From NCBI GenBank assembly GCA_017504945.1, contig JAFVQJ010000002.1, positions 62,001 through 126,000 on the forward strand: a stretch of DNA of 64,000 bases, in the 5' to 3' direction. Positions 1 through 64,000 of the stretch are shown here, piece after piece. The notes under the pieces are model-generated. The model was not told the DNA's origin, searched no databases, and worked only from the letters and a program-made list of their open reading frames with translations. The position numbers and the translations under genes are program-made. Position 1 is the stretch's first letter. The number at the start of each line of letters is the position of its first letter. The DNA is from Clostridia bacterium (GTDB taxonomy: Bacteria > Bacillota > Clostridia > Oscillospirales > RGIG5299).

Positions 1-110
1 GGTGGAAATGTTTACGCTCGGGAAAGGTTTTTAAATGGGTAGTTTTAAAAGCGGGTCCTGCGTTGTAAATGTTTTTCGGGCGGCAAAATATATAAAAAGA
101 AGGGCAAAAA
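1..110. other. unassigned upstream sequence
   Basis: No gene is supported. The bases 2-34 could be the end of an upstream frame ending in TAA. The ribosome binding site of mdh lies at about 99-105. No clear promoter is seen. Confidence 0.3.
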
Positions 111-1052
111 ATGAACAAGATCACCATCATAGGAGCGGGAAGCGTCGGCGCTACCGTTGCCTACACACTCGCGATCCAGGGGGTCGCTTCCGAAATCGTA
201 CTTATCGATATCAACAAGGAGAAGGCGTTCGGCGAGGCGCTCGATATCTATCAGGGCACGCCCTACAGCCACTCCTGTCTCGTATCAGAGGGCGATTACG
301 CTGACGCCGCAGGCTCCGATATCGTAGTCGTAACCTCGGGCGTTGCAAGAAAGCCCGGTCAGTCAAGACTTGATCTTGCACAGACCAACGTTAACATAAT
401 CAAATCCATCGCGCCGCAGATAGTAAAGCATGCGCCCGATGCGATATACGTTATCGTAAGCAATCCCGTTGACGTTCTCACCTATGCGTTTTGTAAATAC
501 TCGGGTCTTCCCGAGAAGCAGATAATCGGCTCGGGTACCATTCTCGATACCTCGCGCTTGCGCGCCTATCTCTCGGAATTTTACGAGATGAATCAGGTAA
601 ACGTCCACGCTTACGTTTTGGGTGAGCACGGCGATTCATCCTTCGTTCCGTGGTCGCTTGCCAATATCTCGAATATTCCGATAGACATTTATCCCTGGGC
701 ACTTGCCGACGATACCAATTTCCCCGTTCTCGATAAGGCTGCGGCTTTAGAGCACGTTAAGAAATCGGGCGGCAAGGTAATTCAGAGCAAGGGCGCTACC
801 TACTACGCCGTTTCGATGTCGGTCTGCCATATATGCAAATGCATACTCACCGGTATCGACACCGCCCTTACCGTTTCCACCATGCTCCACGGCGAATACG
901 GAATCGACGACGTTTGCTTAAGCCTTCTTAACATAGTCGGTAAAAAAGGCGTAAGCAGTAAGATAATCCTTCCCCTTACTCCCGACGAGGTCGAGGCACT
1001 CAAGGCAAGCGCCAAGAACCTTAAAGACGTTATCAACAGCATTGAATTCTAA
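111..1052 (+). CDS. mdh: LDH-fold malate dehydrogenase
   Basis: Predicted NAD-dependent 2-hydroxyacid dehydrogenase of 313 residues, most likely interconverting oxaloacetate and malate in the cytoplasm. The NAD-binding GAGSVG motif is at residues 8-13 and the catalytic LGEHGDSS motif places the proton-relay His at 173, with Asp146 and Arg149 also present. The fold is lactate-dehydrogenase-like. However, the substrate-specificity position (Gln102 in LDH numbering, normally within NQKPGE) is Arg80 within ARKPGQ, which is the malate dehydrogenase signature. It is the first gene of the operon, directly upstream of fumarase, which supports malate as the product. AGAAGGGC precedes the ATG. The promoter is not visible in the 110 bases before it. 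Confidence 0.85.
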   Translation: MNKITIIGAGSVGATVAYTLAIQGVASEIVLIDINKEKAFGEALDIYQGTPYSHSCLVSEGDYADAAGSDIVVVTSGVARKPGQSRLDLAQTNVNIIKSIAPQIVKHAPDAIYVIVSNPVDVLTYAFCKYSGLPEKQIIGSGTILDTSRLRAYLSEFYEMNQVNVHAYVLGEHGDSSFVPWSLANISNIPIDIYPWALADDTNFPVLDKAAALEHVKKSGGKVIQSKGATYYAVSMSVCHICKCILTGIDTALTVSTMLHGEYGIDDVCLSLLNIVGKKGVSSKIILPLTPDEVEALKASAKNLKDVINSIEF

Positions 1053-1095
1053 TGCTTGATCAAATAATTTATAATCTTTGAAAGGAAATCAGATT

Positions 1096-2472
1096 ATGGA
1101 ATATCGTATTGAACATGACTCTATGGGTGAAATGAAGGTCCCTGCCGACAAGCTTTGGGCGGCGCAGACTCAGAGAAGCCGCGAAAACTTCGAAATAGGC
1201 GTCGGCATTGAAACGATGCCTGCCGAGATAATTCACGCCTTCGGAATCCTCAAAAAGGCTGCGGCTGTTGCAAACAACGGATTGAAGCCCGAAAAGATGA
1301 CCGACGAAAAGCTCGAGGGCATCAAAAAGGCTTGCGACGAGGTAATTGCAGGACTTCTTAACGACAACTTCCCCCTCGTAGTATGGCAGACCGGCTCGGG
1401 AACCCAGTCTAATATGAACACCAACGAGGTCATTGCAAACAGAGGAAACCAGATACTCGGCAAAAAGCTCCTCCATCCCAACGACGACGTTAATATGAGC
1501 CAGTCCTCAAACGATACCTTCCCCACCGCAATGCATATCGCAGCGGTTCTGATCATCGAAAATAAGCTCATTCCCGCCGCAAAGACTCTTATCGACACCT
1601 TCAAGCGTCTTGAAGAGGAGAACGAGGGAATAGTAAAGAGCGGAAGAACGCATCTTCAGGATGCAACTCCCATCAAGTTCAGTCAGGAGATAAGCGGCTG
1701 GCGTTCAAGCCTTGAAAAGGACGTTGAGCTTCTCTCTTATGCAGTAAAGCCCCTTTACGAGCTTGCGCTCGGCGGCACCGCGGTAGGTACCGGTCTTAAT
1801 ACTCCCAAGGGATTTTCCGAGGCTGTTGCGGCTGAGGTAGCGAATATCACCGGCAAGCCCTTTATCACCGCGGCAAACAAATTCCACGCCCTTACCTCTA
1901 AGGACGAGCTTGTATTTGCACACGGCGCCATCAAGGCACTTGCCTGCGATATGATGAAGATAGCAAACGACGTGCGTTGGCTCGCATCCGGTCCCAGAGA
2001 CGGTCTTGGAGAGATATTCATTCCCGAGAACGAGCCCGGCTCCTCTATCATGCCCGGCAAGGTAAATCCCACTCAGTGCGAGGCTGTTACCATGGTTGCC
2101 GTTCAGGTAATGGGTAACGACGTTGCCGTCGGTATGGCTGCATCGCAGGGCAACTTCGAGCTTAACGTATTTATGCCCGTTTGTATCTACAATTTCCTTC
2201 AGTCTGCAAGACTTCTCGCAGAAGCAATAATCTCGTTTAACAAAAACTGTGCAGTAGGCATTACCGCAAACAAGGAAAAGATGCATCACAACCTTCACAA
2301 CTCTCTTATGCTCGTTACCGCTTTAAACCCCTACATCGGCTACGAGAACGCTGCAAAGACTGCGAAGAAGGCATATAAAGATAACATTTCTCTTAAGGAA
2401 GCCTGCGTAGAGCTCGGATTCCTTACCGCAGAAAAATTCGACGAAGTATTCCATCCGGAAAAAATGGTTTAA
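1096..2472 (+). CDS. fumC: class II fumarase
   Basis: Fumarate hydratase of the iron-independent class II type (458 residues), interconverting malate and fumarate. The fumarase/aspartase signature [11 protein letters not shown] lies near residue 312, and the N-terminal GTQSNMN and SSNDTFPTA segments are typical of the family. The ATG at 1096 is preferred because AAAGGA lies about 9 bases upstream; an in-frame TTG at 1078 would sit before the ribosome binding site. It lies 43 bases after mdh and 15 bases before hdrB. In this context it supplies fumarate to the reductase encoded at the end of the operon. Confidence 0.95.
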
Positions 2473-2487
2473 ACTGGAGGTCATAAA

Positions 2488-3276
2488 ATGAAAGTCAGCT
2501 ATTTCCCCGGTTGCACTCTTAAGAACAAGGCAAAGGATCTTGACGCTTACGCATACAAGTCCGCCGAAGCTTTGGGCGTAACCCTGGAGGAGATCGAGAA
2601 TTGGCAGTGCTGCGGCGGTGTTTTCACCACCTCCAAGGACGAAATTGCCACAAAGCTCTCTTCGGTGCGCGCTCTTAAGGCGGCAAACGATAAGGGTCAG
2701 CCTCTCGTATCGGTATGCTCGGCGTGCCACAACGTTATAAAGCAGACCAATTATGCGATGCAGACCGATAAGGATTTCGCGTTTAAGGTAAACAACTATC
2801 TCAAGGAGGACGGTCCCTACAACGGCGAGACCGAGGTGCTTCACTTCCTCGAGCTCCTTCGCGATAAGATAGGATTTGACACCGTTAAGGAAAAGGTAGT
2901 AAACTCCTTAAAGGGCAAGAAGATAGCGGCTTACTACGGCTGCCTTCTCTTAAGACCCGGCAAGGTAATGAGAATGGACGATCCCGAGAATCCCACCATT
3001 ATGGAGGATCTCATTAAGGCGCTCGGAGCAGAACCGGTCGTTTTTGCAAACAGAAACGAGTGCTGCGGCGGATACGTTTCGATGGAAAGTCCCGCTCTTG
3101 CAGCAAAGAAATCGAATGCCGTTGTTGAGAACGCAAAGGCAAAGGGCGCCGATATGATAATCACCGCCTGCCCCCTTTGCCGTTATAATCTCGTTAAGAA
3201 CGGTGCCGATATTCCCGTTGTTTATTTCACAGAGCTTCTTGCCGAGGCTCTTGGAGTAAAGGAGGATAACAAATGA
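2488..3276 (+). CDS. hdrB: HdrB-like heterodisulfide reductase subunit B
   Basis: A 262-residue protein with two complete cysteine-rich CCG domains. The first has PGC near residue 8, WQCCGG near 40 and CSACH near 77. The second has YGC near 151, NECCGG near 191 and CPLC near 230. These motifs bind the two noncubane [4Fe-4S] clusters that reduce disulfides in methanogen heterodisulfide reductase. In this bacterium the substrate is unknown; a low-molecular-weight disulfide, a protein disulfide, or direct electron transfer to the neighbouring fumarate reductase are possible. GGAGG precedes the start. It overlaps hdrC by ATGA. Confidence 0.85.
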   Translation: MKVSYFPGCTLKNKAKDLDAYAYKSAEALGVTLEEIENWQCCGGVFTTSKDEIATKLSSVRALKAANDKGQPLVSVCSACHNVIKQTNYAMQTDKDFAFKVNNYLKEDGPYNGETEVLHFLELLRDKIGFDTVKEKVVNSLKGKKIAAYYGCLLLRPGKVMRMDDPENPTIMEDLIKALGAEPVVFANRNECCGGYVSMESPALAAKKSNAVVENAKAKGADMIITACPLCRYNLVKNGADIPVVYFTELLAEALGVKEDNK

Positions 3277-3662
3277 GCCATAATTCCAATCTTCAGGACG
3301 ATATTATCCGAATGAGCGGAGTAAATCCGAGAAAATGCATGCGCTGCGGCAAATGCTCGGCTACCTGCCCCGCCTACGACGAGATGGAATATCATCCTCA
3401 TCAGTTCGTAAATATGGTTGAGAACGGCGATATCGAGCCGCTTCTCAAATCAGAGTCTTTATACAGATGCCTTTCCTGCTTCGCCTGCATCGAGAGATGT
3501 CCCAGAAGCGTTGAGCCCGCAAAGCTCGTTGAGGCGGTAAGACTCGCGGTCATAAGACAGCAGGGTGCAAACAGAATGAAGCCCGAGGACGTTGCCGCGA
3601 TAGCGGATGACGAAACTCCCCAGCAGCTTCTCGTGAGCGCCTTCAGAAAATACAGCAAATAA
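3273..3662 (+). CDS. hdrC: HdrC-like iron-sulfur subunit
   Basis: Small ferredoxin-like protein of 129 residues with two [4Fe-4S] motifs, CMRCGKCSATCP (about residue 22) and CLSCFACIERCP (about residue 67). This matches HdrC, the electron wire between HdrA and HdrB. It overlaps the hdrB stop by four bases and is followed 14 bases later by hdrA, the same subunit set as in methanogens, here in BCA order. No transmembrane segment is visible, so the complex should be soluble. Confidence 0.85.
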   Translation: MSHNSNLQDDIIRMSGVNPRKCMRCGKCSATCPAYDEMEYHPHQFVNMVENGDIEPLLKSESLYRCLSCFACIERCPRSVEPAKLVEAVRLAVIRQQGANRMKPEDVAAIADDETPQQLLVSAFRKYSK

Positions 3663-3676
3663 GGAGGAAAAGACAA

Positions 3677-5671
3677 GTGCAGAGAATTGGTGTTTTTGTT
3701 TGTTGGTGCGGAAGCAACATCGCAGGAACAGTTGACGTTCACGCGGTAGCCGAGGCGTTAAAGCTTGAGCCCGGCGTAGTCTTTTCTACCGACTATCAGT
3801 ATATGTGCTCGCAGGCAGGTCAGAATATTATAAAGGAAGCCATTGCCGAGCATAAGCTTACGGGAATAGTTGTTTGCTCATGCTCTCCCCGTATGCACGA
3901 GGCAACCTTCAGAAAGACGGCTGCCGCCGCAGGTCTTAATCCCTATATGGTTGAGATCGCAAATATCCGCGAGCAGTGCTCATGGGTACATAAGGATATG
4001 CCCATAGGAACCGAGAAGGCTATTATTTTGGGTAAAGCCGCAATAGCCAAGGTAAACCTCAATGCTCCCCTTACTCCCGGCGAGTCCCCCGTAACCAAGA
4101 GAGCCTTGGTGATCGGCGGCGGTATCGCCGGTATTCAGACCGCTCTTGACATTGCCGACGCGGGCTTCCCCGTTGACATAGTTGAGAAAAAGCCCACCAT
4201 CGGCGGTAAGATGGCACAGCTCGATAAGACCTTCCCCACCCTCGACTGCGCCGCATGTATCCTTACCCCCAAAATGGTTGACGTTGCACAGCACGATAAG
4301 ATAAGGATCTTCTCTTACAGCGAGGTTACCGAGGTAAAGGGCTTTGTCGGTAACTTCGACGTTAAAATAAAGAAGCATGCAAGATACGTTAAAGAGGACG
4401 TTTGCACCGGCTGCGGAGACTGCGTTAGCAAATGCCCCATGAAGAAGGTTCCCAACGAGTTCAATCTCGGAATGGATAACCGCCACGCTATCTACATTCC
4501 CTTCGCACAGGCAGTTCCGAAGGTCGCAACCATCGACCCCAACGCCTGCAATATGATAAAGAACGGCAAATGCGGTCTTTGCGCAAAGGTCTGCACCGCA
4601 GGTGCTATCGACTACACCCAGAAGGACGAATTTATCGAGGAAAAATACGGCGCAATAGTAGTTGCAACCGGATATAACCACATCAGCATGGATAAATTCG
4701 ACGAATTTGCTTATAATCAGTCTAAGGACGTTATCACCTCTCTCGAGTTTGAAAGACTTACCAACGCCGCAGGTCCCACCGCAGGTAAGCTTCTCCGTCC
4801 CTCCGACGGCGTTCATCCCCATACCATCGTTTTCGTACAGTGCGTTGGCTCCAGATGCGACGCCTGCGCCGAAAAGGGCAAGGAATACTGCTCCAAGATA
4901 TGCTGTATGTATACCGCGAAGCACGCAATGCTCACGAGAGATAAATATCCCGATACCGACGTTTACGTTTTCTATATCGACGTGCGTACCCCCGGCAAGA
5001 ACTTTGATGAGTTCTATCGCCGCGCAGTTGAGGAATACGGCGTACATTATATAAAGGGTATGGTCGGTAAGGTAGTGCCCGAGGGCAACAAGCTCAAGGT
5101 TCAGGCATCCGACCTGCTTTCAAATAAGCAGCTTCATATCGACGCTGACCTCGTTGTTCTTGCCGCGGCTATCGAGCCCGACAAGTCGGCACGTCCCTTG
5201 GCTACTATGCTCACAGCAAGCATGGATACCAACGATTTCTTCACCGAGGCTCATCCCAAGCTCCGTCCCGTAGAGAGTCCCACCGCAGGCGTATTCCTTT
5301 CGGGCGCTTGCCAGGGCCCCAAGGACATTCCCGAGACCGTTTCTCAGGCAGGAGCCGCCGCCTCGAAGGTTATCGGCCTTCTTGCCAAGGATAAGCTCAC
5401 CGGCAACCCCTGTATCGCTCATTCCGACGAGATGATGTGTAACGGCTGCTCCTCCTGCGAGAGAGTTTGTCCCTACGGCGCAATCACCTACGTTGATAAA
5501 GAGTTCCGTATGCCCGACAGAACCACTGCAATAAGAAGAGTTGCTTCTGTAAATCCCGCCGTATGTCAGGGCTGCGGCGCATGTACCGTTGCCTGCCCCT
5601 CCGGCGCTATGGACCTTAAGGGCTTTGCAACGAGCCAGATAATTGCGGAGGTAGATGCAATATGCAAATGA
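3677..5671 (+). CDS. hdrA: HdrA-like FAD/iron-sulfur subunit
   Basis: Flavoprotein core of a heterodisulfide-reductase-type complex (664 residues). It starts with GTG at 3677, supported by AAGGAGG at 3661. The N-terminal region has the CxCG and CSCSPRMHE segments that bind the HdrA-specific cluster. The FAD dinucleotide motif GGGIAG is at 147-152, followed by the conserved LDCAAC segment near 189. Two cluster motifs follow at 243-253 (CTGCGDCVSKC) and 291-306, and a C-terminal two-cluster ferredoxin domain begins near residue 585 (CNGCSSC, CQGCGAC). In characterised HdrA proteins this FAD performs electron bifurcation; that role here is inferred. The stop overlaps the start of the next gene. 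Confidence 0.9.
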   Translation: MQRIGVFVCWCGSNIAGTVDVHAVAEALKLEPGVVFSTDYQYMCSQAGQNIIKEAIAEHKLTGIVVCSCSPRMHEATFRKTAAAAGLNPYMVEIANIREQCSWVHKDMPIGTEKAIILGKAAIAKVNLNAPLTPGESPVTKRALVIGGGIAGIQTALDIADAGFPVDIVEKKPTIGGKMAQLDKTFPTLDCAACILTPKMVDVAQHDKIRIFSYSEVTEVKGFVGNFDVKIKKHARYVKEDVCTGCGDCVSKCPMKKVPNEFNLGMDNRHAIYIPFAQAVPKVATIDPNACNMIKNGKCGLCAKVCTAGAIDYTQKDEFIEEKYGAIVVATGYNHISMDKFDEFAYNQSKDVITSLEFERLTNAAGPTAGKLLRPSDGVHPHTIVFVQCVGSRCDACAEKGKEYCSKICCMYTAKHAMLTRDKYPDTDVYVFYIDVRTPGKNFDEFYRRAVEEYGVHYIKGMVGKVVPEGNKLKVQASDLLSNKQLHIDADLVVLAAAIEPDKSARPLATMLTASMDTNDFFTEAHPKLRPVESPTAGVFLSGACQGPKDIPETVSQAGAAASKVIGLLAKDKLTGNPCIAHSDEMMCNGCSSCERVCPYGAITYVDKEFRMPDRTTAIRRVASVNPAVCQGCGACTVACPSGAMDLKGFATSQIIAEVDAICK

Positions 5672-6096
5672 ATGAACACAAGCCTTTAATAGTTGCATTC
5701 TGCTGCAACTGGTGCTCCTATGCGGGCGCCGACCTTGCGGGCAACAACCGTCTTAACTATCCCGCAGAGGTCAAGATAATCCGCGTTCCCTGCTCCTGCC
5801 GCGTTAACCCGATGTTTATACTGCGCGCTTTCCAGAGAGGAGCCGACGGCGTTATCATCTGCGGATGTCACCCCGGCGATTGCCACTACACCTCGGGTAA
5901 CTATTACACCCGTCGCCGTATGGCAATGCTCTTCTCAATGCTCGATTACCTCGGCATTGAAAAGGAAAGAACCCGCGTTGAGTGGGTATCGGCTGCAGAG
6001 GGCGCAAAATTTGCCGCAACGATGAACGATTTCGTTGCAACCGTTACGGCACTCGGTGAAAACAAGAGATTGGAGGATCTGAGATGCAAAAAATAA
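5662..6096 (+). CDS. flxD: MvhD/FlxD-type [2Fe-2S] protein
   Basis: A 144-residue protein of the hydrogenase iron-sulfur subunit (MvhD) family, recognised by CNWCSY near residue 15, CSCR near 47 and CGCHPGDCHY near 70. In MvhADG-HdrABC and in FlxABCD-HdrABC this subunit passes electrons from the hydrogenase or NADH dehydrogenase module to HdrA. No hydrogenase subunits are present here, so the FlxD role fits. The ATG at 5662 has GGAGG 10 bases upstream; a second ATG at 5668 is possible. It overlaps hdrA by 10 bases. Confidence 0.85.
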   Translation: MQMNEHKPLIVAFCCNWCSYAGADLAGNNRLNYPAEVKIIRVPCSCRVNPMFILRAFQRGADGVIICGCHPGDCHYTSGNYYTRRRMAMLFSMLDYLGIEKERTRVEWVSAAEGAKFAATMNDFVATVTALGENKRLEDLRCKK

Positions 6097-7079
6097 CTAA
6101 AAATCAGCTTTTGGATAAGGCGGCTGAGCTTCTCGATAACGGTACCGTTACCGCGGTGCTCGGTTGGCAGAAGGGTGAGTTCGATTACGACGTAACTCCC
6201 GCATTATTCGAAAATAAAGAGGAGCTTTTCGCAAACTTCGTATGGAACGATTTTTGCGGCGCAAACTTCTCAAAATATCTTATAAAGCACACCCGCAAGG
6301 TCGAGGGAAAAATTCTCGTTTTCTTAAAGCCCTGCGATACCTACAGCTTTAACCAGCTTCTCACCGAGCATCGCTTCGACAGAGAAAAGGTCTATGCAGT
6401 CGGAATTCCCTGCGAGGGCATGGCTGATATAGATAAGGTAAAGGCAATAGTAGGCGACGGCATCTCGTCCATTGACTGCGGCGAAAAAATAAAGGTTACC
6501 ACAATTTACGCCGACGCCGCCGTTGAAATAGACGGCAAGGACGTTTTGGAGGGCCGTTGCGAGAGCTGCAAGAGCAAAAAGCACGTTGCTTACGACGAGC
6601 TCCTCGGCGAAGAGGGCGACGTTTTGGATTCCAACCGCTTTGACGAGGTCGCACGCCTTGAGGCAATGACTCCCGACGAGCGCTTTGCCTTCTGGCAGAA
6701 CGAGCTTTCACGTTGCATCCGTTGCAACGCCTGCCGCGACGTTTGCCCCGCCTGCACCTGCGAGAAATGCGTTTTCGGAAACCCCAAATCAGGCGTTGAA
6801 AACAAATCTCCCGCAAACAGCTTTGAAGAAAAGATGTTTCACATTATAAGAGCGTTCCACGTTGCAGGTCGTTGCACCGACTGCGGCGAATGCTCGAGAG
6901 TTTGCCCCCAGAACATTCCGCTTCATCTCCTTAACAGAAAGTTTATTAAGGATATGAACGAGTGCTACGGTGAATATCAGGCAGGCGCAGAGGTCGGCTC
7001 TCGCGCTCCGCTTGTAAACTACACTACCGAGGACCTCGAGCCCGGCGAGGTATTTGACAGGAGGGATACCGATGCGTAA
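6084..7079 (+). CDS. flxC: FlxC-like iron-sulfur protein
   Basis: Iron-sulfur protein of 331 residues related to the FlxC/FrhB-like subunits that accompany HdrABC. The N-terminal 200 residues contain KPCDTYSFNQL and GIPCEGM, typical of the coenzyme F420 hydrogenase beta-like fold, then a CESC pair. The C-terminal half has a dense cysteine segment CIRCNACRDVCPACTCEKC (about residue 212) and CTDCGECSRVCP (about 266), consistent with two [4Fe-4S] clusters. The gene overlaps both neighbours, so it is translationally coupled. Which small electron carrier it contacts cannot be read from sequence. Confidence 0.7.
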   Translation: MQKITKNQLLDKAAELLDNGTVTAVLGWQKGEFDYDVTPALFENKEELFANFVWNDFCGANFSKYLIKHTRKVEGKILVFLKPCDTYSFNQLLTEHRFDREKVYAVGIPCEGMADIDKVKAIVGDGISSIDCGEKIKVTTIYADAAVEIDGKDVLEGRCESCKSKKHVAYDELLGEEGDVLDSNRFDEVARLEAMTPDERFAFWQNELSRCIRCNACRDVCPACTCEKCVFGNPKSGVENKSPANSFEEKMFHIIRAFHVAGRCTDCGECSRVCPQNIPLHLLNRKFIKDMNECYGEYQAGAEVGSRAPLVNYTTEDLEPGEVFDRRDTDA

Positions 7080-8097
7080 ATGTTCGTTAGATAAGCTTCA
7101 GTCGGTATTTGCCGCTGTAAATGAAAAAATGCCCATTTATCTCCCCGCAAACGGAAGCGACGGCAAGGCCGTCTACACCAAGTGGGCAGAGGGCGTTGAG
7201 CTTTCGGATTCGCTTAATACCGTAAGAAGCCCCAAGGATTTCTTCTTCCCCCAGACCGAGAATATGATGGAATTCAAGACCGAGGGAAAGACCATTGAGA
7301 TAATCGACGTGCGCGACGAAAAAGAGGATTTCGTTATTTTCGGAGTCCGCGCCTGCGACGTAAAGAGCTTTGAGATACTCGACAGAGTATTTCTTACAGA
7401 TCCCGTTGACAGCTTCTACGCTTCACGCCGTGAGCACGGAATAATCGTTGCCATGGCTTGCACCAAGCCCTCCGAGACCTGCTTCTGTCAGACCTTCGGA
7501 ATTGATGCAACCGAGCCTATGGGCGACGTTTCGGCTTGGAAGACCGATAAAGAGATCTTCTTTAAGGCAAACACCGAGAAGGGCGAAGCCTTTATGAAGG
7601 CCATAGAGGCTCTTACCGAGGACGCCGACACCAAAGAGGTAGAGGCACAGAAGGAAGCAACCAAGAAGATACTTAAGAAGCTTCCTCTCGCAGAGCTTGA
7701 CACCAAGGCTTTCGGCGGCGGCAAAACGAGTGAGTTCTTCAATCATCCCGCTTGGGCGGAGCTTTCCGAATCCTGCCTCGGCTGCGGAACCTGCACCTTC
7801 GTTTGCCCCACCTGCCAGTGCTACGATATTAAGGATTTCAACACCGGCAAGGGCGTTATCCGCTTCAGATGCTGGGATTCCTGTATGTATTCCGATTTTA
7901 CGAGAATGGCACACGGCAACAACCGTAATTCGCAGAAGGAACGCTTCCGTCAGCGCTTTATGCATAAGCTCGTTTACTATCCCGAGAACAACGAGGGAAT
8001 ATTCGGCTGCGTAGGCTGCGGCAGATGTCTTTCCAAATGCCCCATTTCAATGAATATAGTTAAGGTAATGAAGAAGATAGGAGGGGAAACGAAATGA
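7072..8097 (+). CDS. flxB: FlxB/AsrA-like iron-sulfur protein
   Basis: Protein of 341 residues with a C-terminal two-cluster ferredoxin domain: CLGCGTCTFVCPTCQC near residue 236 and CVGCGRCLSKCP near 315. Between them is a RCWDSCMYSDFTRMA segment, and the N-terminal half contains VRACDVKSFEILDRVF. This layout is that of anaerobic sulfite reductase subunit A (AsrA) and FlxB. The ATG at 7072 is chosen because GAGGG lies 7 bases upstream; an upstream in-frame start at 7054 has no site. It overlaps flxC by 8 bases and flxA by 4. No catalytic sulfite reductase subunit is present, so a purely electron-transfer role is inferred. Confidence 0.75.
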   Translation: MRKCSLDKLQSVFAAVNEKMPIYLPANGSDGKAVYTKWAEGVELSDSLNTVRSPKDFFFPQTENMMEFKTEGKTIEIIDVRDEKEDFVIFGVRACDVKSFEILDRVFLTDPVDSFYASRREHGIIVAMACTKPSETCFCQTFGIDATEPMGDVSAWKTDKEIFFKANTEKGEAFMKAIEALTEDADTKEVEAQKEATKKILKKLPLAELDTKAFGGGKTSEFFNHPAWAELSESCLGCGTCTFVCPTCQCYDIKDFNTGKGVIRFRCWDSCMYSDFTRMAHGNNRNSQKERFRQRFMHKLVYYPENNEGIFGCVGCGRCLSKCPISMNIVKVMKKIGGETK

Positions 8098-8927
8098 TGA
8101 TGGAAGAAACCTTGATTCCCAAAATCGGCGTTATAACCGACGTCCGTCAGGACACCCCCGATATCAAGACCTTCAGAGTAGTAACTCCCGAGGGCAAAAA
8201 AGCTTTTGACCACCGTCCCGGACAGTGCGCGATGCTTTCCATTCCCGGCGTAGGTGAGGCAATGTTCTCAATTACCTCCTCTCCCACGAACACCGAATTT
8301 ATGGAATTCTCCATTAAGAAGTGCGGCTGCGTTACCGAATGGCTCCATCAGGCAGAGGTCGGTCAGCAGATCACCATAAGAGGACCCTACGGAAATCCCT
8401 TCCCCGTCGACGAGGTATTCGCAGGCCACAATATGCTCTTCGTAGCAGGCGGCGTAGGTCTTGCGCCTCTTCGCTCGGTAATCAACTACTGCCGTCACTA
8501 CCGTGACCGCTACGGCAAGATAGATATCGTTTACGGCTCCAGAAGTAAGGACGATCTTCTTGACTACAAGGAGATAATCGACGAGTGGATGACCGATGCG
8601 GGCGTTAACGTACACCTCACCATCGACCGCGAGCAAGAGGATTGGGACGGTCACGTCGGCTTCGTTCCCAACTACGTTAAAGAGCTCAATTTCGATACCG
8701 AAAATAAGATAGCAGTCCTTTGCGGACCGCCTATAATGATCAAATTCACTCTTGAAGGCCTTAAGGCTCTCGGCTTTAAGGAAACGCAGGTCTACACCAC
8801 CCTCGAGCTTCGCATGAAGTGCGGCGTAGGTAAGTGCGGACGCTGCAACGTAGGCTCAAAATATGTATGTAAAGACGGACCGGTATTCCGCCTCGATCAG
8901 CTCGACGCACTGCCGGATGAGTATTAA
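8094..8927 (+). CDS. flxA: FlxA/AsrB-like NAD(P)H-oxidising flavoprotein
   Basis: Ferredoxin-NADP reductase-like protein of 277 residues. The FAD-binding region contains MFSITSSP and GPYGNPFP, the nucleotide domain has GGVGLAPLRSV near residue 123, and a C-terminal [2Fe-2S] motif (CGVGKCGRC, then a further Cys) lies near residue 242. The arrangement matches AsrB, PyrK and FlxA. It would be the NADH entry point of the HdrABC-Flx complex. GGAGGGG precedes the start; three consecutive ATG codons (8094, 8097, 8100) make the exact start ambiguous. NADH versus NADPH preference cannot be decided here. Confidence 0.8.
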   Translation: MMMEETLIPKIGVITDVRQDTPDIKTFRVVTPEGKKAFDHRPGQCAMLSIPGVGEAMFSITSSPTNTEFMEFSIKKCGCVTEWLHQAEVGQQITIRGPYGNPFPVDEVFAGHNMLFVAGGVGLAPLRSVINYCRHYRDRYGKIDIVYGSRSKDDLLDYKEIIDEWMTDAGVNVHLTIDREQEDWDGHVGFVPNYVKELNFDTENKIAVLCGPPIMIKFTLEGLKALGFKETQVYTTLELRMKCGVGKCGRCNVGSKYVCKDGPVFRLDQLDALPDEY

Positions 8928-8938
8928 GGAGAATTGTT

Positions 8939-9613
8939 ATGGATAAGATGGTTAATATTTTTCTTTTCGGAAAAAAATATGCAGTACCCGAAAATCTTAC
9001 GATAATGACCGCTATGGAATATGCCGGTTATCAGCTCGTAAGAGGCTGCGGCTGCCGTAACGGCTTCTGCGGCGCATGCGCAACTATATACCGTATCAAG
9101 GGCGACAAGGAGCTTCACGCCTGCCTTGCTTGCCAGACCACCGTTGAGGACAATATGTATATAGCAACGCTTCCCTTCTTCCCCCTCGTAAAGGAAGTTT
9201 ACGATATGAACAAGATAAGCGTAAACGAGTCTGTTATGATGCAGCTTTATCCTGAGATATACGCTTGCGTAGGCTGCAACGCCTGCACCAAGGCTTGTAC
9301 TCAGGGACTTAACGTTATGCAGTACATCGCTTACGCCCAGAGAGGCGACTTTGAGAAATGTGCAGAGGAATCGTTTGACTGCGTAATGTGCGGAGTTTGC
9401 TCCTCGCGTTGCCCCGCAGGTATTTCTCATCCTCAGGTCGCAATGCTCGCAAGAAGAATCAACGGTAAATATCTCGCTCCCGGCTGCGGTCATCTTGAGG
9501 ATCGCGTAACCGAGATAAAGGACGGCAAATTCACCGACCTTATCGAAGCTCTTATGCAGAAGCCCATCGAGGAGCTCAAAGAGCTTTACAACACCCGCGA
9601 GATCGAGAAATAA
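8939..9613 (+). CDS. tfrB: soluble fumarate reductase iron-sulfur subunit
   Basis: SdhB/FrdB-family subunit of 224 residues. It has a plant-type [2Fe-2S] domain (CRNGFCGAC near residue 38, a further Cys near 61) and a helical domain with CVGCNACTKAC (about 109) and CVMCGVCSSRCP (about 148). The position that binds [3Fe-4S] in quinone-linked enzymes reads as a full four-cysteine motif, so two [4Fe-4S] clusters are likely. Methanogen TfrB carries an HdrB-like CCG domain at its C-terminus; that domain is absent here but present separately as hdrB. No cytochrome b or membrane-anchor gene follows. Confidence 0.8.
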   Translation: MDKMVNIFLFGKKYAVPENLTIMTAMEYAGYQLVRGCGCRNGFCGACATIYRIKGDKELHACLACQTTVEDNMYIATLPFFPLVKEVYDMNKISVNESVMMQLYPEIYACVGCNACTKACTQGLNVMQYIAYAQRGDFEKCAEESFDCVMCGVCSSRCPAGISHPQVAMLARRINGKYLAPGCGHLEDRVTEIKDGKFTDLIEALMQKPIEELKELYNTREIEK

Positions 9614-9625
9614 GGAGGAACGAAA

Positions 9626-11230
9626 ATGTATTCTGAGAAATTTCAAGCTTCCATCAAAGCCGTTGAAGCGGCAAGAGAAAAGAATATAGCGCTTGAGCCC
9701 GAGCGTATGACTGCAAAGCAGAAGGAGGACCTTCTTGCCGAGTATCATCCCGACTATAAGGTTTCAGAATTTTCAACCCTTAAGATCGGACCCAACAAGG
9801 GCGAAAAGGTTCCCCACGAGCTCGCAGAGATACTTCAGGCTCACAGCCGTATCACTGCCGACAGCGTAGATCTTTCAAACCCCGATTACGACGTTGACGT
9901 TCTGGTAATCGGCGGCGGCGGCGCAGGCTCCTCGGCAGCTATCGAGGCTCACGAGGCAGGCGCAAACGTTATGATAGTAACCAAGCTCCGCATCGGCGAT
10001 GCAAACACCATGATGGCAGAGGGCGGCATTCAGGCTGCCGACAAGGCAAACGACTCGCCCGCCATCCACTTTGTAGACGCTTTCGGCGGCGGTCATTTTG
10101 CCGCAAAGAGAGAGCTTCTTGCAAAGCTCGTTTGCGATGCTCCCGAGGCTATCAAATGGCTTTCCGAGCTCGGCGTTGAGTTCGATAAGGACGCAGAGGG
10201 CAATATGATCACCACCCACGGCGGCGGTACCTCCAGAAAGCGTATGCACGCCGCGAAGGACTACTCCGGCGCAGAGATAATGAGAACTCTTCGCGATGAA
10301 GTACTTAACAGAGGAATTCCGGTAGTTGATTTTACTGCAGCTATCGAGCTTATCCTTGATGAAAACGGCAATGCCGCAGGCGCAGTACTTATGAATATGG
10401 AGACCAAGGACCTTATGGTCGCAAAGGCAAAGACTGTCGTTATCGCAACCGGTGGCGCAGGAAGAATGCACTATCAGGGCTTCCCGACCTCCAACCATTA
10501 CGGCGCAACTGCCGACGGATTGGTTTTAGGCTACCGTGTAGGCGCAAAGCTTCTCTATGCAGAAACTCTTCAGTATCACCCCACCGGCACCGCATTCCCC
10601 GAGCAGATATTCGGCGCGCTCGTTACCGAGAAGGTACGCTCGCTCGGAGCAAAGCTCGTTAACGTAAAGGGCGAGGTATTTATGCATCCCCTCGAGACCC
10701 GTGACGTTACCGCGGCTTCTATCATTCGCGAGTGCAGCACCAGAGAAAACGGCGTTGAGACCGGAAACGGCCTCGCAGTATGGCTCGATACTCCCATGAT
10801 CGAAAAGATCGGCGGCGAGGGCACTATTGAAAAGAGAATCCCCGCAATGATGAGAATGTTCGGTAAATACGGCATAGATATCCGCAAGGAGCCTATCCTC
10901 GTTTACCCCACTCTCCACTATCAGAACGGCGGACTTGATATCAACGTAGACGGTATGACCACCAACGTTAAAAACCTCTTCGTAGCAGGCGAGGCTGTTG
11001 GCGGAATCCACGGCAAGAACAGACTTATGGGTAACTCCCTCCTCGATATAATCGTATTCGGCAGAAACGCAGGTATTCACGCCGCAGCTGCCGCAAAGGA
11101 GACCGTTGTGGGAGCTCTCACTCTCGACCACATTGCAAAGTTCGAGAAGGAGATCGCAGATGCGGGCATAGACACCGAAAAGGTATCTCCCAAGCTTCTC
11201 CCCAACTACACCAATAAGGCAAGCATATAA
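9626..11230 (+). CDS. tfrA: soluble fumarate reductase flavoprotein
   Basis: FAD subunit of the SdhA/FrdA/TfrA/NadB family (534 residues), predicted to reduce fumarate to succinate. FAD motif GGGGAG is at 96-101. Active-site segments are conserved: QYHPTG, LVTEKVR, RDVTAAS, LHYQNGG and HGKNRLMGNS. The His that binds FAD covalently in FrdA/SdhA (within SHT) is Asn here (ANTMMAEGG), as expected for non-covalent FAD in TfrA or NadB. Oddities are an N-terminal extension of about 90 residues before the FAD domain, and a C-terminal tail of only about 50 residues after the last FAD motif. L-aspartate oxidase is the alternative, but the adjacent FrdB-like gene favours fumarate reductase. Confidence 0.8.
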   Translation: MYSEKFQASIKAVEAAREKNIALEPERMTAKQKEDLLAEYHPDYKVSEFSTLKIGPNKGEKVPHELAEILQAHSRITADSVDLSNPDYDVDVLVIGGGGAGSSAAIEAHEAGANVMIVTKLRIGDANTMMAEGGIQAADKANDSPAIHFVDAFGGGHFAAKRELLAKLVCDAPEAIKWLSELGVEFDKDAEGNMITTHGGGTSRKRMHAAKDYSGAEIMRTLRDEVLNRGIPVVDFTAAIELILDENGNAAGAVLMNMETKDLMVAKAKTVVIATGGAGRMHYQGFPTSNHYGATADGLVLGYRVGAKLLYAETLQYHPTGTAFPEQIFGALVTEKVRSLGAKLVNVKGEVFMHPLETRDVTAASIIRECSTRENGVETGNGLAVWLDTPMIEKIGGEGTIEKRIPAMMRMFGKYGIDIRKEPILVYPTLHYQNGGLDINVDGMTTNVKNLFVAGEAVGGIHGKNRLMGNSLLDIIVFGRNAGIHAAAAAKETVVGALTLDHIAKFEKEIADAGIDTEKVSPKLLPNYTNKASI

Positions 11231-11248
11231 TCGGAGGAATACCTTAAA

Positions 11249-12604
11249 ATGTCTAACAATAATAAAAGCAAAAAGATCCTTTGGATCGGCGTTGCGGTTG
11301 CGATAGTAGCCGCGATAGCCATCTGGTGTGCGCTTGCGCCCGCAGGCGGTCTTACCGAGAGCTTCAACTTTTCAAAGACATTTGCTTTGTTTACCACGAT
11401 ATTTGTGATAGTTGCGCTCGGCTACCTCCTCGGAGGTATTGAGGTAAAGGGTGTTTCGCTCGGCACCGCAGGCGTTTTCCTTATAGCAATACTCGTCGGT
11501 TGGCTTTGCACTCTCCCCTTCGGAGATATTCCGCTTCTCGGCGCTTTTCACGTTGCAAGCGAGGCAGATTCTATCGTATCGACCTTAAAGGGACCGATAC
11601 AAAATATCGGTCTTATACTCTTCGTTGGTGCGGTTGGCTTTATTGCAGGTCCCAACTTCTTTAAAAACCTTGCAAAGAACTTCAAGACCTATATAATTCT
11701 CGGTATTGTTATTATCGTTTCGGGAACGTTGGTTGCAGTTGTCTGCACCCTTCTTACCGATTACGGACCCGAATACTGGTCGGGCATTCTTTCGGGTGCT
11801 CTTACCTCCACCCCCGGCTTCTCTGCCGCAAAGGATGCGGTTGCAGGCAACGGTGACCTTGAGGCGCTTATCACCCTCGGTCATGCTATTGCATATCCCT
11901 TTGGAGTTATCGGCGTAGTTCTTTTTGTTCAGCTCATTCCCAAATTCTTAAAGGTTGATATGGATAAGGAAAGAGAGCTTCTTAAAGCAGAGGCGGGCGA
12001 GGAGAGAAAGCTTCCCGAAAATCTCTTTAAGTGCGATCCTTTTGGTCTTATGCCTTTCGGTCTTGCGGTAATTGCAGGACTTTTGCTCGGATCGGTAACT
12101 ATTCCGCTCACTCCCGCAGGCTATGCAGGACCTTGCTTCTCCTTGGGAACCACCGGCGGCGTTCTTATTATGTGCCTTGTATTCGGTCATTTCGGCCATT
12201 TCGGAAAGATGTCGCTTGAAATTCCCGATTCGACCCTCAAGGTATTCCGTGAGTTCGGTCTTATGATGTTCCTTCTCGGTGCCGGATTCCACGGCGGCGT
12301 TTCGCTCGTTGAGCAGGTAAGCAAGTACGGCGGACCTATCGTGATCTGGGGCTTTGTAGGCGGCGCACTTATGACGGTCGCTCCCATGATAATCGGTCTT
12401 TTGCTTGCGAAGGGTATAATGAAGCTTCCGCTTCTTAACTCTCTTGGATCTATCACAGGCGGTATGACCTCAACCCCCGCACTCGGTACACTTATCAAAA
12501 CCGCAAAGACGGACGACGTTGCTTCGGCATATGCTTCGACCTATCCCATTGCCCTTGTTTTGATAGTTCTGGCTTGTCAGCTTATGATAACGCTGATGGC
12601 GTAA
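11249..12604 (+). CDS. AspT/AAE-family dicarboxylate transporter
   Basis: Membrane protein of 451 residues with roughly ten to twelve hydrophobic segments arranged as two repeats. Each repeat carries the AspT/YidE/YbjL duplication signature: LTSTPGFSAA in the first half and GGMTSTPALGTL in the second. This is the aspartate:alanine exchanger (AAE) family, which includes succinate exporters such as SucE of Corynebacterium. The RCK_C domains usually found between the halves appear to be missing; only a short charged loop near residues 233-255 is seen. As the last gene of a succinate-forming operon, succinate or dicarboxylate export is inferred. A terminator follows 10 bases after the stop. Confidence 0.75.
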   Translation: MSNNNKSKKILWIGVAVAIVAAIAIWCALAPAGGLTESFNFSKTFALFTTIFVIVALGYLLGGIEVKGVSLGTAGVFLIAILVGWLCTLPFGDIPLLGAFHVASEADSIVSTLKGPIQNIGLILFVGAVGFIAGPNFFKNLAKNFKTYIILGIVIIVSGTLVAVVCTLLTDYGPEYWSGILSGALTSTPGFSAAKDAVAGNGDLEALITLGHAIAYPFGVIGVVLFVQLIPKFLKVDMDKERELLKAEAGEERKLPENLFKCDPFGLMPFGLAVIAGLLLGSVTIPLTPAGYAGPCFSLGTTGGVLIMCLVFGHFGHFGKMSLEIPDSTLKVFREFGLMMFLLGAGFHGGVSLVEQVSKYGGPIVIWGFVGGALMTVAPMIIGLLLAKGIMKLPLLNSLGSITGGMTSTPALGTLIKTAKTDDVASAYASTYPIALVLIVLACQLMITLMA

Positions 12605-12614
12605 ATTAAAGAAT

Positions 12615-12644
12615 AAAAAATCCACTCGAAAGAGTGGATTTTTT
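12615..12644. terminator. bidirectional terminator between transporter and LysR
   Basis: Stem AAAAAATCCACTC and GAGTGGATTTTTT with a GAAA loop, followed by a T-run. It sits between two convergent genes and can serve both strands. Confidence 0.9.
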
Positions 12645-12660
12645 GTTTTTTTTCAATGCT

Positions 12661-13566
12661 TTATTTTTGTGAGTCGTCAAGTAACATCTTCTCAAGCTCC
12701 TTGGCGGGAAGAGAAAGTGCGTGCCCCTTCTTTTTAACAAGAAAGATATCACGCATCGGATCGGGCTCGGAAAGCTTTATCGGGTGGATATCGCTGTATC
12801 CCGCAGGAGAGACCTTTAAAAAGTCCTCGGGAATAAAGCCGACTCCCATACCGTGCCTTACGAGCGGAATTATCTGATCGGTGGTCGCCGCCTCGATGTC
12901 GGGCGAGAAGGAGATGCCGTGGTGCAAAAAGAGAGGAGCGTAGTAGTGATAGGTCGAGCTTTTCTCACCCAAGGAAACGAGAGGATAACGAAGAAGCTCC
13001 TTGAAGGAAACAGGCTCCTTTGCCATTATCTCCTCCTTAAGAGATTCACCGCAGATAGCAACCTCCTTATAGCTTTTTAGCTTTTTGAAAATGAGGTCGC
13101 CGGATGAGTCCATCGGAGCGGTAACGATGGCAAGGTCGATAAGCTCGCTTTCTATCATGGAGATCGCCTGCGCGGTCGAGCTGTTTGATATCTTCATTCT
13201 CACACCGGGATGCTTGTTCTTATATCTGCTCAAAATGGGAAGTATAAAGCAGCGCAGGGCGATTTCGGTAACGCCGATAGAAACGAAGCCCTTTTTAAGA
13301 CTTCTGTTTTCAATAAGCTCCTCTTCAGCCGCCGAAATATGCTCAAACGCAGCCGAGATATGCTCGAAAAGCTTTTCGCCGTCGGGGGTAAGCGTTACTC
13401 CCTTGTGCGAGCGCGAAAAAAGCACGCAGCCAAGCTCCTTTTCGAGAGTTTTTACCGTTCTCGTGAGGTTGGGCTGATTGTGCATAAGCACCTCCGCCGC
13501 CTTGGAAAAGCTGCCGTATTTGGCAACGTAGTAAAAAATTCGGTAATAATCGTAGCTGATGTACAT
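12661..13566 (-). CDS. LysR-family transcriptional regulator
   Basis: DNA-binding regulator of 301 residues. The winged helix-turn-helix occupies residues 1-60 (YYVAKYGSFSKAAEVL, then NLTRTVKTLEKELG), followed by a periplasmic-binding-protein-like effector domain. It is convergent with the 12-gene operon. LysR proteins often act on a neighbouring operon, but the upstream end of that operon is over 12 kb away, so a link is only a guess. Its own promoter (TTGATT, 17 bp, TATAAT) and an ATGCGGAA inverted repeat lie upstream. Confidence 0.9.
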   Translation of the reverse strand: MYISYDYYRIFYYVAKYGSFSKAAEVLMHNQPNLTRTVKTLEKELGCVLFSRSHKGVTLTPDGEKLFEHISAAFEHISAAEEELIENRSLKKGFVSIGVTEIALRCFILPILSRYKNKHPGVRMKISNSSTAQAISMIESELIDLAIVTAPMDSSGDLIFKKLKSYKEVAICGESLKEEIMAKEPVSFKELLRYPLVSLGEKSSTYHYYAPLFLHHGISFSPDIEAATTDQIIPLVRHGMGVGFIPEDFLKVSPAGYSDIHPIKLSEPDPMRDIFLVKKKGHALSLPAKELEKMLLDDSQK

Positions 13567-13593
13567 TGTTTACACTCCATATCGAAAAGATAT

Positions 13594-13634
13594 ATGCGGA
13601 ATATTAAATATATATTTTACATATAGTTCCGCAT
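13594..13634. promoter_or_regulatory. inverted repeat, candidate LysR operator
   Basis: Perfect 8-bp arms ATGCGGAA (13594-13601) and TTCCGCAT (13627-13634) separated by 25 A/T bases, placed between the LysR promoter and its start codon. Autoregulation is inferred. Confidence 0.45.
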
Positions 13635-13636
13635 AG

Positions 13637-13665
13637 ATTATAATATAAATAACCAAAAAAATCAA
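13637..13665 (-). promoter_or_regulatory. sigma-A promoter of the LysR gene
   Basis: On the minus strand, TTGATT (13665-13660), a 17-bp spacer and TATAAT (13642-13637). Confidence 0.7.
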
Positions 13666-13707
13666 GATAATTTTGCATATTTCGTCCTTTAATTTATATA
13701 CCTACCC

Positions 13708-13746
13708 AAAATAAAACCGCAGGTAACTTACCTGCGGTTTTATTTT
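13708..13746 (-). terminator. terminator after the LRR gene
   Basis: Perfect inverted repeat with 19-bp arms and a one-base centre, core CCGCAGGTAA / TTACCTGCGG flanked by A/T tracts. It is 8 bases from the stop codon at 13754. Confidence 0.85.
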
Positions 13747-13753
13747 ATGCCGT

Positions 13754-14299
13754 TTAATTTAAATTTATTTGCGTTCCTTCAAATGCCGAAGCCTCGATTT
13801 CGGGAGCGGTGCCGAGAAAGTTTATCTTGTTGAGATTTACACAGTTTTTAAAGGCAAGCCCCTTAATGAGAGTTACGCTTTCGGGAAGAATTACCTCGGT
13901 TATTTCGGTGTTATTTGAAAAAGCGCTGCTCTCGATAACGGTAACTCCGTTTGGAACGGTGAGCACGCCGTCTGCGGTGCTTCCCTCGAAGGATATGAGG
14001 GCGATGCCGCCGTCGGAAAGACGCTTCAGCGTAAATCCGTTTTCGGTGTAGGTGTCGGTCGGCACCGAGCTGTCGAGCGGCGGCGGTGAAAAGATCCCCG
14101 TAACGCCGAAAATGAGAATAACGGCGAAAATGCTGCACAAAACGGGAACCGCAAGGGTAAGAGAAAGCGAGCTGCTTCTTTCGGCGCGCTCTCTTTTTGC
14201 CTTTGCCTCGGTAACGGCGTCAAAAAAACGCTCCTTGTAGTCCGATGAAGAGAAAGTGCCGTCAATTTCGGCTTTATATTCGTCTTTAAAAAGCTTCAT
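13754..14299 (-). CDS. single-pass membrane protein with BspA-type leucine-rich repeat
   Basis: Protein of 181 residues. A charged cytoplasmic N-terminus (about 45 residues) is followed by a transmembrane segment near residues 48-68 and an outer domain with LRR_5/BspA-like repeats (GVTVIESSAFSNNTEITEV, SVTLIKGLAFKNC). It overlaps the upstream ECF sigma gene by 14 bases, so the position is that of an anti-sigma factor, with the repeat as possible sensor. No classical zinc anti-sigma motif is visible. The ATG at 14299 is preferred over 14305 because GGGGAGG lies too close to the latter. Confidence 0.7.
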   Translation of the reverse strand: MKLFKDEYKAEIDGTFSSSDYKERFFDAVTEAKAKRERAERSSSLSLTLAVPVLCSIFAVILIFGVTGIFSPPPLDSSVPTDTYTENGFTLKRLSDGGIALISFEGSTADGVLTVPNGVTVIESSAFSNNTEITEVILPESVTLIKGLAFKNCVNLNKINFLGTAPEIEASAFEGTQINLN

Positions 14300-14774
14300 A
14301 GCCATAATCCTCCCCTAGAATATCCTTTAACATTTTCCTTGCCCGTGAAAGCCGTTTTTCAACGGCGGAAACGCTGTCGCCGAGCGCCTGCGAGATCTCC
14401 TTCGCCGTAAGCTCCTTATAGTAGTGGAGATAGACGGCGTCGCGGTATTTCGGAGGCAAAGAGGCGACTGCGGCCAAAACGTCGCTCCTTCTTTCCTGCG
14501 GCTTTTCCGAAACGGAAGGGAAAAGCGAAAGAGAAAGCTCCTTGCTCCTGAATAAGCGGTGAAAGGAGTGGCAACCGTTTATTACCGCTCTTATGAGATA
14601 AGCCCTTTCGGCAACGGCAGACTCGAAAACAAGCCCCTTTACCGCGACCTTTATAAAGACCTCCTCAACGATGTCCTCCGCTTCCTGACGGTTGTTGACG
14701 CGCCCCATCGCGATATGCATAAGCATATCGGAATAGTTCTCTATTAAATTTCTGCATTCAAAATCCGATAGCAT
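14286..14774 (-). CDS. ECF-type RNA polymerase sigma factor
   Basis: Sigma-70 family protein of 162 residues with region 2 (RVNNRQEAEDIVEEVFIKV) and region 4 (SLPPKYRDAVYLHYYKEL, then a helix-turn-helix TAKEISQALGDSVSAVEKRL). Regions 1 and 3 are missing, as in ECF factors. The start at 14774 is favoured by an AGGTG site; an in-frame start at 14816 would add 14 residues unlike the family. It is co-transcribed with the LRR membrane protein, forming a sigma/anti-sigma-like pair. The controlled genes are unknown. Confidence 0.85.
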   Translation of the reverse strand: MLSDFECRNLIENYSDMLMHIAMGRVNNRQEAEDIVEEVFIKVAVKGLVFESAVAERAYLIRAVINGCHSFHRLFRSKELSLSLFPSVSEKPQERRSDVLAAVASLPPKYRDAVYLHYYKELTAKEISQALGDSVSAVEKRLSRARKMLKDILGEDYGYEAF

Positions 14775-14879
14775 AATGCACCTGCAAAAAAGATTGCCTT
14801 TAAAACGGTCCTTCACATATAAAACGCATAACCGACCGAAAAGCTGACACTTTTTATAAAATATTTTTTTAAAATTTAA

Positions 14880-14905
14880 AACGGCGCAAAAAGCGCCGTT
14901 TTTTC
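14880..14905 (-). terminator. terminator of pyk
   Basis: ACGGCGC and GCGCCGT arms around an AAAAA loop with flanking A and T runs, immediately after the pyk stop at 14907. Confidence 0.8.
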
Positions 14906-14906
14906 G

Positions 14907-16319
14907 TTAAATTACGGCAACTCTTATAGAATTGGTGTTGCCCGATTCGCCTATCTTCGTGCCTGCCGTCATAATAATGGTGTCGCCCTTTGAAAGACCG
15001 AAGGTCTCCTTCGCTATCTGCTCCGCGGTGTAGAAAAGCACCTCGACGGAGGGGTAGACCTCGCAGAGAAGCGGGGTAACGCCCCACGAAAGAGCAAGCT
15101 GATGCCACGTTTTTTCCTTTACAGAAATACCGATAATGTCAACGGGCGGACGGAAGCGCGAGACCATTCTCGCAGTAGTGCCCGACATCGAGCAGATGAC
15201 TATTGCCTTGGCGGCAAGGTCGATAGACATATTGCATACCGAGTGCGAAATGGCGTCGACGTGGTTTTTAATGCGGAAATTGCTGTTAAAAAAGCGCTCG
15301 CCGTAGTTTATGCTCTTTTCCGTCTGCTCAACGATGCGCGCCATCGTTTCAAGCGTTAAAACGGGGAATTTGCCTGCGGCGGTCTCACCCGAGAGCATAA
15401 CGGCGCTGGTGCCGTCGTAAACGGCGTTTGCAACGTCGGATATCTCGGCTCTGGTGGGACGGGGATTGTATATCATAGATTCGAGCATCTCGGTCGCGGT
15501 GATAACGCGCTTGCCAAGCAGTCGGCATTTGGTTATGAGATGCTTCTGAATTGCGGGCAGCTCCTCAAAGGGAACCTCAACGCCCATATCGCCTCTGCCT
15601 ATCATAATGCCGTCGCATTCTGCGCAGATCGACTCTATATTGTCAATACCCGAGCGATTTTCGATTTTTGCTATAAGACTTATGTCGCTTCCGCCGTTTT
15701 CCGCAAGGAGCGTCTTTACCGCCCTTATATCGTCGGCGTTTGAAACGAAGGAGCAGGCAAAATAGTCAACGTCGTTTTCTATTCCGAAGAGGAAATCCTC
15801 TCTGTCCTGCTTGCTTATATAGCTTTGCTTAAGCACCTTACCGGGAAAGCTCATGCTTTTACGGTTAGATATAACGCCGCCCGAAATTACCTTGCAGACA
15901 ACGTCGTTGCCGATAGTTTCCGTTACCTCGAAAATAAGCAGACCGTTGTTTACAAGCACTCGGTCGCCCTTTGAAAGCTCCTTTGCAAGCTCCTTGTAGC
16001 TTACAGATACCTTTTTTGCGGTGCCGAGAACGTCGTCGGCGGTGAAGGTGAAGGTATCGCCGTCCTCAAGCGTTTCCTTGCCGTTTTCAAAAAGACCTAT
16101 GCGGTATTCGGGACCCTTCGTGTCTGCCATAATGGCAACGGGAAGATTTAATTTCTTTCTTATTTGCTTTACCTTGTTTATAGTAACGAGATGCTCCTCG
16201 TGACTGCCGTGAGAAAAGTTTATTCTCGCAACGTTCATACCGGAGAGCATAAGTTTTTCGATCGTCGCCTCGTCGTTCGATGCGGGACCGAGCGTGCATA
16301 TTATCTTTGTTTTTCTCAT
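14907..16319 (-). CDS. pyk: pyruvate kinase
   Basis: Glycolytic enzyme of 470 residues making pyruvate and ATP from phosphoenolpyruvate. Characteristic segments are the N-terminal KIICTLGPAS, NFSHGSHEEH, the MADTKGPEYRIG strand, the active-site IAKIENRSGI near residue 217 and MIGRGDMGVEVP. The length matches the short form without the extra C-terminal PEP-utiliser domain found in Bacillus. It is monocistronic, with its own promoter and terminator. Confidence 0.97.
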   Translation of the reverse strand: MRKTKIICTLGPASNDEATIEKLMLSGMNVARINFSHGSHEEHLVTINKVKQIRKKLNLPVAIMADTKGPEYRIGLFENGKETLEDGDTFTFTADDVLGTAKKVSVSYKELAKELSKGDRVLVNNGLLIFEVTETIGNDVVCKVISGGVISNRKSMSFPGKVLKQSYISKQDREDFLFGIENDVDYFACSFVSNADDIRAVKTLLAENGGSDISLIAKIENRSGIDNIESICAECDGIMIGRGDMGVEVPFEELPAIQKHLITKCRLLGKRVITATEMLESMIYNPRPTRAEISDVANAVYDGTSAVMLSGETAAGKFPVLTLETMARIVEQTEKSINYGERFFNSNFRIKNHVDAISHSVCNMSIDLAAKAIVICSMSGTTARMVSRFRPPVDIIGISVKEKTWHQLALSWGVTPLLCEVYPSVEVLFYTAEQIAKETFGLSKGDTIIMTAGTKIGESGNTNSIRVAVI

Positions 16320-16368
16320 AAAGCCACCTCTTTTTATCGCTATATAAAAATGACAGATATCTTATCTA

Positions 16369-16397
16369 ATTATAACATAACTTGAGCCGTTTCACAA
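16369..16397 (-). promoter_or_regulatory. sigma-A promoter of pyk
   Basis: Minus strand: TTGTGA (16397-16392), 17-bp spacer, TATAAT (16374-16369). A GAGGTGG site precedes the pyk start. Confidence 0.7.
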
Positions 16398-16408
16398 GCG
16401 AAAAATGT

Positions 16409-16434
16409 AAAAAGCACCTTAATCGGTGCTTTTA
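16409..16434 (-). terminator. terminator of the esterase lipoprotein gene
   Basis: AAAAGCACC and GGTGCTTTT arms; the stop codon of the gene at 16419 lies inside the hairpin. Confidence 0.7.
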
Positions 16435-17381
16435 TAAATATCAATTATTCTGTCGCCGAAGAGATGACCGAGCTTAAGACCGCTTAACGAGTCGTAGTGT
16501 CCCCAATCGGGCTCGCCCTCGGGCTCGAGGTGAACGGTAAGTCCCTCCGAAATGGTGGGGAAATAGATATTAAGCGGTGAAAGGGCGGAAAAACGAAGCT
16601 TCGCATCGTTTATCTCGGGATAAGCGGGCTCGCAGTAGGGACTGTTTGAAATGCCCGCGTCGATAAAGTAAAGCTTGCCGCCGTCGGCGTATTTTGCGAG
16701 GTCGGCTCTGAGGTAATTTACAAAGGCGACCTGATTATCGTAGTATTTCGACGCCTTGAACTCCGAGGTGTCGGACTCGCCCTGCATCCAGCAGACAGCG
16801 CCGATAGCTGCATCGTAGTTTTTTGAGATGAGCGTTTCCATATATTTGTTTACGAAGATGAGAAAGGCATCGTAGATAGAGCCCTTTTCACCGTGCCTGA
16901 GCCAATGGCTGTGAAGCGAGTAGCCCGACATGGTGTATTTTAAAATAAAGACCGTTTCATCGGGAAATTCCGTCGAGAGCTTTTCGGCAATGCCCACCTC
17001 GGGACCGAAAAAGCCGCCCGTTGCGCCGCAGGTGAGATCGACCTTGACGAAATTGCCGTTCGAGGTGCTGTTGTGGTCGTCGATGCAGTAGTTTATTAAA
17101 ACGGAGGGGAAGCCGTTTTCGTAAACGGAGTATTTCTCGGCGCCGATATTCTTCAAAAGATAGCTGTTTATCGAGCAGCCCGACGCATTGCTCTGACCGA
17201 GCAAAAGAATAACCTTTGCCTTTTTGCCGCCGCCGTCCTGAAGATTTTCGGTGTCGGGATAGTCGGTGTTCATATTGAGATAGACGGGCGGATCGTCATC
17301 GGGTTTGGTTCCGCCGTCAAAACATCCGACGAAAAGAAACAAAAGACAAAGCGCCGTAATAAGAGAAATAACCTTTTTCAC
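16419..17381 (-). CDS. SGNH-like carbohydrate esterase lipoprotein
   Basis: Exported lipoprotein of 320 residues with signal peptide and lipobox LFVGC (Cys20). The core resembles the sialate O-acetylesterase/DUF303 (SASA, CE6-like) family: the nucleophile block LLGQSNASG near residue 60, WMQGESD near 197 and the Asp/His block DWGHYDS near 293. It likely removes acetyl groups from glycans at the cell surface; the substrate is unknown. It is transcribed alone from a promoter at 17411-17439. Confidence 0.7.
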   Translation of the reverse strand: MKKVISLITALCLLFLFVGCFDGGTKPDDDPPVYLNMNTDYPDTENLQDGGGKKAKVILLLGQSNASGCSINSYLLKNIGAEKYSVYENGFPSVLINYCIDDHNSTSNGNFVKVDLTCGATGGFFGPEVGIAEKLSTEFPDETVFILKYTMSGYSLHSHWLRHGEKGSIYDAFLIFVNKYMETLISKNYDAAIGAVCWMQGESDTSEFKASKYYDNQVAFVNYLRADLAKYADGGKLYFIDAGISNSPYCEPAYPEINDAKLRFSALSPLNIYFPTISEGLTVHLEPEGEPDWGHYDSLSGLKLGHLFGDRIIDIYKSTD

Positions 17382-17410
17382 CTTAAAGACCTCACAGTAG
17401 AATTGCTTTA

Positions 17411-17439
17411 ATTATAGCATAAAGGAACGGCAGGTGCAA
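17411..17439 (-). promoter_or_regulatory. promoter of the esterase gene
   Basis: Minus strand TTGCAC (17439-17434), 17-bp spacer ending TGC, TATAAT (17416-17411); an extended -10 form. Confidence 0.75.
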
Positions 17440-17457
17440 TATCTGTTCTAATTAAAT

Positions 17458-17483
17458 ATCCCGTCCGCTTACGTGAACGGGAT
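17458..17483 (-). terminator. terminator of tRNA-Arg
   Basis: ATCCCGT and ACGGGAT arms directly downstream of the tRNA 3' end, followed by A/T-rich sequence. A near copy of this hairpin occurs at 22188-22221. Confidence 0.75.
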
Positions 17484-17486
17484 TTT

Positions 17487-17561
17487 TGGCACTCCCAGCG
17501 AGAATCGAACTCACAACTAACCCTTAGGAGGGGTTTATTATATCCATTTAACTATGGGAGC
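17487..17561 (-). tRNA. tRNA-Arg (CCT)
   Basis: Cloverleaf read on the minus strand: acceptor GCTCCCA / TGGGAGT, anticodon stem AACCC / GGGTT with loop CTCCTAA giving anticodon CCT (17526-17528, codon AGG), T-loop TTCGATT. CCA is encoded at 17487-17489. Confidence 0.92.
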
Positions 17562-17577
17562 ATAATTTACGCTCTAT

Positions 17578-17606
17578 ATTTTACCACAAAAAAGCCGTTT
17601 TTGCAA
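17578..17606 (-). promoter_or_regulatory. promoter of tRNA-Arg
   Basis: Minus strand TTGCAA (17606-17601), 17-bp spacer, TAAAAT (17583-17578), 17 bases before the tRNA. Confidence 0.7.
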
Positions 17607-17761
17607 CCACTTCGCCGCAAATAAAATTATACTCTCGGTATAAAATGAAAAATTGCTTTAAATTTACCCGATTTTACATCAATTTGATTTGATTTTACCT
17701 TTACAGAGCCGTTTGTTTGTACTAAAATAAAAAACAACGCGTAAAAAGGCCTTTTTTCGTG

Positions 17762-17790
17762 TTGACATTTTTACGTTTGAAATATATAAT
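17762..17790 (+). promoter_or_regulatory. consensus sigma-A promoter
   Basis: TTGACA (17762-17767), 17-bp spacer, TATAAT (17785-17790): a perfect consensus match, driving the GH106-like gene. Confidence 0.85.
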
Positions 17791-17821
17791 TAAAACAAAG
17801 GTAAATATCGGAGGCGTTATT

Positions 17822-20809
17822 ATGGAGGCTTACAAAAATTACAGACCGGCAACGATGTGGTTCTGGAACCACGAAATAACCAAAGAGGGCATCTCAAGGC
17901 AGATAGAGGCGATGAAGAGCCAAGGAATACACGAGTTTTTCGTCCACGCTCTTTGGGGGCTTACCACCGAGTATTTCTGCGACGAATATATGGAGCTTAT
18001 CCGCTTTGCCGTTTCCGAGGCAAAGAAAAGAGATATGCGCTTTTGGATATACGATGAATACGCCTATCCCTCGGGTCAGAATAACGGCAGATTTCAGCTT
18101 GCCGCCGACGGAGCAGACCGCGCGAAAAACATAGTTCGCCACGAGGAAAAAAGCGAAAACGGCGTTTGCAAGACCGAGGTCACGGGAAAGCTTCTCTACG
18201 CCGAGGAGATAAGAAACGGCAAAAGAATTCCCGTGAGAGCAACCGAGGAAAACGGATTTTTCGTTGCAAAAAGCGAAAACACCGTTGTTTTTTATACGGT
18301 AGATCTCGTAATGGGCGTTACCGCCGCAGCCGTCTATTCAAAGCACTGTAAAAATCTTCCGGGACACGCCGACCTCTATTGCAAAAAGGTAGCTGACGAT
18401 TATCTTGATTACACCTACGGCGGCTACGAAAAGACGGTAGGCGACGAAATGGGAAAGACGGTAATCGGAAGCTTCACCGACGAGGACTATGCCACCGGAG
18501 TTTTCGAGGTCGGCAGAGGACGTCTTTCCTACACGCCGTCTATGATTGAAATTTTCGAAAAGAGAACGGGAAAAAGCTTTAACGAGTCGCTTCACTACCT
18601 CTTTGAAAAGAGCGAAAGCGAGGAAAGCTATGCGGTAAAGCACGCATATTGGAAGATAATTGAGGATCTCTATATGGAGAATTTCCTCATTCCGCTTGCA
18701 AAGAGATGCGAGAAAAACGGTCTTACTCTTACGGGACACTTAAACGGCGACGGCTTTATGACGTGGGGAATTACCACTCACGCCGATTTCTTCGACGGCT
18801 TAAAATATTTCGGCGCTCCCGGATTTGACTGGGTAATGCCAAACCGCACGATAGATGATAAAAAGGGTGATAAGATAACGATAGGCGCCGTCTGCCGCTC
18901 GGTAAGCAAGTTTTTTGGTAAGGAAAGAGTTATTTGCGAGACCTATTCGGGCGCGGGCCACGATTATCCCTTTACGGAGAAAAACAGGACCGCTTGCTAC
19001 GCCTTCGTGCTCGGCTGCAATCTGCTTCAGTATATGGGCGGCTATTATTCGATAGACGGCGGCAGAAAATATCTTCCCTACGGACTTCCTCCTTCGCACC
19101 ACTACAATAACCCCGATTTTAAATATTTCCGCACCTTCGGCGATATGGCGGAGCTTGCCTGCCGTCTTTCTTCCGAAACGAAAACGGCAACGGGCAGCCT
19201 TATGATGATGCCGCGTGCCGAGTGCGTTGATTCGCTCGATTTTGCAGATCACACTTTCGGAACGGATTTTAATAACGAAAAGCGCTCGATAGAGCACGCG
19301 GAGGGACTTTTTGAAAGCGTTGTCGAGGCGTTTTTGCGAAACGGCGAGCCGCTTGACGTTATTTCGGAGAGCCACGCCGACGATATAACGGTCAAAAACG
19401 GCAAAGCCTCATTTAACGGCTTTGAGTTTGACCGCATTATCTTTCCCGCGATGAGAGTGACCACCGCGGCTGTTAAAAATATGATAAAGCGCCTTAAAGG
19501 AAGTAAAACCGAGCTTATTTTCCTTCGCGATATGCCTGCGGTAACGGCGGAAACGGGAAAGAGCGACTCGCTTGGCTTTAAATTCTTCCGCCGCGAGAGC
19601 TTTGATATATTCAACGTGGAAAGCGGCGAAGGGGTCGCATTCGTAAACTTTGATAAAAACGGTAAAACGCCCGACTGCGAAAAGATACGCGCGCTGTTTA
19701 AGCGTCATCACGCCTTTAAGGCGGCGCTCGGCTTTGAATATAACGGCGACGGCAGATGCTATATTATCGAGCGCGAAAACGAGGATAAGCGCGTATGGTT
19801 TATCTTCAACCCCGATAAAGATAAAAAAGCGGTCAAATTTACCGATCTGCCCGAAAATATTGCTTTTTACGATCAGCTCGGCAAGCGGCTTGACGTCACG
19901 CAGGAGAGAGATCTTTGCGGATATGAGTTTATAATTGCCGTTTCTCTTAAAAACGGCGAGGAGGCAACCGAGGAAATAAAGCCCGCCCTTTCCGCTCACA
20001 GCGAGATGACCGTACCCGTTACCTTTGAGAAAAGCGGTAAAAACCTGTGGCGTCCGAAAAAAGTCAGAGCAGAGGCGGAGGGAGAGGAGCTTGAAGTTAC
20101 CTTCCAACATCTCTTTATGGATAAGCTCGGCAAGGAATACAAGCTCTCCTTCGAGCTTGAATGCAATTATACGGGCTCCGTTTACTTTGGCGGCGAGTAC
20201 GAGGACGTTTCAAAAATACTCCTTAACGGCACCGAGATAAAGCCCCTTCACGATGACGGCGGCTGGGGCTGCTATAACTTCAAAAACGACGTAAGCGGAC
20301 TTCTCAAAAAAGGCAAAAACACCGTCGAGGTCTTTTGGAGAGTGCCCGATTGGCTGGCACCTCATATGATGCCCTTCTTCTATTTCGAGGGCGGCTTTTA
20401 TGCCGACGAAAAGGGTATTTCCGATAAGGAAATAACCGTAAGCTACGACCTTACCGAAACAGGTATGCCCTTCTTTGCGGGCGACGCCGTCTTTTCGGCG
20501 GAGCTTGAGGCAAAGGCGGGAAAACGCACCGAAATAGAGGTTGAAACGGAAAATCCCTTCGAGCTTTTCGTAAACGGAGTAAAGCATTCCGACGTTATAC
20601 TTCACGACAGTCCCGTTGAGATAACCGAGCTTTTGAGTGATGGCAAAAACGAAATAAAAATAATTCTCACCGCAGGCTACGGAAGCCTTTTCGGTGAGTA
20701 TATCGAGGACGGAAAGACAAAGAGAAGACGCGAGCTTACCGAGGCAGATCACGTTGGCTCTCCCGTACCCTTCGGCATAAAGAGAATTACAGTGAGAAGC
20801 GAGAAATAA
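17822..20809 (+). CDS. GH106-like glycoside hydrolase
   Basis: Large protein of 995 residues without signal peptide, so cytoplasmic. The N-terminal TIM-barrel-like part (MWFWNHEITKEGISRQI, HEFFVHALWGL, WIYDEYAYPSG) matches the group of GH106/alpha-L-rhamnosidase-like proteins that begin with a W-x-W-N-G/H motif. A central segment CETYSGAGHDYPF near residue 383 is a candidate catalytic glutamate site. The C-terminal third (from about 745) looks like galactose-binding beta-sandwich domains. GGAGG at 17810 fixes the ATG at 17822; an upstream TTG at 17759 lies before the promoter. It probably acts on imported plant or mucin oligosaccharides containing rhamnose or a related sugar. Confidence 0.6.
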   Translation: MEAYKNYRPATMWFWNHEITKEGISRQIEAMKSQGIHEFFVHALWGLTTEYFCDEYMELIRFAVSEAKKRDMRFWIYDEYAYPSGQNNGRFQLAADGADRAKNIVRHEEKSENGVCKTEVTGKLLYAEEIRNGKRIPVRATEENGFFVAKSENTVVFYTVDLVMGVTAAAVYSKHCKNLPGHADLYCKKVADDYLDYTYGGYEKTVGDEMGKTVIGSFTDEDYATGVFEVGRGRLSYTPSMIEIFEKRTGKSFNESLHYLFEKSESEESYAVKHAYWKIIEDLYMENFLIPLAKRCEKNGLTLTGHLNGDGFMTWGITTHADFFDGLKYFGAPGFDWVMPNRTIDDKKGDKITIGAVCRSVSKFFGKERVICETYSGAGHDYPFTEKNRTACYAFVLGCNLLQYMGGYYSIDGGRKYLPYGLPPSHHYNNPDFKYFRTFGDMAELACRLSSETKTATGSLMMMPRAECVDSLDFADHTFGTDFNNEKRSIEHAEGLFESVVEAFLRNGEPLDVISESHADDITVKNGKASFNGFEFDRIIFPAMRVTTAAVKNMIKRLKGSKTELIFLRDMPAVTAETGKSDSLGFKFFRRESFDIFNVESGEGVAFVNFDKNGKTPDCEKIRALFKRHHAFKAALGFEYNGDGRCYIIERENEDKRVWFIFNPDKDKKAVKFTDLPENIAFYDQLGKRLDVTQERDLCGYEFIIAVSLKNGEEATEEIKPALSAHSEMTVPVTFEKSGKNLWRPKKVRAEAEGEELEVTFQHLFMDKLGKEYKLSFELECNYTGSVYFGGEYEDVSKILLNGTEIKPLHDDGGWGCYNFKNDVSGLLKKGKNTVEVFWRVPDWLAPHMMPFFYFEGGFYADEKGISDKEITVSYDLTETGMPFFAGDAVFSAELEAKAGKRTEIEVETENPFELFVNGVKHSDVILHDSPVEITELLSDGKNEIKIILTAGYGSLFGEYIEDGKTKRRRELTEADHVGSPVPFGIKRITVRSEK

Positions 20810-21517
20810 ATGGACAGTCAGAGAAAAGAAAAAATAACGAATATATTGGTAAACTCGGTGGGAATCGTTATATTTTTGGTCATTGCCGCCGTCATTACGG
20901 TTGTGCTTTGGCCTTATATAAGCGAATTTCTCGAAAGCCCCGAAAAACTTCAGAGCTTCGTTGCCGATAACGGCGCGCTTGCAGTGCCGCTCTATCTTGC
21001 GTTGCAGGTGCTTCAGGTCGTGGTTGCGCTGATTCCGGGCGAGGCACTCGAAATAGGTGCGGGAGCGGCTTTCGGCTGGTTTTGGGGACTTATTCTTGCC
21101 GAAATCGGCGTTGCGCTCGGCACAGTGATAATATTTGTAGTTGCAAGAAAGGCGGGACGCCGCTTTGTAGATGCGATAGTCGGCGGTAAAAAGCTTAAGG
21201 TGTTTGACAAGTTAAACACTCATCCGCGCCGCGACAGCGTAATATTTCTCGTTTTCCTTATTCCCGCGCTTCCGAAGGACCTGCTTACCTACGCCGCCGC
21301 ATTTTTCGATATTTCAATGTGGAAATTCATTTTGATGACGGCAATAGCGCGTATTCCCTCGATAATAACCTCAACGCTTGCGGCAGATTTTCTCATTGAG
21401 GGCAATTATCTTGCGGCGGTGCTCATTTTCGTCGCAACGGGAGCAATGGCGATAATCTGCTTTTTGCTTTCGGAAAAGATAATGGCAAAAATCGGGGTAA
21501 AGAAGAGCGAAGAGTGA
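20810..21517 (+). CDS. TVP38/DedA-family (VTT domain) membrane protein
   Basis: Integral membrane protein of 235 residues with an N-terminal helix, the VTT core (ALIPGEALEIGAGAAFGWFWG, then ARKAGRRFVD) and conserved FLIPALPKDLLTYAAAF. Such proteins act in lipid scrambling or membrane homeostasis; the exact role is not established for this subfamily. Its ATG abuts the stop of the GH106-like gene, so both share one transcript, with no clear functional link. A terminator follows. Confidence 0.85.
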   Translation: MDSQRKEKITNILVNSVGIVIFLVIAAVITVVLWPYISEFLESPEKLQSFVADNGALAVPLYLALQVLQVVVALIPGEALEIGAGAAFGWFWGLILAEIGVALGTVIIFVVARKAGRRFVDAIVGGKKLKVFDKLNTHPRRDSVIFLVFLIPALPKDLLTYAAAFFDISMWKFILMTAIARIPSIITSTLAADFLIEGNYLAAVLIFVATGAMAIICFLLSEKIMAKIGVKKSEE

Positions 21518-21537
21518 AAATTAAAAAGATAAAAAGT

Positions 21538-21571
21538 AAAAAATCCGTTCTCGTAAGAGAACGGATTTTTT
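21538..21571 (+). terminator. terminator after the TVP38-type gene
   Basis: AAAAAATCCGTTCTC and GAGAACGGATTTTTT arms with a GTAA loop. Confidence 0.85.
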
Positions 21572-21632
21572 GGGTAGTTTGAACTTAGTGGCACGAATTA
21601 AAGTGCTATGAAAACATGACTTTCTTTAGAAA

Positions 21633-22004
21633 TTACTTATTTATCATAAAATATGGACCGCACATGCCTTCGTGTGTTTTAATATAAGTCCATTTAAAAT
21701 CCCTGCCAACAACATATATTTCTACAAAGTCATCTAAAGCATTGGCGGTATTCAAATCACAAATCACATCCTTGGTATGCTTATCTTCAAACCACTCAAT
21801 ATAAAAAGCACCTTTTTTATCAATTTTATCATAAGCTTCTTTTGCTTTTTCTCCAATCAAATATTGGTTTTCGTTTAACAATTCCCACGAAAAGATATGC
21901 CAAATATAATTCCCCGTAGACTTAACATATTTTTGTATATCTTTTTTAGGGATATTAGATGCAAAAGCTTCAATCCACTTATTGTAGAATTCTTCTTTTG
22001 TCAT
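21633..22004 (-). CDS. DUF4275 family protein
   Basis: Small soluble protein of 123 residues of unknown function. The pattern YIWHIFSWELL, EAYDKIDKKGAFYIEWF and a C-terminal VVGRDFKWTYIKTHEGMCGPYF agree with the DUF4275 family. An AGAGGTG site precedes the ATG. Its promoter (22026-22054) shares an identical 23-bp stretch with the promoter of the neighbouring Pth2 gene. It belongs to an accessory run of single genes on the minus strand with lower GC than the rest of the window. Confidence 0.7.
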   Translation of the reverse strand: MTKEEFYNKWIEAFASNIPKKDIQKYVKSTGNYIWHIFSWELLNENQYLIGEKAKEAYDKIDKKGAFYIEWFEDKHTKDVICDLNTANALDDFVEIYVVGRDFKWTYIKTHEGMCGPYFMINK

Positions 22005-22025
22005 TGAAAATCACCTCTTGAGTGT

Positions 22026-22054
22026 ATTATAGCATAAAAGTGGCGGAAAATCAA
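22026..22054 (-). promoter_or_regulatory. promoter of the DUF4275 gene
   Basis: Minus strand TTGATT (22054-22049), 17-bp spacer, TATAAT (22031-22026) preceded by TGC (extended -10). Confidence 0.75.
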
Positions 22055-22180
22055 TGCGGAGCATTGTATTTTATAATCCGTGGCGAAGCCACACATTACT
22101 TCTTCACTATTCACTATTCCTTTTTACTTCCCAAAAATCCCGTTCGCAAAATTTTAGTGAAAAGTGAAGAGTGAAAAGGT
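22052..22180. repeat. intergenic hairpin cluster
   Basis: Non-coding stretch with perfect small hairpins CAATGC-GGA-GCATTG (22052-22066) and GTGGC-GAA-GCCAC (22080-22092), then imperfectly complementary tracts of TTCACT-type (22112-22128) and AGTGAA-type (22155-22175) repeats. It resembles small palindromic intergenic repeats. No gene is seen. Confidence 0.55.
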
Positions 22181-22187
22181 AATAAAT

Positions 22188-22221
22188 AAAAATCCCGTCC
22201 ACTTTCGTGAACGGGATTTTT
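22188..22221 (-). terminator. terminator downstream of the Pth2 gene
   Basis: AAAAATCCCGT and ACGGGATTTTT arms around a 12-base loop. It is very similar to the tRNA-Arg terminator at 17458-17483. Confidence 0.8.
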
Positions 22222-22290
22222 GGGACCGACACTCAAAATGGAACCGGTCTAAAAACCTAATTCTCTTTAGCTATTAACTTTGAAAAATTT
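22222..22290 (-). other. possible decayed tRNA 3' region
   Basis: Between the Pth2 stop and its terminator, the minus strand contains a GTCGGTCCCA end like an acceptor 3' strand with CCA-like bases, a GGTTCCATTTTGA stretch like a T-arm, and a CTAA-AGAGAA-TTAG arm. The arms no longer pair correctly and no 5' half is found, so it cannot be a working tRNA. Confidence 0.25.
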
Positions 22291-22303
22291 CTGAACCTAT
22301 CAT

Positions 22304-22726
22304 TTAATAAAGCGGTAAATCTCCTGTCAACTCGTCAGCAATATTAGCAGGCAAAGGCTCTAAAGCAAGGCAAGTCTTCGTAGGAACACCGTGAAATTCT
22401 GTCATTCCTGCATCAGTAATGACAGCGGCGATAATTCCCTTTTCTTTCGCCTTTTGTGCTATATCCAATAAAGACTCTTCAGAATCGACATAAACACATA
22501 CCTTAGCACAACCATATAAAAACCAATCAGACAAAGGAGAATTAGACTTGTCTATATTTTTCAAAACAAGACCATCTATAGTCATTTCAAAATCATTAAG
22601 GCGTCCTTCCTTTTTCAGCGCCATCAAGATAGCATCGATACAAGCATGACCTGCTTGTGCCGCTATTTTACCTTTACGCATCTTTAAATCCCGACGCATC
22701 ACAATCATCATTTTTGATTTATACAC
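22304..22726 (-). CDS. Pth2-type peptidyl-tRNA hydrolase
   Basis: Protein of about 140 residues of the PTH2 family, which is typical of archaea and eukaryotes and patchy in bacteria. It contains RRDLKMRKGKIAAQAGHA, a central AKVCVYVDSEESLL and the C-terminal ITDAGMTEFHGVPTKTCLAL, with the terminal LPLY. It would free tRNA from stalled peptidyl-tRNA. The start is uncertain: GTG at 22726 has AAGGTGG 11 bases upstream, ATG at 22711 matches the usual family start, and GTG at 22741 lies inside the ribosome binding site. A bacterial-type Pth is presumably encoded elsewhere. Confidence 0.8.
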   Translation of the reverse strand: MYKSKMMIVMRRDLKMRKGKIAAQAGHACIDAILMALKKEGRLNDFEMTIDGLVLKNIDKSNSPLSDWFLYGCAKVCVYVDSEESLLDIAQKAKEKGIIAAVITDAGMTEFHGVPTKTCLALEPLPANIADELTGDLPLY

Positions 22727-22750
22727 TGTTGCTCTCACCACCTTAGATGT

Positions 22751-22779
22751 ATTATAGCATAAAAGTGGCGAAGCCGCAA
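22751..22779 (-). promoter_or_regulatory. promoter of the Pth2 gene
   Basis: Minus strand TTGCGG (22779-22774), 17-bp spacer, TATAAT (22756-22751). The bases 22748-22770 are identical to 22023-22045 at the DUF4275 promoter. Confidence 0.7.
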
Positions 22780-22785
22780 GAGATT

Positions 22786-22961
22786 AGTGATATTCTGTGC
22801 TTCGCACAGAGTGATATTATGCCTTTCGGCATAGTGATATTTTTGCTGTCGCAAAAGTGATATTATATTCGCCTTTAAAACTCGCGAAGCGAATATCACT
22901 TGGACTTTAGTCCAAATATCACTGCGTAGCAATATCACTATGCTGAAAGGCGAATATAACT
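22786..22961. repeat. two-armed array of AGTGATATT boxes separated by hairpins
   Basis: Four direct AGTGATATT boxes (22786, 22810, 22833, 22856) are followed, after a central stem ATATTCGC/GCGAATAT (22865-22896), by inverted AATATCACT boxes (22892, 22915, 22931) and a degenerate AATATAACT (22953). Between boxes sit different short hairpins: CTGTGC-TTC-GCACAG, ATGCC-TTTC-GGCAT, TTTTGC/GCAAAA, TTGGAC-TTTA-GTCCAA. The whole can fold back on itself. No gene is seen in it. Confidence 0.85.
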
Positions 22962-22962
22962 G

Positions 22963-22996
22963 AAAAAACTCTTGTTCTTTCGAACAAGAGTTTTTT
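22963..22996 (-). terminator. terminator of tRNA-Thr
   Basis: AAAAAACTCTTGTTC and GAACAAGAGTTTTTT arms with a TTTC loop, directly after the tRNA 3' end. Confidence 0.9.
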
Positions 22997-22997
22997 C

Positions 22998-23073
22998 TGG
23001 AGCTGGTGATGCGACTTGAACGCACGACCTGCTGATTACGAATCAGCTGCACTACCGACTGTGCTACACCAGC
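22998..23073 (-). tRNA. tRNA-Thr (CGT)
   Basis: Minus-strand cloverleaf: acceptor GCTGGTG / CACCAGC, D-stem GCAC / GTGC, anticodon arm CTGAT-TCGTAA-TCAG with anticodon CGT (23038-23040, codon ACG), T-loop TTCAAGT. CCA is encoded at 22998-23000. Confidence 0.95.
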
Positions 23074-23092
23074 AAATTATTTAAGCTATAAT

Positions 23093-23121
23093 ATAATAAC
23101 TTAAAAAAGCAAAACCGTCAA
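23093..23121 (-). promoter_or_regulatory. promoter of tRNA-Thr
   Basis: Minus strand TTGACG (23121-23116), 17-bp spacer, TATTAT (23098-23093), 19 bases before the tRNA. Confidence 0.65.
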
Positions 23122-23155
23122 GAGCTTTTGCGAAAAAAGTTTAAAAGGAGACGAT

Positions 23156-23494
23156 TTACGGGGGTGGGAACATAACAATTTTATAGACTTTATTCATTTT
23201 CTTTGCATACTCTGCGGTATGTTTTGTGCCACGTGAGTGACCATCCCAAAAGATAAGAACGAAGTCTGCAAGATCTACCATTTTTTCATTTCTTTTAAGG
23301 GGAGCGGCTTTACCGTAAAGCTTGTATTGCGGACGAAGAATCAACTTTGAAATGCGGTTCTTGTCTGCATATTGCTCTGCAACAGAATCAATTCCTTTTG
23401 CTCCGCCGCATATAATGAGTTCTGCGTCCTCCGGCATATATTTTGCAATATCTACATCCGTAATTGTTCGAGAACCGGCGATCAAAATTCTCAA
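23156..23494 (-). CDS. SLOG-fold YspA-like protein (DUF2493)
   Basis: Protein of 112 residues with the nucleotide-binding SLOG fold: N-terminal ILIAGSRTITD, ICGGAKGIDSVAEQYA near residue 30 and DLADFVLIFWDGHSRGT near 74. Relatives (YspA, cpYpsA, DprA-like) bind nucleotide-derived ligands and often occur near mobile or defence genes, but no function is established. TTG at 23494 is chosen because AGGTGG is 5 bases upstream; a GTG at 23503 overlaps that site. It is divergent from the XRE regulator. Confidence 0.75.
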   Translation of the reverse strand: MRILIAGSRTITDVDIAKYMPEDAELIICGGAKGIDSVAEQYADKNRISKLILRPQYKLYGKAAPLKRNEKMVDLADFVLIFWDGHSRGTKHTAEYAKKMNKVYKIVMFPPP

Positions 23495-23622
23495 ATTATC
23501 CACCTACTTATATTAATACTATAAAATATTATATCATACCTAATATTTACTATATTTTAGCATATAAATTTTTTCTTGTAAACAGAGTATAATAATTTAT
23601 AGAAAAAACGAGGAGAAAAAAT

Positions 23623-23859
23623 ATGCTTGACAGTCAGTATAAAATGAATTTAATAAAAATAGGGCTTAAGATAGCATATTACAGAAAACTTCAGGGTATG
23701 ACGCAAGAGGAACTTGCAGAGGCGTGTGAGCTTTCGCCGGGATACGTTTCACAGCTTGAGGGACCGGGAAGTTATTTTTGCCCGTCGCTGAAAACTCTTT
23801 TTAAAATTGCAGAGGTGCTTGGAACGACGGTTTCGAGGCTTACGGATATTGACGACTGA
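23623..23859 (+). CDS. small XRE-family regulator
   Basis: Helix-turn-helix protein of 78 residues consisting of little more than the DNA-binding domain (MTQEELAEACELSPGYVSQLE, then SLKTLFKIAEVLGTTVSRL). GAGGAG lies 8 bases before the ATG. A hairpin terminator follows at once. It is divergent to the SLOG gene, which it might control. Such single-domain repressors are common in accessory regions. Confidence 0.85.
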   Translation: MLDSQYKMNLIKIGLKIAYYRKLQGMTQEELAEACELSPGYVSQLEGPGSYFCPSLKTLFKIAEVLGTTVSRLTDIDD

Positions 23860-23865
23860 AGTATT

Positions 23866-23895
23866 CACCCCGTATTTACGGGGTGTTTGTTTTTT
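23866..23895 (+). terminator. terminator of the XRE gene
   Basis: CACCCCGTA and TACGGGGTG arms followed by a T-rich run, seven bases after the stop codon. Confidence 0.8.
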
Positions 23896-23916
23896 CAAAG
23901 CTTACACTGCGGGGCT

Positions 23917-24372
23917 TTACCGCTCGAGCCGCGGGGCTCCCCCCTTTTTGAAACCTTGCGGTTCTTTTATTGGGCGCACCAAAAGAGGGGTAGGTGCGAG
24001 CGAGGCGAAAACCTTTGGTTTTGTGCGTTCTTGCCTTACGCATAAGAAATAGCAAAGGGAGCGAAGCGACGTTTGCATTTCGCTTAAGCGTAAGGCGTTT
24101 TGTACCCTTTTTATTCTCGCGAGCATAGGGGAGCCTTCCCCTTAAAAAGATTCTTTTCCCCATTTTCTCATCTTTGAGAAAATGGGAGCCCCCGCGGCTT
24201 GAGCGGGAAGGGGCGCCCCACGCGTAGTGGAAATGAAAGCCCCGCGGCTTGAGCGGGGAAAAGAGCCGAAAATCAAGCGGGTGCGCACCCCACCCACCCC
24301 AAAAATCCGTGCAAACCGTTTGTATGCCCCCGCGGCTTGAGCGGAAACAGGCGCCCCACGCGCAGTGGAATT
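23917..24372. repeat. GC-rich intergenic repeat region
   Basis: Non-coding stretch with a repeated core CCCCGCGGCTTGAGCGG at about 24190, 24240 and 24328, and an inverted, slightly different copy at 23919-23935. Two of the copies continue into a GGCGCCCCACGCG(T/C)AGTGGAA tail. An inverted repeat GCCTTACGC (24033-24041) / GCGTAAGGC (24088-24096) lies between. Composition differs sharply from the A/T-rich neighbouring genes. The open frames across it look like repeat translations, not proteins. Confidence 0.6.
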
Positions 24373-24439
24373 TAAATATAAAGAAAATTCTCACCGCTCA
24401 AGCGTTTGCCCACCACGCCTTAACCCCCAAAAAGCAAAA

Positions 24440-24470
24440 ACCGCTCCGTGCTTACGGAGCGGTTTTACCT
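24440..24470 (-). terminator. terminator of the cysteine-rich small gene
   Basis: ACCGCTCCGT and ACGGAGCGGT arms with a GCTT loop, flanked by A and T runs. Confidence 0.8.
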
Positions 24471-24489
24471 TTTTAAGAAAACGGAAAGG

Positions 24490-24663
24490 TCAGCCGTTTT
24501 TTGCGGCGGGTGAGCGCTTTAAGGGATCGTAGCGATAGGAGGAGCAAACGCCGTTGGGAGCAAGCAGCTCCTTTTTCTTGTTGCATATTACCGCTCTGCC
24601 GCTTGCAAGCATTTTTGAATGCTCACAGTAGGCGCATATCTTGCTTATCTCTTTACTGAACAT
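24490..24663 (-). CDS. 57-residue cysteine-rich small protein
   Basis: Short open frame with four cysteines in a CxxC-x(n)-C-x(n)-C pattern: CAYCEHSK (residues 10-17), IC (27) and GVC (40), ending in SYRYDPLKRSP. The spacing suggests a zinc or Fe-S binding small protein. Similar short proteins with a terminal YDPLKR are, to my recollection, frequent in Clostridia, but no function is known to me. AAAAGGAAAAG precedes the ATG and a strong terminator follows, both supporting expression. Confidence 0.7.
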   Translation of the reverse strand: MFSKEISKICAYCEHSKMLASGRAVICNKKKELLAPNGVCSSYRYDPLKRSPAAKNG

Positions 24664-24867
24664 AATTATCTTTTCCTTTTTATTGGAATTTCAATATCTT
24701 TTGCTACTTTTAATTATAACATTTAAATATTTAATTGTCAATGAAAGGTTGAATATTATAGGTTAAAGGTGCCGCAAACGACGGTATATCTTATTCTTTG
24801 TAACAGTTGCATAATAAATGCCACGTTTTTTTGTGCAAATTTGCAAAAAATTTTTTTCATAATTGTG

Positions 24868-24896
24868 TTGACATACAATATATTGTGTGTTAAAAT
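24868..24896 (+). promoter_or_regulatory. nrdDG promoter with NrdR box in the spacer
   Basis: TTGACA (24868-24873), 17-bp spacer, TAAAAT (24891-24896). The spacer contains the 12-bp palindrome ACAATATATTGT (24875-24886), which fits the NrdR box consensus ACACWATATWTWGTGT. A repressor bound there would block RNA polymerase. Confidence 0.75.
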
Positions 24897-24960
24897 ATCT
24901 GCGCAATCAAGATATAGTGATACGATAATAATACGCTCCCAAGAGAAAGGAAGTTACAAT

Positions 24961-27303
24961 ATGCTTACCACAATCACCAAAAGAGACGGCAGAAACGTCA
25001 CCTACGACAGATCGAAGATCGCCGCCGCGATCGATAAGGCGATGACCTCCTGCAACAGAAAAGACACGATGGAGGCCGAAAGACTTGCTCTTATAGTTGA
25101 AGAGAAGCTTATGGCAAAGTTCATCGACAGCGCTCCCGGCGTTGAGGACGTGCAGGACACCGTCGAAGCAACCCTTATGGAAAACGGCTACGCCTACGTT
25201 GCCAAAAAATACATTCTTTACCGTGCAGAGCGTACCCGCTCGAGAGAGATGAACTCAAAGCTCATGAGAATTTACGATGAGCTTACCTTCATCGACGCCG
25301 GTGAGAGCGATATGAAGCGCGACAACGCCAATATCGACGGCGACACCGCAATGGGCACCATGCTCAAATACGGCTCCGAGGGTGCGAAGGACTATTACGA
25401 GAAATATATCCTCACCGAAGAGCAGTCGAAGGCTCACAAGAGCGGCGACATTCACATTCACGACTTTGATTTCTACACTCTTACCACCACCTGCTGCCAG
25501 ATAGACCTTCTTGAGCTCTTCAAGGGCGGCTTCTCCACCGGTCACGGCTTCCTTCGCGAGCCTGCCGACATTGCAAGCTACGCAGCACTTGCATGTATTG
25601 CAATTCAGGCAAACCAGAACGATCAGCACGGCGGTCAGAGCGTTCCCAACTTCGATTTCTCAATGGCTCCCGGCGTAAGAAAGACCTATAAGCGTCTTTA
25701 CGCCACCAACCTCGGCAAAGCTATCGAGCTTCTTTGCCCCGCCGCAGGCGTTGATACCGCCGCAACCAAGGCAAAGATAAAGGAAATTGAAGATAAAAAG
25801 GGTCTTTTCCCCTCGCTCGAGATGACCAAGGAGTATCTCAAAGAGGAAAAGGCTTGGCTCTCCTCCGTTATCTCCGATGCGGATATGGTAGAGAAGGTTA
25901 AGGAATTTGCGGTTAAGGCAACCCTTCCCGAAACCGAGAAGGCAGTTTATCAGGCAATGGAGGCACTCGTTCACAACCTCAACACCATGCACAGCCGTGC
26001 AGGCGCGCAGACTCCCTTCTCCTCGATAAACTACGGTACCGATACAAGCCCCGAGGGCAGAATGGTAATCAAATACATCTTGAAGGCTACCGAGGATGGC
26101 CTTGGATTTGGAGAGACTGCAATATTCCCCATTCACATCTTCAAGATAAAAGAGGGCGTAAACTACAATCCCGAGGATAAGAACTACGACCTTATGAAAT
26201 ACGCCTGCAAGGTTACCGCAAAGCGTCTTTTCCCCAACTTCTCCTTCATCGACGCTCCCTTTAACCTTCAGTATTACAAGCCCGGTCATCCCGAGACCGA
26301 GGTATCCTACATGGGCTGCCGCACCAGAGTTATCGGTAACTTCGTTGATCCCTCCAAGCAGATAACCTACGGCAGAGGAAACTTAAGCTTCACCTCCATA
26401 AACCTCCCCAGAATCGCAATAAGAAGCAACAAGAATATCGAGTGGTTTTTCGATGAGCTTGAAAACAAGATGAAGCTCGTTTCACGTCAGCTTATAGACC
26501 GTTATCGCATCGTTGCGAAGAAAAAGGTAAAGAACTTCCCCTTCCTTATGGGTCAGGGAATATGGATAAACTCCAAGGGCTTGAAGCCTGAGGACAACAT
26601 CGGCGAGATACTCAAGCACGGCACTCTTTCTATCGGCTTTATCGGTCTTGCGGAAACCCTCGTTGCTCTTACCGGACACCATCACGGCGAAACTCAGGAG
26701 GCAAGAAACCTCGGTCTTGAGATCGTTGGCTTCATGAGAGATATGTGCGAAAAGTTCAGCAGAGAGTACGGCATGAACTTTACCCTTCTCGCAACTCCCG
26801 CAGAGGGACTTTCGGGCAGATTTATCAGAATAGACAAGAAGAAATACGGCATCATCGCAGGTGTTACCGACAGAGAGTATTACACCAACAGCTTCCACGT
26901 GCCCGTATATTACAACATTCCTATCTACGATAAGATAAAGATCGAGGCACCTTATCACGCGCTTACCAATGCAGGTCACATAACCTACGTTGAGCTTGAC
27001 GGCGATGCCGCAAACAACGTTGAGACCATCGAGAAGATAGTAAGAATAATGAAGGAAGCGGGAATCGGCTACGGCTCGATAAACCATCCCGTTGACCGTG
27101 ACCCCGTTTGCGGATATAACGGCATTATCGGTGACGAATGTCCCAAGTGTCATCGCAAGGAGGACGACGGAAGCGGCTACGGCTTTGAGCGAATCAGAAG
27201 AATCACGGGTTATCTCGTAGGAACTCTCGATCGCTTCAACGACGCAAAGCGCGCCGAGGAGCGTGACCGCGTTAAGCACGGCCTTCCTGAAGATTGCAAA
27301 TGA
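24961..27303 (+). CDS. nrdD: anaerobic (class III) ribonucleoside-triphosphate reductase
   Basis: Glycyl-radical enzyme of 780 residues that makes deoxyribonucleotides under anoxia. It has an N-terminal ATP-cone (GRNVTYDRSKIAAAI), the core DIHIHDFDFY and NDQHGGQSVPNFD, a C-terminal zinc-binding segment with CGYNG and CPKCH, and the glycyl radical motif RRITGYLVGT near residue 746. Formate is the reductant for the best studied members, which fits the formate-type channel two genes downstream. The ATG at 24961 has AAAGGA upstream and the promoter ends at 24896; upstream in-frame starts lie before the promoter. Confidence 0.97.
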   Translation: MLTTITKRDGRNVTYDRSKIAAAIDKAMTSCNRKDTMEAERLALIVEEKLMAKFIDSAPGVEDVQDTVEATLMENGYAYVAKKYILYRAERTRSREMNSKLMRIYDELTFIDAGESDMKRDNANIDGDTAMGTMLKYGSEGAKDYYEKYILTEEQSKAHKSGDIHIHDFDFYTLTTTCCQIDLLELFKGGFSTGHGFLREPADIASYAALACIAIQANQNDQHGGQSVPNFDFSMAPGVRKTYKRLYATNLGKAIELLCPAAGVDTAATKAKIKEIEDKKGLFPSLEMTKEYLKEEKAWLSSVISDADMVEKVKEFAVKATLPETEKAVYQAMEALVHNLNTMHSRAGAQTPFSSINYGTDTSPEGRMVIKYILKATEDGLGFGETAIFPIHIFKIKEGVNYNPEDKNYDLMKYACKVTAKRLFPNFSFIDAPFNLQYYKPGHPETEVSYMGCRTRVIGNFVDPSKQITYGRGNLSFTSINLPRIAIRSNKNIEWFFDELENKMKLVSRQLIDRYRIVAKKKVKNFPFLMGQGIWINSKGLKPEDNIGEILKHGTLSIGFIGLAETLVALTGHHHGETQEARNLGLEIVGFMRDMCEKFSREYGMNFTLLATPAEGLSGRFIRIDKKKYGIIAGVTDREYYTNSFHVPVYYNIPIYDKIKIEAPYHALTNAGHITYVELDGDAANNVETIEKIVRIMKEAGIGYGSINHPVDRDPVCGYNGIIGDECPKCHRKEDDGSGYGFERIRRITGYLVGTLDRFNDAKRAEERDRVKHGLPEDCK

Positions 27304-27818
27304 AAAAGATAAACGTTTCGGGAACCGTCGGTGAATCTATCACCGACGGTCCCGGCTTCAGATTCACCCTTTTCGTGCAGGGATGTCCTCATCACTGCGA
27401 GGGCTGCCATAACGCGCACACCTGGGATTTTACCGAGAAAACGCTTATGTCGCCCGATGAAATTTTTGAAAAAATATCGAAAAATCCTATTCTCGACGGA
27501 GTTACCCTTTCGGGTGGCGAGCCATTTTCGCAGGCAGAGGCGCTTATTCCTCTTGCGAAAATGATAAAAGGCGCAGGGCTTGAGCTTGCCGCCTACTCGG
27601 GATACACCTTTGAAAGGCTTATCTCGGGCGAGGTTCCCTTTGCCGCCGAGCTTCTTTCATATTGCGACGTTTTGGTTGACGGTCCTTTTGTTTTAAAGGA
27701 GCGAAGCCTTGAGCTTAAGTTCAAGGGGTCTCATAACCAGAGGATAATTGACGTAAAGGCATCGCTTGCAAAGGGCGAGGCGGTTTTGATGGAAGGAAAC
27801 CGCTGGAATAAGGATTAA
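27300..27818 (+). CDS. nrdG: anaerobic ribonucleotide reductase activating protein
   Basis: Radical-SAM activase of 172 residues that generates the glycyl radical on NrdD. The SAM/cluster motif is CPHHCEGC at residues 29-36 and SGGEPF lies near residue 70. The start overlaps the nrdD stop (ATGA), so translation is coupled. Confidence 0.97.
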   Translation: MKKINVSGTVGESITDGPGFRFTLFVQGCPHHCEGCHNAHTWDFTEKTLMSPDEIFEKISKNPILDGVTLSGGEPFSQAEALIPLAKMIKGAGLELAAYSGYTFERLISGEVPFAAELLSYCDVLVDGPFVLKERSLELKFKGSHNQRIIDVKASLAKGEAVLMEGNRWNKD

Positions 27819-27829
27819 GAGGAAAAAAT

Positions 27830-28474
27830 ATGGAAAAACTAAAGCCTGTGATCAACGACTTTTTAAAAGCCGTTTTGGCGGGTGCGGCGGTGTCGCTCGG
27901 CGCAACGGCGTCGCTTGTGACAAAGCCCTTTGACCCCGTGGCGGCGGCTTTTCTCTTCACTTTGGGACTTTTTGCAACCCTTCTGTTTGATTTGAATCTT
28001 TTTACCGGCAAAATAGGCTATCTCGTTTACGAAAAGCCGAAGCACGCGGCGTTTCTTGCGCTCGTGCTTTTTGGAAATTTTACCGGCACCGTAATAATGG
28101 GTGTATTGATAAATATAGGCTTTAACGGAGCCTCGATAGCAGAGCTTGCAAGGATTTCGGCGGAGCAAAAGCTCGAGATAGATTATCTTCAGACATTTGT
28201 AAGAGCGATTTTCTGCGGCGTTTTAATGTTCGTTGCGGCTGACGGCTACAAGCGTGCCGAGGCGCCGCTTATGAAAGCCCTGCCCGTTATTCTGGGAGTT
28301 ATGGTTTTCTCGATTTGCGGCTTTGAACACAGCATTGCCGACGCATTTATTTTCGCGGCGGCAGGCGTTTACAGTCTTGAAGGCTTTTTGTGGATAATGG
28401 CAGCGGCGGCGGGAAACAGCGTGGGCTCAATATTGCTTGCGCTCGGTCTTAAAGCGGTGAAAAAAAAGAAATAA
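27830..28474 (+). CDS. formate/nitrite transporter (FNT) family channel
   Basis: Membrane protein of 214 residues with six hydrophobic segments. It has FNT signatures DLNLFTGKIGYL, LFGNFTGT, ICGFEHSIADAF and GNSVGSILL. It is shorter than FocA (about 280). Eleven bases separate it from nrdG, and a terminator closes the operon. Since class III reductase consumes formate, import of formate for deoxynucleotide synthesis is a reasonable inference; export of formate from pyruvate formate-lyase is the alternative. Confidence 0.85.
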   Translation: MEKLKPVINDFLKAVLAGAAVSLGATASLVTKPFDPVAAAFLFTLGLFATLLFDLNLFTGKIGYLVYEKPKHAAFLALVLFGNFTGTVIMGVLINIGFNGASIAELARISAEQKLEIDYLQTFVRAIFCGVLMFVAADGYKRAEAPLMKALPVILGVMVFSICGFEHSIADAFIFAAAGVYSLEGFLWIMAAAAGNSVGSILLALGLKAVKKKK

Positions 28475-28476
28475 TT

Positions 28477-28507
28477 AAAAAAGACGGCGTTTTACGCCGT
28501 CTTTTTT
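28477..28507 (+). terminator. terminator of the nrdDG-FNT operon
   Basis: AAAAAAGACGGCG and CGCCGTCTTTTTT arms around TTTTA. Confidence 0.9.
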
Positions 28508-28536
28508 ATTTTTGAATTCAATGTTTAAAAAGCATA

Positions 28537-28565
28537 TTGCAATCGGCTGACAATTATATTATAAT
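28537..28565 (+). promoter_or_regulatory. promoter of the GH36-like gene
   Basis: TTGCAA (28537-28542), 17-bp spacer, TATAAT (28560-28565). Confidence 0.75.
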
Positions 28566-28590
28566 TTAAAAAAGAAAGCGAGGGAATATA

Positions 28591-31500
28591 ATGGCAGAAA
28601 TAACGGCTTTGGAAAACTTCAGATGGCGCCTTTCCGAAAAGGGAATTTCAGTGGGCTACGGATTTTCTTTGGAAAAGGGCGTTTATCTTTTTGAATTTTC
28701 GGTAAATAACGAGAAGGGAAGCATCAACTTCGTCAAGGAAGAGCAGTCGATAATTCCCATCGTAAATTCCGACGACGCTATTGAAAACTCGAGATTTCCT
28801 TTCGTATGGAATTTCGTGGGCGCTTCGTTTGAGGATAAGATATATAACAAGAAAAAGGTAAAGCAGCTCGACATAACCGTTGAAACGGTCATGTATAGGC
28901 TTTATTTTCATGCTGCGGTATTTCCCGGCGTGTCGGTGATAAAGCAGTGGTGGGAGTGCGAGAATACCTCGGTCGCCCGCACCGACGGCTTTACATTAAA
29001 GCCCTTTTACGCAAGGTTTTTGCAGGACGACTACAAGAAAAGCTATTGGTTCTCGTCCGTCGGCGGCGGTCACACCCGTCCCACGCAGGGCGAGATGATA
29101 ACGCGAATGATAGGCTCGGGGCAGAAATACTCGATAGGCGGAAGCATGACTGCCGAATACGCTCCTCTTTTTACGGTTACGGCAGAGGAGGAGCCCTTCG
29201 AGGGCTTTATGGTCGCGCTTGATTATCTCGGAAAATGGAATCTTGATTTCGAGTGCAAAATGAAGACCATTGCAGAGCATGAGATGTGTTTTGAATACAC
29301 AGCCGACGTAGGCGCACAGGTCGAGCTTATGCCGAAGGAAAAAATAGCCCTTCCCGCAGTTACCCTTGCCGCGTTTAACGGCGGTCACGACGCTCTTATG
29401 AAGGAGCTTTACGACTGGCAGTATAACTATATGTTCGACCTCACCTGCGATAAATATTACGCTTCAGGTAAGGCTCTTTCGCTTTGGTACGGTGATAACC
29501 TCGTTACTACCGAGCAGTTTGCGCACAGAAGCGCAAGCTTTGACCTTGACAATATCAACGACGCAGGCTACAGCGGCGCAAGGGGAGTATGGTCCGATGC
29601 GGCGTGGTACGCCCCCGATAAGCTTCCCGGCTACCACATTTTCCTGAATTCATTAAACGGCCCCGATTTCAGAGAATCGGTGAAGTTTGCAAACAAATGC
29701 AACGTGGCATACACCCTTTGGTTTGCGGGCAAGCCGCTTGACGGAGTTATGTCGTCGAAGGCAAGCTATTGGGGCGACTTCGAATGGCGTACCGATGCCT
29801 TTAACGTAAGAAACCTGAAGGAATACGTAAGAGCGAAAAGCAAGGTTGAAAAATACAGAAGCGAATCGGGAGAGCGCTCCTTCCACACCTGCGACGGCGG
29901 CGGAAACTATATCCACAACTTTGAGATGCAAAGGCTTTCAAGCTTCAACTACCTTTCCGACTTGAACGCCTCGCCCTATATGACCTATTATTCCTCCTAT
30001 TTTGAGATACCCGATAAGCAGTGCGACTGTATGGACACCTTCGGCAAGGACGCGATGAAATATAACGGAGCCTCCTCCTTCGGCGGACTTTATCAGGGAA
30101 GCCGCGAGGCAAACGAGGATTACCGCTATTCAAGGCTTACGATGATACCGTCTGCGGGCGCGGCACAGAAAAGAGGTCTTTCGCCCGATAAGAATTTCGA
30201 TATTGCAAGAGAAAATTTTGCGATATATAATTATTTGATCAAAAAAGGAGTTGCGGGCAGATTTTCCTACCTTTTCCATCCGAGAGTTTACGGAGATAAG
30301 GAGATATATTACCGCCTCAGAACCTCGAACGACAGAAAAAAGGCGCTTCTTATAATATCGAGAAGCCCGAAAAAAGAGATAACCGTTTTCCCCGACGGAC
30401 TTTTGGAAAACGAGAACTATGAGGTGGGCTTTATAAGCGGCAAAAAGGGCTTTACCAAAACGGGTGCCGAGCTTTTAACAAAGGGCATAACCTTTACTCC
30501 CGATGCAAAGGGCGAGCTTATTAGGTTTAATTTGCCCGATTTTCCCTTCGGAGGAAAGGTAGGCGCTCCCAAAGCTCCAAAGGCTGTCTTTAAGCGCGAG
30601 GAAAATAATATCAAGACGCTTGGCGTAGCTGTATATATTTCCGATGAGGACGACGATAACAGATATTATTACGAAATAAAGCGAAACGGAACGGTTATAA
30701 CAAAGCTTGCAAGGGGAAGCTTCTATTTCGACTATTCGCAGGACGCCGACGTAAATGCAAGCTATACCGTTTCGGCAGTCGGATTTGATTTAAAAAGCAC
30801 TAAAGAAATTGAGGCGAAGCCGTTAAAGTGCGGAATTTCCTTTATAAGCGCCCTCGGAAACTATTCGGGTAAAACAGAGGAATATAACGGCTTCTCAAAC
30901 GAATACAGCAAAAACAACAAGGAATTTTTCCCGATGACGATGGTCGACTGCGGTCCGCACCCCTCGGGTGATTACGGAATTTCCTCTAACCGTCCGGGCG
31001 GCATCGAGGGCAACTTTGAGGCTGCGGGAAACACGAGGATAGCAAGAGGCTGTCATCAGGTGGGAAGCGTTTCCTCTGCAAGAGTATTTACTGCCGACCG
31101 CGATATGACGGTAAGAGCTATCGGAAGAGTTATGAGGGACTGGTGGAAAAACTCCACGACAGTGCCGATTACCGCAAGAATCTTCAAAAACGGCGAGCAG
31201 ATATGGTACGGCAAGATAGCGGAGGGCAAAAACGAAGCAAAGACGCACGATATCACCGTTTCCCTTAAGGAAGGCGATAAGCTCCGCTTTATTATTGATA
31301 AAGTAAAGGGAATGAGGAAGGATGCATATCAGTACGATGCCGACGCGGTAAACGTTTCGTGGATACCGACGATGCATTTGATAGGCAGTGAGTTCGAAAA
31401 GGGCTCTCTTGCGCTTTCCCTTACCGGAGACTCGGAGGAGTTTTTGGGCAAATGCTATTCTGCCTGCAACGCCATTTCTCAAAACGGAAAAAGGACGTTA

Positions 31501-32220
31501 TCGGTTGAAGCAAAGCATGTGCTAAACCATATCACCTTTATTCTCGATTCAGAGGATAAAGAGATAGATAAGGGAAGCATTACCGTTAAAATAAACGGAA
31601 AGACGGTTGTTGACGGCATTGACGTTGTAAGAGAAAAAATGGGAGTAAAGGGTCCTATAGTGAGAAGCGTGAGATATTTTACGGCTGACTGCAAAAGGCT
31701 CGATTTCGAGATATATGAAAAGGGCAGTAACAGACTTTTGGGCATTTCGGTCAATCCCGAAAACGAGTTCAGAGGCTTCTATCTTACTGCGAAGGATAAA
31801 TATATCGACTGGTCGGGCGATCTGTGGACGGGCGCCTCGGTGTCGGGCGGCAAAAATGCAGTTAACGAAGAAACACCCGAGCAGCTTCTCCCCACTCTCT
31901 ACGATGAGGAGATCTATAAGCAGGCAAGAGTGGGCAAGGATTTCACCGTAACCGTTAAAGACGTTCCCGACGGCAGCTATTCACTTCGCGTGCTAACGGC
32001 AAATATCTGGAAATTCGGCAGGAAAGCTCCCGAATTCGATATTTTCATAAACGGTGCAAAGGTAAGATCGGAGTTTGACTTAAACGCCGCCGCAGACGGC
32101 GTACCGCTTTGTATATGTCTGCGTTTTGACGGCGTTATGCCGATAGACGGTAAGGTGACGGTGAGATTCGTTTCGACAAACGGCGCTCCCGTGGCAATTT
32201 CTGCATTGGCAATAGACTGA
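28591..32220 (+). CDS. very large GH36-like protein with C-terminal sugar-binding-like domain
   Basis: Protein of 1209 residues with no signal peptide. Residues 1-270 look like a beta-sandwich, then a barrel-like region (ELYDWQYNYMF, GARGVWSDAAWYAP, TCDGGGNYIHNFEMQ near 445) that recalls GH36/alpha-galactosidase-like enzymes. However, the CSGGGxRxD acid/base block reads CDGGGNYIH and no KWD nucleophile motif is visible, so activity or family assignment is uncertain. The C-terminal 400 residues include fibronectin-like and malectin-like stretches (KDFTVTVKDVPDGSYSLRV). It has its own promoter and no partner genes. A role in carbohydrate breakdown is inferred only. Confidence 0.4.
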   Translation: MAEITALENFRWRLSEKGISVGYGFSLEKGVYLFEFSVNNEKGSINFVKEEQSIIPIVNSDDAIENSRFPFVWNFVGASFEDKIYNKKKVKQLDITVETVMYRLYFHAAVFPGVSVIKQWWECENTSVARTDGFTLKPFYARFLQDDYKKSYWFSSVGGGHTRPTQGEMITRMIGSGQKYSIGGSMTAEYAPLFTVTAEEEPFEGFMVALDYLGKWNLDFECKMKTIAEHEMCFEYTADVGAQVELMPKEKIALPAVTLAAFNGGHDALMKELYDWQYNYMFDLTCDKYYASGKALSLWYGDNLVTTEQFAHRSASFDLDNINDAGYSGARGVWSDAAWYAPDKLPGYHIFLNSLNGPDFRESVKFANKCNVAYTLWFAGKPLDGVMSSKASYWGDFEWRTDAFNVRNLKEYVRAKSKVEKYRSESGERSFHTCDGGGNYIHNFEMQRLSSFNYLSDLNASPYMTYYSSYFEIPDKQCDCMDTFGKDAMKYNGASSFGGLYQGSREANEDYRYSRLTMIPSAGAAQKRGLSPDKNFDIARENFAIYNYLIKKGVAGRFSYLFHPRVYGDKEIYYRLRTSNDRKKALLIISRSPKKEITVFPDGLLENENYEVGFISGKKGFTKTGAELLTKGITFTPDAKGELIRFNLPDFPFGGKVGAPKAPKAVFKREENNIKTLGVAVYISDEDDDNRYYYEIKRNGTVITKLARGSFYFDYSQDADVNASYTVSAVGFDLKSTKEIEAKPLKCGISFISALGNYSGKTEEYNGFSNEYSKNNKEFFPMTMVDCGPHPSGDYGISSNRPGGIEGNFEAAGNTRIARGCHQVGSVSSARVFTADRDMTVRAIGRVMRDWWKNSTTVPITARIFKNGEQIWYGKIAEGKNEAKTHDITVSLKEGDKLRFIIDKVKGMRKDAYQYDADAVNVSWIPTMHLIGSEFEKGSLALSLTGDSEEFLGKCYSACNAISQNGKRTLSVEAKHVLNHITFILDSEDKEIDKGSITVKINGKTVVDGIDVVREKMGVKGPIVRSVRYFTADCKRLDFEIYEKGSNRLLGISVNPENEFRGFYLTAKDKYIDWSGDLWTGASVSGGKNAVNEETPEQLLPTLYDEEIYKQARVGKDFTVTVKDVPDGSYSLRVLTANIWKFGRKAPEFDIFINGAKVRSEFDLNAAADGVPLCICLRFDGVMPIDGKVTVRFVSTNGAPVAISALAID

Positions 32221-32236
32221 TTTTAAAAAATTTAAA

Positions 32237-32265
32237 AATATCCGTGCAGAAGCTGCACGGATATT
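32237..32265. terminator. bidirectional terminator between GH36-like gene and smpB
   Basis: AATATCCGTGCAG and CTGCACGGATATT arms with an AAG loop; it ends at the smpB stop codon and lies 16 bases after the GH36-like stop. Confidence 0.85.
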
Positions 32266-32741
32266 TACATAACCTGATTTTTTTCTTTAAAGGCTCTGTC
32301 CATCTCACGCTTGGCGTCGCGCTTTTGCATATCCTCGCGCTTATCGTAGAGCTTTTTACCCTTGCAAAGACCGAGCTCGACCTTTATCTTTCCGTTTTTA
32401 AAATAAAGCGAAAGAGGGATCAGGGTAAGACCCTCCTGCTTTGTCTGCCCGAAGAGCTTCATTATCTCGCGCTTGTGCATTAAAAGCTTTTTGGGACGTA
32501 ACGGATCCTTATTGAAGATATTTCCCTTTTCGTAGGGGGAAATATGCATACCGAGAATAAATATCTCGCCCGCATCTATATCGGCGTAGCAATCCTTGAA
32601 ATTTACCTTGCCGAGCCTTACCGACTTTACCTCGGTGCCGAAAAGCTCAATGCCAGCCTCGTATTTTTCAAGCACGAAGTATTCGTGATACGCCTTGCGG
32701 TTTTCGGATATTATTTTTCTTGCTTCCTTACCTTCTGCCAA
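32265..32741 (-). CDS. smpB: SsrA-binding protein
   Basis: Protein of 158 residues that works with tmRNA in ribosome rescue. Characteristic segments are [20 protein letters not shown] near residue 21, NFKDCYADI and the basic C-terminal tail [22 protein letters not shown] at 32741 is preferred, with GAGGTGAG about 6 bases upstream; a GTG at 32750 lies in that site. No tmRNA gene is seen nearby. It has a clear promoter. Confidence 0.95.
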
Positions 32742-32763
32742 CGGTCTCACCTCTTTGATATAT

Positions 32764-32792
32764 ATTATACCATCTAAACGGCCATATGTAAA
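32764..32792 (-). promoter_or_regulatory. promoter of smpB
   Basis: Minus strand TTTACA (32792-32787), 17-bp spacer, TATAAT (32769-32764). Confidence 0.8.
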
Positions 32793-32840
32793 CTCCTTTT
32801 ATAAGACAATTTTTTGCATAAAAAAAGCAATAATTTGCTA

Positions 32841-32869
32841 TTTACAAAGAATATGAATTAAGGTATAAT
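32841..32869 (+). promoter_or_regulatory. promoter of the first beta-helix lipoprotein gene
   Basis: TTTACA (32841-32846), 17-bp spacer, TATAAT (32864-32869). Confidence 0.8.
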
Positions 32870-32903
32870 AAATTATAACACTTATTGAAAAGGAAAAAAG
32901 ATT

Positions 32904-35114
32904 ATGAAAAAAATACTGTCGGTAATATTGGCATCTATTTTGACTTTTACCGTAATGGGAGGTCTTATTATGACACTTTCATCCTGCGCATCGGGCACCA
33001 CTTATTACATCTCCTCCTCCGAGGGTAACGATGAAAATAAGGGTACCTCGGCAAAGAGTCCGTGGAAAAGCTTTGCAAATATCAATGCAATGCGCCTCAA
33101 GCCCGGCGATAAGGTGTTACTCAAGCGCGGCGACGTGTGGAGCGAGAGAATGTATATTCGCGGCACGGGCGCGAAAAACGCCTGGGTAAAGATATCCAAC
33201 TACGGCGATAAGAACGACGAGCTTCCCGTCATCTCGTTAAATAACGACAAGCACGATATAGCTATCGTCGTTACCGACTACAATAAGGATAAAAAGGGTA
33301 AAGAGCAGGAAACCATCAACTATATCCACATCGACGGACTTGACGTAAGAAACACCTATCTCGGAATTTATTTCCGCTTTATAGTTACCAAGGGAAACAC
33401 CGGCTTTAAGGTAACAAACTGCAACTTCAAAAATATTTACAGCGAGGAAGCCTTCGCCAACGAGCTTGATAACGTTGACAATTATCTTGAATGGTCGAAA
33501 GCCCCCAAGGGCAATCTCGAAACCGTTACCTCCTACGGCGTCCATAAGGAAACGGGCGGCGGTGTCGGCGAATACATCTGGCCCGACGCGATAAGAGTAG
33601 GCGGCATTGCAAGATACGAGGACGTTATCGCAAGAGAATTCGATATAAACAACTGCGTTTTTGAGGATTCCTCGGGCGGCTTCCACGTTTCACTCAACAC
33701 TCCGGCAGGTCATGACGTTTACAGCGTTGAGAAGGTAAGAATGTACGACTGCGTTATGACCGGCACCTACGCGGGCCTTTACCGCTTCGAGCTGGTTGAG
33801 GGCGGCTGGGACGGCACCGACGACAGCGAATGGGGCTACGTTCGCAACGTCCGCCATCTTGACGGCTGCGATTACAGAGCGGGCGTAACAGGTCCTACCG
33901 CGTCTTATATGGCGGTTTGCAATAACATTTTGGTTGAAAAGAGTGAAATGTCATACGTTTACAACCACGGCGGCGCCGACGGTTGCGGATTTGACTACGA
34001 GACCTACGTTTCAAATATCACCCAGCGAAATATGGTATATCACAACAACGATGCTGCGGCGCTTCTTATCTTGAACTCCGATGCATATAAGAAGGATTAC
34101 CAAAACGTCAGCCTTCTTGATACCCTTTCTTACAATAACATTAAAAATCCCTATTCTTACATAATAGAAGCCGATATTATGCTCGGCACCAACTCCGACA
34201 CGATGATATTCAAAAATATCTTCAGCTACCGTCACCAATACCGTGTGGGCGTAGGTGTAACCAACCAATATAAGCCCAACTTTATAAGCCCCTTCGGAAG
34301 AAAGGCTGTGCAGGAGAACAACACGGCGGGCTTTGTGGACGATTACAGAAACCGCTTTGCATTCAACGGAAGCTCATACGAGAGCTGGAACTTTGCATCA
34401 AGCGGCATAAAGGACTTAAAGGTTGAAAACGGCAAGCTTACCTTCACTCTCACCGAGGATAAGGGCTATATCGTTTCAAATCTTCCGTTAAACCTCTTTG
34501 CCTATTCGAAATGTGCGGTCAATTTGAACGGCACTACCGCCTCGAAGGTCGCTTTTGGATATCAGGGAATTACGGCAGGCGGCTTTACTCTCGGAAATTG
34601 GGCTGACGTAAAAGACGTAACTTACCTCGATATCGCCGACGGCAACGACAGCAGTGCCAAAGCCGCAATGCTCTATTTCGAGGGCAAGGCGGGAGATAAG
34701 GTGGTAATCGACTCTATCGAATACACCACCGACTTCAACTTCGACGGCAGACTTATAAATGACGGCAAGGTAATTCGAATGACCGTTTCGGGTAAAGCCT
34801 TCCCGATCTTTGAAAAGGACGTTACCAAGGAGAACTTTGAAATAAGCGGACTCCCCGCAGGAGTAACGGTTGAGAAGATAGAGCAGTATAATGCAAACAC
34901 CGTTTACGTCTATCTCTCCGATGCGATATCGCAGGGCACCGAGATCTCCGTTTCGGCAAACGCGCAAAGCTTTATTCCTTATTTCGAGAATATGCTAAGC
35001 GGCGTTGACTTCGGACATCGCACTCCCGAAGCAGAGGCAGAGCTGTTCGGATACTCCGCGGCGCAGGATTATATCACGGTAGGAAATGCAACAGGCAGCT
35101 TTACCGTAAAATAA
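32904..35114 (+). CDS. beta-helix surface lipoprotein, paralog 1
   Basis: Exported lipoprotein of 736 residues with lipobox LSSC (Cys28). Directly after the lipid anchor comes TTYYISSSEGNDENKGTS, the DUF1565-type start of right-handed beta-helix proteins, followed by repeated asparagine-rich turns (VTNCNFKN, NNCVFED) through about residue 480. A beta-sandwich-like module (540-620) and a conserved C-terminal module (FDGRLINDGKVIRMTVSGKAF to TGSFTVK) follow. Polysaccharide lyase or glycosidase activity is possible but no catalytic site is recognisable. It is a clear paralog of the next gene; each has its own promoter. Confidence 0.7.
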   Translation: MKKILSVILASILTFTVMGGLIMTLSSCASGTTYYISSSEGNDENKGTSAKSPWKSFANINAMRLKPGDKVLLKRGDVWSERMYIRGTGAKNAWVKISNYGDKNDELPVISLNNDKHDIAIVVTDYNKDKKGKEQETINYIHIDGLDVRNTYLGIYFRFIVTKGNTGFKVTNCNFKNIYSEEAFANELDNVDNYLEWSKAPKGNLETVTSYGVHKETGGGVGEYIWPDAIRVGGIARYEDVIAREFDINNCVFEDSSGGFHVSLNTPAGHDVYSVEKVRMYDCVMTGTYAGLYRFELVEGGWDGTDDSEWGYVRNVRHLDGCDYRAGVTGPTASYMAVCNNILVEKSEMSYVYNHGGADGCGFDYETYVSNITQRNMVYHNNDAAALLILNSDAYKKDYQNVSLLDTLSYNNIKNPYSYIIEADIMLGTNSDTMIFKNIFSYRHQYRVGVGVTNQYKPNFISPFGRKAVQENNTAGFVDDYRNRFAFNGSSYESWNFASSGIKDLKVENGKLTFTLTEDKGYIVSNLPLNLFAYSKCAVNLNGTTASKVAFGYQGITAGGFTLGNWADVKDVTYLDIADGNDSSAKAAMLYFEGKAGDKVVIDSIEYTTDFNFDGRLINDGKVIRMTVSGKAFPIFEKDVTKENFEISGLPAGVTVEKIEQYNANTVYVYLSDAISQGTEISVSANAQSFIPYFENMLSGVDFGHRTPEAEAELFGYSAAQDYITVGNATGSFTVK

Positions 35115-35135
35115 AGTTTTTGTAATAATGATGAT

Positions 35136-35163
35136 AAAGCCCGTATCCTTCGATACGGGCTTT
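35136..35163 (+). terminator. terminator of beta-helix paralog 1
   Basis: AAAGCCCGTATC and GATACGGGCTTT arms with a CTTC loop. Confidence 0.9.
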
Positions 35164-35165
35164 AG

Positions 35166-35204
35166 TTTTGCAGAATCTGCAATAATATTTGCAGAATTTG
35201 CAAT
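35166..35204 (+). repeat. two tandem TTTGCAGAATYTGCAAT copies
   Basis: Direct repeat TTTTGCAGAATCTGCAAT and ATTTGCAGAATTTGCAAT, each itself a near palindrome, lying just before the promoter of paralog 2. This could be a regulator site. Confidence 0.55.
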
Positions 35205-35232
35205 TTACTTGAGTTTTTAAACAGTGTATAAT
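35204..35232 (+). promoter_or_regulatory. promoter of beta-helix paralog 2
   Basis: TTTACT (35204-35209), 17-bp spacer, TATAAT (35227-35232). Confidence 0.7.
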
Positions 35233-35264
35233 TGTTATATAATTCCAAATAAGGAAGGTCTGTA

Positions 35265-37460
35265 ATGAAATTGAAAAGATCTTTCACCCTATTGGTTACC
35301 GCCGTTATGCTTCTTGGCTTAATGGGAATTTTTTCTTCCTGCGCATCGGGCACCACCTATTACATTTCCTCCTCCGAGGGAAACGACGACAATAACGGCA
35401 CCTCGGCAAAGTCTCCGTGGAAGAGCTTCGCTCATGTAAACGAAATGTTTTTAAAACCGGGCGATAAGGTGCTCTTAAAGCGCGGTGACGTGTGGAACGA
35501 GAGAATGGAGGTTCGCGGCGAGGGCGAGAAAAACGCCTGGGTAAAGATATCCAACTACGGCGATAAAAACGACGAACTTCCCGTCATCTCCTTAAACAAC
35601 GACAAAAACGATATATGTATGCTGATTACCGATTTAAACAGCAGCGAGGAGCTTAACTACAGAAATAATCTCAAATACATTCACCTTGACGGCATTGATT
35701 TCAGAAACACCTACGTTGCTGTTTACTACCGCATAATAGCAACAAAGGATAATATCGGTTTCAAGGTAACCAACTGCAATTTCAAGAATATACGTGACGA
35801 GAGCGTTTTCGAAAACGAGCTTAAGGACGTAAGCGGATTTACCGCTTGGTCAAACGCAGCAAAGGGTAATCTCGCAACAGTTACAGACTGGGGCACCTAC
35901 AAGGAAACGGGCGGCGGTAAGGGCGAATACTGTTGGCCCGAATCGATAATTATCAGCGGTAAGGCAAGGTATGACGAAACAGTCCTTTCCGAAGTAGAGG
36001 TAAGCAACTGTGTTTTTGAGGACGCAACGGGCGGTCTCTCCATCAGATTAAAATGCCCGCAGTATCAGGAATATCAGGCTGTTTCAAAGGTGAGAATGTT
36101 TGATTGCGTTATGAAAGGTACCTACAACGGACTTTATGCCTTTTCAACCGTTGACGGCGGCTGGGACGGCACCGATAACAGCGAGTGGGGATATATAAGG
36201 AACGTACGTCATATCGGCGGCTCCGATCTTTATGCAGGGGTAACCGGCCCCACGGGCGGTTATATGGCGGCTTGCCACAATTTTTTGGTTGAAAACAGTG
36301 AGATGTCATACGTTTACAACAACGGTGCAAAGGACGGCTGCGGCTTCGACTATGAAACCTACTCGGTAAATATTCTTCAGCGCAATATGCTTTTCCATAA
36401 TAACGATGCGGCGGGACTGCTTATGCTAAGACCCGGCGCGGGTTATAAAAAATACGATAACGTTCATCTCAATCACGCTCTTTTCTATAACAATATAAAA
36501 AATCCGTTAAACGAAGTGATTGATGCCGATCTTATGACGGGCGCACAGGATAATACGATAAGCTACAATAATATTTTCAGTTACAGACCGTCGGCTCACC
36601 CCAAAAATCCGAATTTCAAGCCGCATTTCATCTACTACGCCCCGCAGGCAGAACAGAAAAACAACGTTTCGGGCTTTTTGGAGGATTACAGACAGCGGTT
36701 TGCCTTCAACGGAAGCTCCTATGAGAGCTGGAACACTGCATCAAGCGGCGTAAAGGATTTAAAGGTAGAAAACGGAAAGCTCACCTTCACTCTTACTGAG
36801 GACACGGGCTATATTGTTTCAAACCTTCCGATAAACCTTTTTGCTTACACCGACTGCATATTAAATCTTGAAGGCACTACGGCAAAAAGGGTAAAATTCG
36901 GGTATAAGGAGCCTGAAAGCGGAAGCTTCTTCACGGGTGACGCTGCGGAAATAAAAGGAAACATTGCCTATCTTTCTATTCCTGACAGAGGAAACAGCTA
37001 CGGCGCGGCGACTATGCTCTATTTCGAGGGCAAGGCAGGCGACAAGGTGGTAATCGACTCTATCGAATACACTACCGAATTTAACTTTGACGGCAGACTT
37101 ATTGAAGACGGACGTGTTTTGCGAATGACCGTTTCGGGCAAAAGCTTCCCGATGTTTGAAAGCGATATTACCAAAGAGGGCTTTGAGATAAGCGGACTTC
37201 CCGCAGGTGTAACCGTTGAGCAGATAGAGCAGTATAACGCAAACACCGTTTACGTCTATCTCTCTGATGCGATATCGCAGGGCACCGAGATATCCGTTTC
37301 GGTCGATGCCGATAACTTCATTCCTTACTTTACCGAAATGCAAAACAACCTTGATTTCGGTCACCGCACTCCCGAAGCAGAGGCAACCTTGTTTGGCTAT
37401 TTTGAGATTCAGACCTATATTAAAAACGGTGCTGTAACGGGTGGATTTACCGTTAAATAA
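35265..37460 (+). CDS. beta-helix surface lipoprotein, paralog 2
   Basis: Exported protein of 731 residues, collinear with paralog 1 over its whole length. Signal peptide ends in FSSC (Cys26), a slightly unusual lipobox, followed by the same TTYYISSSEGND block, beta-helix turns (VTNCNFKNI, SNCVFEDATGG), and an almost identical C-terminal module ending AVTGGFTVK. The most conserved parts are the N-terminal 90 residues, the WDGT(D/N)(D/N)SEWGY(V/I)RNVRH block and the last 130 residues; the region around 370-470 diverges. The pair likely arose by tandem duplication, with specificity in the variable part. AAGGAAGG precedes the ATG. Confidence 0.7.
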   Translation: MKLKRSFTLLVTAVMLLGLMGIFSSCASGTTYYISSSEGNDDNNGTSAKSPWKSFAHVNEMFLKPGDKVLLKRGDVWNERMEVRGEGEKNAWVKISNYGDKNDELPVISLNNDKNDICMLITDLNSSEELNYRNNLKYIHLDGIDFRNTYVAVYYRIIATKDNIGFKVTNCNFKNIRDESVFENELKDVSGFTAWSNAAKGNLATVTDWGTYKETGGGKGEYCWPESIIISGKARYDETVLSEVEVSNCVFEDATGGLSIRLKCPQYQEYQAVSKVRMFDCVMKGTYNGLYAFSTVDGGWDGTDNSEWGYIRNVRHIGGSDLYAGVTGPTGGYMAACHNFLVENSEMSYVYNNGAKDGCGFDYETYSVNILQRNMLFHNNDAAGLLMLRPGAGYKKYDNVHLNHALFYNNIKNPLNEVIDADLMTGAQDNTISYNNIFSYRPSAHPKNPNFKPHFIYYAPQAEQKNNVSGFLEDYRQRFAFNGSSYESWNTASSGVKDLKVENGKLTFTLTEDTGYIVSNLPINLFAYTDCILNLEGTTAKRVKFGYKEPESGSFFTGDAAEIKGNIAYLSIPDRGNSYGAATMLYFEGKAGDKVVIDSIEYTTEFNFDGRLIEDGRVLRMTVSGKSFPMFESDITKEGFEISGLPAGVTVEQIEQYNANTVYVYLSDAISQGTEISVSVDADNFIPYFTEMQNNLDFGHRTPEAEATLFGYFEIQTYIKNGAVTGGFTVK

Positions 37461-37565
37461 ATAGTATCCAAACCTCATTTTGACTCTAAACACAAAAATA
37501 GAAACATAAGAGACTGTTGTTTATAAAATACGAAAAACTTCAAAATGATTGAGTTGGACATTTTG

Positions 37566-37594
37566 TTGGATTAAGTACAGAATATTTGTATTAT
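37566..37594 (+). promoter_or_regulatory. promoter of the LamG-like gene
   Basis: TTGGAT (37566-37571), 17-bp spacer, TATTAT (37589-37594). Confidence 0.6.
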
Positions 37595-37647
37595 AGATAA
37601 CAATAGAATCTTAAAAAATATTATTAACTCGAAAGGAAATTAAAAAA

Positions 37648-38460
37648 ATGAAAAAGATCCTAGCAATTGCACTTACCCTTACTCTTCTTTTCGCACTTGC
37701 AGTATCTTCAAGTGCAGCTCTTCCCTCGGGCTGGGCCTTTAACGGTACCGAGGACATGTTCAAGATCAATGCTGACGGTTCTGTTTCACCCTACTACGGC
37801 GATCCCACCGCAGGCGCAAACCTCGGCGCAGGCTATGACGTTTCGGCATTCAACAACAACTTCACCGCAACCGTTGAGGTATTCCTTCCCGAATTGACCA
37901 AGGTTGGCGACAAGCGCGTAACCGGCTCTCCCGTTGTTACCGTTAAGGCAGAGGATCCCGCAAGTAACGCTTGGATCAAGGGCTTTGCATTAAAGATCGT
38001 TAACTATGAGGGCCATGCCGCAGGAACCGATACAAACTTCGCAAACTGGGGCGGCACCTTCAACGTTATTGAAGCATGGAACCCCGCTTCTGCTTCTGCA
38101 GGAGCTCCTTTAGCAGTTGCATCTTATGCAGACTTGGGCATCAAGGCAGGTCAGTGGAACACCGTTAAGGTTATCGTTGAGGGCAACTTCGTTACCTTCT
38201 ACGTAAACGACGTCCTTGCGGTTGACGGTATTGAGTCCGCAACCAATGGCAACTATCTCGTTCTCGGCACTAACGGCGACGGCGGTAACCCCGCATTCAG
38301 AAACCTTGTTATCAAATCCAACAACGGCGCAGTTGCAGATTATACTGCATTTACCGCTACCGCTGCAGGCCCCGCAGACATCGAGGTTGTCGCTATCGTA
38401 GGCGCAATGCTCATTGCTCTTATGGCAGCAGCATTCGTTGTAAAAGCTCGCAAAGCATAA
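37648..38460 (+). CDS. cell-surface LamG/concanavalin-like protein with C-terminal anchor
   Basis: Exported protein of 270 residues: signal peptide to about residue 24 (SSSAALPS), a concanavalin-A-like (LamG / DUF1080-like) sandwich domain with GQWNTVKVIVEGNFVTFYVNDVL near residue 171, and a C-terminal helix followed by KARKA that would anchor it in the membrane. It probably binds glycan. AAAGGAAATT precedes the ATG. It uses very favoured codons, suggesting strong expression. It follows the two beta-helix genes with its own promoter. Confidence 0.65.
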   Translation: MKKILAIALTLTLLFALAVSSSAALPSGWAFNGTEDMFKINADGSVSPYYGDPTAGANLGAGYDVSAFNNNFTATVEVFLPELTKVGDKRVTGSPVVTVKAEDPASNAWIKGFALKIVNYEGHAAGTDTNFANWGGTFNVIEAWNPASASAGAPLAVASYADLGIKAGQWNTVKVIVEGNFVTFYVNDVLAVDGIESATNGNYLVLGTNGDGGNPAFRNLVIKSNNGAVADYTAFTATAAGPADIEVVAIVGAMLIALMAAAFVVKARKA

Positions 38461-38532
38461 TTTCGCTCTAAACAATCCAACTTATACATATTTATTGGCG
38501 CTAAATTCTTTTTCAACATTGTTCTTAGAGAA

Positions 38533-38569
38533 ATGAAAAAACCTTGCTTATTTATTGAGCAAGGGTTTT
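38533..38569 (+). terminator. terminator of the LamG-like gene
   Basis: AAAACCTTGCT and AGCAAGGGTTTT arms (one bulge) and a following T-run. Confidence 0.7.
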
Positions 38570-38608
38570 TCATACTATGCCGTAACAGGCAGCTTTACCG
38601 TAAAATAA
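38570..38608 (+). pseudogene. 3' scar of a third beta-helix paralog
   Basis: The frame ending at TAA 38606-38608 encodes YYAVTGSFTVK and shares 25 consecutive bases with the last codons of paralog 1 (TGSFTVK stop). It has no start or upstream homology; a terminator-like hairpin follows. This is a remnant of a deleted copy. Confidence 0.7.
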
Positions 38609-38610
38609 CA

Positions 38611-38645
38611 AAAAAGAGGCTTTGCATTAACTGCAGAGCCTTTTA
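38611..38645 (+). terminator. terminator following the paralog scar
   Basis: AAAGAGGCTTTGCA and TGCAGAGCCTTTT arms with small mismatches and a T-rich end. It has no intact gene to terminate. Confidence 0.65.
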
Positions 38646-38669
38646 TTTTTAAAATAGGGCAACTTTTCA

Positions 38670-38698
38670 TTGAAAACGTCGAAGCAATATGATATAAT
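38670..38698 (+). promoter_or_regulatory. promoter of the Dabb gene
   Basis: TTGAAA (38670-38675), 17-bp spacer, TATAAT (38693-38698). Confidence 0.75.
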
Positions 38699-38730
38699 AA
38701 AAGAAATAAAACCAAAAGAGGTAGATATAA

Positions 38731-39015
38731 ATGTTTATTCACGTCGTAATGTACAGAGTTAAGGACCCCGAGGTAAACGTTCCCAAAATGAAGGAGCTTC
38801 TTTGCTCTCTTCCCGCAAAAATAGATCTTATAAAAAAGCTTCGCTTCGGTAAGGACGAGATTGGCTCCGCCCGCTCGGTAGATGCCTGCCTTTACACCGA
38901 GTTTGAGTCAAAAGAGGATATGCTCGCATACAGAGATCATCCCGAGCATGTTAAGGTTGCCGATTTTATTGCAACAATTAAGCTCGAGTCCTATTCCGCA
39001 GACTTTGCAGAGTAA
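38731..39015 (+). CDS. Dabb (stress-responsive A/B barrel) protein
   Basis: Small protein of 94 residues of the Dabb family, recognised by FIHVVMYRVKD at the start, DACLYTEFESKEDMLAYRDHPEH in the middle and a C-terminal strand. Members form dimeric alpha/beta barrels; many have no known substrate. AGAGGTAG precedes the ATG. It is 25 bases upstream of the RACo-like gene and probably co-transcribed with it. Confidence 0.85.
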   Translation: MFIHVVMYRVKDPEVNVPKMKELLCSLPAKIDLIKKLRFGKDEIGSARSVDACLYTEFESKEDMLAYRDHPEHVKVADFIATIKLESYSADFAE

Positions 39016-39040
39016 AAATTCTCGGGCGGCACGGTAGAAA

Positions 39041-40555
39041 ATGGCTGTTTTAAAGATAATTTTTTCAAATAAAACCGAATATACCGTAAAGTTCACACCG
39101 CCGGCAAGCTTTAAGGAGCTTGTCGGCGGCGATATGTTTTCAAGCCTTAAAATGCCCTGCGGCGGCAGAGGCACTTGCGGAAAGTGCAGGGTGCTTTTTA
39201 AGGGCTCGGCGCTTTTGCCCGATAAGTCGGAAGAAAGGCTTTTGGGAAAGGATCTGGAGAAGGGCGTGCGGCTTGCCTGCTGCCTCGTGCTTACGGGTGA
39301 TGCTTCGGTTACTCTGTTTGAAGAAAAAAAGAGCGACGTGCTTCTTGAAGGTGATGAGAGCGGCACAGGGTTGCCGCTCTCGCCTATGGCAAAGGGACTC
39401 GGCGCGGCAGTCGATATAGGAACAACCACCGTCGCAACGAGGCTTTACTGCCTTGAAAGCGGCGAGCTTCTTGCCTCTTGCGGAATTGAAAATCCGCAGG
39501 GCGCTTTCGGAGCCGACGTCGTTTCGAGAATTGAAAAAGCCCTTTCGGGCTCGCTTGAAGCTCTTCACAAGGCGGTCATCGACGCGATATACGAAACGGT
39601 AAGCCTATCTCTTACAAGAGCAAACAGAGATATTTCCGAGCTTTCGGTAATAGCCGCATCGGGAAATACCGCGATGAGCTATCTCGCGGCAAATAAAAGC
39701 CCCGAGTCTATCTCGCACGCCCCCTTTGAGTCGGAGGACCTCTTCGGAGGATATTACTGCTCCGAATATTTTAAGGAAAGATTCAAAGATGTCAAGCTTT
39801 ATCTTTTGCCCTGCATTTCCGCTTATATCGGCGGCGATATCACGGCGGCAATGCTTGCAACCGATATCGACACGGCAAGGGCGCCGTCGCTGCTTATTGA
39901 TATAGGCACCAACGGCGAAACGGTGCTTTTTAACGGAAGTGAATACTTCGGCGCATCGGCTGCGGCAGGTCCTGCCTTTGAGGGCGCAGGACTTTCCTGC
40001 GGAGTGGGCGCGGTAGCGGGTGCAATATCGTCGGTAACGGCGGTAAACGGCAAGCTTTTTGCAAAAACTCTCGGAAACGAGAGGGCGGTGGGCATTTGCG
40101 GCTCGGGTGTTATCGACCTCGTGGCGTCGCTTATCGAGATAGGCGAGCTTGACGAAACGGGATATATTGAAAACGACGCCGTGATAGACGGCGTTACCTT
40201 CACAAAGGAGGATATCCGCGCCGTTCAGCTTGCAAAGGGTGCGATATATGGCTGTATTTCGGCGCTTTTGGCGTCGGCAGGCACGGAGGTGTCGGAGCTT
40301 TCGCAGGTGTTTATTGCGGGAGGCTTCGGAAACAAGATAAATATTAAAAACGCCGAGATCATAAAAATGCTTCCGAAGGGTATGGCACCGATCGCCTCCT
40401 CTTACGGAAACGCGGCGCTTAGCGGTACCTCGCGCTTTTTGCTTTATAAGGAATACCGCGAAAAAGCCGTCTGTCTTGCAAAGCAGGTCAAAACGGTGGA
40501 GCTTGCCACAAGCCCCGTCTTTATGGAAGAATATATAAACGGAATGATGTTTTAA
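39041..40555 (+). CDS. RACo-like ferredoxin/ASKHA ATPase
   Basis: Protein of 504 residues. The N-terminal [2Fe-2S] domain has CGGRGTCGKC near residue 40 and a further ACC; the rest is an ASKHA ATPase (DUF4445) with AAVDIGTTTVATRL near 128, LLIDIGTNGETVLF near 285, GICGSGVIDL and FIAGGFGNKI. Characterised relatives (RACo, RamA) reductively reactivate corrinoid proteins or methyltransferases. No corrinoid protein or methyltransferase is encoded next to it, so the client is unknown. The ribosome binding site is weak. Confidence 0.85.
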   Translation: MAVLKIIFSNKTEYTVKFTPPASFKELVGGDMFSSLKMPCGGRGTCGKCRVLFKGSALLPDKSEERLLGKDLEKGVRLACCLVLTGDASVTLFEEKKSDVLLEGDESGTGLPLSPMAKGLGAAVDIGTTTVATRLYCLESGELLASCGIENPQGAFGADVVSRIEKALSGSLEALHKAVIDAIYETVSLSLTRANRDISELSVIAASGNTAMSYLAANKSPESISHAPFESEDLFGGYYCSEYFKERFKDVKLYLLPCISAYIGGDITAAMLATDIDTARAPSLLIDIGTNGETVLFNGSEYFGASAAAGPAFEGAGLSCGVGAVAGAISSVTAVNGKLFAKTLGNERAVGICGSGVIDLVASLIEIGELDETGYIENDAVIDGVTFTKEDIRAVQLAKGAIYGCISALLASAGTEVSELSQVFIAGGFGNKINIKNAEIIKMLPKGMAPIASSYGNAALSGTSRFLLYKEYREKAVCLAKQVKTVELATSPVFMEEYINGMMF

Positions 40556-40559
40556 ACAA

Positions 40560-40589
40560 AAATCTCGCAGACGTTAGTCTGCGAGATTT
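40560..40589. terminator. bidirectional terminator between RACo-like gene and aroF
   Basis: AAATCTCGCAGAC and GTCTGCGAGATTT arms with a GTTA loop between convergent genes. Confidence 0.9.
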
Positions 40590-40593
40590 ATTT

Positions 40594-41622
40594 TTACAGC
40601 ATATCGGCTACGTCAAGGATAAGACGCTCGGTCTTTTCCCAACCGAGACAGGGGTCGGTTATCGACTTTCCGTAGCAGTGCTCCGTTACCTTCTGGGAGC
40701 CGTCCTCAATATAGCTTTCTATCATAAAGCCCTTAACGAGCCTTTTAACGTCGGGATTCCAGCTTCGCGACGCAAGCACCTCTTTTATGATCCTCGGCTG
40801 CTCAAAGGGATTTTTGCCCGAATTGGAGTGGTTGGTATCTATTATTGCGGCGGGATTTTGCAAATTATACTCCGCGTAGAATTCAAGCAGACGGATAAGG
40901 TCCTCATAGTGATAGTTCGGAAGAGGTCTGCCGTGCTTGTTAACGTGGCCGCGAAGTATCGCGTGAGCAAAGGGATTGCCGTAGGAGTGGGCTTCCCAGC
41001 CGCGATAGATAAAGGTGTGGCTGTGCTGTGCGGTAAAAATGGCGTTCATCATAACGGAATAGTCGCCGCTGGTGGGGTTTTTCATACCCACGGGAACCTC
41101 GATTCCGCTTGCGGTAAGGCGGTGCTGCTGGTCCTCGACCGAGCGGGCTCCAACCGAAACGTAGGCAAGCAGATCGTCGAGATATTTGTAGTTCTCGGGG
41201 TAGAGCATTTCGTCGGCGCAGGAAAAGCCCGTTTCGGAAACGGCCTTCATATGAAGGCTTCGCGTTGCGATGATACCCTTTGCCATATCGGGCTTTTCAT
41301 CGGGATTGGGCTGATGCAAAAGTCCCTTATATCCCTCACCGTTGGTGCGGGGCTTATTGGTGTAGATTCGCGGAACGATAAACACCTTATCGCTTACCTT
41401 TTCGGAAAGCTTTTTGAGCCTTGAAACGTAGTCAAGCACGCTGTCCTCGTGGTCGGCGGAGCAGGGACCGATTATAAAAATGATTCGGTCGTCCTTTCCC
41501 GAAAAAATATTTTTAAGCTCAGTATCTCTCTGCTTTATGGCAGACGCCATCTCGGGAGAAATGGGATACATCTCCTTTATCTCCATGGGGATAGCGAGCT
41601 TTCTTGTGAAATCCATATTCAT
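40594..41622 (-). CDS. aroF: DAHP synthase (type I, AroF/G/H class)
   Basis: First enzyme of the shikimate pathway, joining PEP and erythrose 4-phosphate (342 residues). Typical segments are FIIGPCSADHEDSV near residue 49, PRIYTNKPRTNGEGYKG, GARSVEDQQHR, GMKNPTSGD and DTNHSNSGKNP. It belongs to the long class feedback-inhibited by an aromatic amino acid; which one cannot be told. It is the last gene of the aro operon, overlapping tyrA by four bases. Confidence 0.96.
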   Translation of the reverse strand: MNMDFTRKLAIPMEIKEMYPISPEMASAIKQRDTELKNIFSGKDDRIIFIIGPCSADHEDSVLDYVSRLKKLSEKVSDKVFIVPRIYTNKPRTNGEGYKGLLHQPNPDEKPDMAKGIIATRSLHMKAVSETGFSCADEMLYPENYKYLDDLLAYVSVGARSVEDQQHRLTASGIEVPVGMKNPTSGDYSVMMNAIFTAQHSHTFIYRGWEAHSYGNPFAHAILRGHVNKHGRPLPNYHYEDLIRLLEFYAEYNLQNPAAIIDTNHSNSGKNPFEQPRIIKEVLASRSWNPDVKRLVKGFMIESYIEDGSQKVTEHCYGKSITDPCLGWEKTERLILDVADML

Positions 41623-42497
41623 TTTTTCGTGCTTCCTTTCGGGGTTTTGTCAAAATAGGCGCGCCTCTCGGTCGAAAGACGCATTTTTTCCTTTAAGCCT
41701 TCGGTGTCGCCGTTGGCGAGCATATTGCGTATTGCGGAAAATTCGGCTGAAAAGCAGTCCATTTGAGAAATGAGATTTTCTTTGTTCAAAAGAAACAGCT
41801 CACTCCACATATTTTCGTTTATTCTTGCAATTCGGGTGAGATCTCTGAAAGAGTCGCCGGTGTAATTTACAAGCTCCTTGCTGTCGTTGCAGGTCATAAG
41901 CGCGACTGCAATGCAGTGGGTGAGCTGTGAAACGAAGCCTATCATCTCGTCGTGCTCTTCGGGAGAAAGAACGGAAATTCTCTCAAAGCCGAGAATTTTG
42001 CCCAAGCTTTCGCACCATTTTATTGCCTTTTCGGTGTTTTTCTCGGTGGGAGTAACTATGTAGTTTGCGCCCTTGAAAATAGCGTCGTCGCTGTTTTCAA
42101 CACCGTAGACCTCTTTACCTGCCATGGGGTGCGCCGCGATATATTCAACGTCGCTGCGAAGAATTTGCTGTATTTCATAAACGACGGCGCTCTTAACGCC
42201 CGTTACGTCGGTAATATAGGCGCCGCTCTTGAAATGTTGCTGATTTTTCTCTATCCAATCCTTAAAAACGGCGGGATAAAGGGCAAAAATTACCGCGTCT
42301 GCCTCAGAAACGAGAGCAGGGTCTACAGTTGCCGAGCCGTTATCTATAATGCCGTTTCTGACGGCGTAGTCTATCGAGTCTTGCTTTGCGTCTATTGCGG
42401 TAACGTAAAAGCCGAGCCTTTTAAGAGCCTTGGCATAGCTTCCGCCCATAAGACCGAGACCTACTATTAAAATTTTAACGTCAGTTATCCATTCCAT
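41619..42497 (-). CDS. tyrA: prephenate dehydrogenase
   Basis: NAD-dependent enzyme of tyrosine synthesis (292 residues). The dinucleotide motif GLGLMGGSYA is near residue 13; ITDVTGVKSAV, AAHPMAGKEVYG and SQLTHCIAVAL follow. No chorismate mutase or ACT domain is fused, so regulation through an ACT domain is absent. It overlaps aroA by 17 bases and aroF by four. Confidence 0.93.
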   Translation of the reverse strand: MEWITDVKILIVGLGLMGGSYAKALKRLGFYVTAIDAKQDSIDYAVRNGIIDNGSATVDPALVSEADAVIFALYPAVFKDWIEKNQQHFKSGAYITDVTGVKSAVVYEIQQILRSDVEYIAAHPMAGKEVYGVENSDDAIFKGANYIVTPTEKNTEKAIKWCESLGKILGFERISVLSPEEHDEMIGFVSQLTHCIAVALMTCNDSKELVNYTGDSFRDLTRIARINENMWSELFLLNKENLISQMDCFSAEFSAIRNMLANGDTEGLKEKMRLSTERRAYFDKTPKGSTKK

Positions 42498-43701
42498 CTG
42501 TTTCTACCTCAATACCAAGAGATATAAGCTTATCAAAAAAGTCGGGAAAGCTCTTGTTTATTGCTTCGGCACCGTAAATACTGCCACCCGTAACGGATAG
42601 CAAAACGGAAAGCGCCATTACTATTCTGTGGTCGTTGTGACCGAAAAGAGCCTCTTTCGGAGGCTTCAGACCGAAAGAAGCAACGGTAACGGTGTTTTCG
42701 CCTACGGTAACGTCAACGCCAAGCTTGGAAAGCTCCGTTTTCATTGCCTCTGCTCTGTCGCTCTCCTTTATTTTAAGGCGCGCCGTGCCGCAAAAGCTTC
42801 CGCCGCCCTTTACCGCCGCCACCGCGAAAAGCACGGGACCGAGGTCGGGGCAGTTTGAAATATCAAGAACCTCGTCGGCGCTTGAAAGCCTTTCAAAGTA
42901 GTCGAAAAAGACCTTGTCGCCCTGAAGGCTGTTTTCATCAAGCCCCAAAACCCTTACGTCGCCGCCGACGGTGTTTAAAGCCTCTAAAAAGGCGGCGTTT
43001 GAATAGTCGCCCTCAACCGTTATATCCTGCGGCAAATAGCTTTGAAGGCCGCCTATTTCAAACACGTTTTTCGCTTTTTCCTTTATCTTGACGCCAAACT
43101 GCGAAAGTGCGGAAACGGTCATATCTATATATGAGCGGCTCTCAACGGGGGGAATAAGCGTTAAGGTGCTGCTTTCCTTTAAAAGCGGGAGCGCAAACAA
43201 AAGACCGCTTACAAACTGACTGCTTATATCTCCTCTTATCGCGTAGTCGCCGCTTTTTAAGGTGCCGCAGACGGTGAGAGAGTCTTTTTTAAGAGAAAAT
43301 AAAATCCCTTGCTTTTTGCATATCTCTTCATAAACGCCAAGCGGACGCGAAAAAAGCTTTTCACTTCCGATAAAGGTTATTTTTTTGCCGCAAAGAAGCG
43401 CGATGGGAATAAAAAAGCGAAGTGTGCTTCCGCATTCGCGGCAATTTAAAACGGCGCCGTCGGGAACCGACGAAATATTTATACCGCTTATGGTTACCGT
43501 ATCGTTTTCATAGCAAAAATCTGCGCCGAGCGCCTTTAAGCAGTCAAGCGTTGCAAGCACATCCTGCGACGGCGCAACGCCTCTTACCGTGCTTTTTTTC
43601 GCAGAAAGACCTGCGGATATCAGCAGACGGTGAGCCATACTCTTTGAGGGCGGCGCAAAGACCGTGCCCCTTGCAGATGAGGGCTTGAAGGTTGCTGTCA
43701 T
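42481..43701 (-). CDS. aroA: EPSP synthase
   Basis: 3-phosphoshikimate 1-carboxyvinyltransferase of 406 residues. Recognised by PPSKSMAHRLLISAGLS near residue 17, GECGSTLRF-like NCRECGSTLRFFIP near 87 and RIKESDRAEAM-like LKIKESDRAEAM near 310. The start overlaps the aroQ stop (ATGA). Confidence 0.96.
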   Translation of the reverse strand: MTATFKPSSARGTVFAPPSKSMAHRLLISAGLSAKKSTVRGVAPSQDVLATLDCLKALGADFCYENDTVTISGINISSVPDGAVLNCRECGSTLRFFIPIALLCGKKITFIGSEKLFSRPLGVYEEICKKQGILFSLKKDSLTVCGTLKSGDYAIRGDISSQFVSGLLFALPLLKESSTLTLIPPVESRSYIDMTVSALSQFGVKIKEKAKNVFEIGGLQSYLPQDITVEGDYSNAAFLEALNTVGGDVRVLGLDENSLQGDKVFFDYFERLSSADEVLDISNCPDLGPVLFAVAAVKGGGSFCGTARLKIKESDRAEAMKTELSKLGVDVTVGENTVTVASFGLKPPKEALFGHNDHRIVMALSVLLSVTGGSIYGAEAINKSFPDFFDKLISLGIEVETDGMDN

Positions 43702-44135
43702 TTATTCAAAACCTCTTTTGAAAGAAAATCTATTGCCTCGATATACCCCGAAATGCCCTTGCCCGTTATCGTCTTAACGCAGGCGGCGCGCACGAAGCTT
43801 ACCTGACGGAAATCCTCGCGCTCCTCCACCTTTGAGATATGCACCTCGACGGTGGGAATTCCCACTGCCTTAACGGCGTCGAGAATGGCAATGCTGGTGT
43901 GAGTGTAGGCGCCGGGATTTATAACGATGCCGTCGGTGTTGCCGTAGCACGCCTGAATGGCGTCAACGAGGTCGCCCTCGTGGTTTGACTGATAGAGCGA
44001 AAGCTCAATGCCGAGCTTCTTTGCATGCTCGGTAACGCGGGATTTAAGAGCCTCGTAGCTTTCGCTGCCGTAAAGGGCGGGCTCTCTTATTCCGAGCATA
44101 TTTATGTTGGGACCGTTTAAAACCAAAATCTTCAT
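43698..44135 (-). CDS. aroQ: 3-dehydroquinate dehydratase, type II
   Basis: Small dodecameric type II enzyme (145 residues) of the shikimate pathway: LNGPNINMLGIREPALYG at the start, YQSNHEGDLVD near 48, INPGAYTHTSIA near 72 and VEVHISKVEERE near 96. It shares one base with the stop of aroE-aroK. Confidence 0.97.
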   Translation of the reverse strand: MKILVLNGPNINMLGIREPALYGSESYEALKSRVTEHAKKLGIELSLYQSNHEGDLVDAIQACYGNTDGIVINPGAYTHTSIAILDAVKAVGIPTVEVHISKVEEREDFRQVSFVRAACVKTITGKGISGYIEAIDFLSKEVLNK

Positions 44136-45367
44136 TATAAAAACCTCTTTATCGCGTCGGCGGTATTTTCGGGCGTTTCCGAAACTCCTACCGTTATATC
44201 TGCCGCGGCGCAGTAGATGGGATAGCGCACGCCGTAAAGCGCTTCGATCTTTTCCTTTTTGTCGGCAAGGGGACGGTCGTCGGTGGGAATAAGCTCGGAA
44301 ACGGGACGGTCAAGAAAAAAGATCTTGCCGTTTTTCTTAAGCTCGTTTACGTTTTTGCGGCGAAGCACCGCACCGCCTCCGGTGGAGATGACGGTGCCGT
44401 TTAAAAGACCCGCCTCTTTTATTACCTCCGACTCGAGATCGCGAAAATACTCCTCGCCGAAGCGCGAAAATATCTCGGTTATCTCCATACCTGCTTTTTT
44501 AACTATAAGCTCGTCGGTGTCGACAAAGGGCATTGAAAGCTCGGCGGCAAGCGTTTTGCCGACAGTGCTTTTCCCCGAGCCCGGCATTCCGACAAGAACG
44601 ATATTTTGCTTTTTTTGAAGAATATCGCGGTAAATTCTATTTGTAATTTCAGCTGAAAGTTTCTTGCCCGTAAATATTTCGGCGGCAAGAATTGCCTGCG
44701 CAACGAGCATATAAAGCCCGTTTTCCGCCTTTATTCCCCTCTCTCTTGCGTCAAGCATAAGACGGGTGTTAAGCGGATTGTAGATAACGTCTATCACGCC
44801 GAGAAGGTTATTAAAGCCGTCGAGCGAGATGGGCGCGGCGTCGGTTAAAGGAAACATACCGACGGGTGTGGCGTTCAAAATAACGTCGGCATCAAGGTGG
44901 AGAGAAACGGCTTCGCCGTAGCTTATCGCCGTGTCGCTTTTTGTTCGGCTTACCGTTATAACGCTTGCGGCTCCGAGGTCGGAAATTACGGCGCGTGCTG
45001 TTTTTGCGGTGCCGCCCGTGCCGAGAATAAGCACCTTTTTGCCCTTTATTTCAATGCCGCTTTTCAAAATTAAAGCCGTCATACCGCCGTAATCGGTGTT
45101 ATCGCCGTATAAAACGCCGTTTTTATTTACTACTGTGTTTACGGCGCCTATTTTTTTTGCTCTGTCGCTTATTTCGTGAAGATAGGGAATTACCGCTTCC
45201 TTATAGGGAATGGTGACGTTTATTCCGCGAAAATCGCGCTGTGTCATAAAGCGGTGAAGGTCGTCCCTTGAAACCTCGCAGAGCTCGTAGCCGTAATAGC
45301 CCAGTTTTTCGTGTATTTCCTTTGAAAAGCTGTGGGGAAGATGCTCCCCGATAAGACCGTGATCCAT
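44135..45367 (-). CDS. aroE-aroK: fused shikimate dehydrogenase-shikimate kinase
   Basis: Bifunctional protein of 410 residues. The first 260 residues are shikimate dehydrogenase (PHSFSKEIHEKLG, NVTIPYKEAV, GAVNTVV, the NADP motif LGTGGTAKTARAV). The remainder is shikimate kinase with Walker A GMPGSGKSTVGK near 268, FVDTDELIV, FRDLESEVI and STGGGAVLR. The two steps, reduction of dehydroshikimate and phosphorylation of shikimate, are consecutive. GGAGG precedes the ATG at 45367, one base after the aroC stop. An in-frame upstream extension to 45529 lies within aroC and is not used. Confidence 0.95.
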   Translation of the reverse strand: MDHGLIGEHLPHSFSKEIHEKLGYYGYELCEVSRDDLHRFMTQRDFRGINVTIPYKEAVIPYLHEISDRAKKIGAVNTVVNKNGVLYGDNTDYGGMTALILKSGIEIKGKKVLILGTGGTAKTARAVISDLGAASVITVSRTKSDTAISYGEAVSLHLDADVILNATPVGMFPLTDAAPISLDGFNNLLGVIDVIYNPLNTRLMLDARERGIKAENGLYMLVAQAILAAEIFTGKKLSAEITNRIYRDILQKKQNIVLVGMPGSGKSTVGKTLAAELSMPFVDTDELIVKKAGMEITEIFSRFGEEYFRDLESEVIKEAGLLNGTVISTGGGAVLRRKNVNELKKNGKIFFLDRPVSELIPTDDRPLADKKEKIEALYGVRYPIYCAAADITVGVSETPENTADAIKRFL

Positions 45368-45368
45368 T

Positions 45369-46466
45369 TTATTTGCCTCCGAGCCAATCGGTGCCGTAGC
45401 GCTGTGCGAGAATATCGCAAAGGGTGAGAGCGGTAACGCTGTCGACCACCACGCGAGCGCGGTGGATAATTGCGGGGTCGTGCCTGCCCTCGATCTGCAG
45501 GGTAGCGTTTTCGTTTGAAGAAATATCAACGGTGTCCTGCTTTTTATAGATAGAGGGGGTGGGCTTTATTGCAAGACGGAAGATTATCGGCATACCGTTT
45601 GTAATGCCGCCGTTTATTCCGCCGTTGTTGTTGGTCCTGGTAACAACCTTGCCGTTTTCAATGCAAAAGGGATCGTTATATTCGCTGCCCTTTAAGTCGA
45701 TCTTATCGAAGGCAGAGGAAAAATCAATGCCCTTTACTGCGGGAATTGAGAAAAGCGCGTGGGAAAGAAGGCTCTCAACGCTGTCGAACCACGGCTCGCC
45801 CACTCCTGCGGGCATACCGTAAACGGCGGTCTCCAAAATGCCGCCCACGCTGTCGCCCTCGTTTGCGGCGGCGGTAACAGCCGCCTTCATCGGCTCCTCA
45901 AGAGAGCTGTTTATAAGCGCGAATTCCTTTTCGCAAAGCGCGGTTATATCGGACTTTATATCTGCGGAAAAGGGAGAATCGGAGATCGATGCGAGGCGCG
46001 CGATATGAGTTCCTATAAATATTCCCTTTTGCTTTAACGCCGATATGCAAACGGCACCCGCCGCGACGAGAGCCGCGGTTATTCTGCCACTGAAATGACC
46101 GCCTCCGCGGTAATCCTCAAAGCCGTGATATTTGCAGTACGCCGTATAATCGGCGTGGCCGGGACGGACAAGAAAGCGCGTTTTCGCATAGTCCTTGCTC
46201 TTTTGGTCGGCGTTGGGAATAATGATGGCAATGGGAGTACCCGTGGTTTTCCCCTCGAAAACGCCGCTGACTATTCTGAACGGATCGCTTTCCTTTCTTT
46301 GAGTGGAGATCCTTCCCGACGGTCTGCGCAGGGAAAGCTGTGAGGCGATGAAAGCCTCGTCTATTTCAATACCGGGGGCAAGTCCGTCTATAACGGCGCC
46401 TATCTCGGCTCCGTGACTCTCGCCGAAGAGGGTGACGGAAACGCTTACGCCAAAGGTATTTTTCAT
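45369..46466 (-). CDS. aroC: chorismate synthase
   Basis: FMN-dependent enzyme of 365 residues giving chorismate. Signatures are GESHGAEIGAVIDG near residue 15, RRPSGRISTQRKESD near 48, RPGHADYTAYCKY near 100 and the terminal EGRHDPAIIHRARVV. It lies two bases after aroB. Confidence 0.97.
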   Translation of the reverse strand: MKNTFGVSVSVTLFGESHGAEIGAVIDGLAPGIEIDEAFIASQLSLRRPSGRISTQRKESDPFRIVSGVFEGKTTGTPIAIIIPNADQKSKDYAKTRFLVRPGHADYTAYCKYHGFEDYRGGGHFSGRITAALVAAGAVCISALKQKGIFIGTHIARLASISDSPFSADIKSDITALCEKEFALINSSLEEPMKAAVTAAANEGDSVGGILETAVYGMPAGVGEPWFDSVESLLSHALFSIPAVKGIDFSSAFDKIDLKGSEYNDPFCIENGKVVTRTNNNGGINGGITNGMPIIFRLAIKPTPSIYKKQDTVDISSNENATLQIEGRHDPAIIHRARVVVDSVTALTLCDILAQRYGTDWLGGK

Positions 46467-46468
46467 CT

Positions 46469-47488
46469 TTATTCACTCACTTTCACAATCGAGCATATTT
46501 TCTCGTAAAGCTTATCGGGTGTTGTTGAAACTATTTCAAAGCTTGCTATCTCGTTTACCGTAATAACGTCTATTTTGCCGCCTGACGCCTTTTTATCGTG
46601 AAGGACGGCGTCGTATATGGCTTTCGCGTCAAAATCACAGCAAACGGGCAGGGAAAGCTTATTTAAGACCTTTAAAAGTCGTTTACGGACGTTTTCACCG
46701 CACATTGCCACCATTCCGACGGCAACGCACTCGCCGTGATACATTCCGCTTTTTGCGCCCTCGCTCTCAACGCCGTGACCGACGGTGTGGCCGAAATTGA
46801 GTATCTTGCGAAGTCCGCTTTCTCTCTCGTCCTGCTCGACGACGTAGCGCTTTATCTTAAGAGAGCGCTCGATTATTACGTCGATGCTTCCGTAGATATC
46901 GCCGTTTTCAAAAATGTCGAAAAGCTCCTTGTCGGAGGTGAGCGACATCTTCACCGCCTCGGCAAGACCGTTTGATATCTGGCGCGCGGGAAGGGTCTTC
47001 AAGGTGTCGGGGTCGATGACCACCTTTTTGGGCTGGTAAAAGGCACCGACGATGTTTTTGATATTCGAAAGATTTACCGCAGTCTTTCCGCCTATCGAGG
47101 AGTCGACCTGCGAAAGCACGGTTGTGGGAAGGTTGTAAAAATCAATACCGCGCATATAGCAGGCGGCGGTAAAGCCCGAAAGGTCGCCCACCACGCCGCC
47201 GCCGACGGCAACGACGCAGTCCTTTCTCGAAAAGCCCTTTTCGAGCATAAAGCAAAGAAGCTTCTCAAAGGTTGAAATGCTCTTGCTCTCCTCGCCCGAC
47301 GGCACGGTGAAGATATATCCCTCTTTGGAGAGGCTCTTTACCGTTTCCGAATAGTCTGCGGGAACGCCCGAATCGGTAACTATAAGCACCTTGCGGTCAA
47401 GGTCAAGAAGAGTGTTTATTTTCCCAAGCGCGCCTCTTTCAACCACGATATCGTAGCTGCGCTCGCCCAAGGATACGGGGATTATCAT
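46469..47488 (-). CDS. aroB: 3-dehydroquinate synthase
   Basis: NAD- and metal-dependent enzyme of 339 residues. Segments PSGEESKSISTFEKL, GGGVVGDLSGFTAACYMRG near residue 97, PTTVLSQVDSSIGGKTAVN and LNFGHTVGHGVE near 230 (metal His) are all present. The ATG overlaps the pheA stop by one base. Confidence 0.97.
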   Translation of the reverse strand: MIIPVSLGERSYDIVVERGALGKINTLLDLDRKVLIVTDSGVPADYSETVKSLSKEGYIFTVPSGEESKSISTFEKLLCFMLEKGFSRKDCVVAVGGGVVGDLSGFTAACYMRGIDFYNLPTTVLSQVDSSIGGKTAVNLSNIKNIVGAFYQPKKVVIDPDTLKTLPARQISNGLAEAVKMSLTSDKELFDIFENGDIYGSIDVIIERSLKIKRYVVEQDERESGLRKILNFGHTVGHGVESEGAKSGMYHGECVAVGMVAMCGENVRKRLLKVLNKLSLPVCCDFDAKAIYDAVLHDKKASGGKIDVITVNEIASFEIVSTTPDKLYEKICSIVKVSE

Positions 47489-48600
47489 TATATCTCCTCC
47501 TCTATGTCAAACGAGCTTGCGGCGGAATATCTGCCCGCGATCTTGAGCATCTCGCAGTGCTTTGAAAGCTCTTTAAGCATTTTTTTGCCGTTTTCGGAGT
47601 TTTCATCGCCCTCCGCCTCGACGTAAAAATAATACTGGAAGGGGAGCGATTTCATCGGACGGCTGCGAAGCGCCTTCATATTGAAGCCGTGCTCACCGAT
47701 AACGTTTATCGCCTTTGCCAAGGCACCCGCAACGTGATTGACGGTGAAGAAGAGAAGGAAGGTGCTTCCCTCGCGGGAGGATTCTCTTGCGCTTTCAGTT
47801 TTTGAAAAAACGGCAAAGCGAGTGGTATTTAGCTTGCTCTCGTTTATATCGTGGTCAATCAGCTCAAGACCGTAGAGCTTTGCGGCGCCGACACTTGCTA
47901 TCGCGGCAACTGACTTGTCGTTCTTATCAAGGACCGCCTTTGCCGCTCTCGCGGTATTTTCGGCGTTTTCGGTCTTAAAGCCGTGGCTTTTTATATAGGG
48001 TGCGCACTGCTCAAGCGCTTGTGGGTGACTGATGACAGTTTTTATATCCTCAAGCTTTGCGCCCTTTACGCCGAGCAAATTCTGCGTTATGTGAAGATTA
48101 TAAAGCCCGTTTATATGGAGCTTTCCGTTGAAGATGAGGTCAAACACCTGACCTACCTCGCCTGCATAGCTGTTTTCGGTGGGAAGCACCGCAAGGTCGC
48201 ACTCGCCGCTTTCGACTGCGGCGTAGGCAAGCTCGAAGGAGGGGTAGGAGATAAGAGCGGCATCGGGGAAGATATGCTTTGCGGCAATGTGGGCAAAGGC
48301 ACCCTCAACGCCCGAATAGGCAACCTTCGCACCCTCGGTAAGACGGTGCTGATACTGCTTGGAGACCTCCATGGTGTTTTGCAAGAAGGTCAGGTAATAG
48401 CCCTTTAACGAGTCATCGTCAATATAACCTTCGTTTCGGGCGATGACGCGCTCCTCCTGAGCGGCGTCGAAAATGGGCAGACCGCGCTCCTTTTTATATT
48501 CGGCAACCTCCTTTACCGCCTTCATTCTGCGGACGAAGAGGGAGGCGATCTCGCGGTCGATCTCGCTTATTTCTTTTCTTGCATCCTCGATATTTTTCAT
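47488..48600 (-). CDS. pheA: bifunctional chorismate mutase-prephenate dehydratase
   Basis: Phenylalanine-pathway enzyme of 370 residues: an AroQ-type chorismate mutase domain (residues 1-85, ISEIDREIASLFVRRM), prephenate dehydratase (about 95-275, SGVEGAFAHIAA and LNTTRFAVFSK) and a C-terminal ACT domain (from about 290, GALAKAINVIGEHGFNMKALRSRP), the usual site of phenylalanine feedback. The ATG at 48600 is preferred because AAAAAGGAC lies about 9 bases upstream; an in-frame start at 48621 lies before that site. It is the first biosynthetic gene of the operon. Confidence 0.95.
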   Translation of the reverse strand: MKNIEDARKEISEIDREIASLFVRRMKAVKEVAEYKKERGLPIFDAAQEERVIARNEGYIDDDSLKGYYLTFLQNTMEVSKQYQHRLTEGAKVAYSGVEGAFAHIAAKHIFPDAALISYPSFELAYAAVESGECDLAVLPTENSYAGEVGQVFDLIFNGKLHINGLYNLHITQNLLGVKGAKLEDIKTVISHPQALEQCAPYIKSHGFKTENAENTARAAKAVLDKNDKSVAAIASVGAAKLYGLELIDHDINESKLNTTRFAVFSKTESARESSREGSTFLLFFTVNHVAGALAKAINVIGEHGFNMKALRSRPMKSLPFQYYFYVEAEGDENSENGKKMLKELSKHCEMLKIAGRYSAASSFDIEEEI

Positions 48601-48624
48601 TGAGATACAGTCCTTTTTCAAAAA

Positions 48625-49323
48625 TTATATAGCCAGAAGCTTCATTAAGAAGTAGACAAGCGGAACGAAGATAAATGCAGGCAGCATATTTGCGATTTTG
48701 AATTTCGCAAGCCCCAAAATGTTTATGCCGAGCCCTATTATCATAACGCTGCCGGCGCAGGTGAGCTCTGCAACGAGGGCGGCGTCGGTAAGCAGGGGCT
48801 GCAAAAGCCCTGCAAGAAGAACGAGCGCGCCCTGAAATACCAGCACGAAGAGAGAGGCAAATATTACGCCTATTCCGAGCGAGGCGGCGAGCATCGACGA
48901 TGAAAAGAGGTCGAGCACCGACTTGGTTATAAGAAGCTCGTTATCGCCAAACAGACCCGCATTTAACGAGCCGACCACCGTCATTGCCCCTACGCAAAAG
49001 ACGAGGCTTGCGGTAACGAAGCCCTCGGCGACCGACGTCTTGCCGTTATCACGCTTAAGCTTTTTTCCTATAAAGGAGCCGAGCCTTTCTATCCTTCCGT
49101 CGATGTCGATAAGGGTGCCGAGTGCCGTGCCGAGCGCCATCGAGAGAATGAGAATAACGGCGTTGTTGCCCTCAAGGGCGCCGTCAATTCCGATATATAC
49201 GGTGCAAAGACCGATAACGACCATTACCGCCTTGGTAATTCTTTCGGGTAAAAGCTTTTTAAAAACAAGACCTATACTGCTGCCGACAATGACGAGCAGA
49301 ACGTTGAGTAAAACTGCGAGCAT
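48625..49323 (-). CDS. DUF554 family membrane protein
   Basis: Integral membrane protein of 232 residues with six to seven hydrophobic helices. Characteristic DUF554 stretches are LLVIVGSSIGLVFKKLLPE, ALGTALGTLIDID and FCVGAMTVVGSLNAGL. Function is unknown; a transporter role has been suggested for the family. It is directly downstream of the only promoter seen for the aro genes, so it leads that transcript. Confidence 0.85.
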   Translation of the reverse strand: MLAVLLNVLLVIVGSSIGLVFKKLLPERITKAVMVVIGLCTVYIGIDGALEGNNAVILILSMALGTALGTLIDIDGRIERLGSFIGKKLKRDNGKTSVAEGFVTASLVFCVGAMTVVGSLNAGLFGDNELLITKSVLDLFSSSMLAASLGIGVIFASLFVLVFQGALVLLAGLLQPLLTDAALVAELTCAGSVMIIGLGINILGLAKFKIANMLPAFIFVPLVYFLMKLLAI

Positions 49324-49354
49324 AATATTACCTTTTAATTATAAATAATAAAAT

Positions 49355-49383
49355 ATTATATCACACATAAAAAGGCGTTGCAA
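49355..49383 (-). promoter_or_regulatory. promoter of the DUF554-aro operon
   Basis: Minus strand TTGCAA (49383-49378), 17-bp spacer, TATAAT (49360-49355). The leader before the first start codon is only about 25 bases, too short for a T-box or attenuator. Confidence 0.75.
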
Positions 49384-49406
49384 TATTTTTTGAGCTTCAA
49401 AAAAGA

Positions 49407-49432
49407 AAAAAGCAGTCAAACGACTGCTTTTA
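49407..49432 (-). terminator. terminator overlapping the end of azlD
   Basis: AAAAGCAGTC and GACTGCTTTT arms with a CGTTTG-type loop; the azlD stop codon (49416-49418) lies inside the hairpin. Confidence 0.75.
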
Positions 49433-49736
49433 AAACGATTTCTGCCAAAAAAGCCGTGAGTGAGGAAGCTATCGCAACGGTAGTAAGGCTCTTTCCCATT
49501 ATTGCAAAAACCACTGCCGCTATAACGCCGAGCGATGCGGCAAATACGTTTCCGGTGGCGTAAAGGGCGGCGGGGAAGGTCATCGCCGCAAGGACGGTGT
49601 AGGGAATATAGTGCAAAAAGGAGCGAATAAAGCGGTTTTCTATCTTCTTTTTAACGGCGGCGAAGGGAATTGCTCTGATGAGGTAAGTCGAGCCTGCGAG
49701 AATGAGAAGATAGATAAAAAACTGAAGATTATCCAT
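49416..49736 (-). CDS. azlD: AzlD small subunit of branched-chain amino acid exporter
   Basis: Membrane protein of 106 residues with four hydrophobic segments and the AzlD features YLIRAIPFAAVKKKIENRF and LHYIPYTVLAAMTFPA. It functions with AzlC in export of branched-chain amino acids or analogues. It overlaps the azlC stop by 8 bases. Its last codons form part of the terminator hairpin. Confidence 0.9.
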   Translation of the reverse strand: MDNLQFFIYLLILAGSTYLIRAIPFAAVKKKIENRFIRSFLHYIPYTVLAAMTFPAALYATGNVFAASLGVIAAVVFAIMGKSLTTVAIASSLTAFLAEIVLKAVV

Positions 49737-50442
49737 TTTCGGCTTCCTCCTTTATCGGAAATAAAAGAGCGCCGAGAGCCGCCGCGGCTACGGCGGAAAT
49801 GCTTATTGCAAGACCGCTTGATAGAGTATTGAGCAACGGCAGATAGTAAAAAGCACAGCTTAACGCTACGGCGACACCGATTATCAGAAGAAGTGATGCC
49901 GATCTTTTTGCGTCGGGTGCGATTATCGCAATAAACATACCGTAAATTGCAAGACAAAGAGCGTTCATTACGCTGCTTGGCAAAACGTTTCCCAAAAGAG
50001 CGCCGAAAAGGGTGCCGAGCGCCCAACCGAAATAGGGGATGGTAGCAAGACCTGTAAAAAATTTCACCGAAACGCTTTTTTGCTGCGATGCAACGGCAAA
50101 TATCTCGTCGGTCATAAAAAATCCGAGCAGAAAACGGGCTGCTCCCTTGAATTCCGGAGAGACCTTTTGCGAAAGCGAGACCGACATAAACGAATAGCGC
50201 AGATTTATAGTTATCTGCGAAATGAGCATTTCAATATACTGACCGGGGTGGATCATTATTCCCACGCCCGCAAGCTGACCGGCTGAGGTAAGCGTTGTCA
50301 TTGAAATGACCACCGCCTGCCACCAGTAAAGCCCGTATGAAACGGCGAGAATACCGAAGGTAAAGGATACCGAAAGGTATCCGAGTCCAATGGGAATTCC
50401 CGCCACAAGACCTTTTTTAAAATCGTTCATTTTGCCGTTCAA
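49729..50442 (-). CDS. azlC: AzlC large subunit of branched-chain amino acid exporter
   Basis: Membrane protein of 237 residues of the AzlC (LIV-E) family: GIPIGLGYLSVSFTFGILA near residue 15, LTSAGQLAGVG, and INLRYSFMSVSLS near 79. TTG at 50442 has AAAGG six bases upstream; ATG at 50430 is possible but lacks a good site. Substrate cannot be read from sequence. It is divergent from the GntR operon. Confidence 0.88.
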   Translation of the reverse strand: MNGKMNDFKKGLVAGIPIGLGYLSVSFTFGILAVSYGLYWWQAVVISMTTLTSAGQLAGVGIMIHPGQYIEMLISQITINLRYSFMSVSLSQKVSPEFKGAARFLLGFFMTDEIFAVASQQKSVSVKFFTGLATIPYFGWALGTLFGALLGNVLPSSVMNALCLAIYGMFIAIIAPDAKRSASLLLIIGVAVALSCAFYYLPLLNTLSSGLAISISAVAAAALGALLFPIKEEAENG

Positions 50443-50465
50443 ACCGTGCCTTTGAAAGAAATTTT

Positions 50466-50519
50466 CGGAAATATGAATTTCCGATTGAGTATTATACTAC
50501 AAATCATTGCTCTTTTCAA
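50466..50519 (-). promoter_or_regulatory. azlCD promoter and leader palindrome
   Basis: Minus strand TTGAAA (50519-50514), 17-bp spacer, TATAAT (50496-50491). Just downstream is a perfect inverted repeat CGGAAAT-ATGA-ATTTCCG (50466-50483), a candidate operator. Confidence 0.65.
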
Positions 50520-50543
50520 CAAAAAACTTTTTTAAAAAAGTGG

Positions 50544-50591
50544 TTGACAAACGGAAAAGAGTAGTGTATTATTGTATTAGAACAATAATAC
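50544..50591 (+). promoter_or_regulatory. GntR-ABC operon promoter with operator
   Basis: TTGACA (50544-50549), 17-bp spacer, TATTAT (50567-50572). A perfect 10-bp inverted repeat GTATTATTGT (50566-50575) / ACAATAATAC (50582-50591) with a six-base centre covers the -10 and start site, as expected for autorepression by a YtrA-type GntR protein. Confidence 0.8.
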
Positions 50592-50605
50592 AAGGAGGCG
50601 ATGAT

Positions 50606-50965
50606 ATGGCTTGGAGCTTTAATTCCGACAAAGCGGTTTATTTGCAGATTGCGGAAAGAATCAAGAGGAAGGTCCTTTCTGGTGAATACGGCGCGGGAAG
50701 CCAGATTCCCACCGTGCGCCAGCTTGCGCTTGAGGCCGCCGTTAATCCGAATACCGTTCAGCACGCGTTTTCGGAGCTTGAAAACGAAGGAATAATAATT
50801 TCAAAGGGCACATTGGGTCGTTTCGTTACCGAAAATGCAGAGGTAATTGAGTTTTCAAGAAGAGAGCTTGCAAAAAGCCTTGCAAAGGAATTTTTGAAAA
50901 GCGTTAACGAGCTTTCATTTTCAAATGCGGACGCGATAGAAATACTGAAGGAGGAGGCAAAATGA
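50606..50965 (+). CDS. GntR-family (YtrA-type) repressor
   Basis: Regulator of 119 residues: winged helix-turn-helix (residues 10-75, IPTVRQLALEAAVNPNTVQHAF) and a short C-terminal helix instead of a ligand domain, which marks the YtrA subfamily. Members repress their own ABC transporter operon. AAGGAGG at 50592 fixes the ATG at 50606. The stop overlaps the ATPase gene. A perfect operator palindrome lies in its promoter. Confidence 0.92.
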   Translation: MAWSFNSDKAVYLQIAERIKRKVLSGEYGAGSQIPTVRQLALEAAVNPNTVQHAFSELENEGIIISKGTLGRFVTENAEVIEFSRRELAKSLAKEFLKSVNELSFSNADAIEILKEEAK

Positions 50966-51660
50966 TGGTACTTCAATGTAAAAACGTAACAAAGAGCTAT
51001 AAAAAAGGAGTTCCCGTTTTAAAGGACTTTAATTTAGAGGTTGAATCCGGAAAAATAATAGGGCTTTTAGGTCCCAACGGTTGCGGTAAGTCAACCCTTA
51101 TCAAGCTTATTTCAGGACTTTTGCAGCCCGATTCGGGCAAGATAACCGTTTGCGGCGAGGAGATAGGCGAAAAGAGCAAGGCGCTCGTTTCCTATCTTCC
51201 CGAAAGATGCTATTTCAGCCCGTCGATGAAATTGAGAGAGCTTGTTGCATTTTTCTCCGATTTTTACACCGATTTCGATGCCGCACGTGCCGAGGCGCTT
51301 ATAAAAGACCTGAAAATCGATATAAATTCAAATCTTAAGTCGCTTTCAAAGGGCACGAAGGAAAAGGTGCTTCTTATAATGGTGATGTCGCGCCGCGCCC
51401 GTCTTTATTTGCTTGACGAGCCGATAGCGGGTGTTGACCCTGCGGCAAGAGATTATATTCTCGGCACCATCGTAAGTAATTACGACCCCGAGGCAACAAT
51501 TATAATCACAACCCATCTCATAACCGATATAGAGCAGGTGCTCGATGAGTTCGTTTTCCTTTCCTACGGCGGAGAGATACTCAAAACCGGAAACGCCGAA
51601 GAGGCGAGAAACGAAAGCGGAAAATCGCTAAACGAGCTATTTAAGGAGGTATTCCGATGA
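50962..51660 (+). CDS. ABC transporter ATP-binding protein
   Basis: Nucleotide-binding subunit of 232 residues: Walker A GPNGCGKST near residue 37, signature LSKGTKEK near 131, Walker B LYLLDEPIAGVDP near 150 and a switch His (ITTHL). It belongs to the drug/peptide-export or bacitracin-type group regulated by YtrA-like repressors. It overlaps gntR and the permease gene by four bases each. Confidence 0.93.
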   Translation: MMVLQCKNVTKSYKKGVPVLKDFNLEVESGKIIGLLGPNGCGKSTLIKLISGLLQPDSGKITVCGEEIGEKSKALVSYLPERCYFSPSMKLRELVAFFSDFYTDFDAARAEALIKDLKIDINSNLKSLSKGTKEKVLLIMVMSRRARLYLLDEPIAGVDPAARDYILGTIVSNYDPEATIIITTHLITDIEQVLDEFVFLSYGGEILKTGNAEEARNESGKSLNELFKEVFR

Positions 51661-52502
51661 TCAGAAAGCTTTTAAAATACGACTTTAAGGAAATGATGCG
51701 GTTTTGGCTGATAGCGGCAATAACTACGGCGGTCCTTTCCGTCATAGGCTGCGGCTGTGCAAACGTTGTTTCCTGTTATCAAAAATACCCCGAGGCAATT
51801 ATAATCCTTTCTTGGATATTCCTTGCGATAGTCGGCCTTTCCTATCTGGCATTTTCAATAGTGGCAATAATAATTGTCTTTGCAAGGTTTTATAAAAACC
51901 TCTTTACCGATGAAGGCTATTTGACATTTACCCTGCCGATAAAGAAAATAACGGTTTTAAATTCAAAGATAATATCGGGATTTTCGATACTTTTCGCAAC
52001 CTCGGCGGTGATTTTTGCCGAAATATGCCTTATTCTTCACTTTGTGATAATAGGAGGTTCTCCGTCAGATTCTAGCACAGGTGCGATCGGTATAAGAATT
52101 ATTTGGGAACTTATAAACGCCCTTGTTGTTGACGGATACGAATTGGCGTTTTCAATAAACGCTTTGCTTGTATTTTTAACGAGTATTGCGGCAACTCTTT
52201 TTAAGCTTCTTTTTATCTACGTATGTATAACGATAGGAAGCATAGTTGCAAAAAAAGCAAAGGTTGCTTTTGCAATCGCATTTTACTATATCGCATCAAG
52301 CAGCTTCGGAACGTTGATGGGCATACTTTATACGATGGTCGTTCCTTTCCTTGTTGAAAGAACAACTCAGATATCTAAGGGTGCGGGAATTGCTGTGGGC
52401 GTGCTCATCTTTTCGGCGGTCTTTCTTACGGTTTTGCTTGGCTGTGCTTTTTGCTACGCCTTTTTGAATAAGGCTATTGACCGCAAATTGAATCTTGCGT
52501 AA
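51657..52502 (+). CDS. ABC transporter permease
   Basis: Membrane protein of 281 residues with about six transmembrane segments, beginning MIRKLLKYDFKEMMRFW, a typical start of ABC-2-like permeases. A GYLTFTLPIKK segment lies in the first cytoplasmic loop. Together with the preceding ATPase it forms an exporter, substrate unknown; cell-envelope stress or antimicrobial peptide response is common for this operon type. Confidence 0.8.
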   Translation: MIRKLLKYDFKEMMRFWLIAAITTAVLSVIGCGCANVVSCYQKYPEAIIILSWIFLAIVGLSYLAFSIVAIIIVFARFYKNLFTDEGYLTFTLPIKKITVLNSKIISGFSILFATSAVIFAEICLILHFVIIGGSPSDSSTGAIGIRIIWELINALVVDGYELAFSINALLVFLTSIAATLFKLLFIYVCITIGSIVAKKAKVAFAIAFYYIASSSFGTLMGILYTMVVPFLVERTTQISKGAGIAVGVLIFSAVFLTVLLGCAFCYAFLNKAIDRKLNLA

Positions 52503-52516
52503 AGGAGGCACTTTGT

Positions 52517-53395
52517 ATGAAAAAGATTTTAACCTTTATTTTTGTGGTGCTTTTATGCGTGGGCTTATGTCTTCCTGCTCTTGCCGCCGCACCGACGGCA
52601 ACCGTTTCCGACGATTTGAGAACTGTTTATTTTAATGAAACCGAGTATCTGAGGTTTAATGCCGAATATCTTGTTGATGATACTCGTCAAATGGTAAACG
52701 TAAAGCTCAGTGAATCGCAAAAAACGGAAATTAAAGAAGTAAAGCTTTATTCAGATTATACATATTGCGTTATTCGCGGAGTATTCAAATATGCCGACGG
52801 CACCGAATTGACTGCTTATTATATAATAAAAGATGCCTATTCCGATGCGGCAAAAATAATAAACGGAAAGAACGTTGAGGCTGTTATCAATTTTATAAAC
52901 GTACCCGATCTTACGGTAAATATGAATGGCCTTAAAAGCGGTTCAGAAGAATCCTTTTTAAGAGAAAACACAACTTTGACTTTTGACGTATATGCATACG
53001 CCGCAAACGGATACGTGAAATTCAAAATAGGCTATCTTGCAGTGTATAAGGGCAACTATTACTATTGCGATTATGCGGAAAATGAGGAAAATTCCGGCTC
53101 GGTACCGAAAGCGCGGCTTGTTCATCCCAGCAGCGACCTTTATAAGAAGATCGACGCCTCGGTAAACGATTACTACAATACAGGCTTCGGCTTTTTGTAT
53201 TACGACGATCTCGTTACCGTAATAGCAATAATTCTGCTGCTGTTGCTCTTTATCGTTGCACCTGCCGTAATAGCGGTAATATTTACCGTTTTGGCAATCA
53301 TAAAAAAAGGCACATACAGAAAAATTTATATAGTAATTGCCTCGCTTTCTGCGGCATTGCTTATCGTTTCGGTTATAATTTCTGTAATTATCTAA
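52517..53395 (+). CDS. exported protein with two C-terminal membrane helices
   Basis: Protein of 292 residues not recognised as a known family. A signal peptide ends near LPALAAAP (about residue 25). An extracellular beta-rich domain follows (about 30-220; NETEYLRFNAEYL, VYKGNYYYCDYAENEEN), then two hydrophobic segments near 232-260 and 268-290. GGAGG precedes the ATG, 14 bases after the permease gene, so it is probably the fourth gene of the GntR-ABC operon and may be its accessory or sensor component. Confidence 0.65.
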   Translation: MKKILTFIFVVLLCVGLCLPALAAAPTATVSDDLRTVYFNETEYLRFNAEYLVDDTRQMVNVKLSESQKTEIKEVKLYSDYTYCVIRGVFKYADGTELTAYYIIKDAYSDAAKIINGKNVEAVINFINVPDLTVNMNGLKSGSEESFLRENTTLTFDVYAYAANGYVKFKIGYLAVYKGNYYYCDYAENEENSGSVPKARLVHPSSDLYKKIDASVNDYYNTGFGFLYYDDLVTVIAIILLLLLFIVAPAVIAVIFTVLAIIKKGTYRKIYIVIASLSAALLIVSVIISVII

Positions 53396-53408
53396 AAGAA
53401 AACAAAAC

Positions 53409-53442
53409 AAAAAAACGGCTGACATTCGTCAGCCGTTTTTTA
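53409..53442. terminator. bidirectional terminator between ABC operon and purC
   Basis: AAAAAACGGCTGAC and GTCAGCCGTTTTTT arms with an ATTC loop between convergent genes. Confidence 0.9.
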
Positions 53443-53449
53443 ATTCAAA

Positions 53450-54139
53450 TCAAAGACCTAACTTTGCAAGAAGCATCTTGGAGCAGTCGATCTGGTTGGG
53501 GATATTGCCGTTTTCGTCGCGCACTCTCCAGATGTCGGGGGTTATTTCGTCGGCAACGTACATCTTGCCGCTCTCATCGTAGCCGATCTCTATCTTAAAG
53601 TCGATAAGAGTAAGTCCCAAGGGGGCAAGCTCTGCCTTCAAGACCTCGCCGACGCGAACGAGAATATCGAGAGCCTCGCCGTACTGACCCTCCTTCAAAA
53701 GACCCTTCATAATGCAAAGACGCTCGGAGATAAGCGGATCACCCTGAATATCATCCTTAAGAGTAACCTCGGTGTAGGGCGGATCGAAAACGATGCCCTC
53801 CTCGAGAGTAAAGCGGCGGCACATGCTGCCTGCGGTGAAATAACGGAGAACGAATTCGAGCTTGGGAACGGTGAGCTTTTTTACCTGCATAAGACCCTTC
53901 TCAACGTCGGACGCGATGTGATGGGTGGGAATTCCGTTTTTCTCCATAAGCTCGAAGAAATACTTGGAAATTGCAAGACCTATCTTGCCTTTGCCCTCAA
54001 CGCTTCCGCCTACGGTGTTTGAGCCGGGATCGAAAACGCCGTTTTCGCCGGTGGCGCTGTCTTTGAATAAGAGGTGAACGATATTCTTTTCCTCATCGAG
54101 AAGAACGTCCTTGGTTTTACCGCTGTAAAGTGTTTTCAT
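53450..54139 (-). CDS. purC: SAICAR synthetase
   Basis: Phosphoribosylaminoimidazole-succinocarboxamide synthase of 229 residues, a step of purine synthesis. Recognised by LYSGKTKDVL at the start, LLFKDSATGENG, the RYFTAGSMCRRF block near residue 80 and the end LIDFKIEIGYDESGKMYVADEITPD (with DE metal residues). AAAGGAG precedes the ATG. It is the last gene of the purF-carA-guaA-purC run. Confidence 0.96.
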   Translation of the reverse strand: MKTLYSGKTKDVLLDEEKNIVHLLFKDSATGENGVFDPGSNTVGGSVEGKGKIGLAISKYFFELMEKNGIPTHHIASDVEKGLMQVKKLTVPKLEFVLRYFTAGSMCRRFTLEEGIVFDPPYTEVTLKDDIQGDPLISERLCIMKGLLKEGQYGEALDILVRVGEVLKAELAPLGLTLIDFKIEIGYDESGKMYVADEITPDIWRVRDENGNIPNQIDCSKMLLAKLGL

Positions 54140-54196
54140 AATTTTTAACTCCTTTAATGATTTATATATTGAAAAATTTTTTACGCTGTAAGCTTT

Positions 54197-55180
54197 TTAT
54201 TCCCACTCGATAGTGGCGGGAGCCTTGGGGCTTAAGTCGTAGAGAACGCGGCAAACGCCGGGGACCTCTGCAAGAATTCTGTCGGTTATTTTTTTAAGCA
54301 CTGCCCAATCGAGCTCGGGAACGGTTGCCGACATAGCGTCAACGGTGTTGACGGCACGGATTATTACGGGCCAATCGAAAACTCGTTTGCCCTCTCTTAC
54401 GCCGGTGGAGCGGAAATCGGGAACGACGGTGAAGAACTGCCAGACCTTATCGGTAAGTCCTGCTTTGTTAAATTCTTCTCTTAAAATAGCGTCGGACTCG
54501 CGAAGAGCGTGAAGTCTGTCGCGTGTAATGGCACCGGTGCAACGAACGCCGAGACCGGGGCCGGGGAAGGGCTGACGGTCGACCATAGCGGCGGGAAGAC
54601 CGAGAGCCTTGCCCACAACTCTTACCTCGTCCTTATAAAGAAGCTTTATAGGCTCAACAAGGCCTTCAAACTGTATATCGTCGGGAAGACCGCCTACGTT
54701 GTGGTGAGCCTTAACGCCGTCGCTTTCGAGAATGTCGGGGTAGATGGTGCCCTGTGCAAGAAATGAGATGCCCTCTAATTTTCTTGCCTCCTCCTCGAAT
54801 ACGCGCACGAACTCGCCGCCGATTATCTTTCTCTTTGTTTCGGGGTCGAAAACGCCCTCGAGCTTATCGAGAAAACGGTCGGTGGCGTCGATGTAAACGA
54901 GGTTGGCGTCGAGCTGATTTCTGAAAACCTCAACTACGTCCTCGCTTTCGCCCTTGCGCATAAGGCCGTGGTTGACGTGAACGCAAACGAGCTGTTTTCC
55001 TATTGCTTTTATAAGAAGCGCGGCAACGACGGAGCTGTCAACTCCGCCCGAAAGTGCAAGGAGCACCTTCTTGCTTCCGACCTGCGCTCTTACAGCCGCT
55101 ACCTGCTCGTCGATAAAGGCGGCGGCAAGCTCGGGTGTGTTTATTCTTTTCATATTGTCGGGTCTTTTGTTGGAATCCAT
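54197..55180 (-). CDS. guaA: GMP synthase ATP-pyrophosphatase subunit (no glutaminase domain)
   Basis: Protein of 327 residues corresponding only to the ATP-PPase and dimerisation parts of GMP synthase. The PP-motif LALSGGVDSSV is at about residue 41, YPDILESDG and RQPFPGPGLGVRC follow, and the end KAPATIEWE is typical. Complete bacterial GuaA is about 510 residues with an N-terminal class I glutaminase; that is absent, as in the two-subunit archaeal enzyme. It lies 24 bases after carA. GGAGG supports the ATG at 55180. The amidotransferase partner must be elsewhere, or ammonia is used. Confidence 0.92.
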   Translation of the reverse strand: MDSNKRPDNMKRINTPELAAAFIDEQVAAVRAQVGSKKVLLALSGGVDSSVVAALLIKAIGKQLVCVHVNHGLMRKGESEDVVEVFRNQLDANLVYIDATDRFLDKLEGVFDPETKRKIIGGEFVRVFEEEARKLEGISFLAQGTIYPDILESDGVKAHHNVGGLPDDIQFEGLVEPIKLLYKDEVRVVGKALGLPAAMVDRQPFPGPGLGVRCTGAITRDRLHALRESDAILREEFNKAGLTDKVWQFFTVVPDFRSTGVREGKRVFDWPVIIRAVNTVDAMSATVPELDWAVLKKITDRILAEVPGVCRVLYDLSPKAPATIEWE

Positions 55181-55204
55181 ATATTTTAACCTCCTAAAAG
55201 ATGA

Positions 55205-56281
55205 TTATTTCATCATTGCAATAAACTTGTCGAAAAGGAAAAGGGTATCAAGCGGTCCTGCCGCTGCCTCGGGATGAAACTGAACGGTAATTGCGGGAAT
55301 ATTTTTATATTCAATTCCCTCGACCGTCTTATCGTTTTCGTTTATCCAAAGAGTTTTTACCTTCGGGTCGTTTTCGTCGCACTCTATTGCGTAGCCGTGA
55401 CCCTGCGAGGTGATATAAACTCTGCCGTTTTCAAGGCATCTTACCGGCTGATTTCCGCCGTGATGACCGTATTCAAGCTTTTTGGAGCCAAATCCGTTTG
55501 CAAGAGCAAAGAGCTGATGACCTATGCAGATTCCGAAGGTGGGAATCTTTGCCTCCTTCAGCTCGGAGAGCATTTTAATGACCTCGGGATTTTCGCTCGG
55601 GTCGCCGGGGCCGTTGGAGAGGACGATGCCGTCGGGCTTTGCCTTGATTATTTCGGCGGCGGTTACGTCGTAGGGATAAACGGTTACCTCACAGCCTCTT
55701 TCGGTGAGCTTTGAGATAATACTCTTTCTCACGCCGAAATCTATAAGAGAAACGGAGTATTTCTTTTCGCCCTCGGCGGCTACCGTATATTTTTCCTTAG
55801 TTGAAACGGCGGGAACTGCGCCCGTTACCTTAAACTGCTTTATTTTCTTAAGAGCCGCCTCCATATCTGCGGGAAGCTCCGAGCAAAGCATCATATTCAT
55901 AGTACCCTGCTCGCGAATTATTTTGGTAAGGGCTCTCGTGTCTATTCCCTTGATGCCGGGAATGCCGCGCTCCTCCAAAAGAGCGGAAAGGGTGCCCTTA
56001 CATCTGAAATTGGAGGGCGTTTCGCACATCTCGCGGACGATATACGCCGAAACGGTTATATCCTTTCCCTCAAAATCCTCGGGAATAACGCCGTAGTTTC
56101 CTATAATGGGGAAGGTCTGCACGATGGCAGAGCCGTAGGCGCCCTTGTCGGTGAGAGTTTCGAGATATCCAACAACTCCGGTGGAGAAGGAAAGCTCGGC
56201 GATAACTTCCTTTTTTGCGCCTATTCTTTTGCCCTTGAATATTTTTCCGTTTTCAAGAATTATGTAAGCGGTATTTTCCAT
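55205..56281 (-). CDS. carA: carbamoyl-phosphate synthase small subunit
   Basis: Glutaminase subunit of 358 residues. The N-terminal domain contains STGVVGYLETLTD and IVQTFPLIGNYG-like IVQTFPIIGNYG; the class I amidotransferase domain has the catalytic Cys in FGICIGHQLFA near residue 244 and the His/Glu pair in QFHPEAAAGP near 328. The large subunit gene carB is not adjacent. The gene sits between purF and guaA in a nucleotide operon. Confidence 0.95.
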   Translation of the reverse strand: MENTAYIILENGKIFKGKRIGAKKEVIAELSFSTGVVGYLETLTDKGAYGSAIVQTFPIIGNYGVIPEDFEGKDITVSAYIVREMCETPSNFRCKGTLSALLEERGIPGIKGIDTRALTKIIREQGTMNMMLCSELPADMEAALKKIKQFKVTGAVPAVSTKEKYTVAAEGEKKYSVSLIDFGVRKSIISKLTERGCEVTVYPYDVTAAEIIKAKPDGIVLSNGPGDPSENPEVIKMLSELKEAKIPTFGICIGHQLFALANGFGSKKLEYGHHGGNQPVRCLENGRVYITSQGHGYAIECDENDPKVKTLWINENDKTVEGIEYKNIPAITVQFHPEAAAGPLDTLFLFDKFIAMMK

Positions 56282-56295
56282 TTTTACATCTCCCG

Positions 56296-57684
56296 TTAAT
56301 TTTTCTTTACGCCGTATTCACCGTTGAAGCAGCCCAAGCAGAAGGGAAGATTACAGCCGCTGCAGGCGTCGACGAGTCCCTCAAGGCTTATATAGGCGAG
56401 AGTGTCGGCATTGAAAAGCTCTCTTATCTCGTCGATAGTCTTGTGATTTGCAACGAGGGTGGATTCGTCGCCAACGTCGGTTCCGTAGCTGCAGGAGTGG
56501 ATAAAGGGCGGCGACGAGATACGTAAGTGTACCTCCTTGGCGCCTGCCTTGCGAAGAAGGTCTATCGTCTTTCCGCCGGTGGTGCCTCTTACTATCGAGT
56601 CGTCGCAGACGACTATTCTTTTGCCCTCAACGTTGAAGGCAACGGGATTCAATTTCATTCTTACCGCGTTTGCTCTTTCGGCTTGGGTGGGGAAGATAAA
56701 GCTTCTGCCGATATAGCGGTTTTTATTAAAGCCCGAAACATAAGGCAATCCGCTTTCAAAGGCGTAGCCCATTGCGGCTTCAAGACCGCTGTCGGGCACA
56801 CCGCAGACGCAATCGGCATCGGTGGGACATTCTCTTGCAAGACGTCTGCCCATTTCGTAGCGCGCCTTGAAGACGGAAAGTCCGTCAATTACCGAGTCGG
56901 GACGGGCGAAATACACGTATTCGAATATGCAAAGACCGAGCGTTTCGGATTCGAGCGGCACAGAGCTGTTTACTATCTCGCCGTTTTGCGCAACAACGAC
57001 CTCGCCGGGCTTTACGTCGCGAAGAAGCTCAAAGCCGCAGGTGTCGAGCGCGCTCGTTTCGGAGGCAAATATTATGCCCTTTTCGCTTTTGCCTATGCAA
57101 AGGGGACGGTAGCCGTTGGGATCTCTTACCGCAATTACCTTGCCGTCACAGCCCATGACGGTAAGACAGAAGGCGCCCTCAAGCTCGCTCGCGGCGGCTA
57201 CCACCGATTTTTCGGTGCAGTTCAGCGTTACGTTGTGATAGGCGATGAGAGCGGCTATAACGTCGCAGTGAGATGAGGCGGCAAAGGAAACGCCCACTGC
57301 CGCAAGCTTCTCGTGGAGCTTATCTATGTTGGTTATATTTCCGTTTAAGCAAACGGCAATTCTGCCGGTGAGATATTCCTTTACTATCGGTTGAACGTTT
57401 GCGTGGGTAGCGCTTCCCTTGGTGGAATAGCGGGTATGACCCACCGCGTTGTAGCTGCCCGAAAGTCTTTCCATAGTCTTTTTATCAAAGACCTCACTTA
57501 CAAGACCCTCATTCTTGTGGTATAAAATATTGTTTCCTTCGGTGACCGCGATACCGGCACTCTCCTGACCTCTGTGCTGAAGCGCAATAAGACCGTTGTA
57601 AGTAAGGCTTGCCGCATCGGGCGTTTTCAAGGATGCGCCGAAGACTGCGCACTCCTCGTGAAGCTTGTCTGATCGTAAAAACAC
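56296..57684 (-). CDS. purF: amidophosphoribosyltransferase
   Basis: First enzyme of purine synthesis (462 residues). The nucleophile Cys12 follows an 11-residue propeptide (LHEE/CAVFG), as in Bacillus subtilis, so processing is expected. The PRPP motif is VVCDDSIVRGTT near residue 348, and cysteines in CVCGVPDSG and CSGCNLPFCLGC fit the [4Fe-4S] type. The start is GTG with GGGGGAA upstream. It leads the operon purF-carA-guaA-purC. Confidence 0.96.
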   Translation of the reverse strand: MFLRSDKLHEECAVFGASLKTPDAASLTYNGLIALQHRGQESAGIAVTEGNNILYHKNEGLVSEVFDKKTMERLSGSYNAVGHTRYSTKGSATHANVQPIVKEYLTGRIAVCLNGNITNIDKLHEKLAAVGVSFAASSHCDVIAALIAYHNVTLNCTEKSVVAAASELEGAFCLTVMGCDGKVIAVRDPNGYRPLCIGKSEKGIIFASETSALDTCGFELLRDVKPGEVVVAQNGEIVNSSVPLESETLGLCIFEYVYFARPDSVIDGLSVFKARYEMGRRLARECPTDADCVCGVPDSGLEAAMGYAFESGLPYVSGFNKNRYIGRSFIFPTQAERANAVRMKLNPVAFNVEGKRIVVCDDSIVRGTTGGKTIDLLRKAGAKEVHLRISSPPFIHSCSYGTDVGDESTLVANHKTIDEIRELFNADTLAYISLEGLVDACSGCNLPFCLGCFNGEYGVKKN

Positions 57685-57717
57685 GGTGATTCCCCCACAG
57701 TAAAAATATATTTGCGA

Positions 57718-57788
57718 GCTTCAAAAAGCTGAAGCATTATTTAAAAATCATAATAGAATATTATACTACAAAAGTTATATATTGACAA
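57718..57788 (-). promoter_or_regulatory. promoter and leader hairpin of purF
   Basis: Minus strand TTGTCA (57788-57783), 17-bp spacer, TATAAT (57765-57760). The leader has a small hairpin GCTTCA-GCTTTT-TGAAGC (57718-57735). No PurR box or purine riboswitch is visible. Confidence 0.65.
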
Positions 57789-57820
57789 TAGAAAATGCAA
57801 GAAAAAATGAAGCGGAAAAT

Positions 57821-57853
57821 AAAAAATATCCGACCGCAGTCGGATATTTTTAA
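57821..57853 (-). terminator. terminator of the zinc-ribbon gene at 57858
   Basis: AAAAATATCCGAC and GTCGGATATTTTT arms with a CGCA loop. Confidence 0.85.
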
Positions 57854-57857
57854 GTAG

Positions 57858-58235
57858 TTAAACGGGTGTGGCGCCTGACATAAGGAGAATTGCAAAAATG
57901 TAAAAGATAATGTAAAATACGAAAATTGCCGCAAATCCCGCAACGGAGATAATGTTGAGCACCTTTGCGATCTTGAGCATTCTCTGCTCCTCTTCTGCTG
58001 TGCGTGAGTCCTTTGCGTGAATGGTAACGATAGCCGCAATAAGACCGAGCATAGTGCAAAGGAAGGTGTTGATTATTGAAAAAACGAGCATTCCGGTGTT
58101 GAGAACGCCGCTTGATGCAGTGGGAGCCTCGGGCTCTGTAGGTACTACAGCCTGCACCTCTGCCTGTGTGCCGCAGCTTGCGCAAAACAGTGCGCCGTTT
58201 TCAAGCTCTGAGCCGCATTTTTGACAAAACGCCAT
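57858..58235 (-). CDS. zinc-ribbon membrane protein
   Basis: Protein of 125 residues: an N-terminal zinc ribbon (CQKCG at 4-8, CASCG near 18), a short linker and two hydrophobic stretches (about 43-68 and 88-120). Function is unknown; zinc-ribbon plus helices is a common architecture in Clostridia. It is preceded by a promoter (58267-58295) and closely resembles the next upstream gene in layout. Confidence 0.75.
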   Translation of the reverse strand: MAFCQKCGSELENGALFCASCGTQAEVQAVVPTEPEAPTASSGVLNTGMLVFSIINTFLCTMLGLIAAIVTIHAKDSRTAEEEQRMLKIAKVLNIISVAGFAAIFVFYIIFYIFAILLMSGATPV

Positions 58236-58266
58236 ACGATTTCCTTCTTTCTGCTCTGATGTATAT

Positions 58267-58295
58267 ATTATACTACAAAATTTTCCGTTTTACAA
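58267..58295 (-). promoter_or_regulatory. promoter of the zinc-ribbon gene
   Basis: Minus strand TTGTAA (58295-58290), 17-bp spacer, TATAAT (58272-58267). Confidence 0.75.
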
Positions 58296-58315
58296 CAGGA
58301 ATTGATAAAAAATTT

Positions 58316-58789
58316 TTAATAAAGACTGCCGTTCATGTCGCTGTTCATCATTTCCCCAATTCCCGTTATTAAAAGAAAAATGATCCACAGCACGAAAACG
58401 GAAATTGCAATAATATTTACTATAAGCGACATTTTGCAAAGATTTTTTCCCTGCGAAACGGGCTTGTTCATTGCAAGAGAGGTGGCAATTATGCCCCAAA
58501 TGCCGAGCGCAAGAGAGATCGGGTTGCAAAAGCAGCAACCGAAAGCGCCCAAAACGGTGTTGATTATTGAAAAGGTGAGGAGTCCGGCCGAAAGACCTTG
58601 CTTATCCTCGGGTGCGGCTGCTGCCGCGGGTGCGGGAGCGGGAACGGGCACGGGAGCGGGAGTCGGTGTTGCCTCGGGAGCAACCTCGGGTGCGGGAGCA
58701 GTCGGTGCTTTATCCAAAAACTTTCCGCAGTTTCTGCAGAATTTATCGTCGGCAGTAAGCTTATTGCCGCAGTGTGAACAAAAACTCAT
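58316..58789 (-). CDS. zinc-ribbon, Pro/Ala-rich linker membrane protein
   Basis: Protein of 157 residues. The zinc ribbon CSHCG (4-8) / CRNCG (18-22) is followed by a 35-residue Pro-Ala-rich linker (alternating PAP and PVP) and a two-helix membrane region similar to DUF4190 (LLTFSIINTVLGAFGCCFCNPISLA is too long to quote fully; helices near 75-105 and 120-145). GGAG lies 8 bases before the ATG at 58789. It is 13 bases downstream of the DUF2752 gene and co-transcribed with it. Confidence 0.75.
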   Translation of the reverse strand: MSFCSHCGNKLTADDKFCRNCGKFLDKAPTAPAPEVAPEATPTPAPVPVPAPAPAAAAAPEDKQGLSAGLLTFSIINTVLGAFGCCFCNPISLALGIWGIIATSLAMNKPVSQGKNLCKMSLIVNIIAISVFVLWIIFLLITGIGEMMNSDMNGSLY

Positions 58790-58802
58790 TTTAATACTCC
58801 TT

Positions 58803-59219
58803 TCACGGTGCAAGTAAATTGAACGGAAAAAACGGGATATTTCGCAATATCCAGAATATAAAGATCGAGGCAACTATCGCAACGGCAAGCCTGATGCTTA
58901 ACTTAAAAAACGGAAGGATATCCTTCCCCACAAGGTAAAAAACAAGCATTTTTACGGCGTAATAAGCTAAAAACGGTGCAAATATCACGGCGAGCGGATT
59001 GTGCGAAAAGGCGCTTGCAAAATCGAGAGCAAGAATATCCCTTGCCGCCCTTCCGGTGCCGCAGCCGGGGCAGTAAAGTCCGGTAATTTCATAAAAGAAG
59101 CATGGGACCTTTACGTAGCCGTTTGCAAGAAGATATGCGCCGAAGACAACGGTTAAAAGTGCCAAGACCGTTAAAATTATCCTCACGGGAAGAGAAAAGA
59201 AAAATTTTTTTAGCTTCAA
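58803..59219 (-). CDS. DUF2752 membrane protein
   Basis: Membrane protein of 138 residues with about three helices and the family motif GLYCPGCGTGRA near residue 47. Function is unknown. The frame starts with TTG at 59219, with AAGG about 13 bases upstream; the exact start is uncertain. It forms an operon with the downstream zinc-ribbon membrane protein, a pairing suggesting a common membrane role. Confidence 0.75.
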   Translation of the reverse strand: MKLKKFFFSLPVRIILTVLALLTVVFGAYLLANGYVKVPCFFYEITGLYCPGCGTGRAARDILALDFASAFSHNPLAVIFAPFLAYYAVKMLVFYLVGKDILPFFKLSIRLAVAIVASIFIFWILRNIPFFPFNLLAP

Positions 59220-59327
59220 AGCCGTTCACAACCTTACTTTGATAGTAAAATTATATTATAAAACGCCGTATTTTTCAATAGAAAGACGGCATTTTTTCTA
59301 TTTAACAAAAAATTTATATTAAAAAAA

Positions 59328-59356
59328 TTGCACTTACGGAAAAAATATTATATAAT
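59328..59356 (+). promoter_or_regulatory. promoter of recJ-rel
   Basis: TTGCAC (59328-59333), 17-bp spacer, TATAAT (59351-59356). Confidence 0.75.
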
Positions 59357-59401
59357 AATATACTATGGAAAAGTTTTATCTTTAAAAAGCAGGTACAAAA
59401 A

Positions 59402-61435
59402 ATGCAAAAGCAAAGAACGGTCCGTAAGCAAAACGGCGAAAAAATAAATGAATATTGCAGAAAATACAGAATAAGCGAGACAGCGGCTCGCGTGCTTTAC
59501 AATCGCGTGGGCAACGACGTGTCGGCGGCAGACTGCTTCTTCTCGGCAACTCCCTTCGAGTTTTTCGATCCCTTTTTGCTTGACGGTATGGAGACGGCGG
59601 CAGAACGTCTTAACAGAGCAATAGAGAAAAGGGAAAAGATCGTCGTTTACGGCGATTACGACGTTGACGGCATAACCTCCGTTTCGCTTATGCTGAAGTA
59701 TCTCTCCTCAAAGGGAATAGAGGCGGGCTATTATATACCCGACCGCGAGGGCGAAGGCTACGGTATGAACGTTGCGGCTCTTAAAAAGATAAGAGAGCAG
59801 GGCGCCGAGCTTATTATCACCGTAGACAACGGCATCACCGCCATTTCGGAAATTGAAGAGGGAATAAAATTAGGTCTTGACTTTATCGTTACCGACCACC
59901 ACGAGTGCGGCGGCGAGATACCGAGCGCCTCTGCGGTGATAAACCCGAAGATATCGAAGGGCTATCCCTTCAGAGAGCTTGCGGGGGTAGGCGTTGCCTT
60001 TAAGCTCATCTGCGCCGTCGAGGGCAAGGGAAGCGAAAGGGAGATACTTAAAAAATACGGCGAGATAATCGCTATCGGCACCATTGCCGACGTCGTTCCG
60101 CTTCTTTCGGAAAACAGAGAGATAGCAAAAATAGGTCTTAATAAAATGAACAGGGGAGACGTCTGCCCCGGCATAGCGTCGCTTATAGATATGCTCAACA
60201 AAAACGGCAGAACGCTCACCTCGCAGACGGTGGGATATATGATATCTCCCCGCATAAACGCGGCGGGAAGAATGGGTACCACCGAAAACGCGGTAAGGCT
60301 CTTTATGGCGAAAAACGCCGAGGAGGGCTACCGCTATGCCAATATTCTCTGCGAAGAGAACAAAACGAGGCAGGATACCGAGCAGAATATAATGCGAGAG
60401 GCGGAGGAGGCTCTTAAAAGTCAGGTCGACCTCAAAAACGATAAGGTAATGGTAATTTCGGGCAAGGGCTGGCATCAGGGCGTTATAGGAATAATCGCCT
60501 CACGCCTTACCGAACGCTATTATCTTCCCGCAATACTTATCTCGGAGGAAAACGGCTCTGCCAAGGGAAGCGGACGAAGCATCGAGGGCTTTAATCTCTT
60601 CGAGGCGCTTTCGGCAAACAGTGAGCATCTTGAAAAGTTCGGCGGCCACGAGCTTGCCGCGGGTCTTTCACTTAAAGCGGAAAATATAGACGCCTTCAGA
60701 AGAGCGATAAACGAATACGCCAAGGATAAAATGACGGAGGATATCCTCGTTTTAAAAATAACCGCAGACTGTGAGCTCACGCTTTCGGAGGCGGACTTAA
60801 ATCTTTGCCGCGAGCTTATGAGATTTGAGCCAACAGGCACGGCAAACACACAGCCGCTCTTTTATTTGAAGGACGTTACCGTCCGTTCGGTAATGCCGCT
60901 CTCCAACAGAAAATTTGCAAGAATAACCGTGAGCGACGGTAAAAGAGAGACTGCTGCGGTATGCTTTGAAATGCCCTACGACTCTATAATCTGCGCCGCG
61001 GGCGACAGAGTAAATATTATTGCGAGCTTAAATGAAAATATCTTCCGCGAGCGCTCGTCGGTTCAGCTCACGGTAAAGGATATCGAGCTCGTTTCGGGAA
61101 ATAAAGAGCCCGATATTTCGGCGCTTTGCAGAGAGGACGTTCCCACCACCGACGAGCTTCGCATCGCAGTAAAATACTTTAAGCAGAGAATAAAAGAGGG
61201 AACGGAGCTTTTCGGGCTATCATCTCTTGCGGAGCATATAAGTTGCGAAAGCGGCATAATGCTCACGCCCGTAAAGGCGTTTATCGCGGTTGATATATTC
61301 AACGAGCTTGGAATAATAAAAAGCGAGAAAAAAGACGGCGGTCTTTTCGTTTCGGAAAGCAATTTTAACGGCACGGTGTCGCTTACCGACAGCGCGCTTT
61401 ACAGAAGGATAAAGGAGGTAAGCCGTAATGCTTGA
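59402..61435 (+). CDS. recJ: single-stranded-DNA-specific exonuclease
   Basis: RecJ 5'-3' exonuclease of 677 residues used in recombination and mismatch repair. DHH phosphoesterase motifs are VVYGDYDVDGITS near residue 80, ITVDNGI, and IVTDHHECGG near 161; DHHA1 contains GKGWHQGVIGIIASRL near 357 and FGGHELAAGL. A C-terminal OB-like domain and an extra 100-residue helical tail follow. The stop overlaps rel by 8 bases. Confidence 0.95.
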   Translation: MQKQRTVRKQNGEKINEYCRKYRISETAARVLYNRVGNDVSAADCFFSATPFEFFDPFLLDGMETAAERLNRAIEKREKIVVYGDYDVDGITSVSLMLKYLSSKGIEAGYYIPDREGEGYGMNVAALKKIREQGAELIITVDNGITAISEIEEGIKLGLDFIVTDHHECGGEIPSASAVINPKISKGYPFRELAGVGVAFKLICAVEGKGSEREILKKYGEIIAIGTIADVVPLLSENREIAKIGLNKMNRGDVCPGIASLIDMLNKNGRTLTSQTVGYMISPRINAAGRMGTTENAVRLFMAKNAEEGYRYANILCEENKTRQDTEQNIMREAEEALKSQVDLKNDKVMVISGKGWHQGVIGIIASRLTERYYLPAILISEENGSAKGSGRSIEGFNLFEALSANSEHLEKFGGHELAAGLSLKAENIDAFRRAINEYAKDKMTEDILVLKITADCELTLSEADLNLCRELMRFEPTGTANTQPLFYLKDVTVRSVMPLSNRKFARITVSDGKRETAAVCFEMPYDSIICAAGDRVNIIASLNENIFRERSSVQLTVKDIELVSGNKEPDISALCREDVPTTDELRIAVKYFKQRIKEGTELFGLSSLAEHISCESGIMLTPVKAFIAVDIFNELGIIKSEKKDGGLFVSESNFNGTVSLTDSALYRRIKEVSRNA

Positions 61436-63581
61436 AATACTTATGAAGGCGCTTCGCGCCAACGGGATAAAATACGATTTTGAAAAGATAGAGCGCGCTT
61501 ACCGTCTTGCAGAAGAAGCTCATAAGGGACAGAAGCGCGAGAGCGGCGACGATTATATCTCTCACCCCGTAAACGTTGCGGTCATCCTTTCGGAATACGG
61601 CTCCGATACCGAGGCTATAGTTGCCGCCCTTTTACACGACACGGTGGAGGATACCGACGTGGCACTTTCGGAGCTTAAAAAGAGCTTCGGAAGAGAGGTC
61701 GCCGAGCTTGTCGACGGCGTTACGAAGCTCGGAAAAATACCTTACAGCTCCAAGGAGGAGCAGCAGATAGAAACTCTTCGCAAGATGTTTCTTGCAATGG
61801 CAAAGGATATAAGAGTTATTCTTATCAAGCTTGCCGACCGCCTTCACAACGTGAGAACGCTTCAGTACAGAAGTCCCGAGAAGCAGCGCTCGGTCGCCCT
61901 TGAAACTATGGAGGTCTACGCTCCTCTTGCCCACCGACTCGGTATGCAGAGAATGAAGCACGAGCTTGAGGATCTTTCCATAAAATATCTCGATAACTAC
62001 GGCTACAACCATATCGTCGAGCAGATGGCAAACTGCAAGGAGATAGGAAACAATCTCTTTTCTTCGGTCAAGCGCCAGATAAGAAACCGCCTTGAGATAG
62101 GCGGCAAGACGATACACATTGAAAGCCGTGTAAAGCACATCTACTCCATCTACCGCAAGATGTATATGGGAAATAAGGATTTTTCCGAGATATACGACCT
62201 TTACGCCATCAGAATAATCGTAGATACCGTTACCGACTGCTACAACGTTTTGGGCGTTATACACGATCTTTTCAAGCCTATTCCCGGAAGATTCAAGGAC
62301 TATATCTCAACTCCCAAGCAGAATATGTATCAGTCGCTTCACACCACGGTAATAGGCAAAGAGGGAATTCCCCTCGAGGTGCAGATAAGAACGTGGGATA
62401 TGCACAACACGGCAGAGCTCGGAATAGCGGCTCACTGGAAATATAAGAGCGGAATATTCGGAAAGAGCGACGCCGACGCGAAGCTCGGCTGGGTAAGAGA
62501 ATTTCTTGAAATACAGAAGGACTCCACCGAGCCCGAGGAATTTTTCCGCACCTTCAAGATCGACTTTTTTGCCGACGAGGTATTCGTTTTCACCCCCTCG
62601 GGCGACGTTATAACCCTTCCTCTCGGCGCCACCCCCATCGACTTCGCATACAGAATACACTCCGATATAGGCAACAAGATGGTATCGGCAAGAGTCGGCG
62701 GAAAGCCGGTTGAGTTTTCCTTCCAGCTTTCAAACGGCGACATAGTTGAAATAACCACCTCGGCGGCGTCGAGCGGTCCCAAGAGAGACTGGCTCAAGAT
62801 AGCCAAAACGAGCGAGGCTCGCACCAAGATAAGACAGTGGTTCAAAAGAGAGTGCCGCGAGGAAAATATCAAAACCGCCAAGGAGGAGCTTGATAAGGAA
62901 CTTCGCAGAAACGGCATTTTCGTAAAGGATAACGAAAAGATAATACTTTACACTCCCATTTTGGAGAAGATGAACCTTTCGCTTGACGAGTTTTACAATT
63001 CGATAGGCTACGGCGGACTTTATATTTCAAAAATAATGCCGCGCTTAAAGGACGAATACAACAAGCTTCGCGGAAGCGAGCTTGAGGCGGAGGAGCTGAC
63101 CGTTGCATCGCAGACAAAGCAAAGCAAAAAGCTTGCGCAGAACATCGTGGTAGAGGGCGTGAGCGACTGCCTTACCCGTCTTGCAAAATGCTGCTCGCCC
63201 CTGCCCGGCGACGATATAGTTGGCTTTATCACGAGGGGCTACGGCGTTTCAATACACAAGGCGGACTGCCCCAACGTGATAAACTGCAGCGACGATACCG
63301 CAGAGCGTCTTGTAAGAGCAAGGTGGGACAGCGAAAAGGGCGATTTCACCGTTAATATAGCGATAATCGGCGAAAACAGAATAGGACTTATGGCAGATAT
63401 CTCGTCGCAACTTGCGGCTATGAGAATAAATATCCATAACCTTTCGGCGAGAGAGCAAAAGGACGGCTCTACCCTCACTCTTCTTACGATAGACGTAAAC
63501 AGCGCCGAGCATTTACAGCTTATTTTAAACAAGCTTTCGAGAATAAGCGGAGTTTATTCGGTTGAGAGGAGCGGGAACTGA
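61428..63581 (+). CDS. relA: bifunctional (p)ppGpp synthetase/hydrolase (Rel)
   Basis: Stringent-response enzyme of 717 residues. The hydrolase domain has intact HD residues (ISHPVNVAVIL, LLHDTVEDTD near residue 67); the synthetase domain has YDLYAIRIIV near 261 and the QSLHTTV strand; TGS (VFVFTPSGDVITLPLGATP) and a C-terminal ACT domain follow. Both activities are therefore expected. AAAGGAGG precedes the ATG. It is coupled to recJ upstream and to the metallo-beta-lactamase gene downstream. Confidence 0.97.
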   Translation: MLEILMKALRANGIKYDFEKIERAYRLAEEAHKGQKRESGDDYISHPVNVAVILSEYGSDTEAIVAALLHDTVEDTDVALSELKKSFGREVAELVDGVTKLGKIPYSSKEEQQIETLRKMFLAMAKDIRVILIKLADRLHNVRTLQYRSPEKQRSVALETMEVYAPLAHRLGMQRMKHELEDLSIKYLDNYGYNHIVEQMANCKEIGNNLFSSVKRQIRNRLEIGGKTIHIESRVKHIYSIYRKMYMGNKDFSEIYDLYAIRIIVDTVTDCYNVLGVIHDLFKPIPGRFKDYISTPKQNMYQSLHTTVIGKEGIPLEVQIRTWDMHNTAELGIAAHWKYKSGIFGKSDADAKLGWVREFLEIQKDSTEPEEFFRTFKIDFFADEVFVFTPSGDVITLPLGATPIDFAYRIHSDIGNKMVSARVGGKPVEFSFQLSNGDIVEITTSAASSGPKRDWLKIAKTSEARTKIRQWFKRECREENIKTAKEELDKELRRNGIFVKDNEKIILYTPILEKMNLSLDEFYNSIGYGGLYISKIMPRLKDEYNKLRGSELEAEELTVASQTKQSKKLAQNIVVEGVSDCLTRLAKCCSPLPGDDIVGFITRGYGVSIHKADCPNVINCSDDTAERLVRARWDSEKGDFTVNIAIIGENRIGLMADISSQLAAMRINIHNLSAREQKDGSTLTLLTIDVNSAEHLQLILNKLSRISGVYSVERSGN

Positions 63582-64000
63582 TGGTAAAAACACTCGTCTT
63601 GGGTCCGCTTTGCGCAAATTGCCATATAGTTACCGACGAAAACGGCGTCGGATTTATAGTCGACCCCGGTGCAAACGCTTGGAAGATATTTCCCGAGCTT
63701 GAGGGGCTTGATATAAAATACGTAATATTTACCCACGAGCATTACGATCACATAATGGCGGCGGCAGAGGTTATGGAAAAAACGGGGGCAAAGCTCGTTG
63801 CCTCTCGCTTTACGGCGGAGAATATCCATAACCGCGACAAAACTCTTCTTTGCTGGTTTCCCGGAGTAAAGGACAACCTTCCCGACGTTGATATCGCGGT
63901 GAGTGACGGCGACAGGCTCGAGGCAGGCAGTATGACGCTTGAATTTATCGAAACGCCCGGACACTGCCCCGGCGGAATTTGCATAAAATGCGGCGATATG
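63581..64000 (+). CDS. metallo-beta-lactamase-fold hydrolase (partial, cut by window end)
   Basis: First 140 residues of an MBL-fold protein running off the window. The metal motif THEHYDH is near residue 50 and TPGHCPGG near residue 127. The start overlaps the rel stop (TGATG). Small soluble MBL proteins of the glyoxalase II/YqgX type often sit in this position; the substrate is unknown. Confidence 0.88.
   Translation, partial: MVKTLVLGPLCANCHIVTDENGVGFIVDPGANAWKIFPELEGLDIKYVIFTHEHYDHIMAAAEVMEKTGAKLVASRFTAENIHNRDKTLLCWFPGVKDNLPDVDIAVSDGDRLEAGSMTLEFIETPGHCPGGICIKCGDM

Follow-up and report, generated by a model that had tools for sequence, protein, structure and literature searches.

Integron cassettes place a small gene beside an attC site that is conserved in structure and not in sequence, and they occur as tandem units, while REP/REPIN and BOX repeats are palindromic modules dispersed between genes. 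The locus described here belongs to a recurrent mobile structured element whose closest described relatives are Gut-1 RNA and the intervening sequences (IVSs) of the IVP type. Gut-1 was listed in 2010 as certainly an RNA, found in the human gut only and with no function (PMC2864571), and its Rfam model (RF01706) consists of three hairpins separated by GUGAAAU. IVSs of 23S rRNA carry an ORF for IVP, the 23S rRNA-intervening-sequence protein (S23; PF05635), and in known cases the stem-loop of the IVS replaces the small loop of an rRNA helix (PMC4990558). IVP is homologous to Avd of diversity-generating retroelements (PMC10053308). We found in the open-access literature no account of arrays like those described below, nor of a link between Gut-1 and IVP.

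The array lies in the window, by which we mean the whole 64-kb stretch of DNA that was analysed; the source genome (G000) comprises 1.38 Mb in 33 contigs and is 86% complete. Seven exact copies of the box AGTGATATT occur within 154 bp of the window, together with an eighth copy bearing one mismatch. The count of exact boxes expected across the 64-kb window is 0.32, and seven was reached in no shuffle. Small palindromes fill the intervals between the boxes, and the whole forms two mirrored arms. The array and its surroundings contain the following features:

22998..23073, minus strand: tRNA-Thr (CGT) called by ARAGORN, the target; the element begins directly after its CCA end (distance to the hairpin, 0)
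22962..22997: terminal hairpin GAAAAAACTCTTGTTC-TTTC-GAACAAGAGTTTTTTC, a 16-bp perfect inverted repeat and the right end of the element
22953-22961, minus strand: variant box AATATAACT with one mismatch
22946..22959, minus strand: segment S, 5' part of arm 1, a 14-nt perfect complement of 22863-22876 with 69 nt between
22888..22962, minus strand: arm 1, Gut-1-like, with boxes at 22953 (variant), 22931, 22915 and 22892 and hairpins between
22892, 22915 and 22931, minus strand: exact AGTGATATT boxes
22863..22876, minus strand: segment S', centre of the array, pairing and covarying with S
22776..22864, plus strand: arm 2, the mirror image, with boxes at 22786, 22810, 22833 and 22856 and perfect hairpins between
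22786, 22810, 22833 and 22856, plus strand: exact AGTGATATT boxes
22776-22845, plus strand: Gut-1-like part of arm 2, from the Gut-1 match
22751..22779, minus strand: promoter-like TTGCGG - 17 nt - TATAAT, read from the sequence, leading into PTH2
22304..22741, minus strand: PTH2 gene (peptidyl-tRNA hydrolase 2; PF01981, 7e-34)

An earlier note on this DNA had described four direct and four inverted boxes; the direct ones are indeed all exact, but the inverted ones are three exact copies plus the variant. Its setting between PTH2 and tRNA genes agrees with the PF01981 match and the ARAGORN tRNA-Thr, while its limits, 22786-22961, cover the array itself and leave out the terminal hairpin (22962-22997), the promoter and the cargo gene of the unit. 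Its constant boxes with variable palindromes in two mirrored arms are borne out. Over all collected arrays, 83% of the 260 distinct inter-box intervals closed end to end with at least 3 bp, compared with 5% after shuffling. The note had called this layout the reverse of a CRISPR, which is apt for its appearance but fails as an explanation: what we see is a mobile element's structured pair of arms. A CRISPR-like array was itself rejected on anatomy.

Both local and global folding had also been thought possible, and both strands do fold far better than shuffles (plus strand, -86.3 kcal/mol, z -9.6; minus strand, -73.1 kcal/mol, z -8.1). The pairing is conserved while the sequence changes: S and S' covary in 95 AGTGATATT arrays, for example as TTCTATTCGCC/GGCGAATAGAA, TTTTATTCGCC/GGCGAATAAAA and TATATTTGCC/GGCAAATATA. 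The S/S' and arm 1/arm 2 pairings cross, and therefore the unit is a pseudoknot or has two alternative folds, either of which may form in the cell. Two 21-nt stretches that each span a hairpin and a box of opposite arms, 22821-22841 and 22931-22951, are 95% complementary, and the first hairpin of arm 1 is broken. The window arms look as if one had been copied onto the other by template switching, a possible route by which stems change.

We compared the arms with Gut-1. Over the full length of the model, arm 1 aligned at 37.3 bits (E=3.6e-6) and arm 2 at 32.9 bits (E=4.7e-5), both missing the gathering cut-off of 50 bits; the view that the box matches no nameable element was thus incomplete. 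The Gut-1 plan of three hairpins and a constant box (model positions 1-77) is present in the window arms, the arm 2 match lacking the first hairpin. At the gathering threshold Rfam returned only two tRNAs in the whole window, and microRNA and leader-peptide matches obtained at an E-value threshold are most likely fold-back artefacts. Other arrays, some of them with the AGTGATATT box, exceed the Gut-1 gathering score (e.g. G000:C24 and C14), and Gut-1 was detected in 31 of the 59 genomes compared, with 48 occurrences in the source genome. Both window arms share with Gut-1 the arm plan and an origin in gut bacteria. However, the Gut-1 box is GUGAAAU and the window box is AGTGATATT, and the Gut-1 model covers one arm, without the mirror arm, terminal hairpin, tRNA end or gene. 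Because it falls below the Gut-1 cut-off and has no IVP gene, the window copy is formally neither Gut-1 nor an IVP-type IVS.

Such arrays are repeatedly copied. About 20 are present in the source genome, and the exact double AGTGATATT box occurs in 16 of the 59 genomes, all 16 from the same order; the earlier note had called for further arrays in the genome and its relatives, and a unique array absent from relatives is not what we found. Five copies in the source genome share 91-96% identity over 300-400 bp at unrelated sites, and identical hairpins occur in G012, a genome of another family. More than 100 loci were gathered from Oscillospiraceae and other Clostridia, nearly all of them from gut MAGs. 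The only match outside Clostridia/Bacillota was a triple box in the cyanobacterium Planktothricoides sp. SR001 (L161), which could be a chance match or a simple repeat. The triple-box pattern also appears in a few IMG/VR viral contigs (L202-L206), which may be prophages with inserted elements or mis-called host DNA. A search with the left end of the element for an autonomous copy with a transposase yielded no transposase; what it retrieved were elements with cargo, and arrays of other boxes bounded by these same ends. In L225 (G011:C2) and L228 (G056:C5), for instance, ends of AGTGATATT elements enclose arrays with GCGATATA and GTGATGT boxes, which means that ends and box type are exchangeable.

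We then considered where the element inserts. In window orientation, the right end of well-preserved arrays is a perfect terminal hairpin of the same kind and in the same position as that of the window copy, and in 15 of 96 arrays, covering 11 tRNA species, it follows a same-strand tRNA at a distance of 0-2 nt. Because identical terminal hairpins occur in different genomes at different tRNAs (L080 at tRNA-Gln, L090 at tRNA-Tyr), the hairpin must be part of the element, not of the tRNA; that of the window could double as the terminator of tRNA-Thr. The second setting is the intrinsic terminator, whose two arms form the flanks of the element. In-silico removal of the element restores these arms, e.g. 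AAAACCCCCGAAGA/TCTTCGGGGGTTT or AAAGCATCTGC/GCAGATGCTTTTTT, and inverted flanks scored at least 13 in 16 of 88 elements, compared with 0 of 150 random pairings. Near-identical copies occupy unrelated terminators. An empty site was found in the sister species G001, where the ortholog of the left neighbour of L038 is followed, right after the same stop codon, by an intact terminator. A check for target-site duplication at terminator insertions showed flanks of AAT/AAT or ATT/ATT in some copies and none in others. Some arrays match neither target class. Of the window copy, only the right end and its junction with the tRNA can be made out clearly, the left end being a decayed remnant. Mobility of the element is well supported.

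Beyond the far side of an array lies a promoter, followed by no gene at all, by a small gene or by one for IVP. We interpret PTH2 as the cargo of the window unit. An old conserved neighbour was rejected as an account of PTH2, since its homologue occurs in only one other genome among the 59, without an array there. Directly behind PTH2 is a second unit (21633-22222), whose promoter is, like that of the first, of the TATGCTATAATAC type:

22223..22255, minus strand: GACCGGTTCCATTTTGAGTGTCGGTCCC, a remnant resembling a tRNA 3' end, the boundary to the second unit
22194..22222: terminal hairpin AAAAATCCCGTTCACGAAAGTGGACGGGATTTTT of the second unit, limits approximate
22044..22190, minus strand: array of the second unit, with simple TTCACTATTC-type arms and a small hairpin
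21633..22004, minus strand: DUF4275 gene (PF14101, 8e-16), cargo of the second unit

The array of the second unit has no regular hairpins between its boxes, and arrays of its type precede IVP genes in L263, L265, L286 and L288. The PTH2 and DUF4275 units are tandem cassettes at one tRNA. A remnant of the GACCGGTTCCATTTTGAGTGTCGGTCCC type recurs in L141, from another species, ahead of an array with a different ORF, and TATGCTATAATAC promoters similar to that of the window adjoin the arrays in L141 and L092. Families adjoining arrays include PTH2, DUF4275, DUF4830, DMP19, NUDIX and SLOG, several of them by adjacency only and not with both element ends. L045 and L046, both from the source genome, have a backbone of 238 bp in common at 92%, L046 encoding IVP and L045 an unknown ORF. 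L074 (G012:C33) is a clear case of cargo: between its two element ends there seems to be a gene for a HAD-like hydrolase, complete with promoter and terminator of its own. A small gene beside a structure-conserved site and the tandem units recall integron cassettes; here, in contrast, the sites are tRNA ends and terminator loops.

Three further observations concern the neighbourhood in the window. A hairpin AAAAAATCCGTTC..GAACGGATTTTTT with a stretch resembling a tRNA end lies at 21500-21620 and is possibly another remnant. At 17440-17495 the terminator of tRNA-Arg is nearly identical to the terminal hairpin of the second unit, again a possible remnant, and a similar promoter and an SGNH-like gene follow it. 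A SLOG-family (YAcAr) gene at 23156-23503, on the opposite side of tRNA-Thr, has a 53% identical homologue near the array in L143.

Targets at tRNA and tmRNA 3' ends, one-gene cassettes, and the tandem units of the window and L141, with their tRNA-like remnants, would also fit a site-specific recombinase of the tyrosine type that is aimed at tRNA ends and moves the cassettes in trans, the array being its structured attachment site, comparable to the attC of an integron or the att site of a satellite, and IVP no more than a frequent passenger. A few elements do have direct repeats: L057 (22 bp) and L087 (20 bp) repeat tRNA/tmRNA ends, and L180 and L079 repeat sequence from their flanks. The duplicated end in L057 had been taken for that of tRNA-SeC, which was rejected; it is a tmRNA end. 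However, direct repeats of at least 13 were found in only 6 of the 88 elements, the flanks at terminator-loop insertions are inverted and not direct, and many different tRNAs serve as targets, so that the target is not one core sequence. Movement by such a recombinase is, in our judgement, unlikely.

We next examined the association with IVP. PF05635 is present in 32 of the 59 genomes, with three IVP genes in the source genome, and in 15 of the 16 AGTGATATT-bearing genomes (p=2e-4), and Gut-1 and IVP occur together in 27 genomes, Gut-1 alone in 4, IVP alone in 5 and neither in 23 (p=7e-8), all these co-occurrence tests of Gut-1, IVP and box ignoring phylogeny. At 15 loci a Gut-1 match precedes the IVP domain by 106-327 nt on the same strand, and IVP genes also adjoin arrays. 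Most IVP loci of this order, read without preselection for arrays, are preceded by the same layout with a box that differs from locus to locus (GTGATGT, GTGAAGT, AATGAAG, GATTTCAT, ATGAATTG, TTCACTATTC and others). The S-type arrangement of the window array recurs in them: 32 of 50 IVP loci contain a long-range complement of 10 bp or more, compared with 3.9% after shuffling, the complements being mostly 64-79 nt apart and unrelated in sequence. A tRNA or tmRNA lay upstream on the same strand at 22 of 50 IVP loci, and any tRNA at 0 of 21 control loci, and the median folding z upstream was -5.7 for IVP and -0.76 for control genes, contrasts that are probably somewhat too large because the controls are few and mostly coding. 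Counting against a relationship of the array with IVP elements, the window copy has no IVP gene, and neither do one of the 16 box-bearing genomes and the four genomes with Gut-1 alone.

We also analysed IVP genes in a phylum-wide sample. Six loci lay within 23S rRNA and one within RNase P RNA, the host RNAs being recognised by eye from their conserved sequence, and complementary repeated-box arms around the IVP ORF scored above the 95th percentile of swapped pairs in 19 of 28 cases. In L323 (G106:C1), the IVP gene, enclosed by complementary GGTTGGAAGTT-type arms, apparently interrupts the gene for RNase P RNA. The arms of the IVP genes in L308, L312, L314, L320 and L333 consist of short box repeats common in Firmicutes genomes (AACTAGT, GATAGCT, CAGGAGA, GATAGTTAAAC and AATTGAC), and the same repeats elsewhere may be remnants of such elements. 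The arrays resemble the IVSs of 23S rRNA in that terminator-loop copies are hairpin-loop insertions bordered by complementary sequence and that related units encode the same protein family. They differ in their sites, which are tRNA ends and terminator loops (the window copy being at the end of tRNA-Thr and not in 23S rRNA, from which RNase III excises an IVS), in having both arms together on one side of the gene with hairpins inside, and in their cargo, since the window units encode PTH2 and DUF4275 and no PF05635, which other units with the same array do encode.

The homology of IVP with Avd (PMC10053308), the proposal of Gut-1 as an RNA (PMC2864571) and targets that are RNA ends and RNA hairpins could likewise point to a retroelement, in which a reverse transcriptase would copy the array as the RNA of a retrotransposing unit and IVP would act as Avd does. 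But RVT_1 was found neither in the source genome (86% complete) nor in many array-rich genomes, and reverse transcriptases showed no association with IVP (10 of 32 IVP genomes, 9 of 27 others), in which the elements differ from diversity-generating retroelements; we consider this origin highly improbable. Copying of the palindromes on single-stranded DNA by a RAYT-type Y1 (HUH) transposase would suit the REPIN-like layout of inverted box-plus-hairpin pairs and the conserved single-stranded folding. Like REP/REPIN and BOX repeats, the elements are dispersed palindromic intergenic modules, but their stems differ within an array, they have defined ends and target sites, and no Y1_Tnp (PF01797) was found in the source genome (86% complete) or in the array-rich G012, G004, G042 and G058, nor was Y1 linked to IVP (10 of 32 IVP genomes, 8 of 27 others), so this copying has very little probability. 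We give equally little credence to a non-mobile cis-regulatory leader or terminator/attenuator of the neighbouring gene, despite the strong structure between tRNA terminator and promoter, because the promoter comes after the array and thus leaves it outside the mRNA of the gene, many copies have no gene, and near-identical copies sit in unrelated terminators.

Taken together, we think it rather probable that a small mobile element, akin to the IVP elements, has the array as its structured non-coding module. Against this reading, no joining enzyme turned up among the reverse transcriptases and Y1 transposases searched for. Such a unit runs, on the minus strand, from the terminal hairpin through arm 1, the centre and arm 2 to the promoter and the gene. 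The full version would encode IVP, and others would have another small gene (in the window, PTH2) or none, those without IVP being presumably mobilised in trans. The element enters after the CCA end of tRNAs/tmRNA or in terminator loops, and its relatives elsewhere in the phylum would enter 23S rRNA and RNase P RNA; insertion would be tolerated at such sites because the element merely lengthens a hairpin or comes after the finished RNA. IVP, as an Avd homologue, is the putative binder of the folded array, either as RNA or as single-stranded DNA, and the boxes with S/S' may be the structure recognised. One of the three IVP genes of the source genome may mobilise, or may once have mobilised, the PTH2 copy.

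More tentatively, Gut-1-type arrays and the phylum-wide IVP box-repeat arms may be one large superfamily of mobile elements that enter hairpin loops and the ends of RNAs (23S rRNA, RNase P RNA, tmRNA, tRNA and terminators), are recognised by structure and not by sequence, are moved by IVP and a new joining mechanism, and are able to carry other genes. The mirrored boxes and hairpins tie the orphan Gut-1 to genes that interrupt bacterial ribosomal RNA, so that this RNA family can be placed in a genomic setting, with IVP as its candidate protein partner. Intervening sequences, hitherto a curiosity of 23S rRNA, begin to look like a broader class of mobile elements that target hairpin loops and the ends of RNAs, and the long-standing question of how IVP functions and how intervening sequences move becomes directly testable.
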